A stretch of 44,907 nucleotides of DNA from Lactobacillaceae bacterium (GTDB taxonomy: Bacteria; Bacillota; Bacilli; Lactobacillales; Lactobacillaceae): the NCBI GenBank assembly GCA_031289615.1, contig JAITPD010000017.1, forward strand, positions 1 to 44,907, given 5' to 3'. Under the pieces are notes generated by a model. That model had not been told where the DNA came from and searched no databases. It saw only the letters and a list, made by a program, of their open reading frames with translations. The position numbers were made by a program, and so were the translations under genes. This document shows positions 1-44,907 of the stretch, in pieces (position 1 is the first letter of the stretch; each line of letters opens with the position of its first letter).

Positions 1-111
1 TACCATGCTTTCATTAATATTGTGTTTCTCCGCGAGACTCCGTTGGCTCAAGCTGCCTGAAAGATATTCTTGCACAACTGTAACTTTCTGTTCAAAACTA
101 TATTTTGTCAT
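1..111 (-). CDS. IS transposase OrfA, N-terminal 37 codons (partial)
   Basis: The reading frame starts at 111 and runs off the window at base 1. The 37 residues begin MTKYSFEQKVTVVQEYLSG and include a helix-turn-helix typical of the DNA-binding start of IS3/IS150-group OrfA proteins (SQRSLAEKHNI). The same 37 residues are encoded at the right end of the window. The start sits just inside the element end, as expected for this family. Family assignment is by the look of the HTH and the TG terminus; the catalytic DDE part is not visible. Confidence 0.75.
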   Translation of the reverse strand, partial: MTKYSFEQKVTVVQEYLSGSLSQRSLAEKHNINESMV

Positions 112-165
112 AATAAAAGAGCTCCAAGTTGGTTAGATTTTGTCTAACTTTCTTGGAGCCCTTCA
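1..165 (-). mobile_element. IS3-family-like insertion sequence, left-end fragment
   Basis: The terminal 165 bases are an inverted copy of bases 44743-44907, differing at a single position (120 against 44788). The element ends in TGAAGGGCTCC at base 165, with the terminal TG expected of IS3-type elements. An imperfect hairpin (119-158) lies between that end and the transposase start. No target duplication can be judged because only one end is visible. The rest of the element is outside the window. Confidence 0.85.
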
Positions 166-185
166 ATCATGTCTAGCGCATAAAT

Positions 186-1577
186 TTACCCAACCCGCGG
201 GCGTTTCTTATAAATATAAGCCAATCCGTACAAAGTAATCAGCAAAACAAACATACCCTGCACGACGTATACCGGAATAGTGTTTCCAGTTACATAACTG
301 ATGAAAATTTGCATCAACAACGCAATCGTAATCGGTAACAGCCATTTGTAGTCAATCTGAATATGCATCAAATTTTTCCGTTCGAGATAACCAGCCCGGA
401 CAACCACCAAATACAAATACGTGATTGCGCCACTAATCGCCACGCCATACAAGCCAAAGAACTTACCCAAAATCAGCAAGAAGACCACGTTGACAATTCC
501 AGACGAAACCGTTGTCGTCAAGATGTCTTTCGTTTTCTTCGCCGCAATGAAGATGGTCCCTTGAAACGCCGCGACATTCGAAAGCAAAACCGTCAACGCC
601 ATAATTGGCACCAATCCCCAGACGCCATAATACGAAATCGGAAATGCAAACAAGAACATTGGCTTCACCAGCGCAACCACGACCGAAATCATGACAAAAT
701 GCACCATTACAATAAAGTGAAAGATGTACGTGTAAAATGCGTGTGCGTCAGCTGATTCGTACTCCTCAATCGCCGACATTTGCCAAGCCTGATTGAACAC
801 TCCGTAACCCATGCTGACAATCGACGGAATCTTGTTAGCCACAGCGTACAGCCCGTTTCCAGTCAGACCCACGAAAAGCAAAATCACCCAACGCGAAGCC
901 GAACTACTAACCCACCATGAAATTGCATTTGGAATCAGTGGTGCTCCATAGCCGATGAGTTTTTTCATATATTGTTTCGAAACCTTTGCAAAACTCAAAT
1001 AGGTCCACAGTTTTGAAGCAATTAAAACATAGATAAACGCAACTGTTTGTGCAATATTTAACGCCAAGAAGTAGCCGGTCAGGCCAAGATGAAAACTCGT
1101 TAAGAATAAAATCATCAATGATGCAGTCAACAACGAACTTATGATTCCTGTCATAGCAAAGCGTTTCACATGGCCAATCGCTCGTACAAATTCTTGGAAA
1201 AGAGCAAGTACAATCGTCATTACTAATTGCCAAAACAATAGAAATCCATAGTCGACAGGCCAAACTAGCATAATGATTGCTAAAACGACGAGCGAGATAA
1301 TCAATCCGACTGCGGTGATTACTGTTCCGTTCGACAACACCTCTGCCGGATCTTCTGTCTTATCCATTGTGAATCTGAAAACCGCGTCAAATGCACTCAT
1401 AGCAACGATTGGCATTAAAATTGAAATTACAGTCCACGACAAATCTGCAAAACCATAATCTTGCTTCGTCAAAATATGCGTGTACAGTGGCAATAGTAAA
1501 AATGTCACAAGCTTGCTGCCAAGCGTTCCAACGGCAAAAATCAATGAGTTACCAAATAATCGCTTAACTCTCCCCAT
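186..1577 (-). CDS. Wzx-type polysaccharide flippase
   Basis: A 463-residue, almost wholly hydrophobic protein with about 12-14 predicted membrane segments. It begins with an amphipathic MGRVKRLFGNSLIFAVGTL start and the LLPLYTHILTKQDYG motif typical of the polysaccharide transporter (PST/MATE-like) family. Such proteins flip undecaprenyl-linked oligosaccharide repeat units across the cytoplasmic membrane. It is the last gene of a four-gene minus-strand operon; its start overlaps the end of the preceding pyruvyl-transferase-like gene by 14 bases, suggesting translational coupling. Its stop lies only about 20 bp from the IS end at 165, so any further genes of the cluster have been separated from it. 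Family call is firm; the sugar substrate is unknown. Confidence 0.9.
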   Translation of the reverse strand: MGRVKRLFGNSLIFAVGTLGSKLVTFLLLPLYTHILTKQDYGFADLSWTVISILMPIVAMSAFDAVFRFTMDKTEDPAEVLSNGTVITAVGLIISLVVLAIIMLVWPVDYGFLLFWQLVMTIVLALFQEFVRAIGHVKRFAMTGIISSLLTASLMILFLTSFHLGLTGYFLALNIAQTVAFIYVLIASKLWTYLSFAKVSKQYMKKLIGYGAPLIPNAISWWVSSSASRWVILLFVGLTGNGLYAVANKIPSIVSMGYGVFNQAWQMSAIEEYESADAHAFYTYIFHFIVMVHFVMISVVVALVKPMFLFAFPISYYGVWGLVPIMALTVLLSNVAAFQGTIFIAAKKTKDILTTTVSSGIVNVVFLLILGKFFGLYGVAISGAITYLYLVVVRAGYLERKNLMHIQIDYKWLLPITIALLMQIFISYVTGNTIPVYVVQGMFVLLITLYGLAYIYKKRPRVG

Positions 1578-2631
1578 GCGTTTGCCCCGCGATCTGTTCC
1601 TTTAAATACGCCGTTACTTCTGCAAAGTCCGCCGTGAAATCAGGAGCAGCTTCATTTTCAACAGTTAACAGCGCCAATGCTTTAGGCAAGATTTCATCCA
1701 AAGATTCATCCTCAACCATCACAACATTTTGCACGCGCCCAGCCAACCACTTCACATAAAGATTGCGAATTTTATGATTGTTATTATCAAAGACAACCAC
1801 TGGAGTATGCGTAATAATACCAAAAATCATGCCATGTAGACGATCCGTCACAACTAATTTATGCTTGGCTATTTCGCGCAACTTATTTTTAACAATCCGC
1901 TCACGCCAAGAATTTGGCACAACAACCAGATGATTCGTCATAGTGTCAGACCAAGTGACCTGATGACTCCATGCCAAATGCGCCACCAAAGCATCCTTGC
2001 GCGCATCAACCTGGCGTTCCTTATCCTTGCGCATCAATACAATCACATCGTTTTTTCGCTCTGGTTGCTCATCAAACTTGTATTGTAATACAATGTCGGG
2101 CGTCAAAAACTTTGGCCCATCAAAAAATTCTGCTGCTTTTTGCAAACTAACTTCATCACGAAGCATCAGCGACAAATTTGGATTTGCGTTATATGCTTCA
2201 CGAGATTCTTGTTCAAAATCTGGATCATCAAAGCGAACGGACTGTGGAAATGAAAATACAACATTGTTTGTAAATGTACTAAAGACTTTTTGACGCATTT
2301 TTTCATGACCGGGCCACAAATCTCCCATGTTGCCACCACCATGAAATGCCAATACATCACCTGGTTGTACCAGTTGTTCTAAATCAGTGAATGCCCGATT
2401 AATTTGCTCTTCCGTAACTGGCACAATGGTAAATTGCGGAAAGCGCTCAGCCAAAAAATTTTGTTGTGCCAAAAAAATTGCTAGATCACCAATATTGCTA
2501 TGTTGTGGAGCTCCGAGGTGAAATAAGACTAGCTCATTTTTTCTTTCAAACTTGATATGGTTATTTTGCCGATCAATGATTTTTATCAAGAAATGGTTAA
2601 TGTACGCCCACGGTTGTAATATTTTTTTCAT
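1564..2631 (-). CDS. Polysaccharide pyruvyl transferase family protein
   Basis: 355 residues, the usual length of the PS_pyruv_trans family (CsaB/WcaK/EpsI-EpsO-like). Visible hallmarks are HLGAPQHSNIGDLAI near residues 38-52, the glycine motif HGGGNMGDLWPG at 97-108 and TDRLHGMIFG near residue 260. The family transfers pyruvate as a ketal, or acts as a related transferase, on cell-surface glycans in the cytoplasm before export. It sits third in the glycosyltransferase-flippase operon, about 20 bp downstream of a family 2 glycosyltransferase, and overlaps the flippase gene. The exact acceptor cannot be read from the sequence. Confidence 0.88.
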   Translation of the reverse strand: MKKILQPWAYINHFLIKIIDRQNNHIKFERKNELVLFHLGAPQHSNIGDLAIFLAQQNFLAERFPQFTIVPVTEEQINRAFTDLEQLVQPGDVLAFHGGGNMGDLWPGHEKMRQKVFSTFTNNVVFSFPQSVRFDDPDFEQESREAYNANPNLSLMLRDEVSLQKAAEFFDGPKFLTPDIVLQYKFDEQPERKNDVIVLMRKDKERQVDARKDALVAHLAWSHQVTWSDTMTNHLVVVPNSWRERIVKNKLREIAKHKLVVTDRLHGMIFGIITHTPVVVFDNNNHKIRNLYVKWLAGRVQNVVMVEDESLDEILPKALALLTVENEAAPDFTADFAEVTAYLKEQIAGQTHGES

Positions 2632-2650
2632 CAGAATCGCTCGCTCCTTT

Positions 2651-3622
2651 CTAAATTAAATTTTTAACTTTCTTACGTAACCAAGCTGGAACTGGCAGCA
2701 TTACAAAAACAATCTTAAACCACAAATTACGTTGAATTTTAGTGTGGGGCCGTTTTAGAAATGCACGAATTTCTGGCCTGAACTTAACTGCATTTTCTGT
2801 GAAAAATGTAACACCATTGTCAGCCGCTGTTTGAATAAGATATTTTATCACAACAGGCTCAATTTCAGGATATTTTTGAATCCGTTCGGCCAAATTATCA
2901 TTAATTAATACCGCAGAACGCCAATCTGCTGGGTTCAACGTTTTCATGATCGAACTCGACCGTTGGGCTTGAAAATAATAATCAACATCATTTTTCAAGA
3001 CAACGACGGGTGAGTTTTCCAGATAAACAATTGGGGTCGTATCAACATCTTCGAATAACGCACCTTCCGTGAACTTTAATGAATTTTTAAATAAAGCTAA
3101 CTCAGTAACGTAACTCCAAGCTGTGACATACACTCCATATTCTTCCGTGACCTGCCGAACCATTTCGGCGCCACTATGCACGGCCGTTTTGTTATAAATA
3201 TCACCATGTCCAGCACCATTTTCATTTGACTGAATCACGCCATCTTTAACACTGATATAGTCGAAATTGACGGTCTTTGCTTCTGGAAATTGTGTAAACG
3301 CTGCATCAACGTCCGCCAATAAAACTGGAGAAATGTAATCATCCCCATCTAAAAACAAGACGTACTTTCCTTGCGCCGCTTCGATTCCGGTATTTCTTGC
3401 TGCCGAAAGTCCGGCGTTTTGCTTATGAATCACATGAAAATTTTCATACTGTGCGCTGAAATCTTCAGCCATTTTTCCTGTCGCATCTTTTGACCCATCG
3501 TCCACGATAATCGCTTCAAAGTTCCGGTAAGTTTGTTCTGCCACGCTTACCAAAGTCTTTTCGATGAACCCTTCAATATTGTACGCCGGAATAACAACTG
3601 AATATTTAACTACTTCTTGCAT
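2651..3622 (-). CDS. Family 2 glycosyltransferase (polysaccharide synthesis)
   Basis: 323 residues with a GT-A fold start: YSVVIPAYN at 7-15, DDGS at 41-44 and the metal-binding LDGDD at 91-95. A basic, hydrophobic C-terminus (about 290-323) suggests attachment to the membrane surface. It probably adds one sugar to a lipid-linked repeat unit. It directly follows another GT2 gene, whose stop is adjacent to its start, so the two are surely cotranscribed. Donor and acceptor are unknown. Confidence 0.9.
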   Translation of the reverse strand: MQEVVKYSVVIPAYNIEGFIEKTLVSVAEQTYRNFEAIIVDDGSKDATGKMAEDFSAQYENFHVIHKQNAGLSAARNTGIEAAQGKYVLFLDGDDYISPVLLADVDAAFTQFPEAKTVNFDYISVKDGVIQSNENGAGHGDIYNKTAVHSGAEMVRQVTEEYGVYVTAWSYVTELALFKNSLKFTEGALFEDVDTTPIVYLENSPVVVLKNDVDYYFQAQRSSSIMKTLNPADWRSAVLINDNLAERIQKYPEIEPVVIKYLIQTAADNGVTFFTENAVKFRPEIRAFLKRPHTKIQRNLWFKIVFVMLPVPAWLRKKVKNLI

Positions 3623-4621
3623 TTATTTGTCACCTTTTTTAAAAATTTTTTTACCTTTTGATAAAGCGAGCGCCAAGCCATAAAAATGATGAAGATTCAG
3701 CCAAACCAAAAGTTGATACTTTAAATTTTTCTTCCAGTCTTGATAGTACTGGATTTTACGCCCCTGATTTACTTGCAATTGATATGCACGCATCTCTGAA
3801 ATTGCTCTATTTCGTTGCTCTTTTGGTTGCGTAGTTAACTTGCCTAAATGCAAAATATTTGATCCTAATTCGACGTTTACTAGCCGATAAATTTGCGCAT
3901 CATGCTCTGCTGACACTGTTATATTGCGCTCGCTGATGAAATTAAACATCGCGCTGAAGTCTGTCACCAAATCCAAATGATGGTCCAGCGCAACTTTTTC
4001 ATCGTGCGTCAAAGATTTTTGACTGCTACGATACCGATAAAGCGGTTTGTCGTTTGGAATTACAATGACGTCATTCGCTAACAATACAGCCATTGCAGCG
4101 AAACCGACGTCCTCAAACAACGTTCCCGCCGGAAATTTGATTTGCTTTAACAGTGTCGTCGAATACACTTTATTCCAAACGGCTGTGAACATTTTATCAA
4201 TTTCAGCTGACGAAGTATCCCAAATCCATGGTGTAAACTCATTGTCAGCAGAAAAGTACGTGAATGAAAACACTGCCATCACATTTTCGCGACCATTCAA
4301 AGCTTCATCTAAAATTGTTAAGGCGTTTTCTTCCAACAAATCATCCGCATCAACGAACAACGTATATTGGCCGGTTGCCTGTTGAATCCCATGATTTTTT
4401 GCATCAGCTGGTCCAGCATTTTCCTGCCATACGTATTTGATTCGTGAATCTTGGTCGATGAATTTTTTCATAATCACAGAAGTTTCGTCAACCGAACCGT
4501 CATCAATCACGATAATTTCAACATCAGTCAGAGTTTGTTGCAGGATTGAGTTAAGCGTTTCTGCAATTGTTGGTGCTGCATTATACGCGGGAACAATGAT
4601 TGAAAATTTTGTTTTTTGCAT
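3623..4621 (-). CDS. Family 2 glycosyltransferase, first gene of polysaccharide operon
   Basis: The protein is 332 residues when started at 4621. This start is chosen because GAGGGG lies just upstream and the conserved GT2 fold begins at once (FSIIVPAYN at 6-14, IDDGS at 39-43, VDADD at 90-94). The frame stays open back to 4876 through the hexanucleotide repeat, which would add an alternating Gly-Ile stretch. That extension is unlikely to be translated because the extended -10 promoter at 4668 lies inside it. A probable inverting glycosyltransferase of the EpsJ type for surface polysaccharide. Confidence 0.88.
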   Translation of the reverse strand: MQKTKFSIIVPAYNAAPTIAETLNSILQQTLTDVEIIVIDDGSVDETSVIMKKFIDQDSRIKYVWQENAGPADAKNHGIQQATGQYTLFVDADDLLEENALTILDEALNGRENVMAVFSFTYFSADNEFTPWIWDTSSAEIDKMFTAVWNKVYSTTLLKQIKFPAGTLFEDVGFAAMAVLLANDVIVIPNDKPLYRYRSSQKSLTHDEKVALDHHLDLVTDFSAMFNFISERNITVSAEHDAQIYRLVNVELGSNILHLGKLTTQPKEQRNRAISEMRAYQLQVNQGRKIQYYQDWKKNLKYQLLVWLNLHHFYGLALALSKGKKIFKKGDK

Positions 4622-4667
4622 TTTACGTCCCCTCGCACCTCTATCTTTAAAACTGGATAATTTTATG

Positions 4668-4676
4668 ATTATACCA
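4668..4676 (-). promoter_or_regulatory. Extended -10 promoter of the polysaccharide operon
   Basis: On the minus strand this reads TGGTATAAT, a perfect extended -10 (TGn + TATAAT), about 47 bp before the glycosyltransferase start at 4621. No good -35 is visible, as is common for extended -10 promoters. The same nine bases recur before the genes starting at 17447 and 18459. Confidence 0.65.
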
Positions 4677-4760
4677 TGGTGAACAGGTGTTTTTTGTGGC
4701 GACATTGTGAAGAAATATAATAAGTAAGTAAAATTTTTCGGTCGTTTTTTACAAAATTTT

Positions 4761-4843
4761 ATCCCTATCCCTATCCCTATCCCTATCCCTATCCCTATCC
4801 CTATCCCTATCCCTATCCCTATCCCTATCCCTATCCCTATCCC
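4761..4843. repeat. Hexanucleotide microsatellite, (ATCCCT)13.8
   Basis: 83 bases of uninterrupted ATCCCT units (AGGGAT on the minus strand). It lies between two divergent cell-surface transcription units, about 113 bp before the glycine-rich secreted protein and upstream of the polysaccharide promoter. Perfect tracts of this length are prone to slipped-strand length change. A 6-base unit keeps any reading frame but changes promoter spacing. Confidence 0.95.
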
Positions 4844-4854
4844 ATGATTATGAT

Positions 4855-4881
4855 TTGTCAAAAACAAAAAAAGCATATTAA
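4855..4881 (+). promoter_or_regulatory. Tentative promoter of the secreted-protein pair
   Basis: TTGTCA (4855-4860) and TATTAA (4876-4881) are separated by 15 bp, starting 11 bp after the hexamer tract ends. The spacing is short and the match only moderate. If real, the repeat would occupy the UP-element or activator position. Confidence 0.3.
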
Positions 4882-4917
4882 TTTGTTATTCTTTACTTAG
4901 ATAAAAATTTAATTAGT

Positions 4918-4929
4918 TGACAAGTGTCA
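4918..4929. promoter_or_regulatory. Small dyad before the glycine-rich protein gene
   Basis: TGACA and TGTCA arms with a 2-bp centre form an operator-like palindrome 27 bp before the start codon at 4956. It could also be a chance dyad. Confidence 0.3.
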
Positions 4930-4955
4930 TCTATAAGAATTAGGAGTGACAAATA

Positions 4956-6233
4956 ATGAAAAAAGCAATTATTATTACATCAATCAGTATTCTCACATTA
5001 GGCGCTTTAGCTACGACAAGTTTGTGGCATACAAACACGCAAAGTAAATATGCAGGAGCTCGTGAAATTAATCTCCAACTTGCTGCCCAATCATTGTTAC
5101 AAAACGGTAAAACTGACTCAGATATTACGATTCAAAAGACCGGTTACTATGTCGTGCAACTCCGAGGCGCTGATGGTGGAAGTAATTCTGGCGAAAATAC
5201 CAGTGGTTCCGCTAGTCAAAAAGGGACTATTTATTTTGATGGTGGCCGAGGGGGCTACGTTGAAGGTCTTGTCTATTTGACGAAGGATCAGACAGTTCAA
5301 GTTAACGTTGGTACTGCTGGTAGTGGAACTGGTCAGTATAAAGGCCCCACATTTGGTAATGCTGTTCAAGATTTAGCGGGTGGAACTAATCAAAACAGCC
5401 GCGATATCAATGGTGGAATTGGAATAGTTACCTCGTCTAAAGTAAGTTTATCTGTTGGAGGTAGTGGTGGTGGCTCAACAGACTTCCGCGTTAATGGTAC
5501 AAAGATGGCTGTAGCAGGTGGCGGTGGTGGCGCAGTAGCTATTCAAGGAACATACACAAACCAGCAGTATCCCACATATAATTCGGGAAGTGATTCTAAT
5601 CATTTAGGAACAGGTGGTAGTGGTGGCTTTGTCTACGCTGGTAATAATAACCCGAATGGACACGATGGTAATTATGCTAGTCCTAATAATCAAACTACTG
5701 ATCTGTTAGGTAAGGGGGCTACATTGACTGACCCTGGATCTGCTCCAGATTATTTTCCAGACGCTAAAAAATTAGCCGACAACTTTTACTCGTTTCCTGG
5801 AACTGCTGGAGATGTAAGTGGTGTTGGATATGGTGGTCGAACAAATATGGCCGGGACTATGGAAGACGGTAATTCCCGTTATTCTGGTGGTGCTGGTGGC
5901 GCTGGTTATCACGGCGGTAGTGCTGGAGGATCAGGTAAAGATACGAGTGGGGGACGAGACCTTATATGGCAAGCTTCAGCTGGTGGCGGTGGTGGATCAA
6001 GCTACGTAGATCTAGATTATAATAAAGACGTTACGAGCATTGTTAGCGTCATTCCAGAATTAAAAGATTTTAGAGATACTAATGCAGGTAGCACAGCAAC
6101 ATCAGTGTTTGGCGGTGGTCGTGCTCACAAAGACGGTGCTGCAAAAATTTACTTCATATCAACGCAAAACCCACTTCCTTCTACAAGTGATCAAGTTAGT
6201 CAAGACGCTGTGAAGATGAAGGCCACAAACTAA
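4956..6233 (+). CDS. Secreted glycine-rich protein
   Basis: 425 residues preceded by AGGAGTG. An N-terminal signal or anchor (KKAIIITSISILTLGALATTS, cleavage probably near residue 25-30) leads into a long glycine-rich region with runs such as GGSGGGS, AGGGGGA and SAGGGGGSS. The segment YYVVQLRGADGG near 70 resembles the opening of extracellular glycine-rich (PF12810-like) domains. There is no LPXTG or C-terminal membrane segment, so it is probably released or held by interaction. The downstream secreted protein starts about 20 bp after its stop, so the two likely form one extracellular matrix or adhesion unit. The function is inferred from composition only. Confidence 0.75.
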   Translation: MKKAIIITSISILTLGALATTSLWHTNTQSKYAGAREINLQLAAQSLLQNGKTDSDITIQKTGYYVVQLRGADGGSNSGENTSGSASQKGTIYFDGGRGGYVEGLVYLTKDQTVQVNVGTAGSGTGQYKGPTFGNAVQDLAGGTNQNSRDINGGIGIVTSSKVSLSVGGSGGGSTDFRVNGTKMAVAGGGGGAVAIQGTYTNQQYPTYNSGSDSNHLGTGGSGGFVYAGNNNPNGHDGNYASPNNQTTDLLGKGATLTDPGSAPDYFPDAKKLADNFYSFPGTAGDVSGVGYGGRTNMAGTMEDGNSRYSGGAGGAGYHGGSAGGSGKDTSGGRDLIWQASAGGGGGSSYVDLDYNKDVTSIVSVIPELKDFRDTNAGSTATSVFGGGRAHKDGAAKIYFISTQNPLPSTSDQVSQDAVKMKATN

Positions 6234-6253
6234 GAAACGGAGAGGTTAGCACT

Positions 6254-6742
6254 ATGATTCACAATCGTAAAGTAATCAAAAAAATATTATCATATGCACT
6301 TATCTTAACAACAGTTACTGTTGGCTCGACTTTTGCAAAATATATCAGCGACCCTGGTACAAATACCAGCAACACTCTAGTTTCAGGTTTTGATTTTGAA
6401 GCTACCATCCAAAAGACCAGTGACAACGGTAATGTATATCAATCAGTCATAGGTGACCAGCAACCGGGAGATCGTTATGGACAGATGGATGTAACCTATA
6501 ATGCAACAACCGTGTCAAACAACTACGAGATTAGAGTGACAAACACAACTACCCTGCCGATTAGGGTGTTGTCGATCACCAAGACAGGGGCTTTCAATGA
6601 ACAAATAACCATTGGTAATGTTAATACGTCAACCGTCATTCAACCTGGCGATTCGCTTAAGGTCGCAGATGTTGTCTTAAAAGGGGCAGATGCACTAACA
6701 GATGGTAGTGTAAATCTGCAAGTCAATTGCGTCCAAAATTAA
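6254..6742 (+). CDS. Small secreted protein, TasA/camelysin-like in form
   Basis: 162 residues with an N-terminal hydrophobic segment (about 10-27, ILSYALILTTVTVGSTFAKYI) followed by a beta-rich domain. The form is hydrophobic leader, then TFAKYISDPG, then a PGD-containing beta-sandwich ending in a QPGDSLKVADVVL strand. This resembles SipW-dependent TasA/camelysin-type matrix proteins, but the similarity is weak and no SipW-like peptidase is nearby. It is preceded by a purine-rich RBS (AACGGAGAGG) and paired with the glycine-rich protein. Terminator at 6773. Confidence 0.6.
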   Translation: MIHNRKVIKKILSYALILTTVTVGSTFAKYISDPGTNTSNTLVSGFDFEATIQKTSDNGNVYQSVIGDQQPGDRYGQMDVTYNATTVSNNYEIRVTNTTTLPIRVLSITKTGAFNEQITIGNVNTSTVIQPGDSLKVADVVLKGADALTDGSVNLQVNCVQN

Positions 6743-6772
6743 AAATTATGTTTATTTTCATAGATTCACGAA

Positions 6773-6804
6773 AAAGCACGGCTCGTTGCAAGTCGTGCTT
6801 TTTT
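6773..6804 (+). terminator. Rho-independent terminator (probably bidirectional)
   Basis: Stem AAGCACGGCT / AGTCGTGCTT with a 7-base loop, followed by TTTTT on the plus strand and preceded by AAAAA. It ends the secreted-protein pair and, from the other side, the arc operon, whose last stop is at 6842. Confidence 0.85.
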
Positions 6805-6841
6805 GGATGATTAAATTATTATTTTCATACCTCGTTCAGCG

Positions 6842-7783
6842 CTAACCAGCAACAATATGAGTTCCTGCATGATCATTCATTAAAGCTTCGACATTGTTTA
6901 GCCCCGTTATGATTGCCTCATTTCCAGTTGCCTTCACAAAGTCGATGGCCGCCAAAACTTTGGGAAGCATTGACCCCTTCGCAAACTGTTGATCTTCAAC
7001 ATAGCCATTCATTTCACTGACAGTCACCGTTCCCAAGCACTTTTCGTCGGCTTTACCAAAATTAATTGCGACATTATTCACAGCAGTCAAAATAATTAGC
7101 TCATCCGCATGAATCAACTCTGCAATTTTTTCAGATGTGAAATCCTTATCAATCACAGCTTCACTTCCGACGTACACACCATCTTGCTCAATGACCGGAA
7201 CTCCACCCCCGCCACCAGCAATCAAGATTGTGTCATCATCAACAAGCTTTGCAATTTCCTTGCTCTCAAGAATATTGATTGGCTTTGGCGACGCAACAAC
7301 CCGGCGATAACCTCGACCAGCATCTTCCACCATCGTCCACGTCGGATTCAATGTCTTAACTTTTTCAGCCTCAGCATGTGAATAAAATGGCCCAATTGGC
7401 TTCGTTGGATTGCTAAAGGCTGGATCGGTTGCATCAACTTCTGTCCGTGTCATAATGGTTGCAACTCGTTTGTCAGTTAAGCCAGCACTTGTTAATTCTT
7501 TATTTAACGCGTTCGACAACCACAGTCCAATTTCTCCTTGGGTCATTGATCCAACCGTATCCAGGGGCATGGCTGGATTTTTAGTTGACGAACCAGCTTC
7601 TTGTTGCAGTAACAAATTCCCAACTTGCGGTCCATTTCCGTGCGTGATCACGACTTGATAACCCTTTTGAACAAACTTCACGAGCTGTTTAGCAGTTGCT
7701 TCGAGTGCTCGTGCCTGTCCGCTTGCTGTCGGATCATCAGTTAAAATAGCATTGCCACCCAATGCCACTACGATTCGTTTCAT
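6842..7783 (-). CDS. arcC: Carbamate kinase
   Basis: 313 residues, the normal length. It makes ATP, CO2 and ammonia from carbamoyl phosphate and ADP, the energy-yielding last step of the arginine deiminase pathway. Family motifs are VALGGNAIL at the start, THGNGPQVGNLLLQQ near 46-60, IAGGGGGVPV and VIDKDFTSEKIAEL in the C-terminal half. It is the last arc gene; the structured repeat at 7822-8302 separates it from arcD, so its expression may differ from that of arcB and arcD. Confidence 0.97.
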   Translation of the reverse strand: MKRIVVALGGNAILTDDPTASGQARALEATAKQLVKFVQKGYQVVITHGNGPQVGNLLLQQEAGSSTKNPAMPLDTVGSMTQGEIGLWLSNALNKELTSAGLTDKRVATIMTRTEVDATDPAFSNPTKPIGPFYSHAEAEKVKTLNPTWTMVEDAGRGYRRVVASPKPINILESKEIAKLVDDDTILIAGGGGGVPVIEQDGVYVGSEAVIDKDFTSEKIAELIHADELIILTAVNNVAINFGKADEKCLGTVTVSEMNGYVEDQQFAKGSMLPKVLAAIDFVKATGNEAIITGLNNVEALMNDHAGTHIVAG

Positions 7784-7821
7784 ATTTTTCTCCTTTTTAT
7801 TTAACTTTTTTAGAGCCCTTC

Positions 7822-8302
7822 AAACACCTGTTCATTTTTCACTTGCGTGGTGGTTTTTCGATAAAGATAGTAAGTGGCGACACGGTCCCATTCGACTTTT
7901 AATTTCGTTAACACGAAATTTAGTCGAATTGGTGCCGCTACCTCGCTTTAAGGAGTGTGCACAAAGGCGTTTTGAGCTGTCGGGATAAGATTATTTTTAA
8001 ATTTGCTACCAAAGCGTAGCGACGTAGTGATTTGGAAAAGAAGCTTATAACCGAAGCTCAGCCTTTGTAAACACGATGATCACCTACTATCATCATTTCA
8101 ATCTACCACGCTTTGAATAAAATGACCATGGTGTTTGCTGGTCAGCGAAGCGATTCTGTCGTCGGATGACCGGCCCTTGCCGAATCTAGGCGAACTTTTT
8201 CACGCGTGCTTTAGCGCCGTGAAATTGGCAAATTATTTTGCCATTCGCCGTGACTCGTGCAGGGCAAATCCGAAACGTAAAGAATCTTTAGCGAAGCTGA
8301 TC
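7822..8302 (-). repeat. Structured interspersed repeat, copy 1 (arcD-arcC gap)
   Basis: About 480 bp filling the gap between arcD and arcC, in the reverse orientation to copies at 12587, 17528 and 23205. Module B (7822-8134) has AAACACCTGTTCA and GACCATGGTGTTT outer arms, then GATAGTA arms, ACAAAGGC / GCCTTTGT arms and two inner hairpins. Module A (8139-8302) has outer arms GGTCAGCGAAGCGATTCTG and CTTTAGCGAAGCTGATC and inner hairpins around GGCAAATTATTTTGCC and TTTTTCACGCG. There is no plausible coding frame. It would be transcribed as part of the arc mRNA. Confidence 0.88.
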
Positions 8303-8318
8303 AAGCAACTTTTATTCA

Positions 8319-9755
8319 TCACACCGAAATCACACCAGTCACCAGTGCAATAACCGCTGAAACCGCCGCCAAAACAACAATTCCAGTCATAATCTTCTCG
8401 CGATAAGTGACTTTATACCCATAATCAGAACGTGCCTTGTAGTAGAAAATCATTCCAACGGCATACATCACCATGCACAGCCAGAGATACGTCAATCCTG
8501 AAAGTACAATCGCCATCACTTGAAATGCCAACGCGATGAACCCAGCGACAATCCAGCCGGCATTTTTATTTTCCAATCCCAATTTAAATTGATATGCACC
8601 CACCAAAACGTAGCAAACCACAATTGACGATGTACATAGTGAATAAGCAAACGTGTACGCTTGTTCAGTAAAGATAATCGAAATCAAGAAAATTTGGATA
8701 AAGATTTGCGTGAGCCACAAAGAATGTGAAGGAGCGTTGTTTTTATTCATATAACCAAACCAAGCTGGCAAAATCTTTTGCTTAGCCATCAAACTCGTTG
8801 CTTCAGACGGCAAAATCGTCCAGCTAATCCAAGCACCGAAAATAGTGATAATCATTCCGATACTGATAATTGCGCCTCCGATGCTACCAGTCATTGACTC
8901 AAACAGATACAAAATCGCTGGACTCTTGATTTGCACGAGCTCTTCTTGTGAAAGATATCCATATGGCAACATTGTTAAGACGACGTAGATTCCCAAAAGA
9001 GTCAGAAGTCCGATAATCGTTGCCTTACCAGCGTCAGACTTCTTCTTGGCCCGACTTGCCAACATCGCAGCTCCTTCAATTCCTACGAAGACCCACATCA
9101 TCGCCATTAAGCAACCCTTCATTTGACTCACAAATCCACCAAAACTCAAATCACTATACGAGAATATGCCAGAAGTATTCACCGCGAAATTTTGCCAGAA
9201 GTGAGATGTAAAAACACCAAGTTTAAAGCTCAGCGCCGCCATCAACGCGAATGCAGCCAGTGGAACCAACTTACAAACCGTAACAACCGCATTGATCGCA
9301 GCAGCAGACTCAACTCCTCGCACCACCAAAATTGTCAAAAGCCAAGATAGAATTGAAGCGACAATCACTGCCCCAACGCTGTTACCCGACTTAAATGATG
9401 GAACAAAGTAACCCACTGCCGACATCATCATTGTGGCAAAGGCGATATTCCCTAGCCAAGCTGACAACCAGTAGCCCCATCCTGAAATGAACCCAATGAA
9501 GTCCCCAAAGCCGGCCCGGGCATAATCTGAAACGCCTTCTAACTGAGGCTTGTTCAAAACTAAATTTTTTAAAGAAATCGCTAAAGCTAAAATTCCAACT
9601 CCAGTAATTCCCCACGTTAGCAACGTAACTCCGGGAGTCGCCGCATTGGCAAGTGTTGCTGGCAAGTCAAAGACCCCCGCACCAATTGCACCACTGATCA
9701 CCATCGCAATCAGAGCAAACAGCGAAATTCCTTTATTTTGCTTTGCATTGTCCAT
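8319..9755 (-). CDS. arcD: Arginine/ornithine antiporter
   Basis: 478 residues with about 12-13 membrane segments and the APC-superfamily opening ALIAMVISGAIGAGVFDLP. It exchanges external arginine for ornithine, feeding the deiminase pathway without energy cost. The length and the position between arcB and arcC, with an 11-bp gap to arcB, make the ArcD assignment firm. The annotation rests on family features and operon context rather than on any substrate-specific residue. Confidence 0.93.
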   Translation of the reverse strand: MDNAKQNKGISLFALIAMVISGAIGAGVFDLPATLANAATPGVTLLTWGITGVGILALAISLKNLVLNKPQLEGVSDYARAGFGDFIGFISGWGYWLSAWLGNIAFATMMMSAVGYFVPSFKSGNSVGAVIVASILSWLLTILVVRGVESAAAINAVVTVCKLVPLAAFALMAALSFKLGVFTSHFWQNFAVNTSGIFSYSDLSFGGFVSQMKGCLMAMMWVFVGIEGAAMLASRAKKKSDAGKATIIGLLTLLGIYVVLTMLPYGYLSQEELVQIKSPAILYLFESMTGSIGGAIISIGMIITIFGAWISWTILPSEATSLMAKQKILPAWFGYMNKNNAPSHSLWLTQIFIQIFLISIIFTEQAYTFAYSLCTSSIVVCYVLVGAYQFKLGLENKNAGWIVAGFIALAFQVMAIVLSGLTYLWLCMVMYAVGMIFYYKARSDYGYKVTYREKIMTGIVVLAAVSAVIALVTGVISV

Positions 9756-9766
9756 TGGCTAATACC

Positions 9767-10813
9767 TTAGCTTTCCATGGCTGGTACATCTGGGATAAAG
9801 AGATTACCAAGCGTTGCCGCCATAATCGCCTTGATCGAATGCATCCGATTTTCAGCTTCGTCCCATTGACGGGCGTACTTGCTGCGGAAGACTTCATCCG
9901 TGACTTCCATTTCTGTAATGCCATACTTGGTCTTCACGTCTTCCCCGTATTGAGTGTTAGTGTCGTGGAAGGCTGGCAAACAATGCATAAAGATCAGCTG
10001 GTCATCTGGCGTTCCTGTTGCCTTCATCATCTCCATGTTCACGCGATATGGTGTGAGCAACTTCACGCGTTCCTCCCAATTCGTCTCGCCCATTGAAACC
10101 CAAACGTCGGTATAGATTACGTTCGACCCCTTAACTCCGGCCTTAATGTCATCTGTCACCATAAACTTAGCACCACTATTGTCAGCAAAACCTTGTGCAA
10201 TCTTAATCACATCTTGGGCTGGGTGCAATTCCTTTGGCGCAACAATGTGAATATTCACACCCAACATTGACCCCGTTACGAGCAATGAGTTGGCCATATT
10301 GTTACGTCCATCACCAACATAAGTCAGAGTTAGCCCCTTCAAATGCCCGAAATTTTCTTTCACCGTCATGAAGTCGGCAATCATCTGTGTTGGATGCCAT
10401 TCGTCAGTCAACCCATTCCAAACTGGTACGCCAGAATGCTTTGCCAATCCTTCAACAACGTCTTGTGAGAAGCCACGGAACTCTATTCCATCAAACATTC
10501 CGCCCAGCACAATTGCTGTGTCTTCAACTGATTCTTTCTTACCCAGCTGAATATCGTTCGCCCCAAGATACTCAGGATGAGCTCCTAGGTCGATTGACGC
10601 AGTAGTAAAAGCCGAACGGGTCCGAGTTGATGTCTTTTCAAACAACAATGCAATATTCTTTCCTTCAAGATAACGATGTGGAATGCTACGCTTTTTCAAG
10701 GCTTTCAAATGGAGTCCGAAGTCAACGAAATATTGGATTTCTTCTGGGGTAAAGTCCTTTTCAGCCAATAGTGAACGTCCTTGGAAGACAGAGTTTGTTT
10801 TTGTTTCAACCAT
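9767..10813 (-). CDS. arcB: Ornithine carbamoyltransferase, catabolic
   Basis: 348 residues. It splits citrulline with phosphate to ornithine and carbamoyl phosphate in the deiminase pathway. Visible motifs are the carbamoyl-phosphate loop STRTR at 62-66, DVWVSMGE for ornithine binding and HCLPAFHD near residue 283. Clustering with arcA, arcD and arcC supports a catabolic rather than a biosynthetic enzyme. Repeat copy 2 lies between it and arcA. Confidence 0.96.
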
Positions 10814-10891
10814 GATTTTTTTCTCCTAATTAATTGTGTTTATTTGACAGTTTCTTGTTGTGATCATCGCTGTTCATTTTTCAAATTTTGG

Positions 10892-11159
10892 TTAATCAGC
10901 TTCGCTAAAGATTCTTTACGTTCGGATTTGCCTTGCACGATTCATTATGCGTTTTGTTAGCGATTTATCGCTTACCAAAACACGATCCGCAGTACTTAGT
11001 TGGGCAGCTGTGTCATACAGCTGGGAGACTTAGTAACGGAGGTGGTTCGAATTGCAAAATAATTTGCCAATTTCACGGCACTAAAGCGCGCGTGAAAAAA
11101 TTTTCGCCTAGATTCGGCAAGGGCCGATCATCCGACGACAGAATCGCTCCGCTGATTAA
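10892..11159 (+). repeat. Structured interspersed repeat, copy 2 (arcA-arcB gap), module A with extra hairpins
   Basis: Outer arms TTAATCAGC (10892) and GCTGATTAA (11151) pair perfectly and enclose the module A sequence, including the GATTCTTTACGTTCGGAT arm and the hairpins around GCAAAATAATTTGC and TTTCACGGC. Module B is absent. About 100 bases unique to this copy (about 10951-11052) replace the short GGCGAATGG segment. They form at least two more hairpins (GTTTTG...CAAAAC and CAGCTGT...ACAGCTG), like an insertion at a branch tip. It fills most of the 366-bp gap between arcB and arcA. Confidence 0.85.
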
Positions 11160-11179
11160 TCAAACCAAAACAGAACCCA

Positions 11180-12421
11180 CTATTCGACATTGTCACGCCA
11201 GATTGGTTGGCTCATGCAACGAGGCCCACCACGCCCACGTGACAATTCACTTGAAATGACTTCATGCACCAGAATGCCGTGTTCGCGTAACAATTGATTT
11301 GAAACGTAATTCCGGTTGTAAGTCACAACCTCACCCGGCGCAATCGTCAAAGTATTTGACCCGTCGTTCCATTGCTCACGAGGAGCGATAATCGAATCCT
11401 TGTTTCCAGTAAAGATGAAGTCAAGCTCAGACAAACCAAGCACCTGCTTAATCACCGTTTCAAGATTATTGAAATGCTCCAGCTTAATCACACCGTTCTC
11501 GCCAGGATGTAGCACGAAAATATTCATCTTGCCTTCCTCATCCATAATTCCTGGGAACACCGTAAACTGATCTTTGTTAACCATTGTGAAGACTGTATCC
11601 AAGTGCATCATGGCGTGGTTGTGTGGAATTTCAATCGCAACAACGGTATCGAAATTACTATTTTCATTCTCAAACAACTCGCGAGCCAAACCTTCAATTG
11701 ACTTTGATGAAGTTCGTTGTGAAACTCCGACCGCCAAAACGTGTTCGTTCAAAACTAGTTCGTCTCCACCTTCGATCCGCGTTTGAAAATCACGATTACG
11801 CCAAATATCGACCTTGTTGGCAAACCGCTCATGGTACTTCATGATGTACTCTGTGAATAATGACTCAGGCTGTCGTGCCTTGAAAGTCATGTGGTTGACT
11901 GTTATTCCAGATCCGATTGAAGCCTGTGGATCGCGAGTGAAGTACGCATTTGGCAATGGATCTAGCAAGAATGGATTAGCAGCATCCCGACCAGCCAAGT
12001 CATGCAAAGAATCATTCTTAAATGCAAACTCAGTCCGGCGAACTCCCGCGTATAACTTTGCGACCATATCTTTTACATCCATGTCCATCAAATATTCCTT
12101 CAGCGCATCATGCGTTGATCCGAGTCCGTACCCCTCTTCGTCAAGAAATGTCTCGATAAACTTGTTACGAATTTCACCTGATTGTGACAAAACATCCGTC
12201 GCCAAATCATCAACATACAAAACCTCGGCGCCGTTGTCTTGCAAAACTCCTGCGAAATAATCGTGCTCCTTTTGTGCAATCTCCAAAAATGGAATATCAT
12301 CAAACAGCAACCTCTCCATGGTGTCAGGTGTGATATTCTCCACTTCAGCTCCCGGGCGCTTCAACAAAACGCTCTTTAGCTTACCAATTTCCGAATTAAC
12401 TTGAATTGCTTTTTCAGTCAT
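11180..12421 (-). CDS. arcA: Arginine deiminase
   Basis: 413 residues. It converts arginine to citrulline and ammonia, the first step of the pathway. The catalytic cysteine is Cys402 in [11 protein letters not shown] close to the C-terminus. Other hallmarks are [14 protein letters not shown] near 19-32, [13 protein letters not shown] and [23 protein letters not shown] is visible upstream of the start. It is the first gene of arcABDC, with a cre-like site and an operator-like array between 12481 and 12555. A structured repeat lies on each side of the gene. Confidence 0.97.
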
Positions 12422-12480
12422 GACTTTGCTCCTTAAAATTTTTTATGAATACATTAGAAAGTCTGATTACTTCCTTACTT

Positions 12481-12509
12481 TTTATATGATAAAGCGCTTT
12501 CAATTGTTA
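12481..12509 (-). promoter_or_regulatory. Probable arcA promoter
   Basis: On the minus strand TATAAA (12481-12486) is preceded at 17 bp by TAACAA (12504-12509), about 60 bp before arcA. The cre-like site lies in the spacer, which would suit glucose repression. The -35 match is weak. Confidence 0.4.
12488..12503. promoter_or_regulatory. cre-like site (catabolite control, CcpA)
   Basis: The minus strand has TTGAAAGCGCTTTATC with the palindromic core AAAGCGCTTT. It matches most of the consensus WTGNAARCGNWWWCAW and fails at two positions of the right end. Placed inside the probable arcA promoter, it predicts repression of arginine catabolism by preferred sugars. Confidence 0.65.
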
Positions 12510-12513
12510 TAAT
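12505..12513 (+). promoter_or_regulatory. Extended -10 facing the regulator
   Basis: TGTTATAAT on the plus strand, directed towards the regulator at 13178. A transcript from here would carry the whole structured repeat copy 3 as a leader of more than 600 bases. Confidence 0.45.
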
Positions 12514-12524
12514 ATAGACGTAAA

Positions 12525-12555
12525 CACAACGTTCATTGTGAATTTGCACAATGAA
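12525..12555. promoter_or_regulatory. Operator-like array in the arcA/regulator gap
   Basis: CACAA starts at 12525, TTGTG at 12536 and CACAA at 12547, alternating in direction at exactly 11-bp steps. The right pair extends to a perfect inverted repeat with arms TTCATTGTG and CACAATGAA around a 6-bp spacer. A further TTGTG lies at 12566. The spacing differs from the TGTGA-N6-TCACA site of Crp/Fnr/ArcR proteins. The most likely binder is the divergent CdaR-type regulator, by position. Confidence 0.55.
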
Positions 12556-12586
12556 AATGGGGCGTTTGTGTTATATAAATAATGCG

Positions 12587-13130
12587 TGGTGCTGATTATA
12601 AATATTGTGCAATGGTTAATCAGCTTCGCTAAAGATTCTTTACGTTCGGATTACCCTGCACGATTCATGGCGAATGGCAAAATAATTTGCCAATTTCACG
12701 GCGCTAAAGCACGCGTGAAAAAGTTCGCCTAGATTCGGCAAGGGCTGGTCATCCGACGACAGAATCGCTTCGCTAATCGGCCTGAGCACAATATTTATAT
12801 GAAACATCTTGTTCATTTTATTGAGGTATGGTGAATTGAAATAATGATAGTAGGTGATTATCGTGTTTACAAAGGCTGAGCTTCGGTTATAAGTCAATTT
12901 TCAGGATAACTACGTCGCTACGCTTTGGTAGTGAACCTGAAAACAGGCTTATCCCGATAGCTCAGAACGCCTTTGTGCACACTCCTTAAAGCGAGGTAGT
13001 AGCACCAATTCGACTAAATTTCGGTCCGCCGAAATTAAAAGCCGAATGGGACCGTGTCTCCACTTACTATCATTATTAAATATTCATCATTCCAGTGAAA
13101 AATGAACAAAGTGTTTTATCACCAGCACCA
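12587..13130 (+). repeat. Structured interspersed repeat, copy 3 (fullest copy, upstream of arcA)
   Basis: The most complete copy, 544 bp, bounded by TGGTGCTG (12587) and CAGCACCA (13123). ATAAATATTGTGC and GCACAATATTTAT enclose module A (about 12616-12780), with paired TTAATCAGC/GCTAATCGG outer arms and inner hairpins around GGCAAAATAATTTGCC and TTTCACGGC...GCGTGAAA. Module B (about 12805-13117) is closed by GTTCATTTT/AAAATGAAC arms and GATAGTA/TACTATC arms. It contains ACAAAGGC/GCCTTTGT, a TCAGGATAA...AACCTGA hairpin and an AATTTCGG/CCGAAATT hairpin. It is not coding. Confidence 0.9.
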
Positions 13131-13177
13131 TGTATTAAATCCACATCACAATATCGTTTATGTTAACTGGGGGAAAT

Positions 13178-14311
13178 ATGAACATATCAAAAAAAGCAGC
13201 CCAAGAGCTACTTAGTCAAAATTTTTATAATCAAGCCTTGTGCTTAACGATTCTAAGTACGCACGGCATTGTCTTGGCTCAACGTTCAAACTCTACTAAA
13301 AATAAAATCGAAGCTACCCACATCGCTTCTTTAATTCAGCAAGTCCAGAATAATCCAGCCGTTTTTTATGAAAATCAAACCGATCTTGACGAGTGTGTTA
13401 GCATTTCCATCCTTTATAAAGACACCCAAATAATCGGTTACCTTCTCATTCAAGGGCCAGAAGAACAGGTTCAGCTGAATGGTAAATTGATTTTGACGAT
13501 TGTTACTATGTATCTCAACAGCAATTTCAGATTCACCTCAACTTGTCCCATTACAGATCGCCAGCGTTCTGATGTTTTCCTGCGCGAACTGGTGACCGCA
13601 GCTGGCCAACTCAATCCATTTCTGATAAACGAAGCCAGGCATTTTAAATTAAATATCAACCATACGCTCTATGTCGCGATTATTTATTCGACCTCTGGAT
13701 TTGCGGACGACGACCCTTTGTACAATCTGCGTAATCGCATCAACGGGCGTACCACACTTCTCACCGCCAAAATTTTGATGATTGTTTTCGAATCTCGTAC
13801 TGCGCTCGAATATCTTCAACAATGGTGTCAGCCCAATTCTAAAATCAGCGTCTCGACTAAATCTAAAAACTTGCTAAATGCCTATCATGAAGCCGTCACA
13901 ACGGCGATGCTGACTGAGTGGTTGAAATCGGAAAAGGATGTAAACCAAGTCATTGTCCAGTTCCACGAGTTGCAGAGTTTCATCCCGATTGTGCATGCGA
14001 AAATTGATGTTCGTTCACTTGTCGACATAATTATTTGCTTTGATTCGTCGATTGAGAATCACGAACTTTTGGAAACTTTTTGGACTTTCTTCCAAAATAA
14101 CGGACGGATTAAAATCACTGCGGAAAAGTTGCACATTCACCGTAACACTCTTACTTTCCGGCTCGATACTTTAGGCGAGCTATTTAAACTGGACCTGAAC
14201 AGTTTTGACCAGCGAACTTTGCTGTATATTGCGATGGTTAAGTACAAAACTTATGCGCTGGATGCCAGCCTGAGGATTGCGGACGAGCTGCTGGAATATG
14301 ATTTGGATTGA
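13178..14311 (+). CDS. CdaR/PucR-type transcriptional regulator
   Basis: 377 residues from the ATG at 13178. This start is preferred to the in-frame ATG at 13160 because TGGGGG lies just before it. The N-terminal half (about 1-130) resembles the diacid-recognition sensor domain of CdaR proteins (ISKKAAQELLSQ, then ISILYKDTQIIGYLLIQG). The C-terminal 60 residues hold the HTH_30 of the PucR/CdaR family (RIKITAEKLHIHRNTLTFRL). It is divergent from arcA and faces it across the half-site array, so control of the arc operon is the natural inference. That role is normally filled by ArgR or ArcR; the ligand is unknown. Confidence 0.82.
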   Translation: MNISKKAAQELLSQNFYNQALCLTILSTHGIVLAQRSNSTKNKIEATHIASLIQQVQNNPAVFYENQTDLDECVSISILYKDTQIIGYLLIQGPEEQVQLNGKLILTIVTMYLNSNFRFTSTCPITDRQRSDVFLRELVTAAGQLNPFLINEARHFKLNINHTLYVAIIYSTSGFADDDPLYNLRNRINGRTTLLTAKILMIVFESRTALEYLQQWCQPNSKISVSTKSKNLLNAYHEAVTTAMLTEWLKSEKDVNQVIVQFHELQSFIPIVHAKIDVRSLVDIIICFDSSIENHELLETFWTFFQNNGRIKITAEKLHIHRNTLTFRLDTLGELFKLDLNSFDQRTLLYIAMVKYKTYALDASLRIADELLEYDLD

Positions 14312-14324
14312 TTTTTGAATATTT

Positions 14325-14373
14325 AAAAAAGATAAGTGATTCGCTATTGTACAACGAATTATCTCATCTTTTT
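14325..14373 (+). terminator. Terminator after the regulator
   Basis: Imperfect stem between AAAAAAGATAAGTGATTCG and CGAATTATCTCATC, followed by TTTTT. It probably also ends the minus-strand MNIO transcript arriving from the right. Confidence 0.65.
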
Positions 14374-14428
14374 ACGATTTTGGTGGACTAAAAATAATGA
14401 CAGGGTCTTGTAGTTTTAACTACGAAAT

Positions 14429-15220
14429 TTAATTTATTCCCGCCTTAATATTTTCTAATTCAACAATTAAATCATCGTCGTTTGGATTAAAGTCTCTTTC
14501 AATGATCACACAATCTGCATTGGACAATTTAATAATCCGCTTTAATTCTTCAATAGTATCCTGATTGATTGATACTGCGTGTGTATCCTGATAACGATTA
14601 TTAATATTTTCATATCCTGAAACATGAATGACCTTGATTTTATCAAAAGGAAACCCAACCAAATATTCACTCAAGTTCATATTAAAGTGATTAGCAGAGA
14701 CAATTGCGTTTGTTAAATCAAATAGAACTCCGATATTAGGCAAATCATCACAGACTCTTTTGAAAAAATCACTCTCACTCATTGTTGATTCCAACATTTT
14801 CGAGTGATTAACCACGTTCTCAATTAAATATTCTCCGGATTTATAATGCTTATTTATTTCCCGTAAATTATTAATAACTACCTTAAGAGTTGAATTGTTG
14901 TACTCAATGTTCTTAACTGTGGTTAAATACCTATTATCCAAATAAGAGTACGCAATATGATCAGAGTAATACTCCGTTTCAAAAAATTTACCAGTCAAAT
15001 AATAATATCGGTCGTTTTCTGTCTGAACACCTTCACTAGACCCCAATGAAGTTCGTAAACTGTGTAAGCCGAAACTTACTTCTTTTGAATATTTGTTTAA
15101 TGCTATCAACTCATCAGTCGACATTATATCTGGCATAACTTCTATAACATCTACCATATCAACTACTTTATCTATAATTTCACGATGTAATGTAGGGCGA
15201 TAACTAATTCCTATTTTCAT
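14429..15220 (-). CDS. DUF692/MNIO-family iron enzyme (probable peptide-modifying oxidase)
   Basis: 263 residues forming a TIM-barrel pattern of the DUF692 (multinuclear non-heme iron oxidative) family, whose studied members modify ribosomal peptides (MbnB, TglH, ChrH). The expected ligand motifs are present: GLHSLRTSLGS (His53), SDHIAY (His88), LIENVVN (Glu134, Asn135), LFDLTNAIVSA (Asp168), VIHVSGYEN (His199), QDTHAV (Asp212, His214) and IIERD (Glu241). The second His of the usual HLAGH is Tyr203. RBS GGGGAG lies upstream and the gene overlaps the transporter gene by 17 bases. No DUF2063-type partner or clear Cys-bearing precursor is visible. A generic sugar-isomerase annotation would be the main alternative. 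Confidence 0.8.
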   Translation of the reverse strand: MKIGISYRPTLHREIIDKVVDMVDVIEVMPDIMSTDELIALNKYSKEVSFGLHSLRTSLGSSEGVQTENDRYYYLTGKFFETEYYSDHIAYSYLDNRYLTTVKNIEYNNSTLKVVINNLREINKHYKSGEYLIENVVNHSKMLESTMSESDFFKRVCDDLPNIGVLFDLTNAIVSANHFNMNLSEYLVGFPFDKIKVIHVSGYENINNRYQDTHAVSINQDTIEELKRIIKLSNADCVIIERDFNPNDDDLIVELENIKAGIN

Positions 15221-16277
15221 TTTTTTCTCCCCGAATCAATATAACAACTGACACTAGATTAAACAGAACAATAATTGATTCTATGTGTGCAAAGTTCAGA
15301 CTAATCAAAGCAAAAATCAATAAAAATATATTGCTATTAACAGAAAGCATCTGAATCAGAACTTTTTTGTTAATCTGACTATTTTTGGTTAAAAATGAAC
15401 TCCGGACATAAATGCTAGTCAGTAGCGAAGTTGGCACCATTAAACAAAGCATTGAAATTTGTAGTGGAATATTATGCAGATAATAACCTGCCACCAATCC
15501 TAAAGCAACCAGCATAAAAATTAAATAAATCATAACTCGATTAATTTGATGATTTTTTAAAATCTTGAACACTAGCAACGTTATTATTCCAGGCAGTACA
15601 AATGGAACATATATATATTTAGAATAATCCGCATGATGAATGAAATTACTTGCCACTAATGGAATCCAGATAATAGTATTGGCACTTAATAATCCCAAAA
15701 TCCAAAATGACTTTTTCTCACTTAAAGCTTTAATTTTGATGCTTTCACTATGCTCATTTAACACTTCATTTTTAGGAATTAAGAGTAAAATTATCATGAA
15801 AAAGCTAACAGAAATAACCGTGACCATCTTTAACGAATTCAGAGCAATCACTGCACCCAAAAAGAATCCAAATAATGTCGCAGCTGTCTTTAGATTAGCC
15901 ATCTTCATGAAACCAAGTTCGATACTTTTGCTAATTTCCAGAATCCGATTAGAAACATCAAGAGTGATTAACGACGTGCTCATAGTAATCACCATGTAAA
16001 TCAATAGCTTTACTATTATTTGGTCGTTTGGTACCACCCAAGCTGTCAGGCCTGCTACAAGACCTAAGACGCTCCATTTTTTCAATGAAAGCCTACTCAT
16101 CAGTTTTAATTTCGTCAGATCCAAATATATATAAATCGCGACTGCCGCTTCAATTGCTAATATTAGGAGCTTCGTGTTTGCTGCGCCAGTATTTAGCAAA
16201 TTAGTCGTAAATGCAGAATATACTGAGCTATCCAAAAATATTAGGAGTAAATAAAGCAACGTCATTTTAATTTTCAT
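15204..16277 (-). CDS. Multi-pass membrane transporter partner of the MNIO enzyme
   Basis: 357 residues with about 10-11 hydrophobic segments arranged in two halves separated by a charged loop near residues 170-190, in the manner of a short MFS-like carrier. I do not recognise a specific subfamily. A strong GGGAGGG RBS precedes the start at 16277. Translational overlap with the MNIO gene says the two products work together; export of, or protection from, a modified peptide is the simplest inference. Confidence 0.65.
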   Translation of the reverse strand: MKIKMTLLYLLLIFLDSSVYSAFTTNLLNTGAANTKLLILAIEAAVAIYIYLDLTKLKLMSRLSLKKWSVLGLVAGLTAWVVPNDQIIVKLLIYMVITMSTSLITLDVSNRILEISKSIELGFMKMANLKTAATLFGFFLGAVIALNSLKMVTVISVSFFMIILLLIPKNEVLNEHSESIKIKALSEKKSFWILGLLSANTIIWIPLVASNFIHHADYSKYIYVPFVLPGIITLLVFKILKNHQINRVMIYLIFMLVALGLVAGYYLHNIPLQISMLCLMVPTSLLTSIYVRSSFLTKNSQINKKVLIQMLSVNSNIFLLIFALISLNFAHIESIIVLFNLVSVVILIRGEKNENRN

Positions 16278-16280
16278 TAC

Positions 16281-16334
16281 TTAAATTCCCTCCCAAAGAT
16301 TGATAATCATGAATTTTGCTTTGATATTTCCCAT
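16281..16334 (-). CDS. Possible 17-residue leader peptide before the transporter
   Basis: A short frame, MGNIKAKFMIINLWEGI, ends 3 bases before the transporter start, in the same frame, and its last codons contain that gene's RBS. It has no clear RBS of its own, and TATACT just before it could equally be a -10 box that would exclude it from the mRNA. It could be a coupling leader, a signalling peptide or chance. Confidence 0.25.
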   Translation of the reverse strand: MGNIKAKFMIINLWEGI

Positions 16335-16468
16335 AGTATACTTATTATTTTTGACTTTCTTATGTTTAATAATTATTTATTGTTCGTATTTTCTGTAAAC
16401 AAATATTTTTATAAATTACTCTTTCCTTTTGTTTTTGAAAATTCATTCAAGAAATTGAACTTTTAATT

Positions 16469-16511
16469 AAAAAAGCCATCAGCCACGGAAAATCATCGCG
16501 CGCTAATGGCC
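16469..16511 (-). terminator. Terminator of the glycosyltransferase at 16518
   Basis: On the minus strand GCCATTAGC pairs (with one G-U) with GGCTGATGGC, followed by TTTTTTAATT. Confidence 0.75.
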
Positions 16512-16517
16512 ATCCTT

Positions 16518-17447
16518 TTATTTAATTTTACGCGCCACATAAATCGGCCGCCGCTTAACTTCCAGATAAATATTAGAAATATAGCGTCCCACAATTCCCA
16601 GGCTCAGCAACTGGATTCCCGAAATGAACAGCATGATAACAATCATCGAGGTCCAGCCATTGATTGCCGCTGCCGGGTTGAGAAGCTGACGGATCACTAG
16701 CAACACCGCAAATACCAGTGAAAATACGAACGAAAGCATCCCCAGCAATGCCGAAATCAGCAAAGGTGTCTGTGAAAAATTAACAATTCCTTCAATCGAG
16801 TAACGAACTAGTTTCCAAAATGACCACGATGATTTTCCAGCAACGCGGTCGACATTTTCATACTCCAAATATTTCTGCTTGAAGCCAACCCAGACGAAGA
16901 TTCCCTTTGAAAAGCGGTTATACTCTTGCATCTGCACAATCGTATCCACCATTTGCCGGGTCATCACGCGATAATCACGAGCGCCCTCCACAATCTTTGT
17001 ATCAGAGATGCGATTAATCAGCTTATAAAATAGCTCTGCAAAAAACGTGCGAACCTTGGACTCGCCCTTCCGGTTAATGCGCCGGGTTCCAATTGCATCC
17101 CAATCACCAGACGCAACGCCAGCCAACATTTCCGGCAACAACTCTGGCGGATCCTGCAAATCAACATCCATTACAACGACATAATCACCGGTCGCCTGTT
17201 GTAAACCTGCATACAGCGCGGCTTCCTTGCCAAAATTTCGAGACAGCTCAACATAATGCACATGTTCATTTTTGGCTTGCAATGTTTCGATTGCCTGAAT
17301 TGTTCCATCAGTTGAACCGTCATCGATAAACCAATATTCTAATGCGTAATCTGCAATTTGAGCATGCACCTTTTCGAGCGCCTCAAAAAACAACGGCACT
17401 GTTTCTTGTTCATTTAAAACTGGCACAATAATCGATAGTTTTGGCAT
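16518..17447 (-). CDS. Membrane GT2 glycosyltransferase, GtrB/CsbB-like
   Basis: 309 residues: LSIIVPVLNE at the start, WFIDDGSTDGT near 44, DVDLQDPPEL near 95, then two membrane segments in the C-terminal third (about 227-290). This layout matches bactoprenol-phosphate glycosyltransferases of the GtrB/CsbB/YkoT type, which make undecaprenyl-phosphate-sugar for decorating teichoic acids or other glycans outside the cell. It has its own extended -10 promoter (17477-17485) and terminator, with no flippase or GtrC partner beside it. Confidence 0.88.
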   Translation of the reverse strand: MPKLSIIVPVLNEQETVPLFFEALEKVHAQIADYALEYWFIDDGSTDGTIQAIETLQAKNEHVHYVELSRNFGKEAALYAGLQQATGDYVVVMDVDLQDPPELLPEMLAGVASGDWDAIGTRRINRKGESKVRTFFAELFYKLINRISDTKIVEGARDYRVMTRQMVDTIVQMQEYNRFSKGIFVWVGFKQKYLEYENVDRVAGKSSWSFWKLVRYSIEGIVNFSQTPLLISALLGMLSFVFSLVFAVLLVIRQLLNPAAAINGWTSMIVIMLFISGIQLLSLGIVGRYISNIYLEVKRRPIYVARKIK

Positions 17448-17476
17448 GCGTTCTTCCTCGTTTTAATCTTTAATCA

Positions 17477-17485
17477 ATTATACCA
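17477..17485 (-). promoter_or_regulatory. Extended -10 promoter of the GtrB-like gene
   Basis: TGGTATAAT on the minus strand, 30 bp before the start codon; identical to the element at 4668. Confidence 0.6.
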
Positions 17486-17527
17486 TGTACATTTTTTGCG
17501 AATGCCCAGGATTAAGTTTTCGCATAG

Positions 17528-17943
17528 CGCTTGTTATGATATTCCGCTCAGGTCACTCAGCTTCGCTAAAGATTCTTTACGTTTCGGATTAGCCCTGCAC
17601 GATTCATGTCGAATGGCGAAATAATTCGCCAATTTCACGGCGCTAAAGCACGCGTGAAAAGGTTCGCCTAGATTCGGCAAGGGCTGGCCATCCGACGACA
17701 GAATCGCTATGCTGACCGCCCCTCATGCACAATATTTTATAAAACACCCTGTTAATTTTATTTAAAGCGTGTTGGTTTGAGATGATGATAGTAGGTGATC
17801 AAGCGAGGTAGCGGCACCAATTCGTCTAAATTTCGGTTCGCCGAAATTAAAAGTCGAATGGGACCGTGTCGCCACTTACTATCTTTATCGAAAATACAAC
17901 ACGCAAGTGAAAAATTAACAAGGTGTTTTACAACCAGCCACAC
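17528..17943 (+). repeat. Structured interspersed repeat, copy 4 (short module B)
   Basis: Module A (about 17551-17716) keeps both inner hairpins; the first reads GGCGAA/TTCGCC where other copies have GGCAAA/TTTGCC. Module B (about 17740-17931) is closed by TGTTAATTTT/AAAATTAACA. It lacks the ACAAAGGC/GCCTTTGT arm and its hairpin, going from GATAGTAGGTGATC straight to AAGCGAGGTAGCGGCACC. It fills the gap between the GtrB-like gene and the ArAE-type gene and stops 3 bp from the latter's stop codon. Confidence 0.88.
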
Positions 17944-17946
17944 AAG

Positions 17947-18459
17947 TTATTTACTAATTTCCTTTTCTACCTCAACCGCAATTTCTGCTGGCGTAGCAGG
18001 TTTTGTTCCAATATTCATCATGATCGCCACCGCAACCCCGATAAACGTATCGACCACCCGATCCAAAGCATAAAAGTAAGATTGATTTTCTGGCACCGTT
18101 AATGCAATCATCAGAAACGCCGCACTGGCTCCGACGACTCCATTATTATTTTTAATTGCATCATTTAGCATGATTAAAAGCATCAGCAAAATAGGAATCA
18201 CAATCACATTGACCACTGAGGTATTATGAAAAATATCACGAAATAAAATATATCCAACAGCAAACAAACCACCTAATGTGTTCGCCAAAATTCTTGATTT
18301 ACCAAAATGGACAGTCGTCTCAAAATCAGAGCGCAATGCAAAAACAGCCGCCAAGCTTGCAATCATCGGGTTACCACGGTGAAAAATCGCAAACCCTAAG
18401 ATCACGATGAATACACCAATCCCAGTCTTGATGGTTCGTTTACCAAATCTAAATTGCAT
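17947..18459 (-). CDS. ArAE-type (aromatic acid exporter family) membrane protein
   Basis: 170 residues with four to five membrane segments, starting KRTIKTGIGVFIVILGFAIF. It contains the pattern NPMIASLAAVFALRSDFETTVHFG and the closing DRVVDTFIGVAVAIMMN typical of the ArAE_1/DUF939 family. Length equals the membrane domain alone; the cytoplasmic C-terminal domain found in longer relatives is absent. The transport substrate is unknown. Extended -10 promoter at 18491-18499. Confidence 0.8.
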   Translation of the reverse strand: MQFRFGKRTIKTGIGVFIVILGFAIFHRGNPMIASLAAVFALRSDFETTVHFGKSRILANTLGGLFAVGYILFRDIFHNTSVVNVIVIPILLMLLIMLNDAIKNNNGVVGASAAFLMIALTVPENQSYFYALDRVVDTFIGVAVAIMMNIGTKPATPAEIAVEVEKEISK

Positions 18460-18490
18460 GTGCTCTACCTCATCTTTTAATCTTTAAACG

Positions 18491-18499
18491 ATTATACCA
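18491..18499 (-). promoter_or_regulatory. Extended -10 promoter of the ArAE-type gene
   Basis: TGGTATAAT on the minus strand, 32 bp before the start; third occurrence of this exact element in the window. Confidence 0.6.
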
Positions 18500-18513
18500 C
18501 GCGCAAATTTCTC

Positions 18514-18570
18514 TAAAATAATAAATCCCACCGTTACTCTACCAATTGCTTGCTAAAATAGTGGTGAGAT
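18514..18570 (-). terminator. Possible terminator of the BspA-type gene
   Basis: On the minus strand ATCTCACCAC and GGTGGGAT pair over a 28-base loop, followed by TTATTATTTT. It is weak because of the long loop. Confidence 0.35.
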
Positions 18571-18591
18571 ATTTTGAACTAATGGATATTT

Positions 18592-21237
18592 TTAAACTTC
18601 ATCTTCGTCATCCTTGCGACGGCGACGGAATAGCAAGAACCACCATCCGGCCAGAACTCCAGCGACGGCCAAGCTTCCAACTGCCAGAGGCCACCAAGCT
18701 GTCGGACTCGTCTGCGTATCTGCAGCTTCGACGTCCTTGTCAGCGGCTGAATCTGTTGAGTCCTTCACAACGTTGTCATCCTCAGTCGGTGCCGTGATCG
18801 TGTCGTCTGTTGTTGGTGTTACCGCTTGAACAGCCGGCGTTCCAGCAATCGGCGCAACGTTTGTCACAGCTGGAGCCAATCCAGGCTGAACCACTACCGC
18901 GTCTGGCCCAATAAATGGTGCCGGATCAGGCGTTGGAGTTGGAACAGGTACCGGTGTCGGTGGTGTTGGAACTGGCGGAACCGGTACTGGGGGAACCGGA
19001 ACATTCGCCGTGTACACAACATTGATCACATTTTCGGCATCTGATTCGTGACTATAAACTTGTCCGCCCACAACCTTGATCAAAGTCGTGTAACCAGCAA
19101 GATCAGGCGACGTGATTGCCTTTGTTGTTTGCTCTGGAGACCACGTGTCGCTCAAAGTTGCATGCGTTACGTTATCAATTGTCACATAATGCGTAAACGT
19201 TAATTCCTGCACATTGTCATGCACCAAAGTCTTTTGGTTAGAATCTACATAATGAATCGTCTGCTTAACTGTCTTTGTCGTCTCGTTTAGCGTTGTGCCG
19301 TGCTTGAGATAAACATTGACCGTCTTGTCTGAATCATAAACTCCATTTGGATAACCAGCATCGGCATTTACTAATTCGTAACCCTGGACCTTCAGCGCAT
19401 CCAACTTTTCATCAGTGACCGTGTAACCAGTATCAATATCACCTGCCAATGTTTCTGAATCAACTACCGCATCTTCAGCATCAGTATCTAGATAGTTAAC
19501 CGTGACAGTGTGCTGGATTAGATTACCTTGCCAAACATAGGTGTTGGTTTTATTCTCCCCAGTTGCATGAGTGTTGTTATATGTGCCAATGTCAGCAGCT
19601 GGCAACTCATCCCCTTCTGGATTATGTGCATCATCCCAATTACCAACTCGCCATGCTGTTGAGTCTACAGCATACTTAGAATCAAATATGGTTCCTGGAA
19701 TTGCATCCTGTAATCCAGTCTCACTGTTCAGTATAAGATTGTGTGCCATCCTTATCTTCCATAATGAACTATAACCAGTCTCGCACTTGAACATATCCGT
19801 CGTATTTGTCGTATTCTGCGCCCCAAAATTGTACAAATCTAATGTTTCCAAACTCACACAGTTACTAAACATTCGTTCCATAGTTGAAGATACGTGAGTG
19901 TTAAACTTGCTGACGTCTAATTGCTTTAGATTATAACAATCGAAGAACATCGCCTTAAAGTTGGTAACGATATTTGTACTAAAATTATCGCCAAAGTTAA
20001 TTGACTCCAAGGCCCAACAATTGTCAAACATACTTTCCATGTTTGTAACGTTATTAGTGTTAAAACTGCTCAAATCCAATGACTTCAACGCCCGACAACC
20101 CTCAAACAAATGCTCCATATTTGTAATATTATTTGTAGTAAAGTCGCTGCTAAACGTTATTTGCGTCGCGCGTTCAACCTGACAGAACATGCGCTCCATA
20201 CTTGTGACTTTGCTTGTGTCAAATGTACTTACGTCGAGGTCAAGCAGATTGTAGCATTCACAAAACATGCGATCCATATTTAAGACATTACTTGTATCGA
20301 AGCTGCTCAAACTTAATGCTTTTAGTTCCCAACAATCATTAAACATATACCGCATATCTGTAACTTGGTACGTATGAAAACGGCTAGTCAATGTTAGTGT
20401 CTCCAGTGCCTTACAGTTATTAAACATGTACCGCATATCTTTAACTTCACTCGTGGCAAAGTTCGTCAAGTCCAATGACAACAATGATAGACAGTTGTCG
20501 AACATATGCGCCATATTTGTTACTCTTATTGCTGTAAAGTACATGCCAAATGTTATCGACTGCAATGCCTTACAATCATTAAACATGGATCCCATATTCG
20601 TAACATTTTCAGTATTGAAACCGTTTAGATCCAATAACTGCAATGCAAAACATCCGTCAAACATATTTGCCATGTTTGTTACATTATATGTTGAAATCTC
20701 CTTATTAAACTCAATTGATTCGGCACGCTCAACATATTTGAACATTCCTTGCATATTTGTAACATTATGCGTGTTAAACGATTTCAAATCTAAGTTGGTC
20801 ACGTGATAACATTCGTAAAACATATTCTGCATGTTTGTAACGTTTTGCGTATCCAGATTTTGCAACCCATTTATGGCAGTTGCAAAATACAGTCCACTAA
20901 ACAAATACTGTGAATTTACAGGAGCTTTGACTCCTTCGCTAATGTTAACTGAGGTGATAGTTTGCGCTACAGCAGGGGCCAAATCAAGGACAGTCTTAGG
21001 GTTTTTAGTGACCTGTGCTAGTACTCCGTTTCCCTCTGGAGATGGGCTGATCGATAAGACATTATTAACTATCGCCCAATCACATCCTCCACTTGTCCCG
21101 CTATAATCCTCCGCATGCACAACCGTTTCCCAAGTCGTAACAATCGTCGTCGTTGCTGGTGCTACCAAACCAACAGCCAGCACACTCAAAAGTAATATTG
21201 CTTGCGTCATTCGCTTGCTGATCTTTTTAAATATCAT
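18592..21237 (-). CDS. BspA-repeat/MucBP surface protein without LPXTG
   Basis: 881 residues from the ATG at 21237; the ATG at 21252 is rejected because AGGAGA, 7 bp before 21237, is the RBS. The order is: signal peptide (1 to about 45, ending TVVHA); about 14 DUF285/BspA-type leucine-rich repeats with the VTNMxxMF core (about 90-500); two MucBP-like domains (VTVNYLDTDAEDAVVD and IHYVDSNQKTLVHDN); a proline-rich wall-spanning stretch (PVPPVPVPPVPTPP); an acidic linker; one membrane segment; and the tail RRRRKDDEDEV. Repeats alternate in capping between neighbours. The classic LPXTG sits where QTSPTAW is found, so sortase anchoring is doubtful. Likely an adhesin for mucus or host glycoprotein. 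Confidence 0.88.
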   Translation of the reverse strand: MIFKKISKRMTQAILLLSVLAVGLVAPATTTIVTTWETVVHAEDYSGTSGGCDWAIVNNVLSISPSPEGNGVLAQVTKNPKTVLDLAPAVAQTITSVNISEGVKAPVNSQYLFSGLYFATAINGLQNLDTQNVTNMQNMFYECYHVTNLDLKSFNTHNVTNMQGMFKYVERAESIEFNKEISTYNVTNMANMFDGCFALQLLDLNGFNTENVTNMGSMFNDCKALQSITFGMYFTAIRVTNMAHMFDNCLSLLSLDLTNFATSEVKDMRYMFNNCKALETLTLTSRFHTYQVTDMRYMFNDCWELKALSLSSFDTSNVLNMDRMFCECYNLLDLDVSTFDTSKVTSMERMFCQVERATQITFSSDFTTNNITNMEHLFEGCRALKSLDLSSFNTNNVTNMESMFDNCWALESINFGDNFSTNIVTNFKAMFFDCYNLKQLDVSKFNTHVSSTMERMFSNCVSLETLDLYNFGAQNTTNTTDMFKCETGYSSLWKIRMAHNLILNSETGLQDAIPGTIFDSKYAVDSTAWRVGNWDDAHNPEGDELPAADIGTYNNTHATGENKTNTYVWQGNLIQHTVTVNYLDTDAEDAVVDSETLAGDIDTGYTVTDEKLDALKVQGYELVNADAGYPNGVYDSDKTVNVYLKHGTTLNETTKTVKQTIHYVDSNQKTLVHDNVQELTFTHYVTIDNVTHATLSDTWSPEQTTKAITSPDLAGYTTLIKVVGGQVYSHESDAENVINVVYTANVPVPPVPVPPVPTPPTPVPVPTPTPDPAPFIGPDAVVVQPGLAPAVTNVAPIAGTPAVQAVTPTTDDTITAPTEDDNVVKDSTDSAADKDVEAADTQTSPTAWWPLAVGSLAVAGVLAGWWFLLFRRRRKDDEDEV

Positions 21238-21389
21238 CTGATTTCTCCTCATTTGTGTATTTGTAACTCAATTGTAATAAAACTATTAGAACAGCGCTCG
21301 CTTATAGTTTAATTAGTTTAATAAGATTGTGCCTCACGTGTGAATAAGTCCACAATTACGGACGAGAAAATGAACTTTCTTCTTCGAGC

Positions 21390-21440
21390 AAAAAAGATTG
21401 ACCCCAAATACAGCAATGTCTGCATTTAAGATCAACCTTT
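21390..21440 (-). terminator. Terminator of the DoxX gene
   Basis: On the minus strand AAAGGTTGATC pairs with GGTCAATCTTT across a 26-base partly paired loop, followed by TTTTTTG. Confidence 0.65.
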
Positions 21441-21444
21441 GTTA

Positions 21445-21945
21445 TTAACGTATTTTTTGTCGCACCCACGGAGATATGAAATAATCCAGTCCCCACTTGC
21501 CAGCGTTATAGCCTGCCGTTAAGATTACAAATGCGATGACGAGCTCTGTCGGATTTTTTGAGATCAGCCCAAAACCGAGGTAAGTCAGGTTTAAAGCAAT
21601 CGCTCCCAATGATGCAATTGTTGTTAGAGCCCCAAGAATCAGAAGCAAGCCAACGATTATTTCGCCCCAGAGCAAGACGTTTGCCCACAAACTCATGTCT
21701 GTCGCTGATTGTCCATTGCTTGTAGTCCACTTCACAAATGCATTGAACCATGGAAACGCGGCCCGATCTGAAAACGTCGATGTGACAGGTTGTGCTATTA
21801 ACATTTTGATGACCGAATCCAGGTGAAAGCCACCGCTCATCGTCAGCTTGTTCCAGCCGTCAATCAACCAAGTCGCTCCTAACAGCACACGGAGCACAGT
21901 TAAGAAATAACTCACAATTTTATTTTCGCGGATTAAATTCCACAT
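21445..21945 (-). CDS. DoxX-family membrane protein
   Basis: 166 residues from the ATG at 21945, where the family normally starts (VLRVLLGATWLIDGWNKL follows). A longer frame back to 22026 adds 27 basic residues and is unlikely. Four membrane segments are visible. DoxX proteins are small quinone- or redox-associated membrane proteins of poorly defined role. The gene follows prfB by about 90 bp and may be read with it. Confidence 0.8.
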   Translation of the reverse strand: MWNLIRENKIVSYFLTVLRVLLGATWLIDGWNKLTMSGGFHLDSVIKMLIAQPVTSTFSDRAAFPWFNAFVKWTTSNGQSATDMSLWANVLLWGEIIVGLLLILGALTTIASLGAIALNLTYLGFGLISKNPTELVIAFVILTAGYNAGKWGLDYFISPWVRQKIR

Positions 21946-22034
21946 ATTTTTTCTCGCTTTCGATTTGGATAGTTTAACTAAAATGAGGAACTTCGATGAT
22001 AAGCGATGCGAAACTGATCTATTCACGCATCATT

Positions 22035-23150
22035 TTATTCTGGATTCAACAATCCAAGCTTCCACTGCAAATACGCGTTGATAAAGCCATCAAGATTTCC
22101 ATCCATCACGCCCTGCGGATTACCACTTTCGAAATTTGTCCGGTGATCCTTGACCATGCGATACGGTTGGAAAACATACGAACGGATTTGTGAACCCCAA
22201 CCGTTTTCCAGATGCTCGCCAGAAATCTCAGCCCGCTCAGCTTCTTTCTTGTCCATTTCAAGCTGATACAACTTCGCCTTCAGCATTCCATAAGCTGTGT
22301 CCTTGTTTTGAAACTGTGAACGCTGTTGTTGAGAAGCGACGACAATTCCAGTTGGCAAGTGAGTCAAACGAACCGCTGATGAAGTCTTGTTGATGTGCTG
22401 CCCACCGGCTCCAGAAGCACGATAAACGTCCATCTTGACATCTGCGGGATTAATTTCAACTTCAATTGAGTTGTCCAGTTCTGGCATAACATCAATCGAG
22501 ACAAAGGAAGTGTGCCGACGACCAGCTGAATCAAATGGTGAAATTCGGACAAAGCGGTGCACGCCACGTTCTGACCGGAGATAACCATATGCGTTATGTC
22601 CAGAGATCATCAAAGTGGCCGAATCAATTCCAGCCACATCGCCGGGATGATAGTCCATGATTTCAACCTTGAACCCGTGCTTTTCAGCCCAACGTGTATA
22701 CATTCGTTGCAAATTTACACCCCAATCGGCAGACTCTGTTCCACCAGAACCAGGATGAATTTCCAAGATTGCGTTGCTGTTGTCATATGGTTCATTCAAC
22801 AACTGCTCAAGTCGGTATGACTCGAGATTATTTTGCAGTTTGTCCAATTCCGCTTCGAGCTCGGCTTCCATTTCTTCATCGGGCATCTCAGCTAAGAGTT
22901 CAATCGCCGTCTCAACTGATTCGACTCCATTTGTTAACACCAAATAGTTGTCGCGCCGTTGCTTTAGTTCGTTGTTGGCGTCAATGACTTTTTGCGCTGC
23001 AACATTATCATTCCAAAAATCTGGGTGCCCCATTTCGTCTTCGTTGGCTGCAATTTGATCTGTCAATGCGTCCAAGTCCAAGTTTTCTCCCAAATGAATG
23101 ACTTCTGCATTAATTTCAGCTAATTGATTGCGTGCGTCAGCTAATTCCAT
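22035..23150 (-). CDS. prfB: Peptide chain release factor 2 (no programmed frameshift)
   Basis: 371 residues in one uninterrupted frame. The stop-codon-reading SPF motif (RISPFDSAG) and the catalytic GGQ motif (GAGGQHINKTSSAV) are present, so it releases at UGA and UAA. RF2 genes of most bacteria carry an in-frame UGA near codon 25-26 that forces a +1 shift and gives self-control. Here codons 20-25 read LGENLD and the frame is continuous. GGGAG and CTTGGAC at that place look like relics of the SD-like stimulator and the CTTTGAC slip site. It is separated from secA by repeat copy 5. Confidence 0.96.
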   Translation of the reverse strand: MELADARNQLAEINAEVIHLGENLDLDALTDQIAANEDEMGHPDFWNDNVAAQKVIDANNELKQRRDNYLVLTNGVESVETAIELLAEMPDEEMEAELEAELDKLQNNLESYRLEQLLNEPYDNSNAILEIHPGSGGTESADWGVNLQRMYTRWAEKHGFKVEIMDYHPGDVAGIDSATLMISGHNAYGYLRSERGVHRFVRISPFDSAGRRHTSFVSIDVMPELDNSIEVEINPADVKMDVYRASGAGGQHINKTSSAVRLTHLPTGIVVASQQQRSQFQNKDTAYGMLKAKLYQLEMDKKEAERAEISGEHLENGWGSQIRSYVFQPYRMVKDHRTNFESGNPQGVMDGNLDGFINAYLQWKLGLLNPE

Positions 23151-23204
23151 TGTGCATTCCTCCTCTTTTAAATTTGTTGTAATAGTTATTGAATACTTGT
23201 AATC

Positions 23205-23707
23205 AAGTCATCAGCTCCGCTAAAGATTCTTTACGTTCGGATTTGCCCTGCACGATTCATGGCGAATGGCAAAATAATTTGCCAATTTCACGGCACTAAA
23301 GCGCGCGTGAAAAATTCCGCCTAGATTCGGCAAGGGCTAGCCATCCGACGACGGAATCGCTTCGCTGATCAGCACAAGCACATGGTCATTTCATTCAAAG
23401 CGTGGTTGATTGAGATGATGATAGTAGGTGATCATCGTGTTTACAAAGGCTGAGCTTCGGCTATAAGCCAATTTCCAGATTAACTACGTCGCTACACTTT
23501 GGTAGCAAACCTGAAAATTGAACTTATCCCGACAGCTCATAACGCCTTTGTACATACTCCTTAAAGCGAGGTAGCGGCACCAATTCGACTAAATTTCGGC
23601 TACCGAAATTAAAAGTCGAATGGGACCGTGTCGCCACTTACTATCATTATTGAAAAGCCACCACGCAAGTGAAAAATGACCCATGTGTTTATGATTTTTT
23701 ATCAGCA
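23205..23707 (+). repeat. Structured interspersed repeat, copy 5 (secA-prfB gap)
   Basis: About 500 bp. Module A (about 23209-23372) has CATCAGC/GCTGATC outer arms and both inner hairpins. Module B (about 23379-23690) is closed by CACATGGTCATTT/AAATGACCCATGTG, whose bases differ from those of copies 3 and 4 but still pair. It has full inner arms (ACAAAGGC/GCCTTTGT and an AATTTCGG/CCGAAATT hairpin). It lies in the 652-bp gap between secA and prfB, which usually are close neighbours in Firmicutes. No coding frame. Confidence 0.9.
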
Positions 23708-23761
23708 CAGTAATTCTTATCAAGAATGGTTCAATACCCTACAACAAACAAATCATTAACT

Positions 23762-23790
23762 ATAAAAGGAAAGCCACAAATGACTTCCCC
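23762..23790 (-). terminator. Probable terminator of secA
   Basis: On the minus strand GGGGAAGTC pairs imperfectly with GGCTTTCCT, followed by TTTATA, about 15 bp after the secA stop. Confidence 0.5.
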
Positions 23791-23802
23791 ATTGAATTTA
23801 AA

Positions 23803-26169
23803 TTAAACCGTTAAGTTCTGACGGATTTCTGACTTCATAAATAGACGCGTTGCTTCGTATTCAATTCCAGCAACCATCTCATCAAACATCCGGAACCCCT
23901 CGTTTTGATATTCAATCAAAGGATTCAATTGACCGTAACCGCGCAATTGAATGGCATCACGCAATTGGTTCATCGCTTCCATGTGATCCGTCCATTGCGC
24001 ATCAACCACACGCAAAATTACCACACGCGTGAATTGCAACAATTGGTCAGCATCATGCAATGAGTCAACCTTGTCAGCATAAACATCTTTGGCCAAATCG
24101 TACAAGTAAGCCTTGATCTCTTCAACAGACTTACCTTGCAAATCTTCAACCTTAACCTTGTTTTCTGGCACCAAAACTGCCCGAGCAAAGTCTGCAATTG
24201 ACTTCAGATCCCATTCGTCTTCCTTACCCAAAGCATGCACATCAACCACGCGGTCAATTGTGCGTTCAGCCATTGGCAACAAGGCATATTCTAATGAACC
24301 TTCTGCATCAATCACTTCATTACGATTGCGGTAGAACACTTCACGTTGTTGTGACATAACGTCGTCGTATTGCAAAACGTTTTTACGTGAATCGTAGTTG
24401 TTTCCTTCGACCCGCTTTTGAGCAGATTCAACAGAACGAGTGATCAAGCGGTTCCGAATCACGGCATCATCATCAGCCAAATTCAAACGTTCCATCATCG
24501 CCTTAATCTTTTCACCACCAAAACGAACCATCAAATCATCTTCCAATGACAAGAAGAATTGTGAATAACCACGATCTCCTTGACGACCGGCACGTCCACG
24601 CAATTGATTGTCAATTCGACGAGATTCGTGTCGTTCAGTTCCGATCACGGCAAGACCACCTAAGTCTGAAACGCCAGGGCCAAGCTTAATATCGGTTCCA
24701 CGTCCAGCCATGTTGGTCGCGATTGTAACTGCGCCACGTTGACCAGCGTTCGCCACAATTTCGGCTTCCTTCGCGTGGTTCTTGGCATTCAAAACGTTGT
24801 GCGGAATTCCAACTCGATCAAGCAATTGTGACAAAATTTCAGAAGTTTCAACAGCCACAGTACCAATTAGCAATGGTTGACCCTTGGCGTGCAATTGTTG
24901 CACAAGCTCGACAACAGCGCGGAACTTAGCCTTCAAAGTTGGATAGAGCAAGTCTGGCTCGTCAAGTCGGGCATTTGGACGGTTCGTTGGAATAGTTGTG
25001 ATTTCCATGTTATAAATCTCACGGAATTCTTCAGCTTCAGTCTTGGCCGTTCCAGTCATACCTGACAACTTCTTGTAGCGACGGAACAAGTTTTGGTACG
25101 TGATTGATGCCATCGCACGGTTGTCTTCTTGAATTTGCACTTGTTCTTTGGCTTCCAAAGCTTGGTGCAATCCGTCAGAGAAACGACGTCCTTCTTGGAT
25201 TCGACCAGAGAACGCGTCAACCAAGACAACTTCGCCTTCACGAACAACGTAATCCTTGTTGTTTTCCATCGTATAATTAGCGCGCAAAGCTTGATCAATG
25301 TGGTGAGTCAAAGCTGTGTTTCCTGAACCATACAAGTTCTCAAGATTGAAATACTTCTCTGCCTTGGAAATTCCTTCGTCTTGCAACAAAACTGCCTTGG
25401 CTTCCAAATCAACCGTAAAGTCAGTATCTTTCGTCAATGACTTCACAAAACGATCAGCACGAATATACAATTGTGTACTCTCTTGTGCTGGAGCTCCTGA
25501 AATAATCAACGGCGTACGCGCTTCGTCAATCAAGATTGAGTCAGTTTCGTCGACCAATGCGAAATTCAAAGGACGTTGAACACGATCTTCTTTACGCGCA
25601 ACCATGTTATCACGTAAATAATCGAACCCAATTTCTGAGTTGGTTGAATACGTAATGTCTGCATCGTAGGCTGCTCGCTTTTCATCAGATGACTTTTCTG
25701 ACAAATTAATTCCGACAGTCAATCCAAGCCATTCGTACAACTGACCCATTTCCATACCATCTCGTTGTGAAAGATATTCGTTAACCGTAACAACGTGCAC
25801 ACCTTTTTGAGGAAGCGCATTTAAATAAACCGCCATCGTGGCCGTCAAAGTCTTTCCTTCACCGGTCTTCATTTCGGCAATATTTCCACCATGTAAAACT
25901 GTTGAGCCCATGATTTGCACGCGGAATGGATACAAACCAAGAACACGCTTAGCACCTTCACGGACAACCGCAAAAGCTTCTGGCAAGATTTCGTCCAACG
26001 TCTTACCGTTTGCAATCAACTCACGGAAATAAGGAGTCTTTGCTTGGAGCTCTTCATCTGAAAGTGCCGCCATTTGATCTGCGTACACTTCAACACTATC
26101 TGCAACGTGACCAAGGCGACGCAAAGTTCCCTTGTCACTTTCAATTATTTTACGTAATGGATTTGCCAT
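23803..26169 (-). CDS. secA: Preprotein translocase ATPase SecA
   Basis: 788 residues. The motor of Sec-dependent export, pushing unfolded precursors through SecYEG with ATP. Visible are Walker [13 protein letters not shown], the DEAD-box-like [21 protein letters not shown] region, and the helicase segment [16 protein letters not shown] followed by [11 protein letters not shown]. It ends at [11 protein letters not shown] and lacks the C-terminal zinc-binding CxCxSG...CC tail, a lack shared with several lactic acid bacteria. Extended -10 promoter at 26240 and a leader hairpin at 26207. Confidence 0.98.
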
Positions 26170-26206
26170 GCTTTATTTTCACCCTTTATTTTCATTAAAA
26201 GTCTAA

Positions 26207-26226
26207 ATAGCCGTCACTCCGGCTAT
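26207..26226 (-). promoter_or_regulatory. Hairpin in the secA leader
   Basis: ATAGCCG and CGGCTAT form a perfect 7-bp stem with a 6-base loop, between the promoter and the secA RBS region. It could modulate translation or be a weak attenuator (the following bases are TTAGACTTTT). Confidence 0.4.
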
Positions 26227-26239
26227 ATTACTAACAACC

Positions 26240-26248
26240 ATTGTAACA
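26240..26248 (-). promoter_or_regulatory. secA promoter, extended -10
   Basis: TGTTACAAT on the minus strand, about 70 bp before the secA start; the -35 (TTTTAT) is poor. Confidence 0.5.
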
Positions 26249-26352
26249 TAGTAGAGCGCTTGATAAAACGAATTTTATATGAACAATTAGTAAGAATAGA
26301 TTAAGGTGTTTGTTTTGGCCAGAATGATCACAAAATAATGGCTTAATTTCAA

Positions 26353-26381
26353 ACAAAAAACTCTCGCTGGTTAGACGAGAG
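26353..26381 (-). terminator. Terminator of the DUF4143 ATPase gene
   Basis: On the minus strand CTCTCG pairs with CGAGAG over a 9-base loop, followed by TTTTTTG. Confidence 0.75.
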
Positions 26382-26407
26382 CCACTTTGTTTTTAAGGAG
26401 TAGGTGT

Positions 26408-26494
26408 ATGAATATTATGAATAAGTTTGTCGATTGGTTTCTCATCCCTTTCAACAAATATAATCATACCGCCGCAACCTTAATTCAGTTTTAA
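26408..26494 (+). CDS. Possible 28-residue small protein
   Basis: The frame starts MNIMNKFVDWFLIPFNKYNH and is preceded by a near-ideal AAGGAG with 7-bp spacing. It has an amphipathic aromatic N-terminal half and no strong membrane helix. It lies alone on the plus strand between secA and the ATPase gene, in the 343-bp gap, and is antisense to the ATPase 3' leader. No family is recognised; the RBS is the main argument. Confidence 0.4.
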   Translation: MNIMNKFVDWFLIPFNKYNHTAATLIQF

Positions 26495-26512
26495 AGTTAG
26501 CATAAAGTTGGC

Positions 26513-27718
26513 TTAAACTTCACCTTCAAGTAACCAGTCAACAATATTTATAATTGGGATGCCCGAAAGTTCCCCTACCTCATAAGCCCGTTGTGTGATT
26601 AATAATTTATCGTACTGATCTCTAATTTTTAATAGATTGTCAGTTTCGCGTGTTGAATTTTCAGGAATTTCATACGTGACCTGCACATATAATATCCTCC
26701 CATCTCGCCGAGCAATAAAATCGATTTCTTCGCCAGCATCTAATTGACCTACATCCACTAAATACCCGCGCCGAATTAGTTCAATGTAAACTAGGTTCTC
26801 TAATTCTCCGCCCACTCCAGCTGATTTTCCACCAATTGCATTTCGACGCAACCCCAAATCAGCAAAATAATATTTAGCATTAGATCGTAAAATCTCACGT
26901 CCGCGAATATCATACCGTTTTGCACTAAAAATTAAGTACGCATTTTCTAGCATACTCAGATAACTTGTAATTGTCGGTGCAGAGACCTTGGTTTTACCAA
27001 CAGAAATGGTGTTTGCTATTTTGGTTGGATTGCTTTGTTGACCAACATTTAATGCCAAAAAATTTGTTAATAGCTGCAGAGAAACCGGTTCCCTAATTGC
27101 CGAACGATAAGCTACATCATTGAGTAAAACTGTGTCATAAATCCCGCTTAGAACAGAATCTTTAATGGTATCGCTACTTAGAACAACAGACGGGAATCCA
27201 CCATACTGCATATACGTTGGGAATGCTTTTTGTACGGCAATATTATCATCAGGATTAATTTCTTGGAAAATCAAGAACTCCTTAAATGAAAGGGGATAAA
27301 CTTTTATTTCTACATAACGTCCAGACAAATGAGTCGCTAACTCACCTGACAACATTTGAGCGTTCGATCCGGTAATTGTAACGTCAGCTTCAAACGATAC
27401 CCGCAAGCTATTAACCACGAGTTGCCAATCTTCGACCATCTGAATCTCATCCAACATCACATATACTTTGTGGTCAGCAGGAATATTGCTTTTAAAATAT
27501 GCAAATAGCGCTTCAGAATTTTTAAGATTGTTGTATGTCAGATCCTCAAAATTCAAATAATAAATATCATTTTCACTTACACCATCAGCAATAAGTTTAT
27601 CAGCATATTGGCGCATTAAAACAGACTTACCAGATCTTCTGATACCTGTAAGCACCTTTATAAATTCAGTATTTTGATAAGCTAAAACTTTATCTAAATA
27701 AAATTGACGAATATGCAT
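26513..27718 (-). CDS. AAA+ ATPase with DUF4143 (AAA_14 family)
   Basis: 401 residues: Walker A GIRRSGKS at 25-32, Walker B MLDEIQ at 88-93, ITGSNAQML sensor region, and a C-terminal DUF4143 domain with LENLVYIELIRRGY followed by a nuclease-like IDFIARRDGR core. This large family is scattered among bacteria and its role is unclear, though the DUF4143 end looks like a restriction-endonuclease fold. The promoter and three tandem dyads lie directly upstream (27748-27867), suggesting tight control. Confidence 0.85.
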   Translation of the reverse strand: MHIRQFYLDKVLAYQNTEFIKVLTGIRRSGKSVLMRQYADKLIADGVSENDIYYLNFEDLTYNNLKNSEALFAYFKSNIPADHKVYVMLDEIQMVEDWQLVVNSLRVSFEADVTITGSNAQMLSGELATHLSGRYVEIKVYPLSFKEFLIFQEINPDDNIAVQKAFPTYMQYGGFPSVVLSSDTIKDSVLSGIYDTVLLNDVAYRSAIREPVSLQLLTNFLALNVGQQSNPTKIANTISVGKTKVSAPTITSYLSMLENAYLIFSAKRYDIRGREILRSNAKYYFADLGLRRNAIGGKSAGVGGELENLVYIELIRRGYLVDVGQLDAGEEIDFIARRDGRILYVQVTYEIPENSTRETDNLLKIRDQYDKLLITQRAYEVGELSGIPIINIVDWLLEGEV

Positions 27719-27747
27719 AATTTAATCCTCTACACAAAGTATACTTT

Positions 27748-27776
27748 ATATAAATTGAAAAATAAAGGTTTTACAA
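27748..27776 (-). promoter_or_regulatory. Promoter of the DUF4143 ATPase gene
   Basis: Minus-strand TTGTAA (27771-27776), 17-bp spacer, TTATAT (27748-27753), about 30 bp before the start. The -35 overlaps the nearest of three tandem dyads. Confidence 0.5.
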
Positions 27777-27867
27777 AATATATTTTGCATTTAGGTTGTT
27801 TTTAGGTTTTCACAAATTATGTTTTGTGTTTTAGTTGTTTTTAGGTTTTCGCAAATTATGTTTTGTG
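27768..27867. repeat. Three tandem dyads upstream of the ATPase
   Basis: Three units at 27768, 27805 and 27844 (spacing 37 and 39 bp), each GGTTTT followed by a CACAAA...TTTGTG-type dyad. The second and third share GCAAATTATGTTTTGTG or CACAAATTATGTTTTGTG almost exactly; the first has diverged. TTTAGGTTGTTTTTAGG links them. Iterated operators or a small tandem repeat. Confidence 0.7.
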
Positions 27868-27889
27868 AAAACAAAAGAATGCCTTAATA

Positions 27890-28774
27890 TCAATCATCAT
27901 CCCTATTTTCTCTCAATAAAGTTGCATTCAATTTGTCGAGCCACTCACTCTGGCTTGGCCACAACTCATTTAGAATTGCCGAGATAATCGTGCCAATCAT
28001 CGCAATCGTTGCTACTAGGTCAAGCCAAATCATTAAAATGACCACCGAACCAATTGCTTGATAGAAAGAATACGATTTACCGGCAAACCTGACATACACT
28101 CCAAATCCTTTTGCCAGTGCCAATATTCCCACCAACTGAAATAACGTTCCGACCACAACCCAAATAAAGCGTGGTTTCCTTGCTGGAATTACAAAGTTAA
28201 ACAGCGACAGGCCAATCATCAATCCAATTGCAACCACAATCGTCTTGGCAGAATCAATCCGGCTAGCTAATTCGTGACTAAGCGGCAATGCTTCAAGAAC
28301 GTTTGATCCCACCGAAGCAGCGATAAAGAGCAATCCCATCACTCCTAAAAGCAAAATCATCCAAGCTAATGAAATTCCACGCCCCAAAATTGAATTAGAA
28401 CTAATTTTTTCATCATAAATTGCATTTTGCGCTTGTCGAATCGTCGAAATGACTTGCGACAATGACCACAGTGTCACGATGATTGAAATCGACAGCGTTC
28501 CAACGCCGGGATGCTGCAAAATCGAGTTCACCATTGGCATGACCGTCTTTGTTATCGTAACTGGTAATGCCGAATCCAGATAATCCATAGCTGTTTTCGT
28601 GGTAATTCCCACTAAAGGTAGGATCGCTGCTAATAACATGATCGCAGGAAAAAGCGCCAGCAATGCATAATAGGCAATGGTTGCTGACGTATTTCCAACA
28701 TTAATCCGGCCAAATGTTTTAACAATCACTTTGACGTATTTATTTTCTAAAATATTGTTGATTATTTTTTTCAT
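27890..28774 (-). CDS. YihY/BrkB-family membrane protein
   Basis: 294 residues with six to seven membrane segments and the family pattern NTSATIAYYALLALFPAIMLL near 28-48, then IYDEKISSNSILGRG and FYQAIGSVVILMIWLDLVA. Once called RNase BN, the family is now regarded as membrane proteins of unknown, perhaps transport, function. It follows uppP by 27 bp and is probably cotranscribed. Confidence 0.88.
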   Translation of the reverse strand: MKKIINNILENKYVKVIVKTFGRINVGNTSATIAYYALLALFPAIMLLAAILPLVGITTKTAMDYLDSALPVTITKTVMPMVNSILQHPGVGTLSISIIVTLWSLSQVISTIRQAQNAIYDEKISSNSILGRGISLAWMILLLGVMGLLFIAASVGSNVLEALPLSHELASRIDSAKTIVVAIGLMIGLSLFNFVIPARKPRFIWVVVGTLFQLVGILALAKGFGVYVRFAGKSYSFYQAIGSVVILMIWLDLVATIAMIGTIISAILNELWPSQSEWLDKLNATLLRENRDDD

Positions 28775-28801
28775 GATTTTACATCAAAACCCTCAAGCTC
28801 T

Positions 28802-29656
28802 TTACATATGCAAAATGCCAAAGAACCCCAAAATTAATACTAAGATACCGACGATAATTCGATACCAACCAAACGCTTTAAAGTCATGCTTTTTAATGTA
28901 GCTCATCATAAACTTGATTGCAAACAAGGCCACAATCCAAGAAACAATGAAACCAACCGCCAACGTCACACTTTGCATTCCAGTGAAACTACCCCCCTTA
29001 TGCAAGTAGCTCCCAACTTTTAGGATAGTTACCCCAAACATCACAGGGATACTCAAGAAGAATGAGAATTCAGCTGCCGCGATCCGCGAAACGCCCAAGA
29101 ACATTGCACCTAAAATGGTTGCTCCTGAACGCGAAGTCCCTGGCACAATTGACAAAACTTGGATAAATCCAATTGCCAAAGCCAACTTGTACGACATCCG
29201 GTTCAAATCAGTCATCCAAGGATTAACATCTTCACGAGCATTGTACTTTTCCAATACTATGAACAAAATTCCATAAAGGATCAGTGCAGTTGCGACCACG
29301 ACCGGCGTCAAAAAGTGCGCGTCCATGAAGTCATTTAGCAAAAATCCAATAACTGCTGCTGGCAAAACGGCCACAACCACCTTGAACCAGAGCGTCCACG
29401 TTTGCTTTTTTTCGATTTCATTTTTACGTGGAGAAAATGGATTCAACTTGTGGAAATACAGTTGAATCACAGCCATAATCGCACCCAGTTGAATGACATA
29501 ATCAAACATACCAGTAAATGCCTTAGTCCAAACAATCCCACCTGGAATTCGCATCAACGACTCAGCAATAATAATATGGCCGGTCGACGAAACCGGCAAA
29601 AATTCAGTTAACCCTTCGACAATTCCAATAATAATCGACTTAATAATTTCAAACAT
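28802..29656 (-). CDS. uppP: Undecaprenyl-diphosphatase
   Basis: 284 residues with about eight membrane segments. It removes a phosphate from undecaprenyl pyrophosphate to recycle the lipid carrier of peptidoglycan and glycan synthesis, and gives bacitracin tolerance. The active-site motifs are GIVEGLTEFLPVSSTGH (11-27) and PGTSRSGATI in the second half. First gene of a two-gene unit with the YihY protein. Confidence 0.96.
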   Translation of the reverse strand: MFEIIKSIIIGIVEGLTEFLPVSSTGHIIIAESLMRIPGGIVWTKAFTGMFDYVIQLGAIMAVIQLYFHKLNPFSPRKNEIEKKQTWTLWFKVVVAVLPAAVIGFLLNDFMDAHFLTPVVVATALILYGILFIVLEKYNAREDVNPWMTDLNRMSYKLALAIGFIQVLSIVPGTSRSGATILGAMFLGVSRIAAAEFSFFLSIPVMFGVTILKVGSYLHKGGSFTGMQSVTLAVGFIVSWIVALFAIKFMMSYIKKHDFKAFGWYRIIVGILVLILGFFGILHM

Positions 29657-29708
29657 GGTTTTCCCTTTTCCTATTTGTTCTGTCTAGCATTAATGCAATG
29701 CAGAGTAC

Positions 29709-29988
29709 TAGTTATTCAACACGTTGGTCACTTTTTTAAGCGTGCTGGTTAAATTAAATGACCAACGTGTTGCATGAAAATATTGTGTTGCGTGAGAAAC
29801 AGCGAAGCGATTCTGTCGTCGAATGATAGTACCTGCCGAATCTGAATGAACCATGGCACTAACAGCAGACCCAACAGTTAGTGTCATTGGCGAATTATTT
29901 CGACTTTCATTCAGATTCGTGTAGGTCCATTCGAACGTAAAGAATCTATAGCGAAGCTGGTTCACTACTCCACAATATTTCATAACTA
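29709..29988 (-). repeat. Structured interspersed repeat, copy 6 (divergent sequence, same fold)
   Basis: CTAGTTAT/ATAACTAG bound the element. A minimal module B (29720-29775) consists of CAACACGTTGGTCA paired with TGACCAACGTGTTG. AATATTGTG/CACAATATT then enclose module A, whose outer arms match other copies (AGCGAAGCGATTCTGTCGTC and AAAGAATCTATAGCGAAGC). Its interior differs: the stem CCGAATCTGAATGAA/TTTCATTCAGATTCG and the hairpin CACTAAC/GTTAGTG replace the usual bases in the same places. It fills the uppP-DUF4097 gap. Confidence 0.8.
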
Positions 29989-30069
29989 GCCCTCTGCGTT
30001 ATAGCAAATATTTGTATTATACATATGTTTCTTTGTGTTAGCCCATCAATACCTTTGAGTTTTACATAA

Positions 30070-30102
30070 TAAAAACGGGATGTCAATTTTTGACCACCCG
30101 TC
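30070..30102 (-). terminator. Terminator of the DUF1700/DUF4097 pair
   Basis: On the minus strand ACGGGTGGTCA pairs with TGACATCCCGT (two mismatches), then TTTTTATT. Confidence 0.8.
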
Positions 30103-30109
30103 ATTAACT

Positions 30110-31114
30110 TTATTTAACCACAATATCACCGTCGTAAGTGGAAAGCATCACTCGATTTGCTGCATTCACATTCACATCATATGAATTAGCAATTTCTTTC
30201 CCTTTAAAATTAATCGTTCCAGAATTTTGAATTTGCAATCGATAACCATCTTCGTTAAAGCCGGTTGTATCAATGTTTCCCATCTTAGTGAAAATCACAT
30301 TTGATCCCGTAAATTTAACGTTTTCTATATTGTAATCACCACTCGTTGTCTGTGCCAAAATGTTGTTTGCTTGCACGTTACGTAAGGTCGTATTTCCACT
30401 ATCAACACTAATCAACGCTTTCCCTAAATCACTGTCAGTTGCCGTAATTTCAGCCGAAGAGACGTGAAGTCGTGAAGTCGTTGCCTTTGATTCGTGCACC
30501 AAAATTGAACCGTACGTATTTACCAGATCCAATTTGTCAGCTCGGGTGTTGTCGTCAATAATGATTCCTGCATAATTTTTCACTTTTAGCGTAGAAGCCG
30601 TGACATTGGTCGTGCTAATTCGCCCATAATCAGTGCGCAGATTAACCTTTTTGCTTTCGAGCCGCTTAACCGCAACATCGCCAGACTTGACCCGTGTTTT
30701 GATCGAATCCAGCTTAATACCAGCCGGCACCTTCACTGAAATACGATCCATATCTTGGTTAGTCTTTGCAAAATTAGGCACGTGACTATGCGCCTCTTTA
30801 TATTCAATTTTAAGCGTGCCGTTTTCTTGCGTGATATTCAGACCATCAGCGTTTGAAACCTGGCCAATGACGAGATAGCCACTGGTATCTTGGTTATCAC
30901 GAACCAGCGTCACCTGCAGTGCATCCCCGCTAATATCAATGTTCTTAAAAGCCTTCACATGTTTATTAATCGTTTGGTTTTGTGGAATAATAAACTTCCC
31001 ATCTTGCCAAATAATACTATTTTCGCCACCATTAATTGAACCGATTCCCAACAAAATCACTCCAACCGCGACGATAAAAATTCCAATTAAGACAGACCGT
31101 AAAATTTTAATCAT
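30110..31114 (-). CDS. DUF4097-family membrane-anchored beta-repeat protein
   Basis: 334 residues: one N-terminal membrane segment (about 7-27), then an extracytoplasmic right-handed beta-solenoid with repeating short strands such as VKSGDVAVKRL, VNTYGSILVHES and SVDSGNTTLRNV. This is the DUF4097 (LiaG/LiaX-like) pattern often tied to envelope-stress responses. Its start overlaps the stop of the DUF1700 gene by 8 bases, the usual pair in Firmicutes. No PadR or LiaR-type regulator is adjacent. Confidence 0.85.
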   Translation of the reverse strand: MIKILRSVLIGIFIVAVGVILLGIGSINGGENSIIWQDGKFIIPQNQTINKHVKAFKNIDISGDALQVTLVRDNQDTSGYLVIGQVSNADGLNITQENGTLKIEYKEAHSHVPNFAKTNQDMDRISVKVPAGIKLDSIKTRVKSGDVAVKRLESKKVNLRTDYGRISTTNVTASTLKVKNYAGIIIDDNTRADKLDLVNTYGSILVHESKATTSRLHVSSAEITATDSDLGKALISVDSGNTTLRNVQANNILAQTTSGDYNIENVKFTGSNVIFTKMGNIDTTGFNEDGYRLQIQNSGTINFKGKEIANSYDVNVNAANRVMLSTYDGDIVVK

Positions 31115-31748
31115 GTTGCGGTCCTCCTAATTGACTATCCTTTGAAAAACGCCGGCCCACAGACTTAGCGTACATCATCAACAGGCTCATCAAACCATGT
31201 AACAACGCCACCATGATTGGCCATGCCACGAATTGAATTCCGATTAATACTACACCAATTCCGCCTTGGAAGAGCGTCACCGTCCAGTCTTGTCCCAAAA
31301 CCGCGAGCCCAGAAACAATCTGATATAGGCCCATGCCCAATGCAGCAATCAATACAATCGCCGCAACTGCCATAATCAAAGCCATCACAAAAAGAATAGC
31401 AAAGATCACCAACATCGCTGGATACCACGCCACGTTTGGTGCAAGTGACATGATAATCAATCCAAGCAAATTAATTTGTCGGATAAACCGTCGCCGATTC
31501 CGTTTGAAAAAACTTTCTCCGACGACTGGCACATCATTTTCTGCAATTGTGTCTGCGTCAATCGAATATTCGATCAAAGCCTTCCGTGAAAGCTGTTTAG
31601 GAGTTCCTAACGCTTTAATTAAACTTTCACCACTTAACTCTTTTTGTTCTGCATATTCGCGATAATGGGCAATAATTTCATTGCGATCCTCATTTGGTAA
31701 ATCGGCCAAATGCCCCTCGAGTTGCGAAAAATAAATATTGCTTTTCAT
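31107..31748 (-). CDS. DUF1700-family membrane protein
   Basis: 213 residues. The cytoplasmic N-terminal part (1-90) has LPNEDRNEIIAHYREYAEQ and KALGTPKQLSRKAL, the DUF1700/HAAS signature. Four membrane segments follow (about 92-200). These proteins partner DUF4097 proteins, generally as one unit controlled by a PadR repressor, which is missing here. Confidence 0.85.
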   Translation of the reverse strand: MKSNIYFSQLEGHLADLPNEDRNEIIAHYREYAEQKELSGESLIKALGTPKQLSRKALIEYSIDADTIAENDVPVVGESFFKRNRRRFIRQINLLGLIIMSLAPNVAWYPAMLVIFAILFVMALIMAVAAIVLIAALGMGLYQIVSGLAVLGQDWTVTLFQGGIGVVLIGIQFVAWPIMVALLHGLMSLLMMYAKSVGRRFSKDSQLGGPQHD

Positions 31749-31817
31749 TCGGTCCTCCCCGTTGATTTATGGTTTTCATTTGTTTGATTCGAAACTGCTT
31801 TATCTAACGTGTTGTGT

Positions 31818-31893
31818 TAGTTATGCAATATCTTGGTCATTTCATTTAAAATCCACCACGTAAGTTAAAAATGACCAAGGTGTTGCATAGCTA
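31818..31893. repeat. Structured interspersed repeat, copy 7 (minimal)
   Basis: Only the outer stem of module B is present: TAGTTATGCAA and ATCTTGGTCATTT pair with AAATGACCAAGGTG and TTGCATAGCTA. The loop carries TCCACCACGTAAGTTA, which matches the arm sequence of larger copies. It lies between the DUF1700 and LCP genes. Confidence 0.75.
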
Positions 31894-31970
31894 GCATTCA
31901 CTCTATCTAATATAATACACTATTCGTAAGCGAGTTTGTTTGATTTTGCTTTTATCGCCTCACAGAAACA

Positions 31971-31994
31971 AAAAAATCAGATTTCTCTGATTTT
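31971..31994 (-). terminator. Terminator of the LCP gene
   Basis: AAAATCAGA / TCTGATTTT with a GAAA loop, followed on the minus strand by TTTTTTT. Compact and strong. Confidence 0.85.
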
Positions 31995-32005
31995 AAAGTT
32001 TGATT

Positions 32006-33229
32006 TTAATTTGAGCTTGATGTGTCACTGTCGGCGGTTGTATCCGTTGTAATTGCAGATGGCAACCCTAATGAGGCAATCGTCGTTTCAGAAACATTAC
32101 CAGCGTACAATGGTCCAGCGGCCTCATGCTTCAGTCCTAATGAAGAACGCAAAACATTTGTTGCACGCTGTTGTTCGGTGCTAGACACGATTTCATAAGA
32201 AACTCCGCCAATCATGTCACCACCACCTTGAACGTGATCAGTCACAATCTTATTTGCCGCAGCTGTGTACTTTGACACGATAGTCATCATGTCGTCATAC
32301 GTCAAATCTGTCCGAGCATTCTTAGAAAGTGTATCCAAGAAGCTTTGGTTCACCAACTTCAATGGAGAACTCTTGGCCTTCTTCATGATTGCTTCCAACA
32401 CTAACCGTTGCCGTTGCGTCCGACCGTAATCACCAAGTGGATCATCATAACGCATCCGTGAAAAGGCTAGAGCTGCTGCCCCATCCATCTTATCAGTGTA
32501 CGTCCAGTTAGTACCCGTTGCGCCCTTTGAGAATCCAACCTTGGTTGAACCCTCTGTAAAGCTATACAAATCACCTGGATCAGTAAATCCGTAATCCAAC
32601 CCTGAATCAGCATGCGCCGTCAAAGGGTTATATTCAAATGTCAAAGGTGAATCAACTTGAATTCCGCCGACTTCATTGACAACATCTTCCATTCCACGCA
32701 TGTTGACCATCGCATAGAAATCAATTGGCACATTCAACCATTGCTGAATCGTCTTGATTGTCGTAGCTTCCTTACCAAATTCGTAAGCAGCGTTCATCTT
32801 CTGTGGGAATTCTTCTTCGTACCCAACCGGAGCAATCAAAGTGTCGCGCGGAATTGACATCAATGTCGTCTTTTTCTTCTCTGGATTAACCGTCATCAAC
32901 ATCAATGAATCAGTTCGTCCAGCATCTTCACGCCCAAGTTCACCAGTGTCAGTTCCCATCAACAAAACGGTGAACGGCTTTCCATCCTTCAAAACAGCAG
33001 AAACGTCCCGCGCCTTTTTAATCCCGGTGCTCTTAAACGTCTTATCAACGGCCTTATGCACACGTTGGAACGTATTTGCTGCAAACACTCCCGTCACAAT
33101 TCCGAGAACTGCAATCACGGCCAAAACAATTGCAAAAACGCGCTTCTTTTTCTTCTTTGGCGTTTGTGTCGAATTGCGTGATGATCTTGTAGGGGGCGTC
33201 ATTTGCCCTGTTTGTGATTCATTATCCAT
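32006..33229 (-). CDS. LytR-CpsA-Psr (LCP) family glycopolymer ligase
   Basis: 407 residues from the ATG at 33229, which follows CGAGGAG; the frame to 33310 is not needed. A short basic cytoplasmic tail, one membrane segment (about 35-57), then the LCP domain with VLLMGTDTGELGREDAGRTDS, LMSIPRDTLI and FSRMRYDDPLGDYGRTQRQR (the Asp/Arg clusters that bind polyprenyl phosphate). LCP proteins link teichoic acids or capsular glycans to peptidoglycan outside the membrane. It may act on the polysaccharide made by the left-end operon. The C-terminus is Ser/Thr/Asp-rich. Confidence 0.93.
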   Translation of the reverse strand: MDNESQTGQMTPPTRSSRNSTQTPKKKKKRVFAIVLAVIAVLGIVTGVFAANTFQRVHKAVDKTFKSTGIKKARDVSAVLKDGKPFTVLLMGTDTGELGREDAGRTDSLMLMTVNPEKKKTTLMSIPRDTLIAPVGYEEEFPQKMNAAYEFGKEATTIKTIQQWLNVPIDFYAMVNMRGMEDVVNEVGGIQVDSPLTFEYNPLTAHADSGLDYGFTDPGDLYSFTEGSTKVGFSKGATGTNWTYTDKMDGAAALAFSRMRYDDPLGDYGRTQRQRLVLEAIMKKAKSSPLKLVNQSFLDTLSKNARTDLTYDDMMTIVSKYTAAANKIVTDHVQGGGDMIGGVSYEIVSSTEQQRATNVLRSSLGLKHEAAGPLYAGNVSETTIASLGLPSAITTDTTADSDTSSSN

Positions 33230-33370
33230 CGTTTGTACTCCTCGAAAATGGGTATAATTCTCTATAATATCTAATTTAATTCTACTTAATTTGCTAAAAA
33301 TAACCAGCATTTGCCAGTTGTCTTAAATGTTACTTATGCAAGCTTAAAGATTACTTAACCTCTTAAGCCT

Positions 33371-33463
33371 GGTCACTAATGCATTATTTTGCCCCTTGGT
33401 CATTTTTCACTGGTGTGGAGGCTTTTCAAATATTGAAATTTGCTTGGTTAGTGAAGCTACTCA
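33371..33463. repeat. Decayed relic of the structured repeat (copy 8)
   Basis: CCTTGGTCATTTTTCACTGG matches one outer arm of module B in other copies but its partner arm is missing. Downstream, TTTGCTTG and CAAGCAAA enclose GTTAGTGAAGCTA, similar to a module A end. Judged a relic from this partial similarity only. Confidence 0.45.
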
Positions 33464-33500
33464 AGCAAAGTTTAATATTACACTACTATCACTACGCCTT

Positions 33501-33539
33501 AACTAAAATAAGTACCTGTGCCAGAAACCCACAAGTACT
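33501..33539 (-). terminator. Terminator of thyA
   Basis: Minus-strand AGTACTTGTG pairs with CACAGGTACT (one G-U), followed by TATTTTAG. Confidence 0.7.
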
Positions 33540-33557
33540 CATTTTACTCTTTTTTTA

Positions 33558-34514
33558 TTACACCGCAACCGGAGCTTTGATTGATTTGGCCGGATGATAG
33601 TTCTCAACCTTGATGTCATCCATCTCATAATCAAAAATCGACTTCACATCTGGATTCAATGCCAGCGTTGGTAATTCGCCCATTTCGCGTGACAATTGTT
33701 CCTTAACTTGATCAAAATGATTTGAGTAAATGTGAGCATCCCCAAACGTATGAATAAATTCACCAGCTTCAAGTCCTGTTTGAGCAGCAACCATGTGCAA
33801 AAGCAAAGCATATGATGCAATGTTGAATGGCACTCCCAAGAAAATATCTGCTGAGCGTTGATACAATTGCAAGCTCAACTTGCCATTCACAACGTAAAAT
33901 TGGAACAGAGTGTGACAAGGTGGCAAGGCCTGCATTGGGACAGCCTCGGGATTCCAAGCTGACACAATCAAACGTCGCGAGTTAGGATTCCGCTTGATTT
34001 CATCGACAACATCTTGAATCTGATCAATAAATCCACCCTGCACCTTTTGCCAGTGACGCCATTGTGCTCCATAAACGACACCCAAGTCACCAAATTTTTC
34101 TGAAAACGCGTCATCTTCTAAAATGCGCTTACAAAACAAGTCATGCTGTTCATCATACAAAACCTTGAACTCAGGATCAGTATTGGCGCGCAGTCCGAAA
34201 TCCGTCATATCAGGTCCAGTATACTCGTCTGACTCTGACCAATTTTTAAAAGCCCATTCGTCCCAGATATGATTGTTATTTTCAAGCAAGAAGCGAATAT
34301 TTGTATCACCCTTCAAGAACCACAACAGCTCACTCTTAATCAAGCCAAATGCCACCCGCTTCGTCGTCAAAAGTGGAAATCCTTCACTCAAATCATAACG
34401 TTGTTGGCGCCCAAAAACAGAAACTGTCCCTGTGCCAGTTCGATCCCCTTTAAATTCACCATTTTCCAAAACATCTCGTGCAAAATCTAGATATGCTTGC
34501 TCGCTCTTGCTCAT
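33558..34514 (-). CDS. thyA: Thymidylate synthase
   Basis: 318 residues, the long form common in lactobacilli. It methylates dUMP to dTMP using methylene-tetrahydrofolate. Motifs are [13 protein letters not shown] near the start, the catalytic Cys in [12 protein letters not shown], and [18 protein letters not shown]. dCMP deaminase upstream on the same strand makes deoxyuridylate, so the pair supplies dTMP together. Confidence 0.97.
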
Positions 34515-34557
34515 AATTGATTACTCCTTCTTGTCCACTTGGATTGCTTTTGCTTTT

Positions 34558-35037
34558 TTAATTTTCTAAATAAGTTTCAAAATGCAGACTATCTAAGGTT
34601 TGTTCAGTCAAAGTCACTTTTTGAAGCTCAACATGTTTTTGCTCAATCAAATCCATGGAGAATGGATCGTTATTATAATTGCGCAGATAATTAATTTTCG
34701 TGATCCCAGCCTGTAAAAGGAACTTTGTACAATGCACGCATGGGAAATCAGTCACGTAGACTTCAGCACCATCAGCCGCAATTCCCATTTTAGCAAGTTG
34801 CAAAAGGGCATTTTGTTCCGCATGAACAGCGCGAATACAATGTCCATCAACGATATAATCGCCAACTTCCGTGCAATGCGGGGTCCCTGTCACAGAACCA
34901 TTGTAGCCACTGGCGATAATTCGTCCATCTTTGACAATCGCGGCGCCGACATGTAAACGAGTACAGGTACTACGCGATGCCAACATGACCGCTTGCATCA
35001 TGAAATATTCCGGCCAAGCAATTCTTTCTTCTTCCAT
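34558..35037 (-). CDS. Deoxycytidylate (dCMP) deaminase
   Basis: 159 residues with the zinc signature HAEQNALL and PCVHC, and the N-terminal WPEYFMMQAVMLASRSTC of the ComEB/dCMP deaminase group. It converts dCMP to dUMP, the substrate of the adjacent thymidylate synthase, about 40 bp downstream. Most LAB relatives are annotated comEB by similarity to B. subtilis, but here the pathway link favours the metabolic name. Confidence 0.93.
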   Translation of the reverse strand: MEEERIAWPEYFMMQAVMLASRSTCTRLHVGAAIVKDGRIIASGYNGSVTGTPHCTEVGDYIVDGHCIRAVHAEQNALLQLAKMGIAADGAEVYVTDFPCVHCTKFLLQAGITKINYLRNYNNDPFSMDLIEQKHVELQKVTLTEQTLDSLHFETYLEN

Positions 35038-35082
35038 TAGATTCTATCTTCCATTTCTATAATTACTAATTTAATTGAACCT

Positions 35083-35091
35083 ATCATAGCA
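35083..35091 (-). promoter_or_regulatory. Extended -10 of the dCMP deaminase-thyA unit
   Basis: TGCTATGAT on the minus strand, 46 bp before the start at 35037; no good -35. Confidence 0.4.
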
Positions 35092-35229
35092 AATAAATGT
35101 GTTGTTTCATAGTCAGTCAAGTTACTAAATGATGAGTATGTGTAACACAGTCTACAAACTAATTGTACTAATTTAACGAAAGTGCTTGATACATCTATAT
35201 TTGTTACCTACAAATTTCTAAAAAAACCC

Positions 35230-35258
35230 TTGATTTTAAAGGTTAAATATTGTATAAT
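35230..35258 (+). promoter_or_regulatory. veg promoter
   Basis: TTGATT (35230-35235), a 17-bp spacer, TATAAT (35253-35258). One of the best sigma-A type promoters in the window, about 105 bp before the veg start, leaving a structured leader. Confidence 0.8.
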
Positions 35259-35329
35259 TATTTATGTTATTTGGTGCAATTTTGTATCCGAATGATAGAC
35301 GTTCCTAATTTCGGATTTGAACGTTCCCG

Positions 35330-35347
35330 GTGAGGTATCGTCCTCAC
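35330..35347 (+). promoter_or_regulatory. Leader hairpin just before the veg RBS
   Basis: GTGAGG and CCTCAC form a perfect 6-bp stem with a 6-base loop, ending 5 bp before AAGGAAG. A longer fold with the upstream CGGATTTGAACG segment is possible. Its position suits control of translation or of mRNA stability. Confidence 0.5.
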
Positions 35348-35364
35348 ATGAAAGGAAGTACAAT

Positions 35365-35595
35365 ATGCCAGCAGCATTAGCAGAAATTAAAGAAAAACTT
35401 GACGCACACATTGGTGACTCAGTAACTTTGACCACCCATGAAAGTCGTCACCGCAACATCGAGCATCAAGCTGTTGTTCGCGAAACATTCCGCTCAGTCT
35501 TTGTTTTAGATTTGAAGCGGGATGGGGATCAATTTGATCGTGCATCATTTAGCTACACAGATCTTTTGACTAATAACATCGAACTTGCTTTCTAA
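35365..35595 (+). CDS. veg: Veg family protein
   Basis: 76 residues from the ATG at 35365, behind AAGGAAG; the earlier ATG at 35317 reads through the leader hairpin and is rejected. The sequence MPAALAEIKEKLDAHIGD and RDGDQFDRASFSYTDLLT is that of the Veg (DUF1021) family, small cytoplasmic proteins abundant in Firmicutes and linked to biofilm formation in B. subtilis. It lies near rsmA and rnmV as in Bacillus, though here a secreted protein and a CNNM gene are inserted between them. Confidence 0.93.
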   Translation: MPAALAEIKEKLDAHIGDSVTLTTHESRHRNIEHQAVVRETFRSVFVLDLKRDGDQFDRASFSYTDLLTNNIELAF

Positions 35596-35635
35596 GCTAA
35601 AGTTCAATGATCCAAAAAGAAAATTTACTATTACG

Positions 35636-35660
35636 ACACCGCCCCCACGGTGTTTTTCTT
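35636..35660 (+). terminator. Terminator of veg
   Basis: ACACCG / CGGTGT stem with a 6-base loop, followed by TTTTTCTTTTT. Confidence 0.85.
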
Positions 35661-35677
35661 TTTGCAGAAATCAAAAA

Positions 35678-35735
35678 AATAAGCGTAGAGATATACAAGT
35701 CTCTCATTGGAGTTCTTGTAACCTCTACGCTTATT
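35678..35735. terminator. Long bidirectional terminator between veg and the secreted-protein gene
   Basis: A perfect 13-bp outer stem (AATAAGCGTAGAG / CTCTACGCTTATT) with an inner ACAAG/CTTGT stem. The minus strand ends in TTTTTTT, 5 bp after the stop at 35740. Confidence 0.85.
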
Positions 35736-35739
35736 AGTT

Positions 35740-36864
35740 TTATTTATCGTTCACGTGCGTCCATGAAACCGGGATCTTCAAAATCGTATCATGCAAGAAC
35801 ACACCATCAGACGCCTTAAATGTATATTGAACATAAGCTGCATTTTCTGGCACTTGTAACTGGTCAAGATGCAACCGTAGATAATGATGAATTTCATACG
35901 GTGCAGGATATTCAGTAGCTGCAGCTCGAATCCAAGGAGCATTATCATAATGAGTCTCTATTTTACCACCTTGAGCCTCTTTGCTAAACGGATGCCCATC
36001 CCGAATATCAGCCCATGCCAATGACTTTGCTATTGAATTAGAATTTGCTCCCGCCAAAGTGGCTTCTAATTTAGCTGGACTGATTAATGTATTTGGAAAG
36101 TTGTACAAATATTTGTCGTCAACTCGTCCATCTAATTCAAGATCAACGACCCCATCAACATTATACTTACGATTGTTAGCAACATCGTTATGAGCATTGA
36201 GATATGAATTACCATCCTTGTTACCACTAACGATTTGATAATTCAATTCATTGTTTGGCGTCACAGCTGTTTTGGCATCACCCTTGTAAATCCGATAGTT
36301 AATTCCCGCAGTTGATTCATTCTTTCCGAGTCCGTAAAGATAGACATAAAGACCCCTCTTAATACCCAGATCACCACAGTTTAAGTTTGGCACTGTTACC
36401 ACCTTCGTTGAACGAGGTGCTACTTCCCATTTATTAGGAATGTCATCAAGTGTATTGAATTGTGCCCATCCTGGTCCAGAATTGGCCTGTTTTTGCGTAG
36501 TACTACTCGAATATACATAATCTGGAGTCGCCACGAGATCTATCGCAGGCAAAAAACTAATTTTTTTATCTGTGTCATTTTTAACTTCAAACGTATAATG
36601 TGATTTACTATCCAAAGATTTAGTATAATGGCCTGATTCAAAGCACGCTGGCTGTACCATATTAGTGCCATTGTACCACTCATACTTATCATAAAAAGTA
36701 TTGTCGTCATTGACAATGTTCCCGGGATTCGTGACCTTGGCTGCTGGCAATGATGGAGATACCAATTCTGCTGCTGAAACTGTGGCTGGAATCACCGTAG
36801 ACCCCAACAAGAGCCCCATCGCTCCAATTGCAAAGGCCTTGCGTGTATTAATTTGTGTAAACAT
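35740..36864 (-). CDS. Secreted protein of unknown function
   Basis: 374 residues with a typical Sec signal peptide (AFAIGAMGLLLGSTVIPATVSA, cleavage near 31). The mature protein is hydrophilic and beta-rich, without LPXTG, LysM or membrane anchor. It has segments such as ESGHYTKSLDSKSHYTFEVKND and YVQYTFKASDGVF, the latter resembling an immunoglobulin-like strand pair. RBS AAAGGAGA. It is not recognised; it sits alone, inserted between veg and the CNNM gene, and may be a lineage-specific exported factor. Confidence 0.65.
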   Translation of the reverse strand: MFTQINTRKAFAIGAMGLLLGSTVIPATVSAAELVSPSLPAAKVTNPGNIVNDDNTFYDKYEWYNGTNMVQPACFESGHYTKSLDSKSHYTFEVKNDTDKKISFLPAIDLVATPDYVYSSSTTQKQANSGPGWAQFNTLDDIPNKWEVAPRSTKVVTVPNLNCGDLGIKRGLYVYLYGLGKNESTAGINYRIYKGDAKTAVTPNNELNYQIVSGNKDGNSYLNAHNDVANNRKYNVDGVVDLELDGRVDDKYLYNFPNTLISPAKLEATLAGANSNSIAKSLAWADIRDGHPFSKEAQGGKIETHYDNAPWIRAAATEYPAPYEIHHYLRLHLDQLQVPENAAYVQYTFKASDGVFLHDTILKIPVSWTHVNDK

Positions 36865-37021
36865 ATGTATCTATTTCTCCTTTAGTTGATTGGCATAAAG
36901 ATAACACATTCTTCAAAATAAATGCCAACGTAAACTACTAATGTCTTTAAATGGTATTATTTGTAATCGTTACGTATAAACAACCTCCTTAAATGTGGAC
37001 TATCTCCATAATTAACACTAT

Positions 37022-37060
37022 AAAAAAAGGCCTAGCATCAGCAAAAGCCAACCCTAAGCA
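37022..37060 (-). terminator. Terminator of the CNNM-family gene
   Basis: Minus-strand TGCTTAG pairs with CTAGGC(C) around GGC/GCT, followed by TTTTTTTAT, directly after the stop at 37067. Confidence 0.6.
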
Positions 37061-37066
37061 TTTATT

Positions 37067-38443
37067 TTAGTCTTTATCATCGTCTTGCTGATAAGAATCA
37101 ACATTTTCATGAATATCTTCTTCATTCAGCTCAATGACTTCGAAATCATTGATATAAGCATCCTTGTAATCGAGCGGGATAATTTTGAAATTAGAAACGA
37201 TAATCTCTTGGCCAACTGATACATCTGGATCTTCATCCAAAACGTAACCGGTCAATGTAACCATTTCAGAGTCTTCAAACGCCTTAATCTCGGTCTTAAA
37301 GTAACGCTCAAAGTCAAACAACGTTAGCTTTCCACTGACATTGTAATGCATGCGCCCTTCATCGTCAGAACCTGCTTTTTCAATCAAATCATCCGCAACA
37401 TCATCAATTTCGTCACGAACAGTTCCAAACAACTCTTCGTAAATATCCTTGTCCGTTACAATCCCAGAAGTTCCACCGTATTCGTCCTTAACAACAACGA
37501 TTGGTGCACGGTGACCAATCATTTCTTCCAAAATATCTTGAATATCTTGATTTTCTGAAACGTTTGGAATATTGCGCAAAATTACTCGAACAGATGATTC
37601 AGAATTAATCCGACCTTGACGAATCAAATCATAGCTAAACACATAGCCAAGAATCTTGTCCTTGTCATTATTAGCCACAACTGGAATTCGCGAAAACTTT
37701 GTCTCAAGATACTGTGACAAAGCATCACCAATCGTCGCAGTCACATCAATGACTGATAGTTGAGTCCGGTCAATCATAATGTCGGCCGCAACCTTGTCGT
37801 TCATCTCGAAGGCCCGTTTCATGAACGCCACGTCTTCTTCGTCCAATTCACCAGCCTGAGCAGCATCTTGTGAAAGTGACAGAATCTCGTTTTGCGAATA
37901 AATATCTTCGTCTGGGTGTGCATTGAACCCAATTAGCTTTGTCACTCCTGCAGCTGTCCGATCGAAAACAAAGATCAATGGGTACAGCAGAATGTGGAAA
38001 AAGCGAACTGGCCGAACAATGAATAACAACACATTCAAAGGCCGGTCAATTGCGATGTTTTTAGGCACCAAATCAGTAAAGACCGCGTGAATAAATGTAA
38101 AAATCAAAATTGCCGCAACTGAAGCAACTGGGTGAGCCATGTCACTAGGCAAAACCTTTGTGCTTAGGATCAACGTTGCAATGAATGACTCACCAATCCA
38201 ACCTAAAACCAGACTAGTCAGAGTAATTCCGACTTGCGCAGTTGAAAGGTACTCAGTGAGGTGCTCTGTCATGTGCAAGGCCCCCGCCATGTTACCAGTT
38301 GTCTTTCCTTTTGCCTCTGCCAGAGCGCGTAATGCACTTGGTCGCACTTTGACCAATGAATATTCAGTCAGTGTGAACAAGACAGCAAGCAGCAAAATAA
38401 TAACGATTGCAATTATATTATAGATAATGGACGCAGAATCCAT
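37067..38443 (-). CDS. CNNM/CorC (HlyC) family transporter-like protein
   Basis: 458 residues from the ATG at 38443 (an in-frame TTG lies farther upstream at 38464; GAAAGAGG before 38443 is its RBS). The order is: DUF21/CNNM membrane domain (about 1-190), paired CBS domains (DIMIDRTQLSVIDV and RAPIVVVKDEYGGTSGIVT), and a C-terminal CorC_HlyC domain (about 370-450, ALEDSEMVTLTGYVLDE-like). Such proteins are implicated in Mg2+/Co2+ export. It lies downstream of rsmA-rnmV-tatD on the same strand but has its own promoter. Confidence 0.9.
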   Translation of the reverse strand: MDSASIIYNIIAIVIILLLAVLFTLTEYSLVKVRPSALRALAEAKGKTTGNMAGALHMTEHLTEYLSTAQVGITLTSLVLGWIGESFIATLILSTKVLPSDMAHPVASVAAILIFTFIHAVFTDLVPKNIAIDRPLNVLLFIVRPVRFFHILLYPLIFVFDRTAAGVTKLIGFNAHPDEDIYSQNEILSLSQDAAQAGELDEEDVAFMKRAFEMNDKVAADIMIDRTQLSVIDVTATIGDALSQYLETKFSRIPVVANNDKDKILGYVFSYDLIRQGRINSESSVRVILRNIPNVSENQDIQDILEEMIGHRAPIVVVKDEYGGTSGIVTDKDIYEELFGTVRDEIDDVADDLIEKAGSDDEGRMHYNVSGKLTLFDFERYFKTEIKAFEDSEMVTLTGYVLDEDPDVSVGQEIIVSNFKIIPLDYKDAYINDFEVIELNEEDIHENVDSYQQDDDKD

Positions 38444-38494
38444 GGAATGAAATACCTCTTTCAAAATTTTATTTGTGTTTTTGTGTAGAATCTA

Positions 38495-38523
38495 ATTATA
38501 CTGAATAAACCTCCCATATACAA
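38495..38523 (-). promoter_or_regulatory. Promoter of the CNNM-family gene
   Basis: Minus-strand TTGTAT (38518-38523), 17-bp spacer, TATAAT (38495-38500), about 50 bp before the start at 38443. Confidence 0.6.
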
Positions 38524-38585
38524 GTAAATAGCGGTTTTGTCGTCAATTCTTAAATCTTACTTTTGTCTAAGTTTAAACTCTTTGC

Positions 38586-39476
38586 CTAATACACTCCTGC
38601 CTCAGCTAAGGCATTGTGCAAGGTAATAAATTGCTCGAGCGTTAATTTTTCAGCTCGAATTTTAGGATCAATTTGGGCTATTTCTAATGAATCCATTAAC
38701 TTATCAGCCATTGTTCCAGTTTTTCCAAATGCCGTTGTTAGGTTATTCCACAATGTTTTCCGACGCATCGTAAAGCCGATCCGGAATAGTTCAAATAACT
38801 TTTTTTCATTGCGTGGCAAAACTTCTAATGGTTCACGAGGCTCTAACACTACAATCGCTGAATCCACATTTGGATTTGGTACGAATGAAGTCCGAGACAC
38901 AGTAAACGCCACATGTGCGCTCATTCTGTACTGTACTGCTAATGATAGTGAACCGTATTCTTTCGTTCCTGGTTGAGCTGAAAGTCGGTCGGCCACTTCT
39001 TTTTGCATCATCACGACAATTGATTCAAACGGAATTCCAGATTCCAAAACTTGCAGCAAAATCGGCGTCGTAATGTAATAAGGCAAATTTGCAACTAACT
39101 TAAGTGGTGCCTTAGGATCTGCAAAATGTTCCGCAAATTCAGCGGCTAGATCAACCTTTAAAACATCCTGATTGACGACCGTGACATTTTCATAAGGAGC
39201 TAAAGTATCATTTAGGACATTTACCAAACGCTCATCAATTTCAAACGCCAAAACTTGATTAGCGGCACGAGCAAGTTGCTCTGTTAATGCGCCGATTCCT
39301 GGACCGATCTCAACAACATTATCCGCTTCTGTAACGTTTCCGGCTCTCACAATATTATGCAGAATGTTAATGTCAGTCAAAAAATTTTGCCCGAGAGACT
39401 TCTTTGTATTAATGCCATATTGATTCATAATGGCTTGCGTCCGTAGTGGTGTCGCAATATCTGGATAATCTGCCAT
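38586..39476 (-). CDS. rsmA: 16S rRNA dimethyladenosine transferase
   Basis: 296 residues. It dimethylates the two adjacent adenines near the 3' end of 16S rRNA. Motifs are KKSLGQNFLTD, VEIGPGIGALTEQLA for AdoMet binding and the catalytic NLPYYITTPIL. It follows rnmV in the tatD-rnmV-rsmA operon conserved in Firmicutes. Earlier name ksgA, after kasugamycin resistance of mutants. Confidence 0.97.
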   Translation of the reverse strand: MADYPDIATPLRTQAIMNQYGINTKKSLGQNFLTDINILHNIVRAGNVTEADNVVEIGPGIGALTEQLARAANQVLAFEIDERLVNVLNDTLAPYENVTVVNQDVLKVDLAAEFAEHFADPKAPLKLVANLPYYITTPILLQVLESGIPFESIVVMMQKEVADRLSAQPGTKEYGSLSLAVQYRMSAHVAFTVSRTSFVPNPNVDSAIVVLEPREPLEVLPRNEKKLFELFRIGFTMRRKTLWNNLTTAFGKTGTMADKLMDSLEIAQIDPKIRAEKLTLEQFITLHNALAEAGVY

Positions 39477-39505
39477 GCTGTCCTCCGTTATTTTGGTTCG
39501 TGCGT

Positions 39506-40060
39506 CTATTTGCCTCGATATTGATTCAAAACATCTGCCAACTGCGCAGCTTTAATCCCAAACATGTGCAACCGATTTAAAAGTTGCTTGCCATTAACGT
39601 ATCCTAAACCCAGCTGTTCAGCGACGAACACCCGTTTCTCTGCCGAGCCTGCTCCACCAACAAGTCCTAGTCTCATCAGATCGTTTCGCTCAATGTCTGA
39701 TTTGACATTGATATCATCAGCCTTAGCAACTTGCGCCAGAGCCGTCCGAATATCATCAACTGTTGCATATTCAATTCCTAAACTATGGTGCTTAATGTTG
39801 GCCCCAGCCATCGTCTTGGTCAGAAATGCGTGTTCTGCTGTCGGAACCAAATCGCTGATAATTTTACGCAGCCGTTCGCCATTAAAATCCGGATCAGTGA
39901 AAATGATAATCCCTCGCGTTTCAGCGGCCTTAACAATGGCTTTTTGCGTCTGAGGCATAAGTGCCGATCCATTTGTCTCAATCGTGTCAGCTTCCACAGC
40001 TGTTTTAATTTTTTCGGTATCAGCTTTACCCTCAACCACAATTACTTCATGAATTTTCAT
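39506..40060 (-). CDS. rnmV: Ribonuclease M5
   Basis: 184 residues. It matures 5S rRNA. A Toprim domain fills the N-terminal half: IVVEGKADTEKIK with its Glu, and IIFTDPDFNGERLR with the DPD metal site. The start overlaps the tatD stop in an ATGA, so the two are translationally coupled. Length matches the family. Confidence 0.96.
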   Translation of the reverse strand: MKIHEVIVVEGKADTEKIKTAVEADTIETNGSALMPQTQKAIVKAAETRGIIIFTDPDFNGERLRKIISDLVPTAEHAFLTKTMAGANIKHHSLGIEYATVDDIRTALAQVAKADDINVKSDIERNDLMRLGLVGGAGSAEKRVFVAEQLGLGYVNGKQLLNRLHMFGIKAAQLADVLNQYRGK

Positions 40061-40863
40061 GCCTCAATTTGCCACAACCGGTGGGCATTCTCCGTCGTAA
40101 TTTTAGCAAGCTCATTATAAGTCATCCCCAATTGCTCTGCCAGATTTGTCAATATTTGGAACACATACATTGGTTCGTTTTGCTTTCCCCGGAATGGAGT
40201 TGGAGCCAAGTATGGCGCATCTGTCTCCACCAAAATACGATCTAACGGAACGGCTTTCACTGCTTCGTGTACTTCATGTGCATTTTTAAATGTCGCAATT
40301 CCAGAAAACGAAATGTACATCCCCAAGTCCAAGAAACGCTTGGCTTCCTCAGCGTCACCAGTGAAAGAGTGCATCACTCCGCCGAACTCTTCAACTCCAC
40401 TCGCCTTTAACACTGAGTAGGTGTCATCAAAAGCGTCACGCGAATGAACCGTAACGGGCTTTTTAAATTCCTTAGCGAGTTCTAGCTGAGTCTTAAAAGC
40501 GACAATTTGATCTTCCTTACTAGGATTTTCTTCCCAATAATAGTCTAAGCCCATCTCGCCGACACCAACCACAACCGGATCGTTCAATTGTTCACGTAAA
40601 GTTTCCAAAGCTTTTTCATCAAAGTCGCGAATATCCTCTGGCTGCCAACCAACAATTGCATTCGCACCCTCAAACTCGCGAGCAATCTCAATGGCGCGTT
40701 GATTTCCAACAGTATCATAACCGACAATATTCATTTCCATTACGCGTGATTCGCGTGCACGGGCCCAATAAGCCGCCACATCATGCCAAAAAACCTCATC
40801 ATTTAAATGTGTGTGCGTATCAAAAGCATCGGCTGGACGCTTAGTTGGATCATAAATTGCCAT
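40057..40863 (-). CDS. tatD: TatD-family metal-dependent hydrolase
   Basis: 268 residues. TIM-barrel DNase of the TatD/YcfH family, acting on DNA 3' ends in the cytoplasm. Metal ligands: DTHTHLN near the N-terminus, a central Glu in VGEMGLDYYW, TVHSRDAF, MHSFTGD, and VETDAPYLAP. First gene of the rnmV-rsmA unit. Extended -10 promoter at 40895. Confidence 0.95.
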   Translation of the reverse strand: MAIYDPTKRPADAFDTHTHLNDEVFWHDVAAYWARARESRVMEMNIVGYDTVGNQRAIEIAREFEGANAIVGWQPEDIRDFDEKALETLREQLNDPVVVGVGEMGLDYYWEENPSKEDQIVAFKTQLELAKEFKKPVTVHSRDAFDDTYSVLKASGVEEFGGVMHSFTGDAEEAKRFLDLGMYISFSGIATFKNAHEVHEAVKAVPLDRILVETDAPYLAPTPFRGKQNEPMYVFQILTNLAEQLGMTYNELAKITTENAHRLWQIEA

Positions 40864-40894
40864 GTTGGTCTCCTTCGTTTTTATTCCTTACTCT

Positions 40895-40903
40895 ATTATA
40901 GCA
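40895..40903 (-). promoter_or_regulatory. Extended -10 promoter of the tatD-rnmV-rsmA operon
   Basis: TGCTATAAT on the minus strand, about 30 bp before tatD, with TTTGG-type repeats rather than a clear -35. Confidence 0.55.
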
Positions 40904-41082
40904 AACCAAATCCAAACCAAAGTTAAATGCGTCATTATTAAGACCACCTTCAGAGCATTTAATAACAATTAACGTCATACTTTAAATCCATAGAATATTT
41001 TGCAGCCTCTAGAAATAACGTGAGCTACTAAAATAAAGTGAAAATGATACCGATAACATATAATAGCAACTTGAAACATAGA

Positions 41083-41111
41083 TTGTATCAACATTTACTG
41101 TATGTTAAAAT
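41083..41111 (+). promoter_or_regulatory. Promoter of the small Xre regulator gene
   Basis: TTGTAT (41083-41088), 17-bp spacer, TAAAAT (41106-41111) with an extended TGT, about 40 bp before the TTG start. Nothing else was found in the 289-bp gap to tatD apart from its promoter. Confidence 0.5.
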
Positions 41112-41152
41112 ATTAACAATGATTTGTAATAACTGCCGGAAGAGGGTCTATT

Positions 41153-41368
41153 TTGAATACCGTTATCAGCTCGAAAATAAAATTAATTCGTAAAAATTTG
41201 GAATTATCTCAGGAAGAACTATCGTTATCAATAAATGTTTCTAGGTCTGAAATTTCAAAGTGGGAACGCGGAGTATGTGTGCCAAATATTCATGAACTAA
41301 TAATTCTAAGTAAATTATCAGGGTATACACTGGACGAAATCTGTACAGAAGGTGATGACCGGATTTGA
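41153..41368 (+). CDS. Small HTH Xre-family regulator
   Basis: 71 residues from a TTG start with GAGGG 6 bp upstream. The whole protein is one helix-turn-helix of the Cro/CI type: LIRKNLELSQEELSLSINVSRSEISKWERG and PNIHELIILSKLSGYTLDE. There is no sensing domain, so it may act as a dimer or with a partner. Its stop lies inside the 3' half of the tRNA-Cys gene on the other strand; the last residues EGDDRI are encoded by antisense tRNA bases. It could control the LAP-type operon on the far side of the tRNA. Confidence 0.75.
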   Translation: MNTVISSKIKLIRKNLELSQEELSLSINVSRSEISKWERGVCVPNIHELIILSKLSGYTLDEICTEGDDRI

Positions 41369-41420
41369 ACCGGCGATAACGGTTTTGCAGACCGACGCCT
41401 TACCTCTTGGCCACATCACC
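41350..41420 (-). tRNA. tRNA-Cys (anticodon GCA)
   Basis: On the minus strand the gene starts GGTGATGTGGCCAAGAGGTA and has a 7-bp acceptor stem GGTGATG/CATCACC, anticodon loop CTGCAAA and T-loop GGTTCAAATCC, with U at position 73, the cysteine identity base. CCA is not encoded. It begins 12 bp after the stop of the ABC permease gene, on the same strand, so it may be read from the peptide operon. Confidence 0.96.
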
Positions 41421-41432
41421 AATAATCAAGAA

Positions 41433-42302
41433 TCACTTTCGATCCTTAAATACATAGTTAAAAGTTAAATTAAATAAACCTAATAATACTGAGATAATAA
41501 ACACATAACCTGTTGTTATATCAAAACTAGGATTTTTACCAAAAAGAGATTGGGTAACTCCATACTTATTGTAAATCACATTAAAAATATTATTGTTGCC
41601 GATATTGTTTAAATTTTTTAGAAGAAGCTGCCTGTATAAACTAGCTGTACCAAACCCTGGCCAGTAGTTGATAAAAGTTGCAAAAGTTTTTGGTAAACTT
41701 GATATTAGAATATATGAGCCAGACATAAAGCCTGACAAAGTACCAACAATCGCAGAAATTGATGCAAAACTACTTGTAGTTTTTAATATTCTAAAAAAAA
41801 GTGATGAAAAGCAAACGCCAAAGAGGCAGGAAATTATGTTAATCCCCATAATTTTTAAAATAATTGTGCTTTCTAGATCAATACTTACCTGTAACCTGAT
41901 ATAAATTATACAAATAAAAGTAAAAATAGTAGTGGTTAAAAATGATTCAACAAATGCTGTAATCATATATCCAATCTGAGCTAAATTGCCAAGTGTTCCA
42001 TTTATCTCAAAATCAATTAAAGAGTCATTTTGCAGATCCTGAACGTATTGAGAAAATCCTGCAACAGAACTTGTCAATGCAACAATAGCAATCAAACCAC
42101 CGATCATCCATAAATCTAGAAATGCTTCCCTGTTAATGAACTGCGGAATTCCTGAAATTAATGCATTTCTCAAAAAAAATACATATATTATTAATCCAAT
42201 AAAGGCTCCCAATAATGAAAAAAATAGCCCAATCTTGTCTTGACGGTAAATGTTTAAATTCCTTTTTATAAAATTACTCATGATTTTAATCTGTTCTTCC
42301 AT
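41433..42302 (-). CDS. ABC-2 type permease of the azoline-peptide locus
   Basis: 289 residues with six membrane segments and no ATPase domain, typical of ABC-2 exporter permeases. It opens with a short cytoplasmic arm (MEEQIKIMSNFIKRNL) and has a conserved-looking LYRQLLLKNL loop. Its start overlaps the ATPase gene by 17 bases. In streptolysin S-type clusters the equivalent position holds sagH/sagI, which export the mature toxin; only one permease gene is present here. Confidence 0.82.
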   Translation of the reverse strand: MEEQIKIMSNFIKRNLNIYRQDKIGLFFSLLGAFIGLIIYVFFLRNALISGIPQFINREAFLDLWMIGGLIAIVALTSSVAGFSQYVQDLQNDSLIDFEINGTLGNLAQIGYMITAFVESFLTTTIFTFICIIYIRLQVSIDLESTIILKIMGINIISCLFGVCFSSLFFRILKTTSSFASISAIVGTLSGFMSGSYILISSLPKTFATFINYWPGFGTASLYRQLLLKNLNNIGNNNIFNVIYNKYGVTQSLFGKNPSFDITTGYVFIISVLLGLFNLTFNYVFKDRK

Positions 42303-43152
42303 TCAGTATGATTGAGAAAAAATCGTTCAGTGTTGCTTCTTCCACCCTAAACTCAAAGTTACATCCCATCTGTCTTAAATAATTTAGTTTATCTAGGGCT
42401 AAATTCGAGCTAGTAAATGTTTGAGTGTAACAATCTTCATCATTTTTAAAGCCGTTTTCACTAAATATTAAAGAATCTTCAGTTAAATCAGGTTTTTCAA
42501 TATATACTTTAACTTTTGGGATTTTGCTTATGAAATCTTCTGAGCTTCCATCAAAAATAATTTGACCTTTGTTCAAGAAAATGATCCTTGTTGCATATCG
42601 AATTTCTTCACGATAATGCGTAGTATAAATTAAGCTATTATTCTTGTTGTTGCAATATTTATTAACGTTATTCCAAAAATCTTTCCTAGCCTCTACATCC
42701 ATCCCAGTAGTTGCTTCATCCATCAGTAATAAATTAGGGTTCATCGCAATAACTCTTATTACATCAACCGCTCTCTTTTGTCCGCCGGATAAAGATCCAT
42801 ACAATTGGCTAGGGTCGTTCAAAACATCAGATTTTTTAATAAGATTAATCGCTCGTTTAAATTCTTTTTTATCGCCCAAACGGTGTTTTAAATTTTCGAA
42901 AACTGTCAATTCTTTATCTAAAATACTTTTTTGAAAAATCATTGCTTTCTTTAGCCCGTTTGGAATATAAATCTCACCATGGTTAACCCCATATACGCCA
43001 CTAATAATGTTCAACAACGTAGATTTACCTGCTCCGTTGGCTCCTAAAATAGCAATTCTTTCATTTTTGGATACATCAAATGAAATATCTTTTAAAATAG
43101 TAGTTCCACCAATTTCCTTACTTATTGATTTGGCACTAATAATACGTTCCAT
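42286..43152 (-). CDS. ABC transporter ATPase of the azoline-peptide locus
   Basis: 288 residues: Walker A GANGAGKST (37-45), signature SLSGGQKR near 119 and Walker B LLLMDEAT near 142. A C-terminal extension of about 70 residues resembles that of SagG/CcmA-type exporters rather than uptake systems. AGGAGTAACCAGTAATG marks the start, which shares one base with the CPBP stop. It powers the following permease, presumably to export a modified peptide. Confidence 0.9.
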   Translation of the reverse strand: MERIISAKSISKEIGGTTILKDISFDVSKNERIAILGANGAGKSTLLNIISGVYGVNHGEIYIPNGLKKAMIFQKSILDKELTVFENLKHRLGDKKEFKRAINLIKKSDVLNDPSQLYGSLSGGQKRAVDVIRVIAMNPNLLLMDEATTGMDVEARKDFWNNVNKYCNNKNNSLIYTTHYREEIRYATRIIFLNKGQIIFDGSSEDFISKIPKVKVYIEKPDLTEDSLIFSENGFKNDEDCYTQTFTSSNLALDKLNYLRQMGCNFEFRVEEATLNDFFSIILNGRTD

Positions 43153-43715
43153 TACTGGTTACTCCTTTTTAAAAAAAATAAAACATTAAAGAAAACATGA
43201 CACAAAATACAAATTAACACCTGTCCAGTAACCACTAATATGCTGCTAAATATTATCCCCTGAATTGACTTAACTAAAGATTTGCGTCCTTGATAGGCAA
43301 GATGTGAAATTGCAAACGCTAAACTAGAAATAATTATAAATTCCCACTTAAACAATGATAATTTCATGCAGATACTCATCAAAAGAGACCTATAATTAAG
43401 CTCCTCAAATAATGGAAAAAGAAAAATAAATGTAAACTTTCTAAATATCACAGTGTTGATCCAAATTAAATTAATTTTTTTTTGATAGATCATAGATTCA
43501 GTACAAAAAGGAATAATGGTCCCCACAAGCAATAATGATATTAGCATCAGAAAATTAATACCATCAGTAACTTGAAGAATAAATAATACTGATAAATATA
43601 CCCCTGCAGATGAAATTCGTTTAAGTATAGGAATTCTTTTAACTAATGGAATCAGCATCCCTGGAGAAATAGCTAGCACTCCAATTAAATAATTAAGCCA
43701 TTGGATGCTCAACAT
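43152..43715 (-). CDS. CPBP-family intramembrane protease (SagE-like)
   Basis: 187 residues with six or so membrane segments and the three CPBP/Abi motifs: EELNYRS (Glu104, Glu105, Arg109), FAISHLAY (His138) and CHVFFN (His173, Asn177). In LAP clusters the homologue SagE is thought to cleave the leader or give immunity. Its start lies within the 3' end of the YcaO gene (overlap 23 bases). Both motifs and place support that role over a stand-alone abortive-infection protein. Confidence 0.88.
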   Translation of the reverse strand: MLSIQWLNYLIGVLAISPGMLIPLVKRIPILKRISSAGVYLSVLFILQVTDGINFLMLISLLLVGTIIPFCTESMIYQKKINLIWINTVIFRKFTFIFLFPLFEELNYRSLLMSICMKLSLFKWEFIIISSLAFAISHLAYQGRKSLVKSIQGIIFSSILVVTGQVLICILCHVFFNVLFFLKRSNQ

Positions 43716-44652
43716 TATTAATAATTCCTCCTAATTCCATGTATCTTGGATGTTTTTTTGGTGGAAAACTTGGTAAAGCTACAGGCAACAGCATCGGAGC
43801 TACAATTCTCGACACATTAACGCTCATTCCATCAAATTCATTAGGCGTAATATTTAAATATCCACACCATTTTAATAGATTAGACATGCTATAAATTAAT
43901 GTTTCCAAATTATTGACCTTACTTGTATTCCATTTCGTAAATGCTCTATGATTTATATCTGGCTTATCATGAACAACGTAATAAGCCACATTTTTATCTA
44001 AATTATTCATTTTTCCAATATGCTCAGATGACTTTACTAAAGACTCTGGTGAAAGCCAACTTAAATTAATTGAGTATGACAATACGGCCAGAGTCTCCAT
44101 AAAGCTACGATATATTGCACGATTCCTATCGTATGCCCCTTGAACTCCCACAGTATATCGAGGCCGTTGGTTATTTTTCCCAATTATTTCACATACAATA
44201 ACCCATATTGATTTATCAAATGAAATATCCGTAAATTTAACTTCAAATTTTGAAAAAAACTCATCCATTCCATTTTTAAAATAGCTATTCATGAATTCTT
44301 GTACATCTATACTTATATCTTTTCCAGCATATCCTCCGTACCACCATAAATTATACGAATCCATTTGGATACATTCAATTAATGCATTCTCTAATGATCT
44401 TTCCACATTTTCATGAGAAGCGGTCCCTGTTGATACTGCACTCTTTGTAATTACTTTTTCATTTCTATTATTTAATTCATTGGTTGAGTGAAGTCTCACA
44501 AACTGTAATGGCTCATAAATAAACTCATTTGGTGACAGCAGTTTGATCATTTTTACCCAAGTTACTTTATCAAAATCGCTTAATAACACATCATCACTTA
44601 CATTTATATAATTAAGTGGCAAAACACTGCTTTCACAAAAAGTATCAACCAT
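43693..44652 (-). CDS. YcaO-domain protein, N-terminally short (SagD-like)
   Basis: 319 residues. It has the later YcaO motifs: STGTASHENVERSLENALIE with Glu93, then IQMDS; GAYDRNRAIYRSFMETLAV (about 172-190); and a Pro-rich C-terminal region FPPKKHPRY, ending HPMA. YcaO proteins use ATP to turn Cys, Ser or Thr into azolines in peptide toxins. The first family motif (SxGKG...SAxxExxER), which binds Mg-ATP, should lie N-terminal to residue 60 and is not there; full SagD proteins are about 450 residues. Frame upstream is closed by TAA 24 bases before the start, and the IS end lies 91 bp away. The gene may be a decayed or split copy. The usual IERD is IQMD. Confidence 0.78.
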   Translation of the reverse strand: MVDTFCESSVLPLNYINVSDDVLLSDFDKVTWVKMIKLLSPNEFIYEPLQFVRLHSTNELNNRNEKVITKSAVSTGTASHENVERSLENALIECIQMDSYNLWWYGGYAGKDISIDVQEFMNSYFKNGMDEFFSKFEVKFTDISFDKSIWVIVCEIIGKNNQRPRYTVGVQGAYDRNRAIYRSFMETLAVLSYSINLSWLSPESLVKSSEHIGKMNNLDKNVAYYVVHDKPDINHRAFTKWNTSKVNNLETLIYSMSNLLKWCGYLNITPNEFDGMSVNVSRIVAPMLLPVALPSFPPKKHPRYMELGGIINNVEHPMA

Positions 44653-44700
44653 ATACTTTCTAAAACAATTATTATTTTATGCCAAGTATTCATTTTTGTC

Positions 44701-44717
44701 TGGGCGTATTACGCCCA
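44701..44717. promoter_or_regulatory. Perfect palindrome between YcaO and the IS
   Basis: TGGGCGTATTACGCCCA is its own reverse complement except at the centre, 17 bp, extended by TTTTGT and ACAAAA on the sides. T runs precede and A runs follow it on both strands, the wrong way for a terminator. An operator for the operon is possible. No -10 box is clear between it and the YcaO start. Confidence 0.5.
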
Positions 44718-44742
44718 ACAAAATTAAAAGCCCTGCCATAAG

Positions 44743-44907
44743 TGAAGGGCTCCAAGAAAGTTAGACAAAATCTAACCAACTTGGAGCCCTTTTATTATGA
44801 CAAAATATAGTTTTGAACAGAAAGTTACAGTTGTGCAAGAATATCTTTCAGGCAGCTTGAGCCAACGGAGTCTCGCGGAGAAACACAATATTAATGAAAG
44901 CATGGTA
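44743..44907 (+). mobile_element. IS3-family-like insertion sequence, right-end fragment
   Basis: Inverted copy of bases 1-165, starting TGAAGGGCTCC at 44743 with a hairpin of GGCTCCAAG/CTTGGAGCC. Two flanks differ (ATCAT outside the left copy, ATAAG outside the right), so these are independent insertions of one element, or one repeat joined by assembly. It ends the contig upstream of the YcaO operon. Confidence 0.85.
44797..44907 (+). CDS. IS transposase OrfA, N-terminal 37 codons (partial)
   Basis: The frame starts MTKYSFEQKVTVVQEYLSG and runs off the right edge. It is identical over all 37 residues to the left-end fragment, with the HTH segment LSQRSLAEKHNINESMV. See the left copy for the family reasoning. 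Confidence 0.75.
   Translation, partial: MTKYSFEQKVTVVQEYLSGSLSQRSLAEKHNINESMV

Follow-up and report, generated by a model that had tools for sequence, protein, structure and literature searches.

Among described repeats, the pneumococcal BOX elements appear to be the nearest known kind to the family analysed here, followed by the REPINs, as far as the excerpts of the published accounts allow such a ranking. BOX elements of Streptococcus pneumoniae are reported to be modular, intergenic and base-paired, with inverted ends, target duplications and slow new insertions, and 125 of them with sizes of 67-637 bp were counted in one genome (PMC3049150). REP sequences and REPINs are described as repeated, extragenic and hairpin-forming with compensatory changes in the hairpins (PMC3116915), and in a survey of stem-loop repeats double-hairpin families were predicted on both strands (PMC2267715).

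The repeat described here lies in several copies in a window of 44,907 nt, which is the whole stretch of DNA analysed. An earlier note had called it larger than BOX/RUP-type elements, a statement that the published BOX range of 67-637 bp contradicts (PMC3049150). As far as the accounts were compared, it is modular, intergenic and base-paired with terminal inverted repeats and target duplications like BOX, but its hairpins A, B, C and D are set into one another, whereas BOX carries tandem boxB units, and its ends are its least conserved part. With the REPINs, in the excerpts compared, it shares the extragenic position, the repetition, the hairpins and their compensatory changes; unlike them it is much larger, has target duplications, lacks a Y1 transposase match in the genome and is invariant in its interior, not in an end motif. 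In the window, the boxA primer, in what we take to be its sequence, found no match with up to three mismatches. GOLLD and ROOL, large ornate RNAs of the Lactobacillales and presumably families in Rfam, are also large folded non-coding sequences, and the host of the present repeat is probably a member of the Lactobacillaceae as judged from its gene content; in contrast to these RNAs, as partly compared, the present repeat has no Rfam match, occurs in about 160 or more copies and has shown no strand preference. Decayed ends around an invariant core are absent from the compared passages on BOX, REPINs and stem-loop repeats, and searches of the literature, mostly outside subscription journals and preprints, brought up no description of this family.

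Copies in the window and in the genome

All eight places proposed in the earlier note are real copies of the repeat, as supported by nhmmer matches to domain A, matches to the end sequences and reading by eye. The reference full copy with ends and modules A, B and C spans 12583..13134 on the plus strand (outer limits by eye from the end consensus). Its domain A was matched by nhmmer at 12617-12783(+), and the conserved core of this domain, an irregular hairpin with a three-way junction, lies at 12621..12775(+), as taken from the conservation profile of 121 copies with limits set by eye. The optional module C, a long hairpin, was placed at 12860..12990(+) by its alignment, and the tip of module B at 12984..13070(+) by the alignment of B tips, of which 83 copies entered the conservation profile. 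The two adjoining cloverleaves described before are to be corrected to this irregular hairpin for A and, for B, to a long stem that has a tip of its own and may bear an additional hairpin (C) of about 120 nt. Of the sequences described before, TGGTGCTG/CAGCACCA and the ATAAATATTGTGC stem are variable outer parts and do not represent the conserved part.

Two further full copies with A, B and C are located at 7822..8308 on the minus strand (domain A by nhmmer at 8137-8304(-)) and, between secA and prfB, at 23207..23690 on the plus strand (domain A by nhmmer at 23210-23374(+)), while the copy at 17521..17942(+) possesses A and B without C (domain A by nhmmer at 17556-17718(+); end match). In the copy at 10893..11162(+; nhmmer), given as starting at 10892 and lacking B, the B tip is indeed absent, but an extra insert D splits domain A. 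The divergent copy at 29709..29998(-) consists of domain A at 29797-29961(-), matched by nhmmer, and an end match at 29981-29998. The minimal copy at 31808 (31805..31912, plus strand; end match, limits by eye) contains two ends and a short B stem only, and 33371..33498(-; end match and by eye) is a deletion relic from which most of domain A is gone. The ORFs overlapping the copies in the window are 61-108 aa long.

A covariance model of domain A (R1, built from 31 copies) matched all 150 candidates scored in the same genome, out of 1326 candidates at the first look, and blastn returned tens of copies, which shows that the family far exceeds the window. Domain A was present at 158 places of the stretches fetched, among which the B tip was recognised in 86, hairpin C in 24 and insert D in 13, and together these places span roughly 59 kb or 2.9% of the 2.0-Mb genome. 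Around separately found end sequences 14 more places were identified, ten with domain A and four truncated, so that the family comprises at least 172 domain-A places, or at least 159 without the 13 that are partial and lie at contig ends, where in some cases a single copy may have been counted once from each of two contigs. Further copies may exist. By eye, deletion derivatives, remnants of little more than the ends and a copy with B only were seen, and the copy at L214:780-890 has lost the upper half of its domain A between short repeats, so that a shorter hairpin is left.

Elsewhere in the window, 14 perfect TATCCC hexamers at 4760-4843 lie in frame near the start of an ORF (3623-4876, minus strand) that looks glycosyltransferase-like by eye; they encode a Gly-Ile run that could vary in length between strains. 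The two contig ends, 1-171 and 44737-44907, form an inverted repeat pair of 98% identity, so it was probably a repeated element that interrupted the assembly, and several other contigs break inside A repeats. An MbnB/TglH/ChrH-type RiPP modification enzyme is encoded beside a protein without Pfam match at 14429-16277, and what looks like a second RiPP cluster at 41433-44652 combines a YcaO protein (profile match) with, by eye, a CAAX-protease-like protein and an ABC transporter pair.

Fold, strand and orientation to genes

The predicted fold of the reference copy has an energy of -214.9 kcal/mol on the plus and -218.4 kcal/mol on the minus strand, with z-scores of -12.8 and -15.8, and was reached by none of the 100 shuffles on either strand. 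Standard pairs make up 97.9% of the paired cells in A and 97.2% in C, and the covariation scores of both were reached by 0 of 500 shuffles; the structures were derived from the same alignments in which they were tested and are by this favoured over slid controls. Paired substitutions, named in the earlier note as the property to be checked, therefore exceed the shuffles in A and in C. Other counts for C are less favourable: the number of pairs changed on both sides was reached by 25 of 500 shuffles, and further pair types lie below nearly all of them (494 of 500 at least as high). Parsimony on the core tree of the 121 copies gave 70 double Watson-Crick changes. The strongest linkage within the core (columns 109-118, r2 0.89) and a linkage over 58 nt (100-158, r2 0.23) both correspond to predicted base pairs, and the outer arms match better within than between copies (8.5 vs 7.5; 0 of 200 shuffles, 133 copies).

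Such a complex fold, in which A has internal loops that are conserved and peripheral hairpins that vary, could belong to a structured RNA, an option also raised in the earlier note, or to a riboswitch-like leader, produced at many loci from a single strand. This reading is regarded here as unlikely. It is in line with this reading that the consensus of A folds slightly better on the minus strand (-128.9 vs -124.8 kcal/mol) and that changes in A and C lean to G·U on that strand: on the plus strand, A shows 180 A·C vs 123 G·U cells (101 vs 75 events) and C 16 vs 10. B leans to the opposite side, with 27 A·C vs 62 G·U cells on the plus strand (in a fold without the left half of the B stem), and there is no consistent strand preference of these changes across A, B and C. 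The orientation to genes, called as simple ORFs of at least 90 aa, is random as well: 54 of the 158 copies agree with both neighbours and 52 oppose both, 15 and 9 are in the two mixed settings and 28 have one side unknown, so that the consistent orientation to a regulated gene that characterises cis-regulatory RNA leaders was not found among these copies. The first impression that the elements lie upstream of co-directional genes was refuted by these counts. Conservation does not depend on orientation either, with 0.98 deviations per 100 conserved sites in copies oriented like both neighbours (49 copies) vs 1.15 in those opposite to both (48 copies); the values for divergent (13) and convergent (8) settings are 1.54 and 0.62, respectively. 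An own promoter next to A was considered and rejected, as the flanks, where it would lie, are poorly conserved. In the window, Rfam 15 detected only a tRNA, which lies outside the repeats; no family reaches its threshold in the repeats, the best match near the reference copy having 19.7 bits against a threshold of 50, and a riboswitch or T-box, to which a motif in the B tip had pointed, has no Rfam support. Since the G·U/A·C changes are not consistently skewed and the orientation is random, the data do not support a structured RNA of one given strand. The nearly equal folding of the two strands hints more at palindromic DNA, and DNA hairpins or an RNA of either strand are possible.

Transposon ends and distribution among relatives

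The copies have inverted ends in common, CGCGTKGTGCTAGTTRTG, which matched 116 times in the genome compared with 15 matches of a reversed control pattern. Both ends were recognised at threshold in 32 of the 141 copies considered, and in eight of these 32 at least 7 identical nucleotides stand outside the ends, while 500 shuffles gave a mean of 1.3 such copies and a maximum of 6. The clear target duplications are 9 bp long and AT-rich; a test at a fixed offset was weaker (best z 2.7). The family thus shows both the terminal inverted repeats and the target site duplications of a MITE, and on account of the shared inverted ends and of target duplications of roughly 9 bp it is supported to be a non-autonomous transposon with modules A, B, C and D, as had been suggested as one option. 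Two points count against this transposon part: most of the 32 copies tested have no recognisable target duplication, and no transposase with these ends was found. An autonomous relative or IS sharing the ends, proposed earlier as a check, was not seen among the end matches examined, for which under a third of the draft genome was read.

In its many structured intergenic copies and their compensatory changes the family resembles the REPINs (PMC3116915, as far as its excerpts describe them), and it might accordingly be a still-active hairpin element that is moved as single-stranded DNA and whose copies slowly arise and disappear in balance. This is very improbable. The cognate Y1 transposase of the REPIN/RAYT system was not found in the genome, a 95.6% complete draft, with 0 matches to PF01797 in a search whose control was positive in 5 of 14 known genomes, and the target duplications point to another mechanism. 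Recent sister copies are lacking too: among the 121 copies compared no near-identical pair was seen, and in 22 pairs with 98-99% identical cores the flanks are 49% identical on average, like those of all pairs.

The search of related lactic acid bacteria that had been proposed gave no sign of the repeat in the relatives searched, at the sensitivity used. R1 had no match in the genus (27 other genomes, E-values up to 1), the family (396 other genomes) or the phylum (397 other genomes; 7 candidates scored per genome in the latter two), and a model of the B tip (R2) had none in 394 other genomes of the order (11 candidates scored per genome). A DNA search of 59 relatives, with up to 10 candidates scored per genome, gave a single match of 29 bp. 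The plasmids and phages searched contained no match, nor did viral contigs scanned with one 20-nt pattern; a pattern scan of contigs had at least four metagenome-assembled contigs of unrelated groups among the matches listed, which is about chance by estimate. Identity to the nearest genomes is 81% over secA. Between secA and prfB, the spacer measures 655 nt here and 69-206 nt in ten relatives; in the eleventh and closest one the ATG of prfB follows secA after about 111-112 nt by eye, and in all 11 the copy at 23207..23690 is absent. One relative (L235) has, by eye, a different, hairpin-rich insert of roughly 120 bp in this spacer.

A conserved core between decayed flanks

The earlier note missed the pattern that sets this family apart, i.e., that the ends are decayed and the interior is conserved. 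The 121 complete copies that lack insert D have a consensus frequency of 0.40-0.81 over the nine columns preceding the core; past the CAGC at which the core is entered it is mostly 0.93-1.00, and on the right side it falls from 0.95-0.99 at GCTG to 0.5-0.86. This decay may be overstated because the flanks align poorly, and as it was the core by which most domain-A copies were detected, decayed ones are less likely to be seen. The degree to which a core is conserved does not follow the decay of its flanks (rho 0.03, 121 copies). Within subfamily 1 (104 copies), diversity is below 0.05 in 92 of 155 core columns and in none of 61 flank columns, 19 core columns are no less diverse than the least variable flank column (0.21), and the top core sites, with 0.64 and 0.58, come up to the flank mean of 0.54. 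Transitions and transversions number 93/40 cells in the conserved core, 722/645 in the variable core and 1070/1332 in the flanks, corresponding to a ratio of 2.3 in the conserved columns and near 1 in the others, where cells include shared ancestry and are not independent events. The B tip (83 copies) has a nearly invariant base and a variable apical loop, and its conservation is lost toward the end.

One explanation is concerted evolution: the copies would have no individual role, and frequent recombination among the homologous cores, perhaps begun by cleavage of DNA hairpins, would homogenise A and B and let the flanks drift. We consider this doubtful. In its favour, variants of A are not significantly associated with variants of B in the elements (four tests, p 0.06-0.59), linkage within the core fades beyond about 15 nt to a mean r2 of 0.01-0.02, and core and flank histories are uncoupled. 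Three truncated fragments of domain A that cannot form the whole fold are conserved as well, with 1 of 31 positions off the left consensus motif. Homogenisation should treat the core columns alike, yet these fall into a nearly invariant and a flank-like class; neighbouring copies are no more alike (0.896 for 38 pairs closer than 8 kb) than copies on other contigs (0.910 for 5246 pairs), and subfamily 2 and the G-C hairpin, two variants of A, are strongly linked (p 4e-9). Gene conversion thus explains why linkage is short-ranged and why truncated fragments are conserved, but it leaves the two classes of core columns unexplained.

Selection on the fold in place fits better than simple youth or gene conversion, and it fits best because old insertions hold free sites inside an otherwise invariant core. 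With a probability of roughly 0.55, the family goes back to an old burst of a modular miniature transposon that is now largely immobile and in which selection maintains the folded interior at many insertion sites. A putative DDE-type transposase would have acted in trans on the ends, and this burst would have ended long ago, since near-identical sisters are missing among the 121 copies compared. A cellular factor would bind or process the folds of A and B, be they single-stranded DNA, cruciform DNA or RNA read from either strand, and selection would for this reason act against mutated copies. Our working guess is a site that such a putative factor reads as a DNA hairpin or as RNA, from whichever strand the RNA comes. 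Selection is hard to reconcile with more than 100 separate sites that have no orientation preference, the conserved truncated fragments fit youth or homogenisation better, and other strong short-range linkages (94-98, 171/174/178 and 133-141) are not predicted pairs. Tentatively, and as a possibility we would not lean on, a species-specific burst may have been followed by the joint domestication of well over a hundred insertions, each folded core being individually selected in either orientation, as DNA hairpin or RNA, as a site for a putative structure-reading factor.

A bacterial miniature repeat that has stopped moving would usually be expected to decay, and here the ends have decayed while a folding core of about 155 nt was kept at more than 100 sites in one genome. 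If concerted evolution is true, this would be an unusually strong homogenisation of dispersed short repeats; if selection is true, it would be the mass domestication of a transposon within one species.
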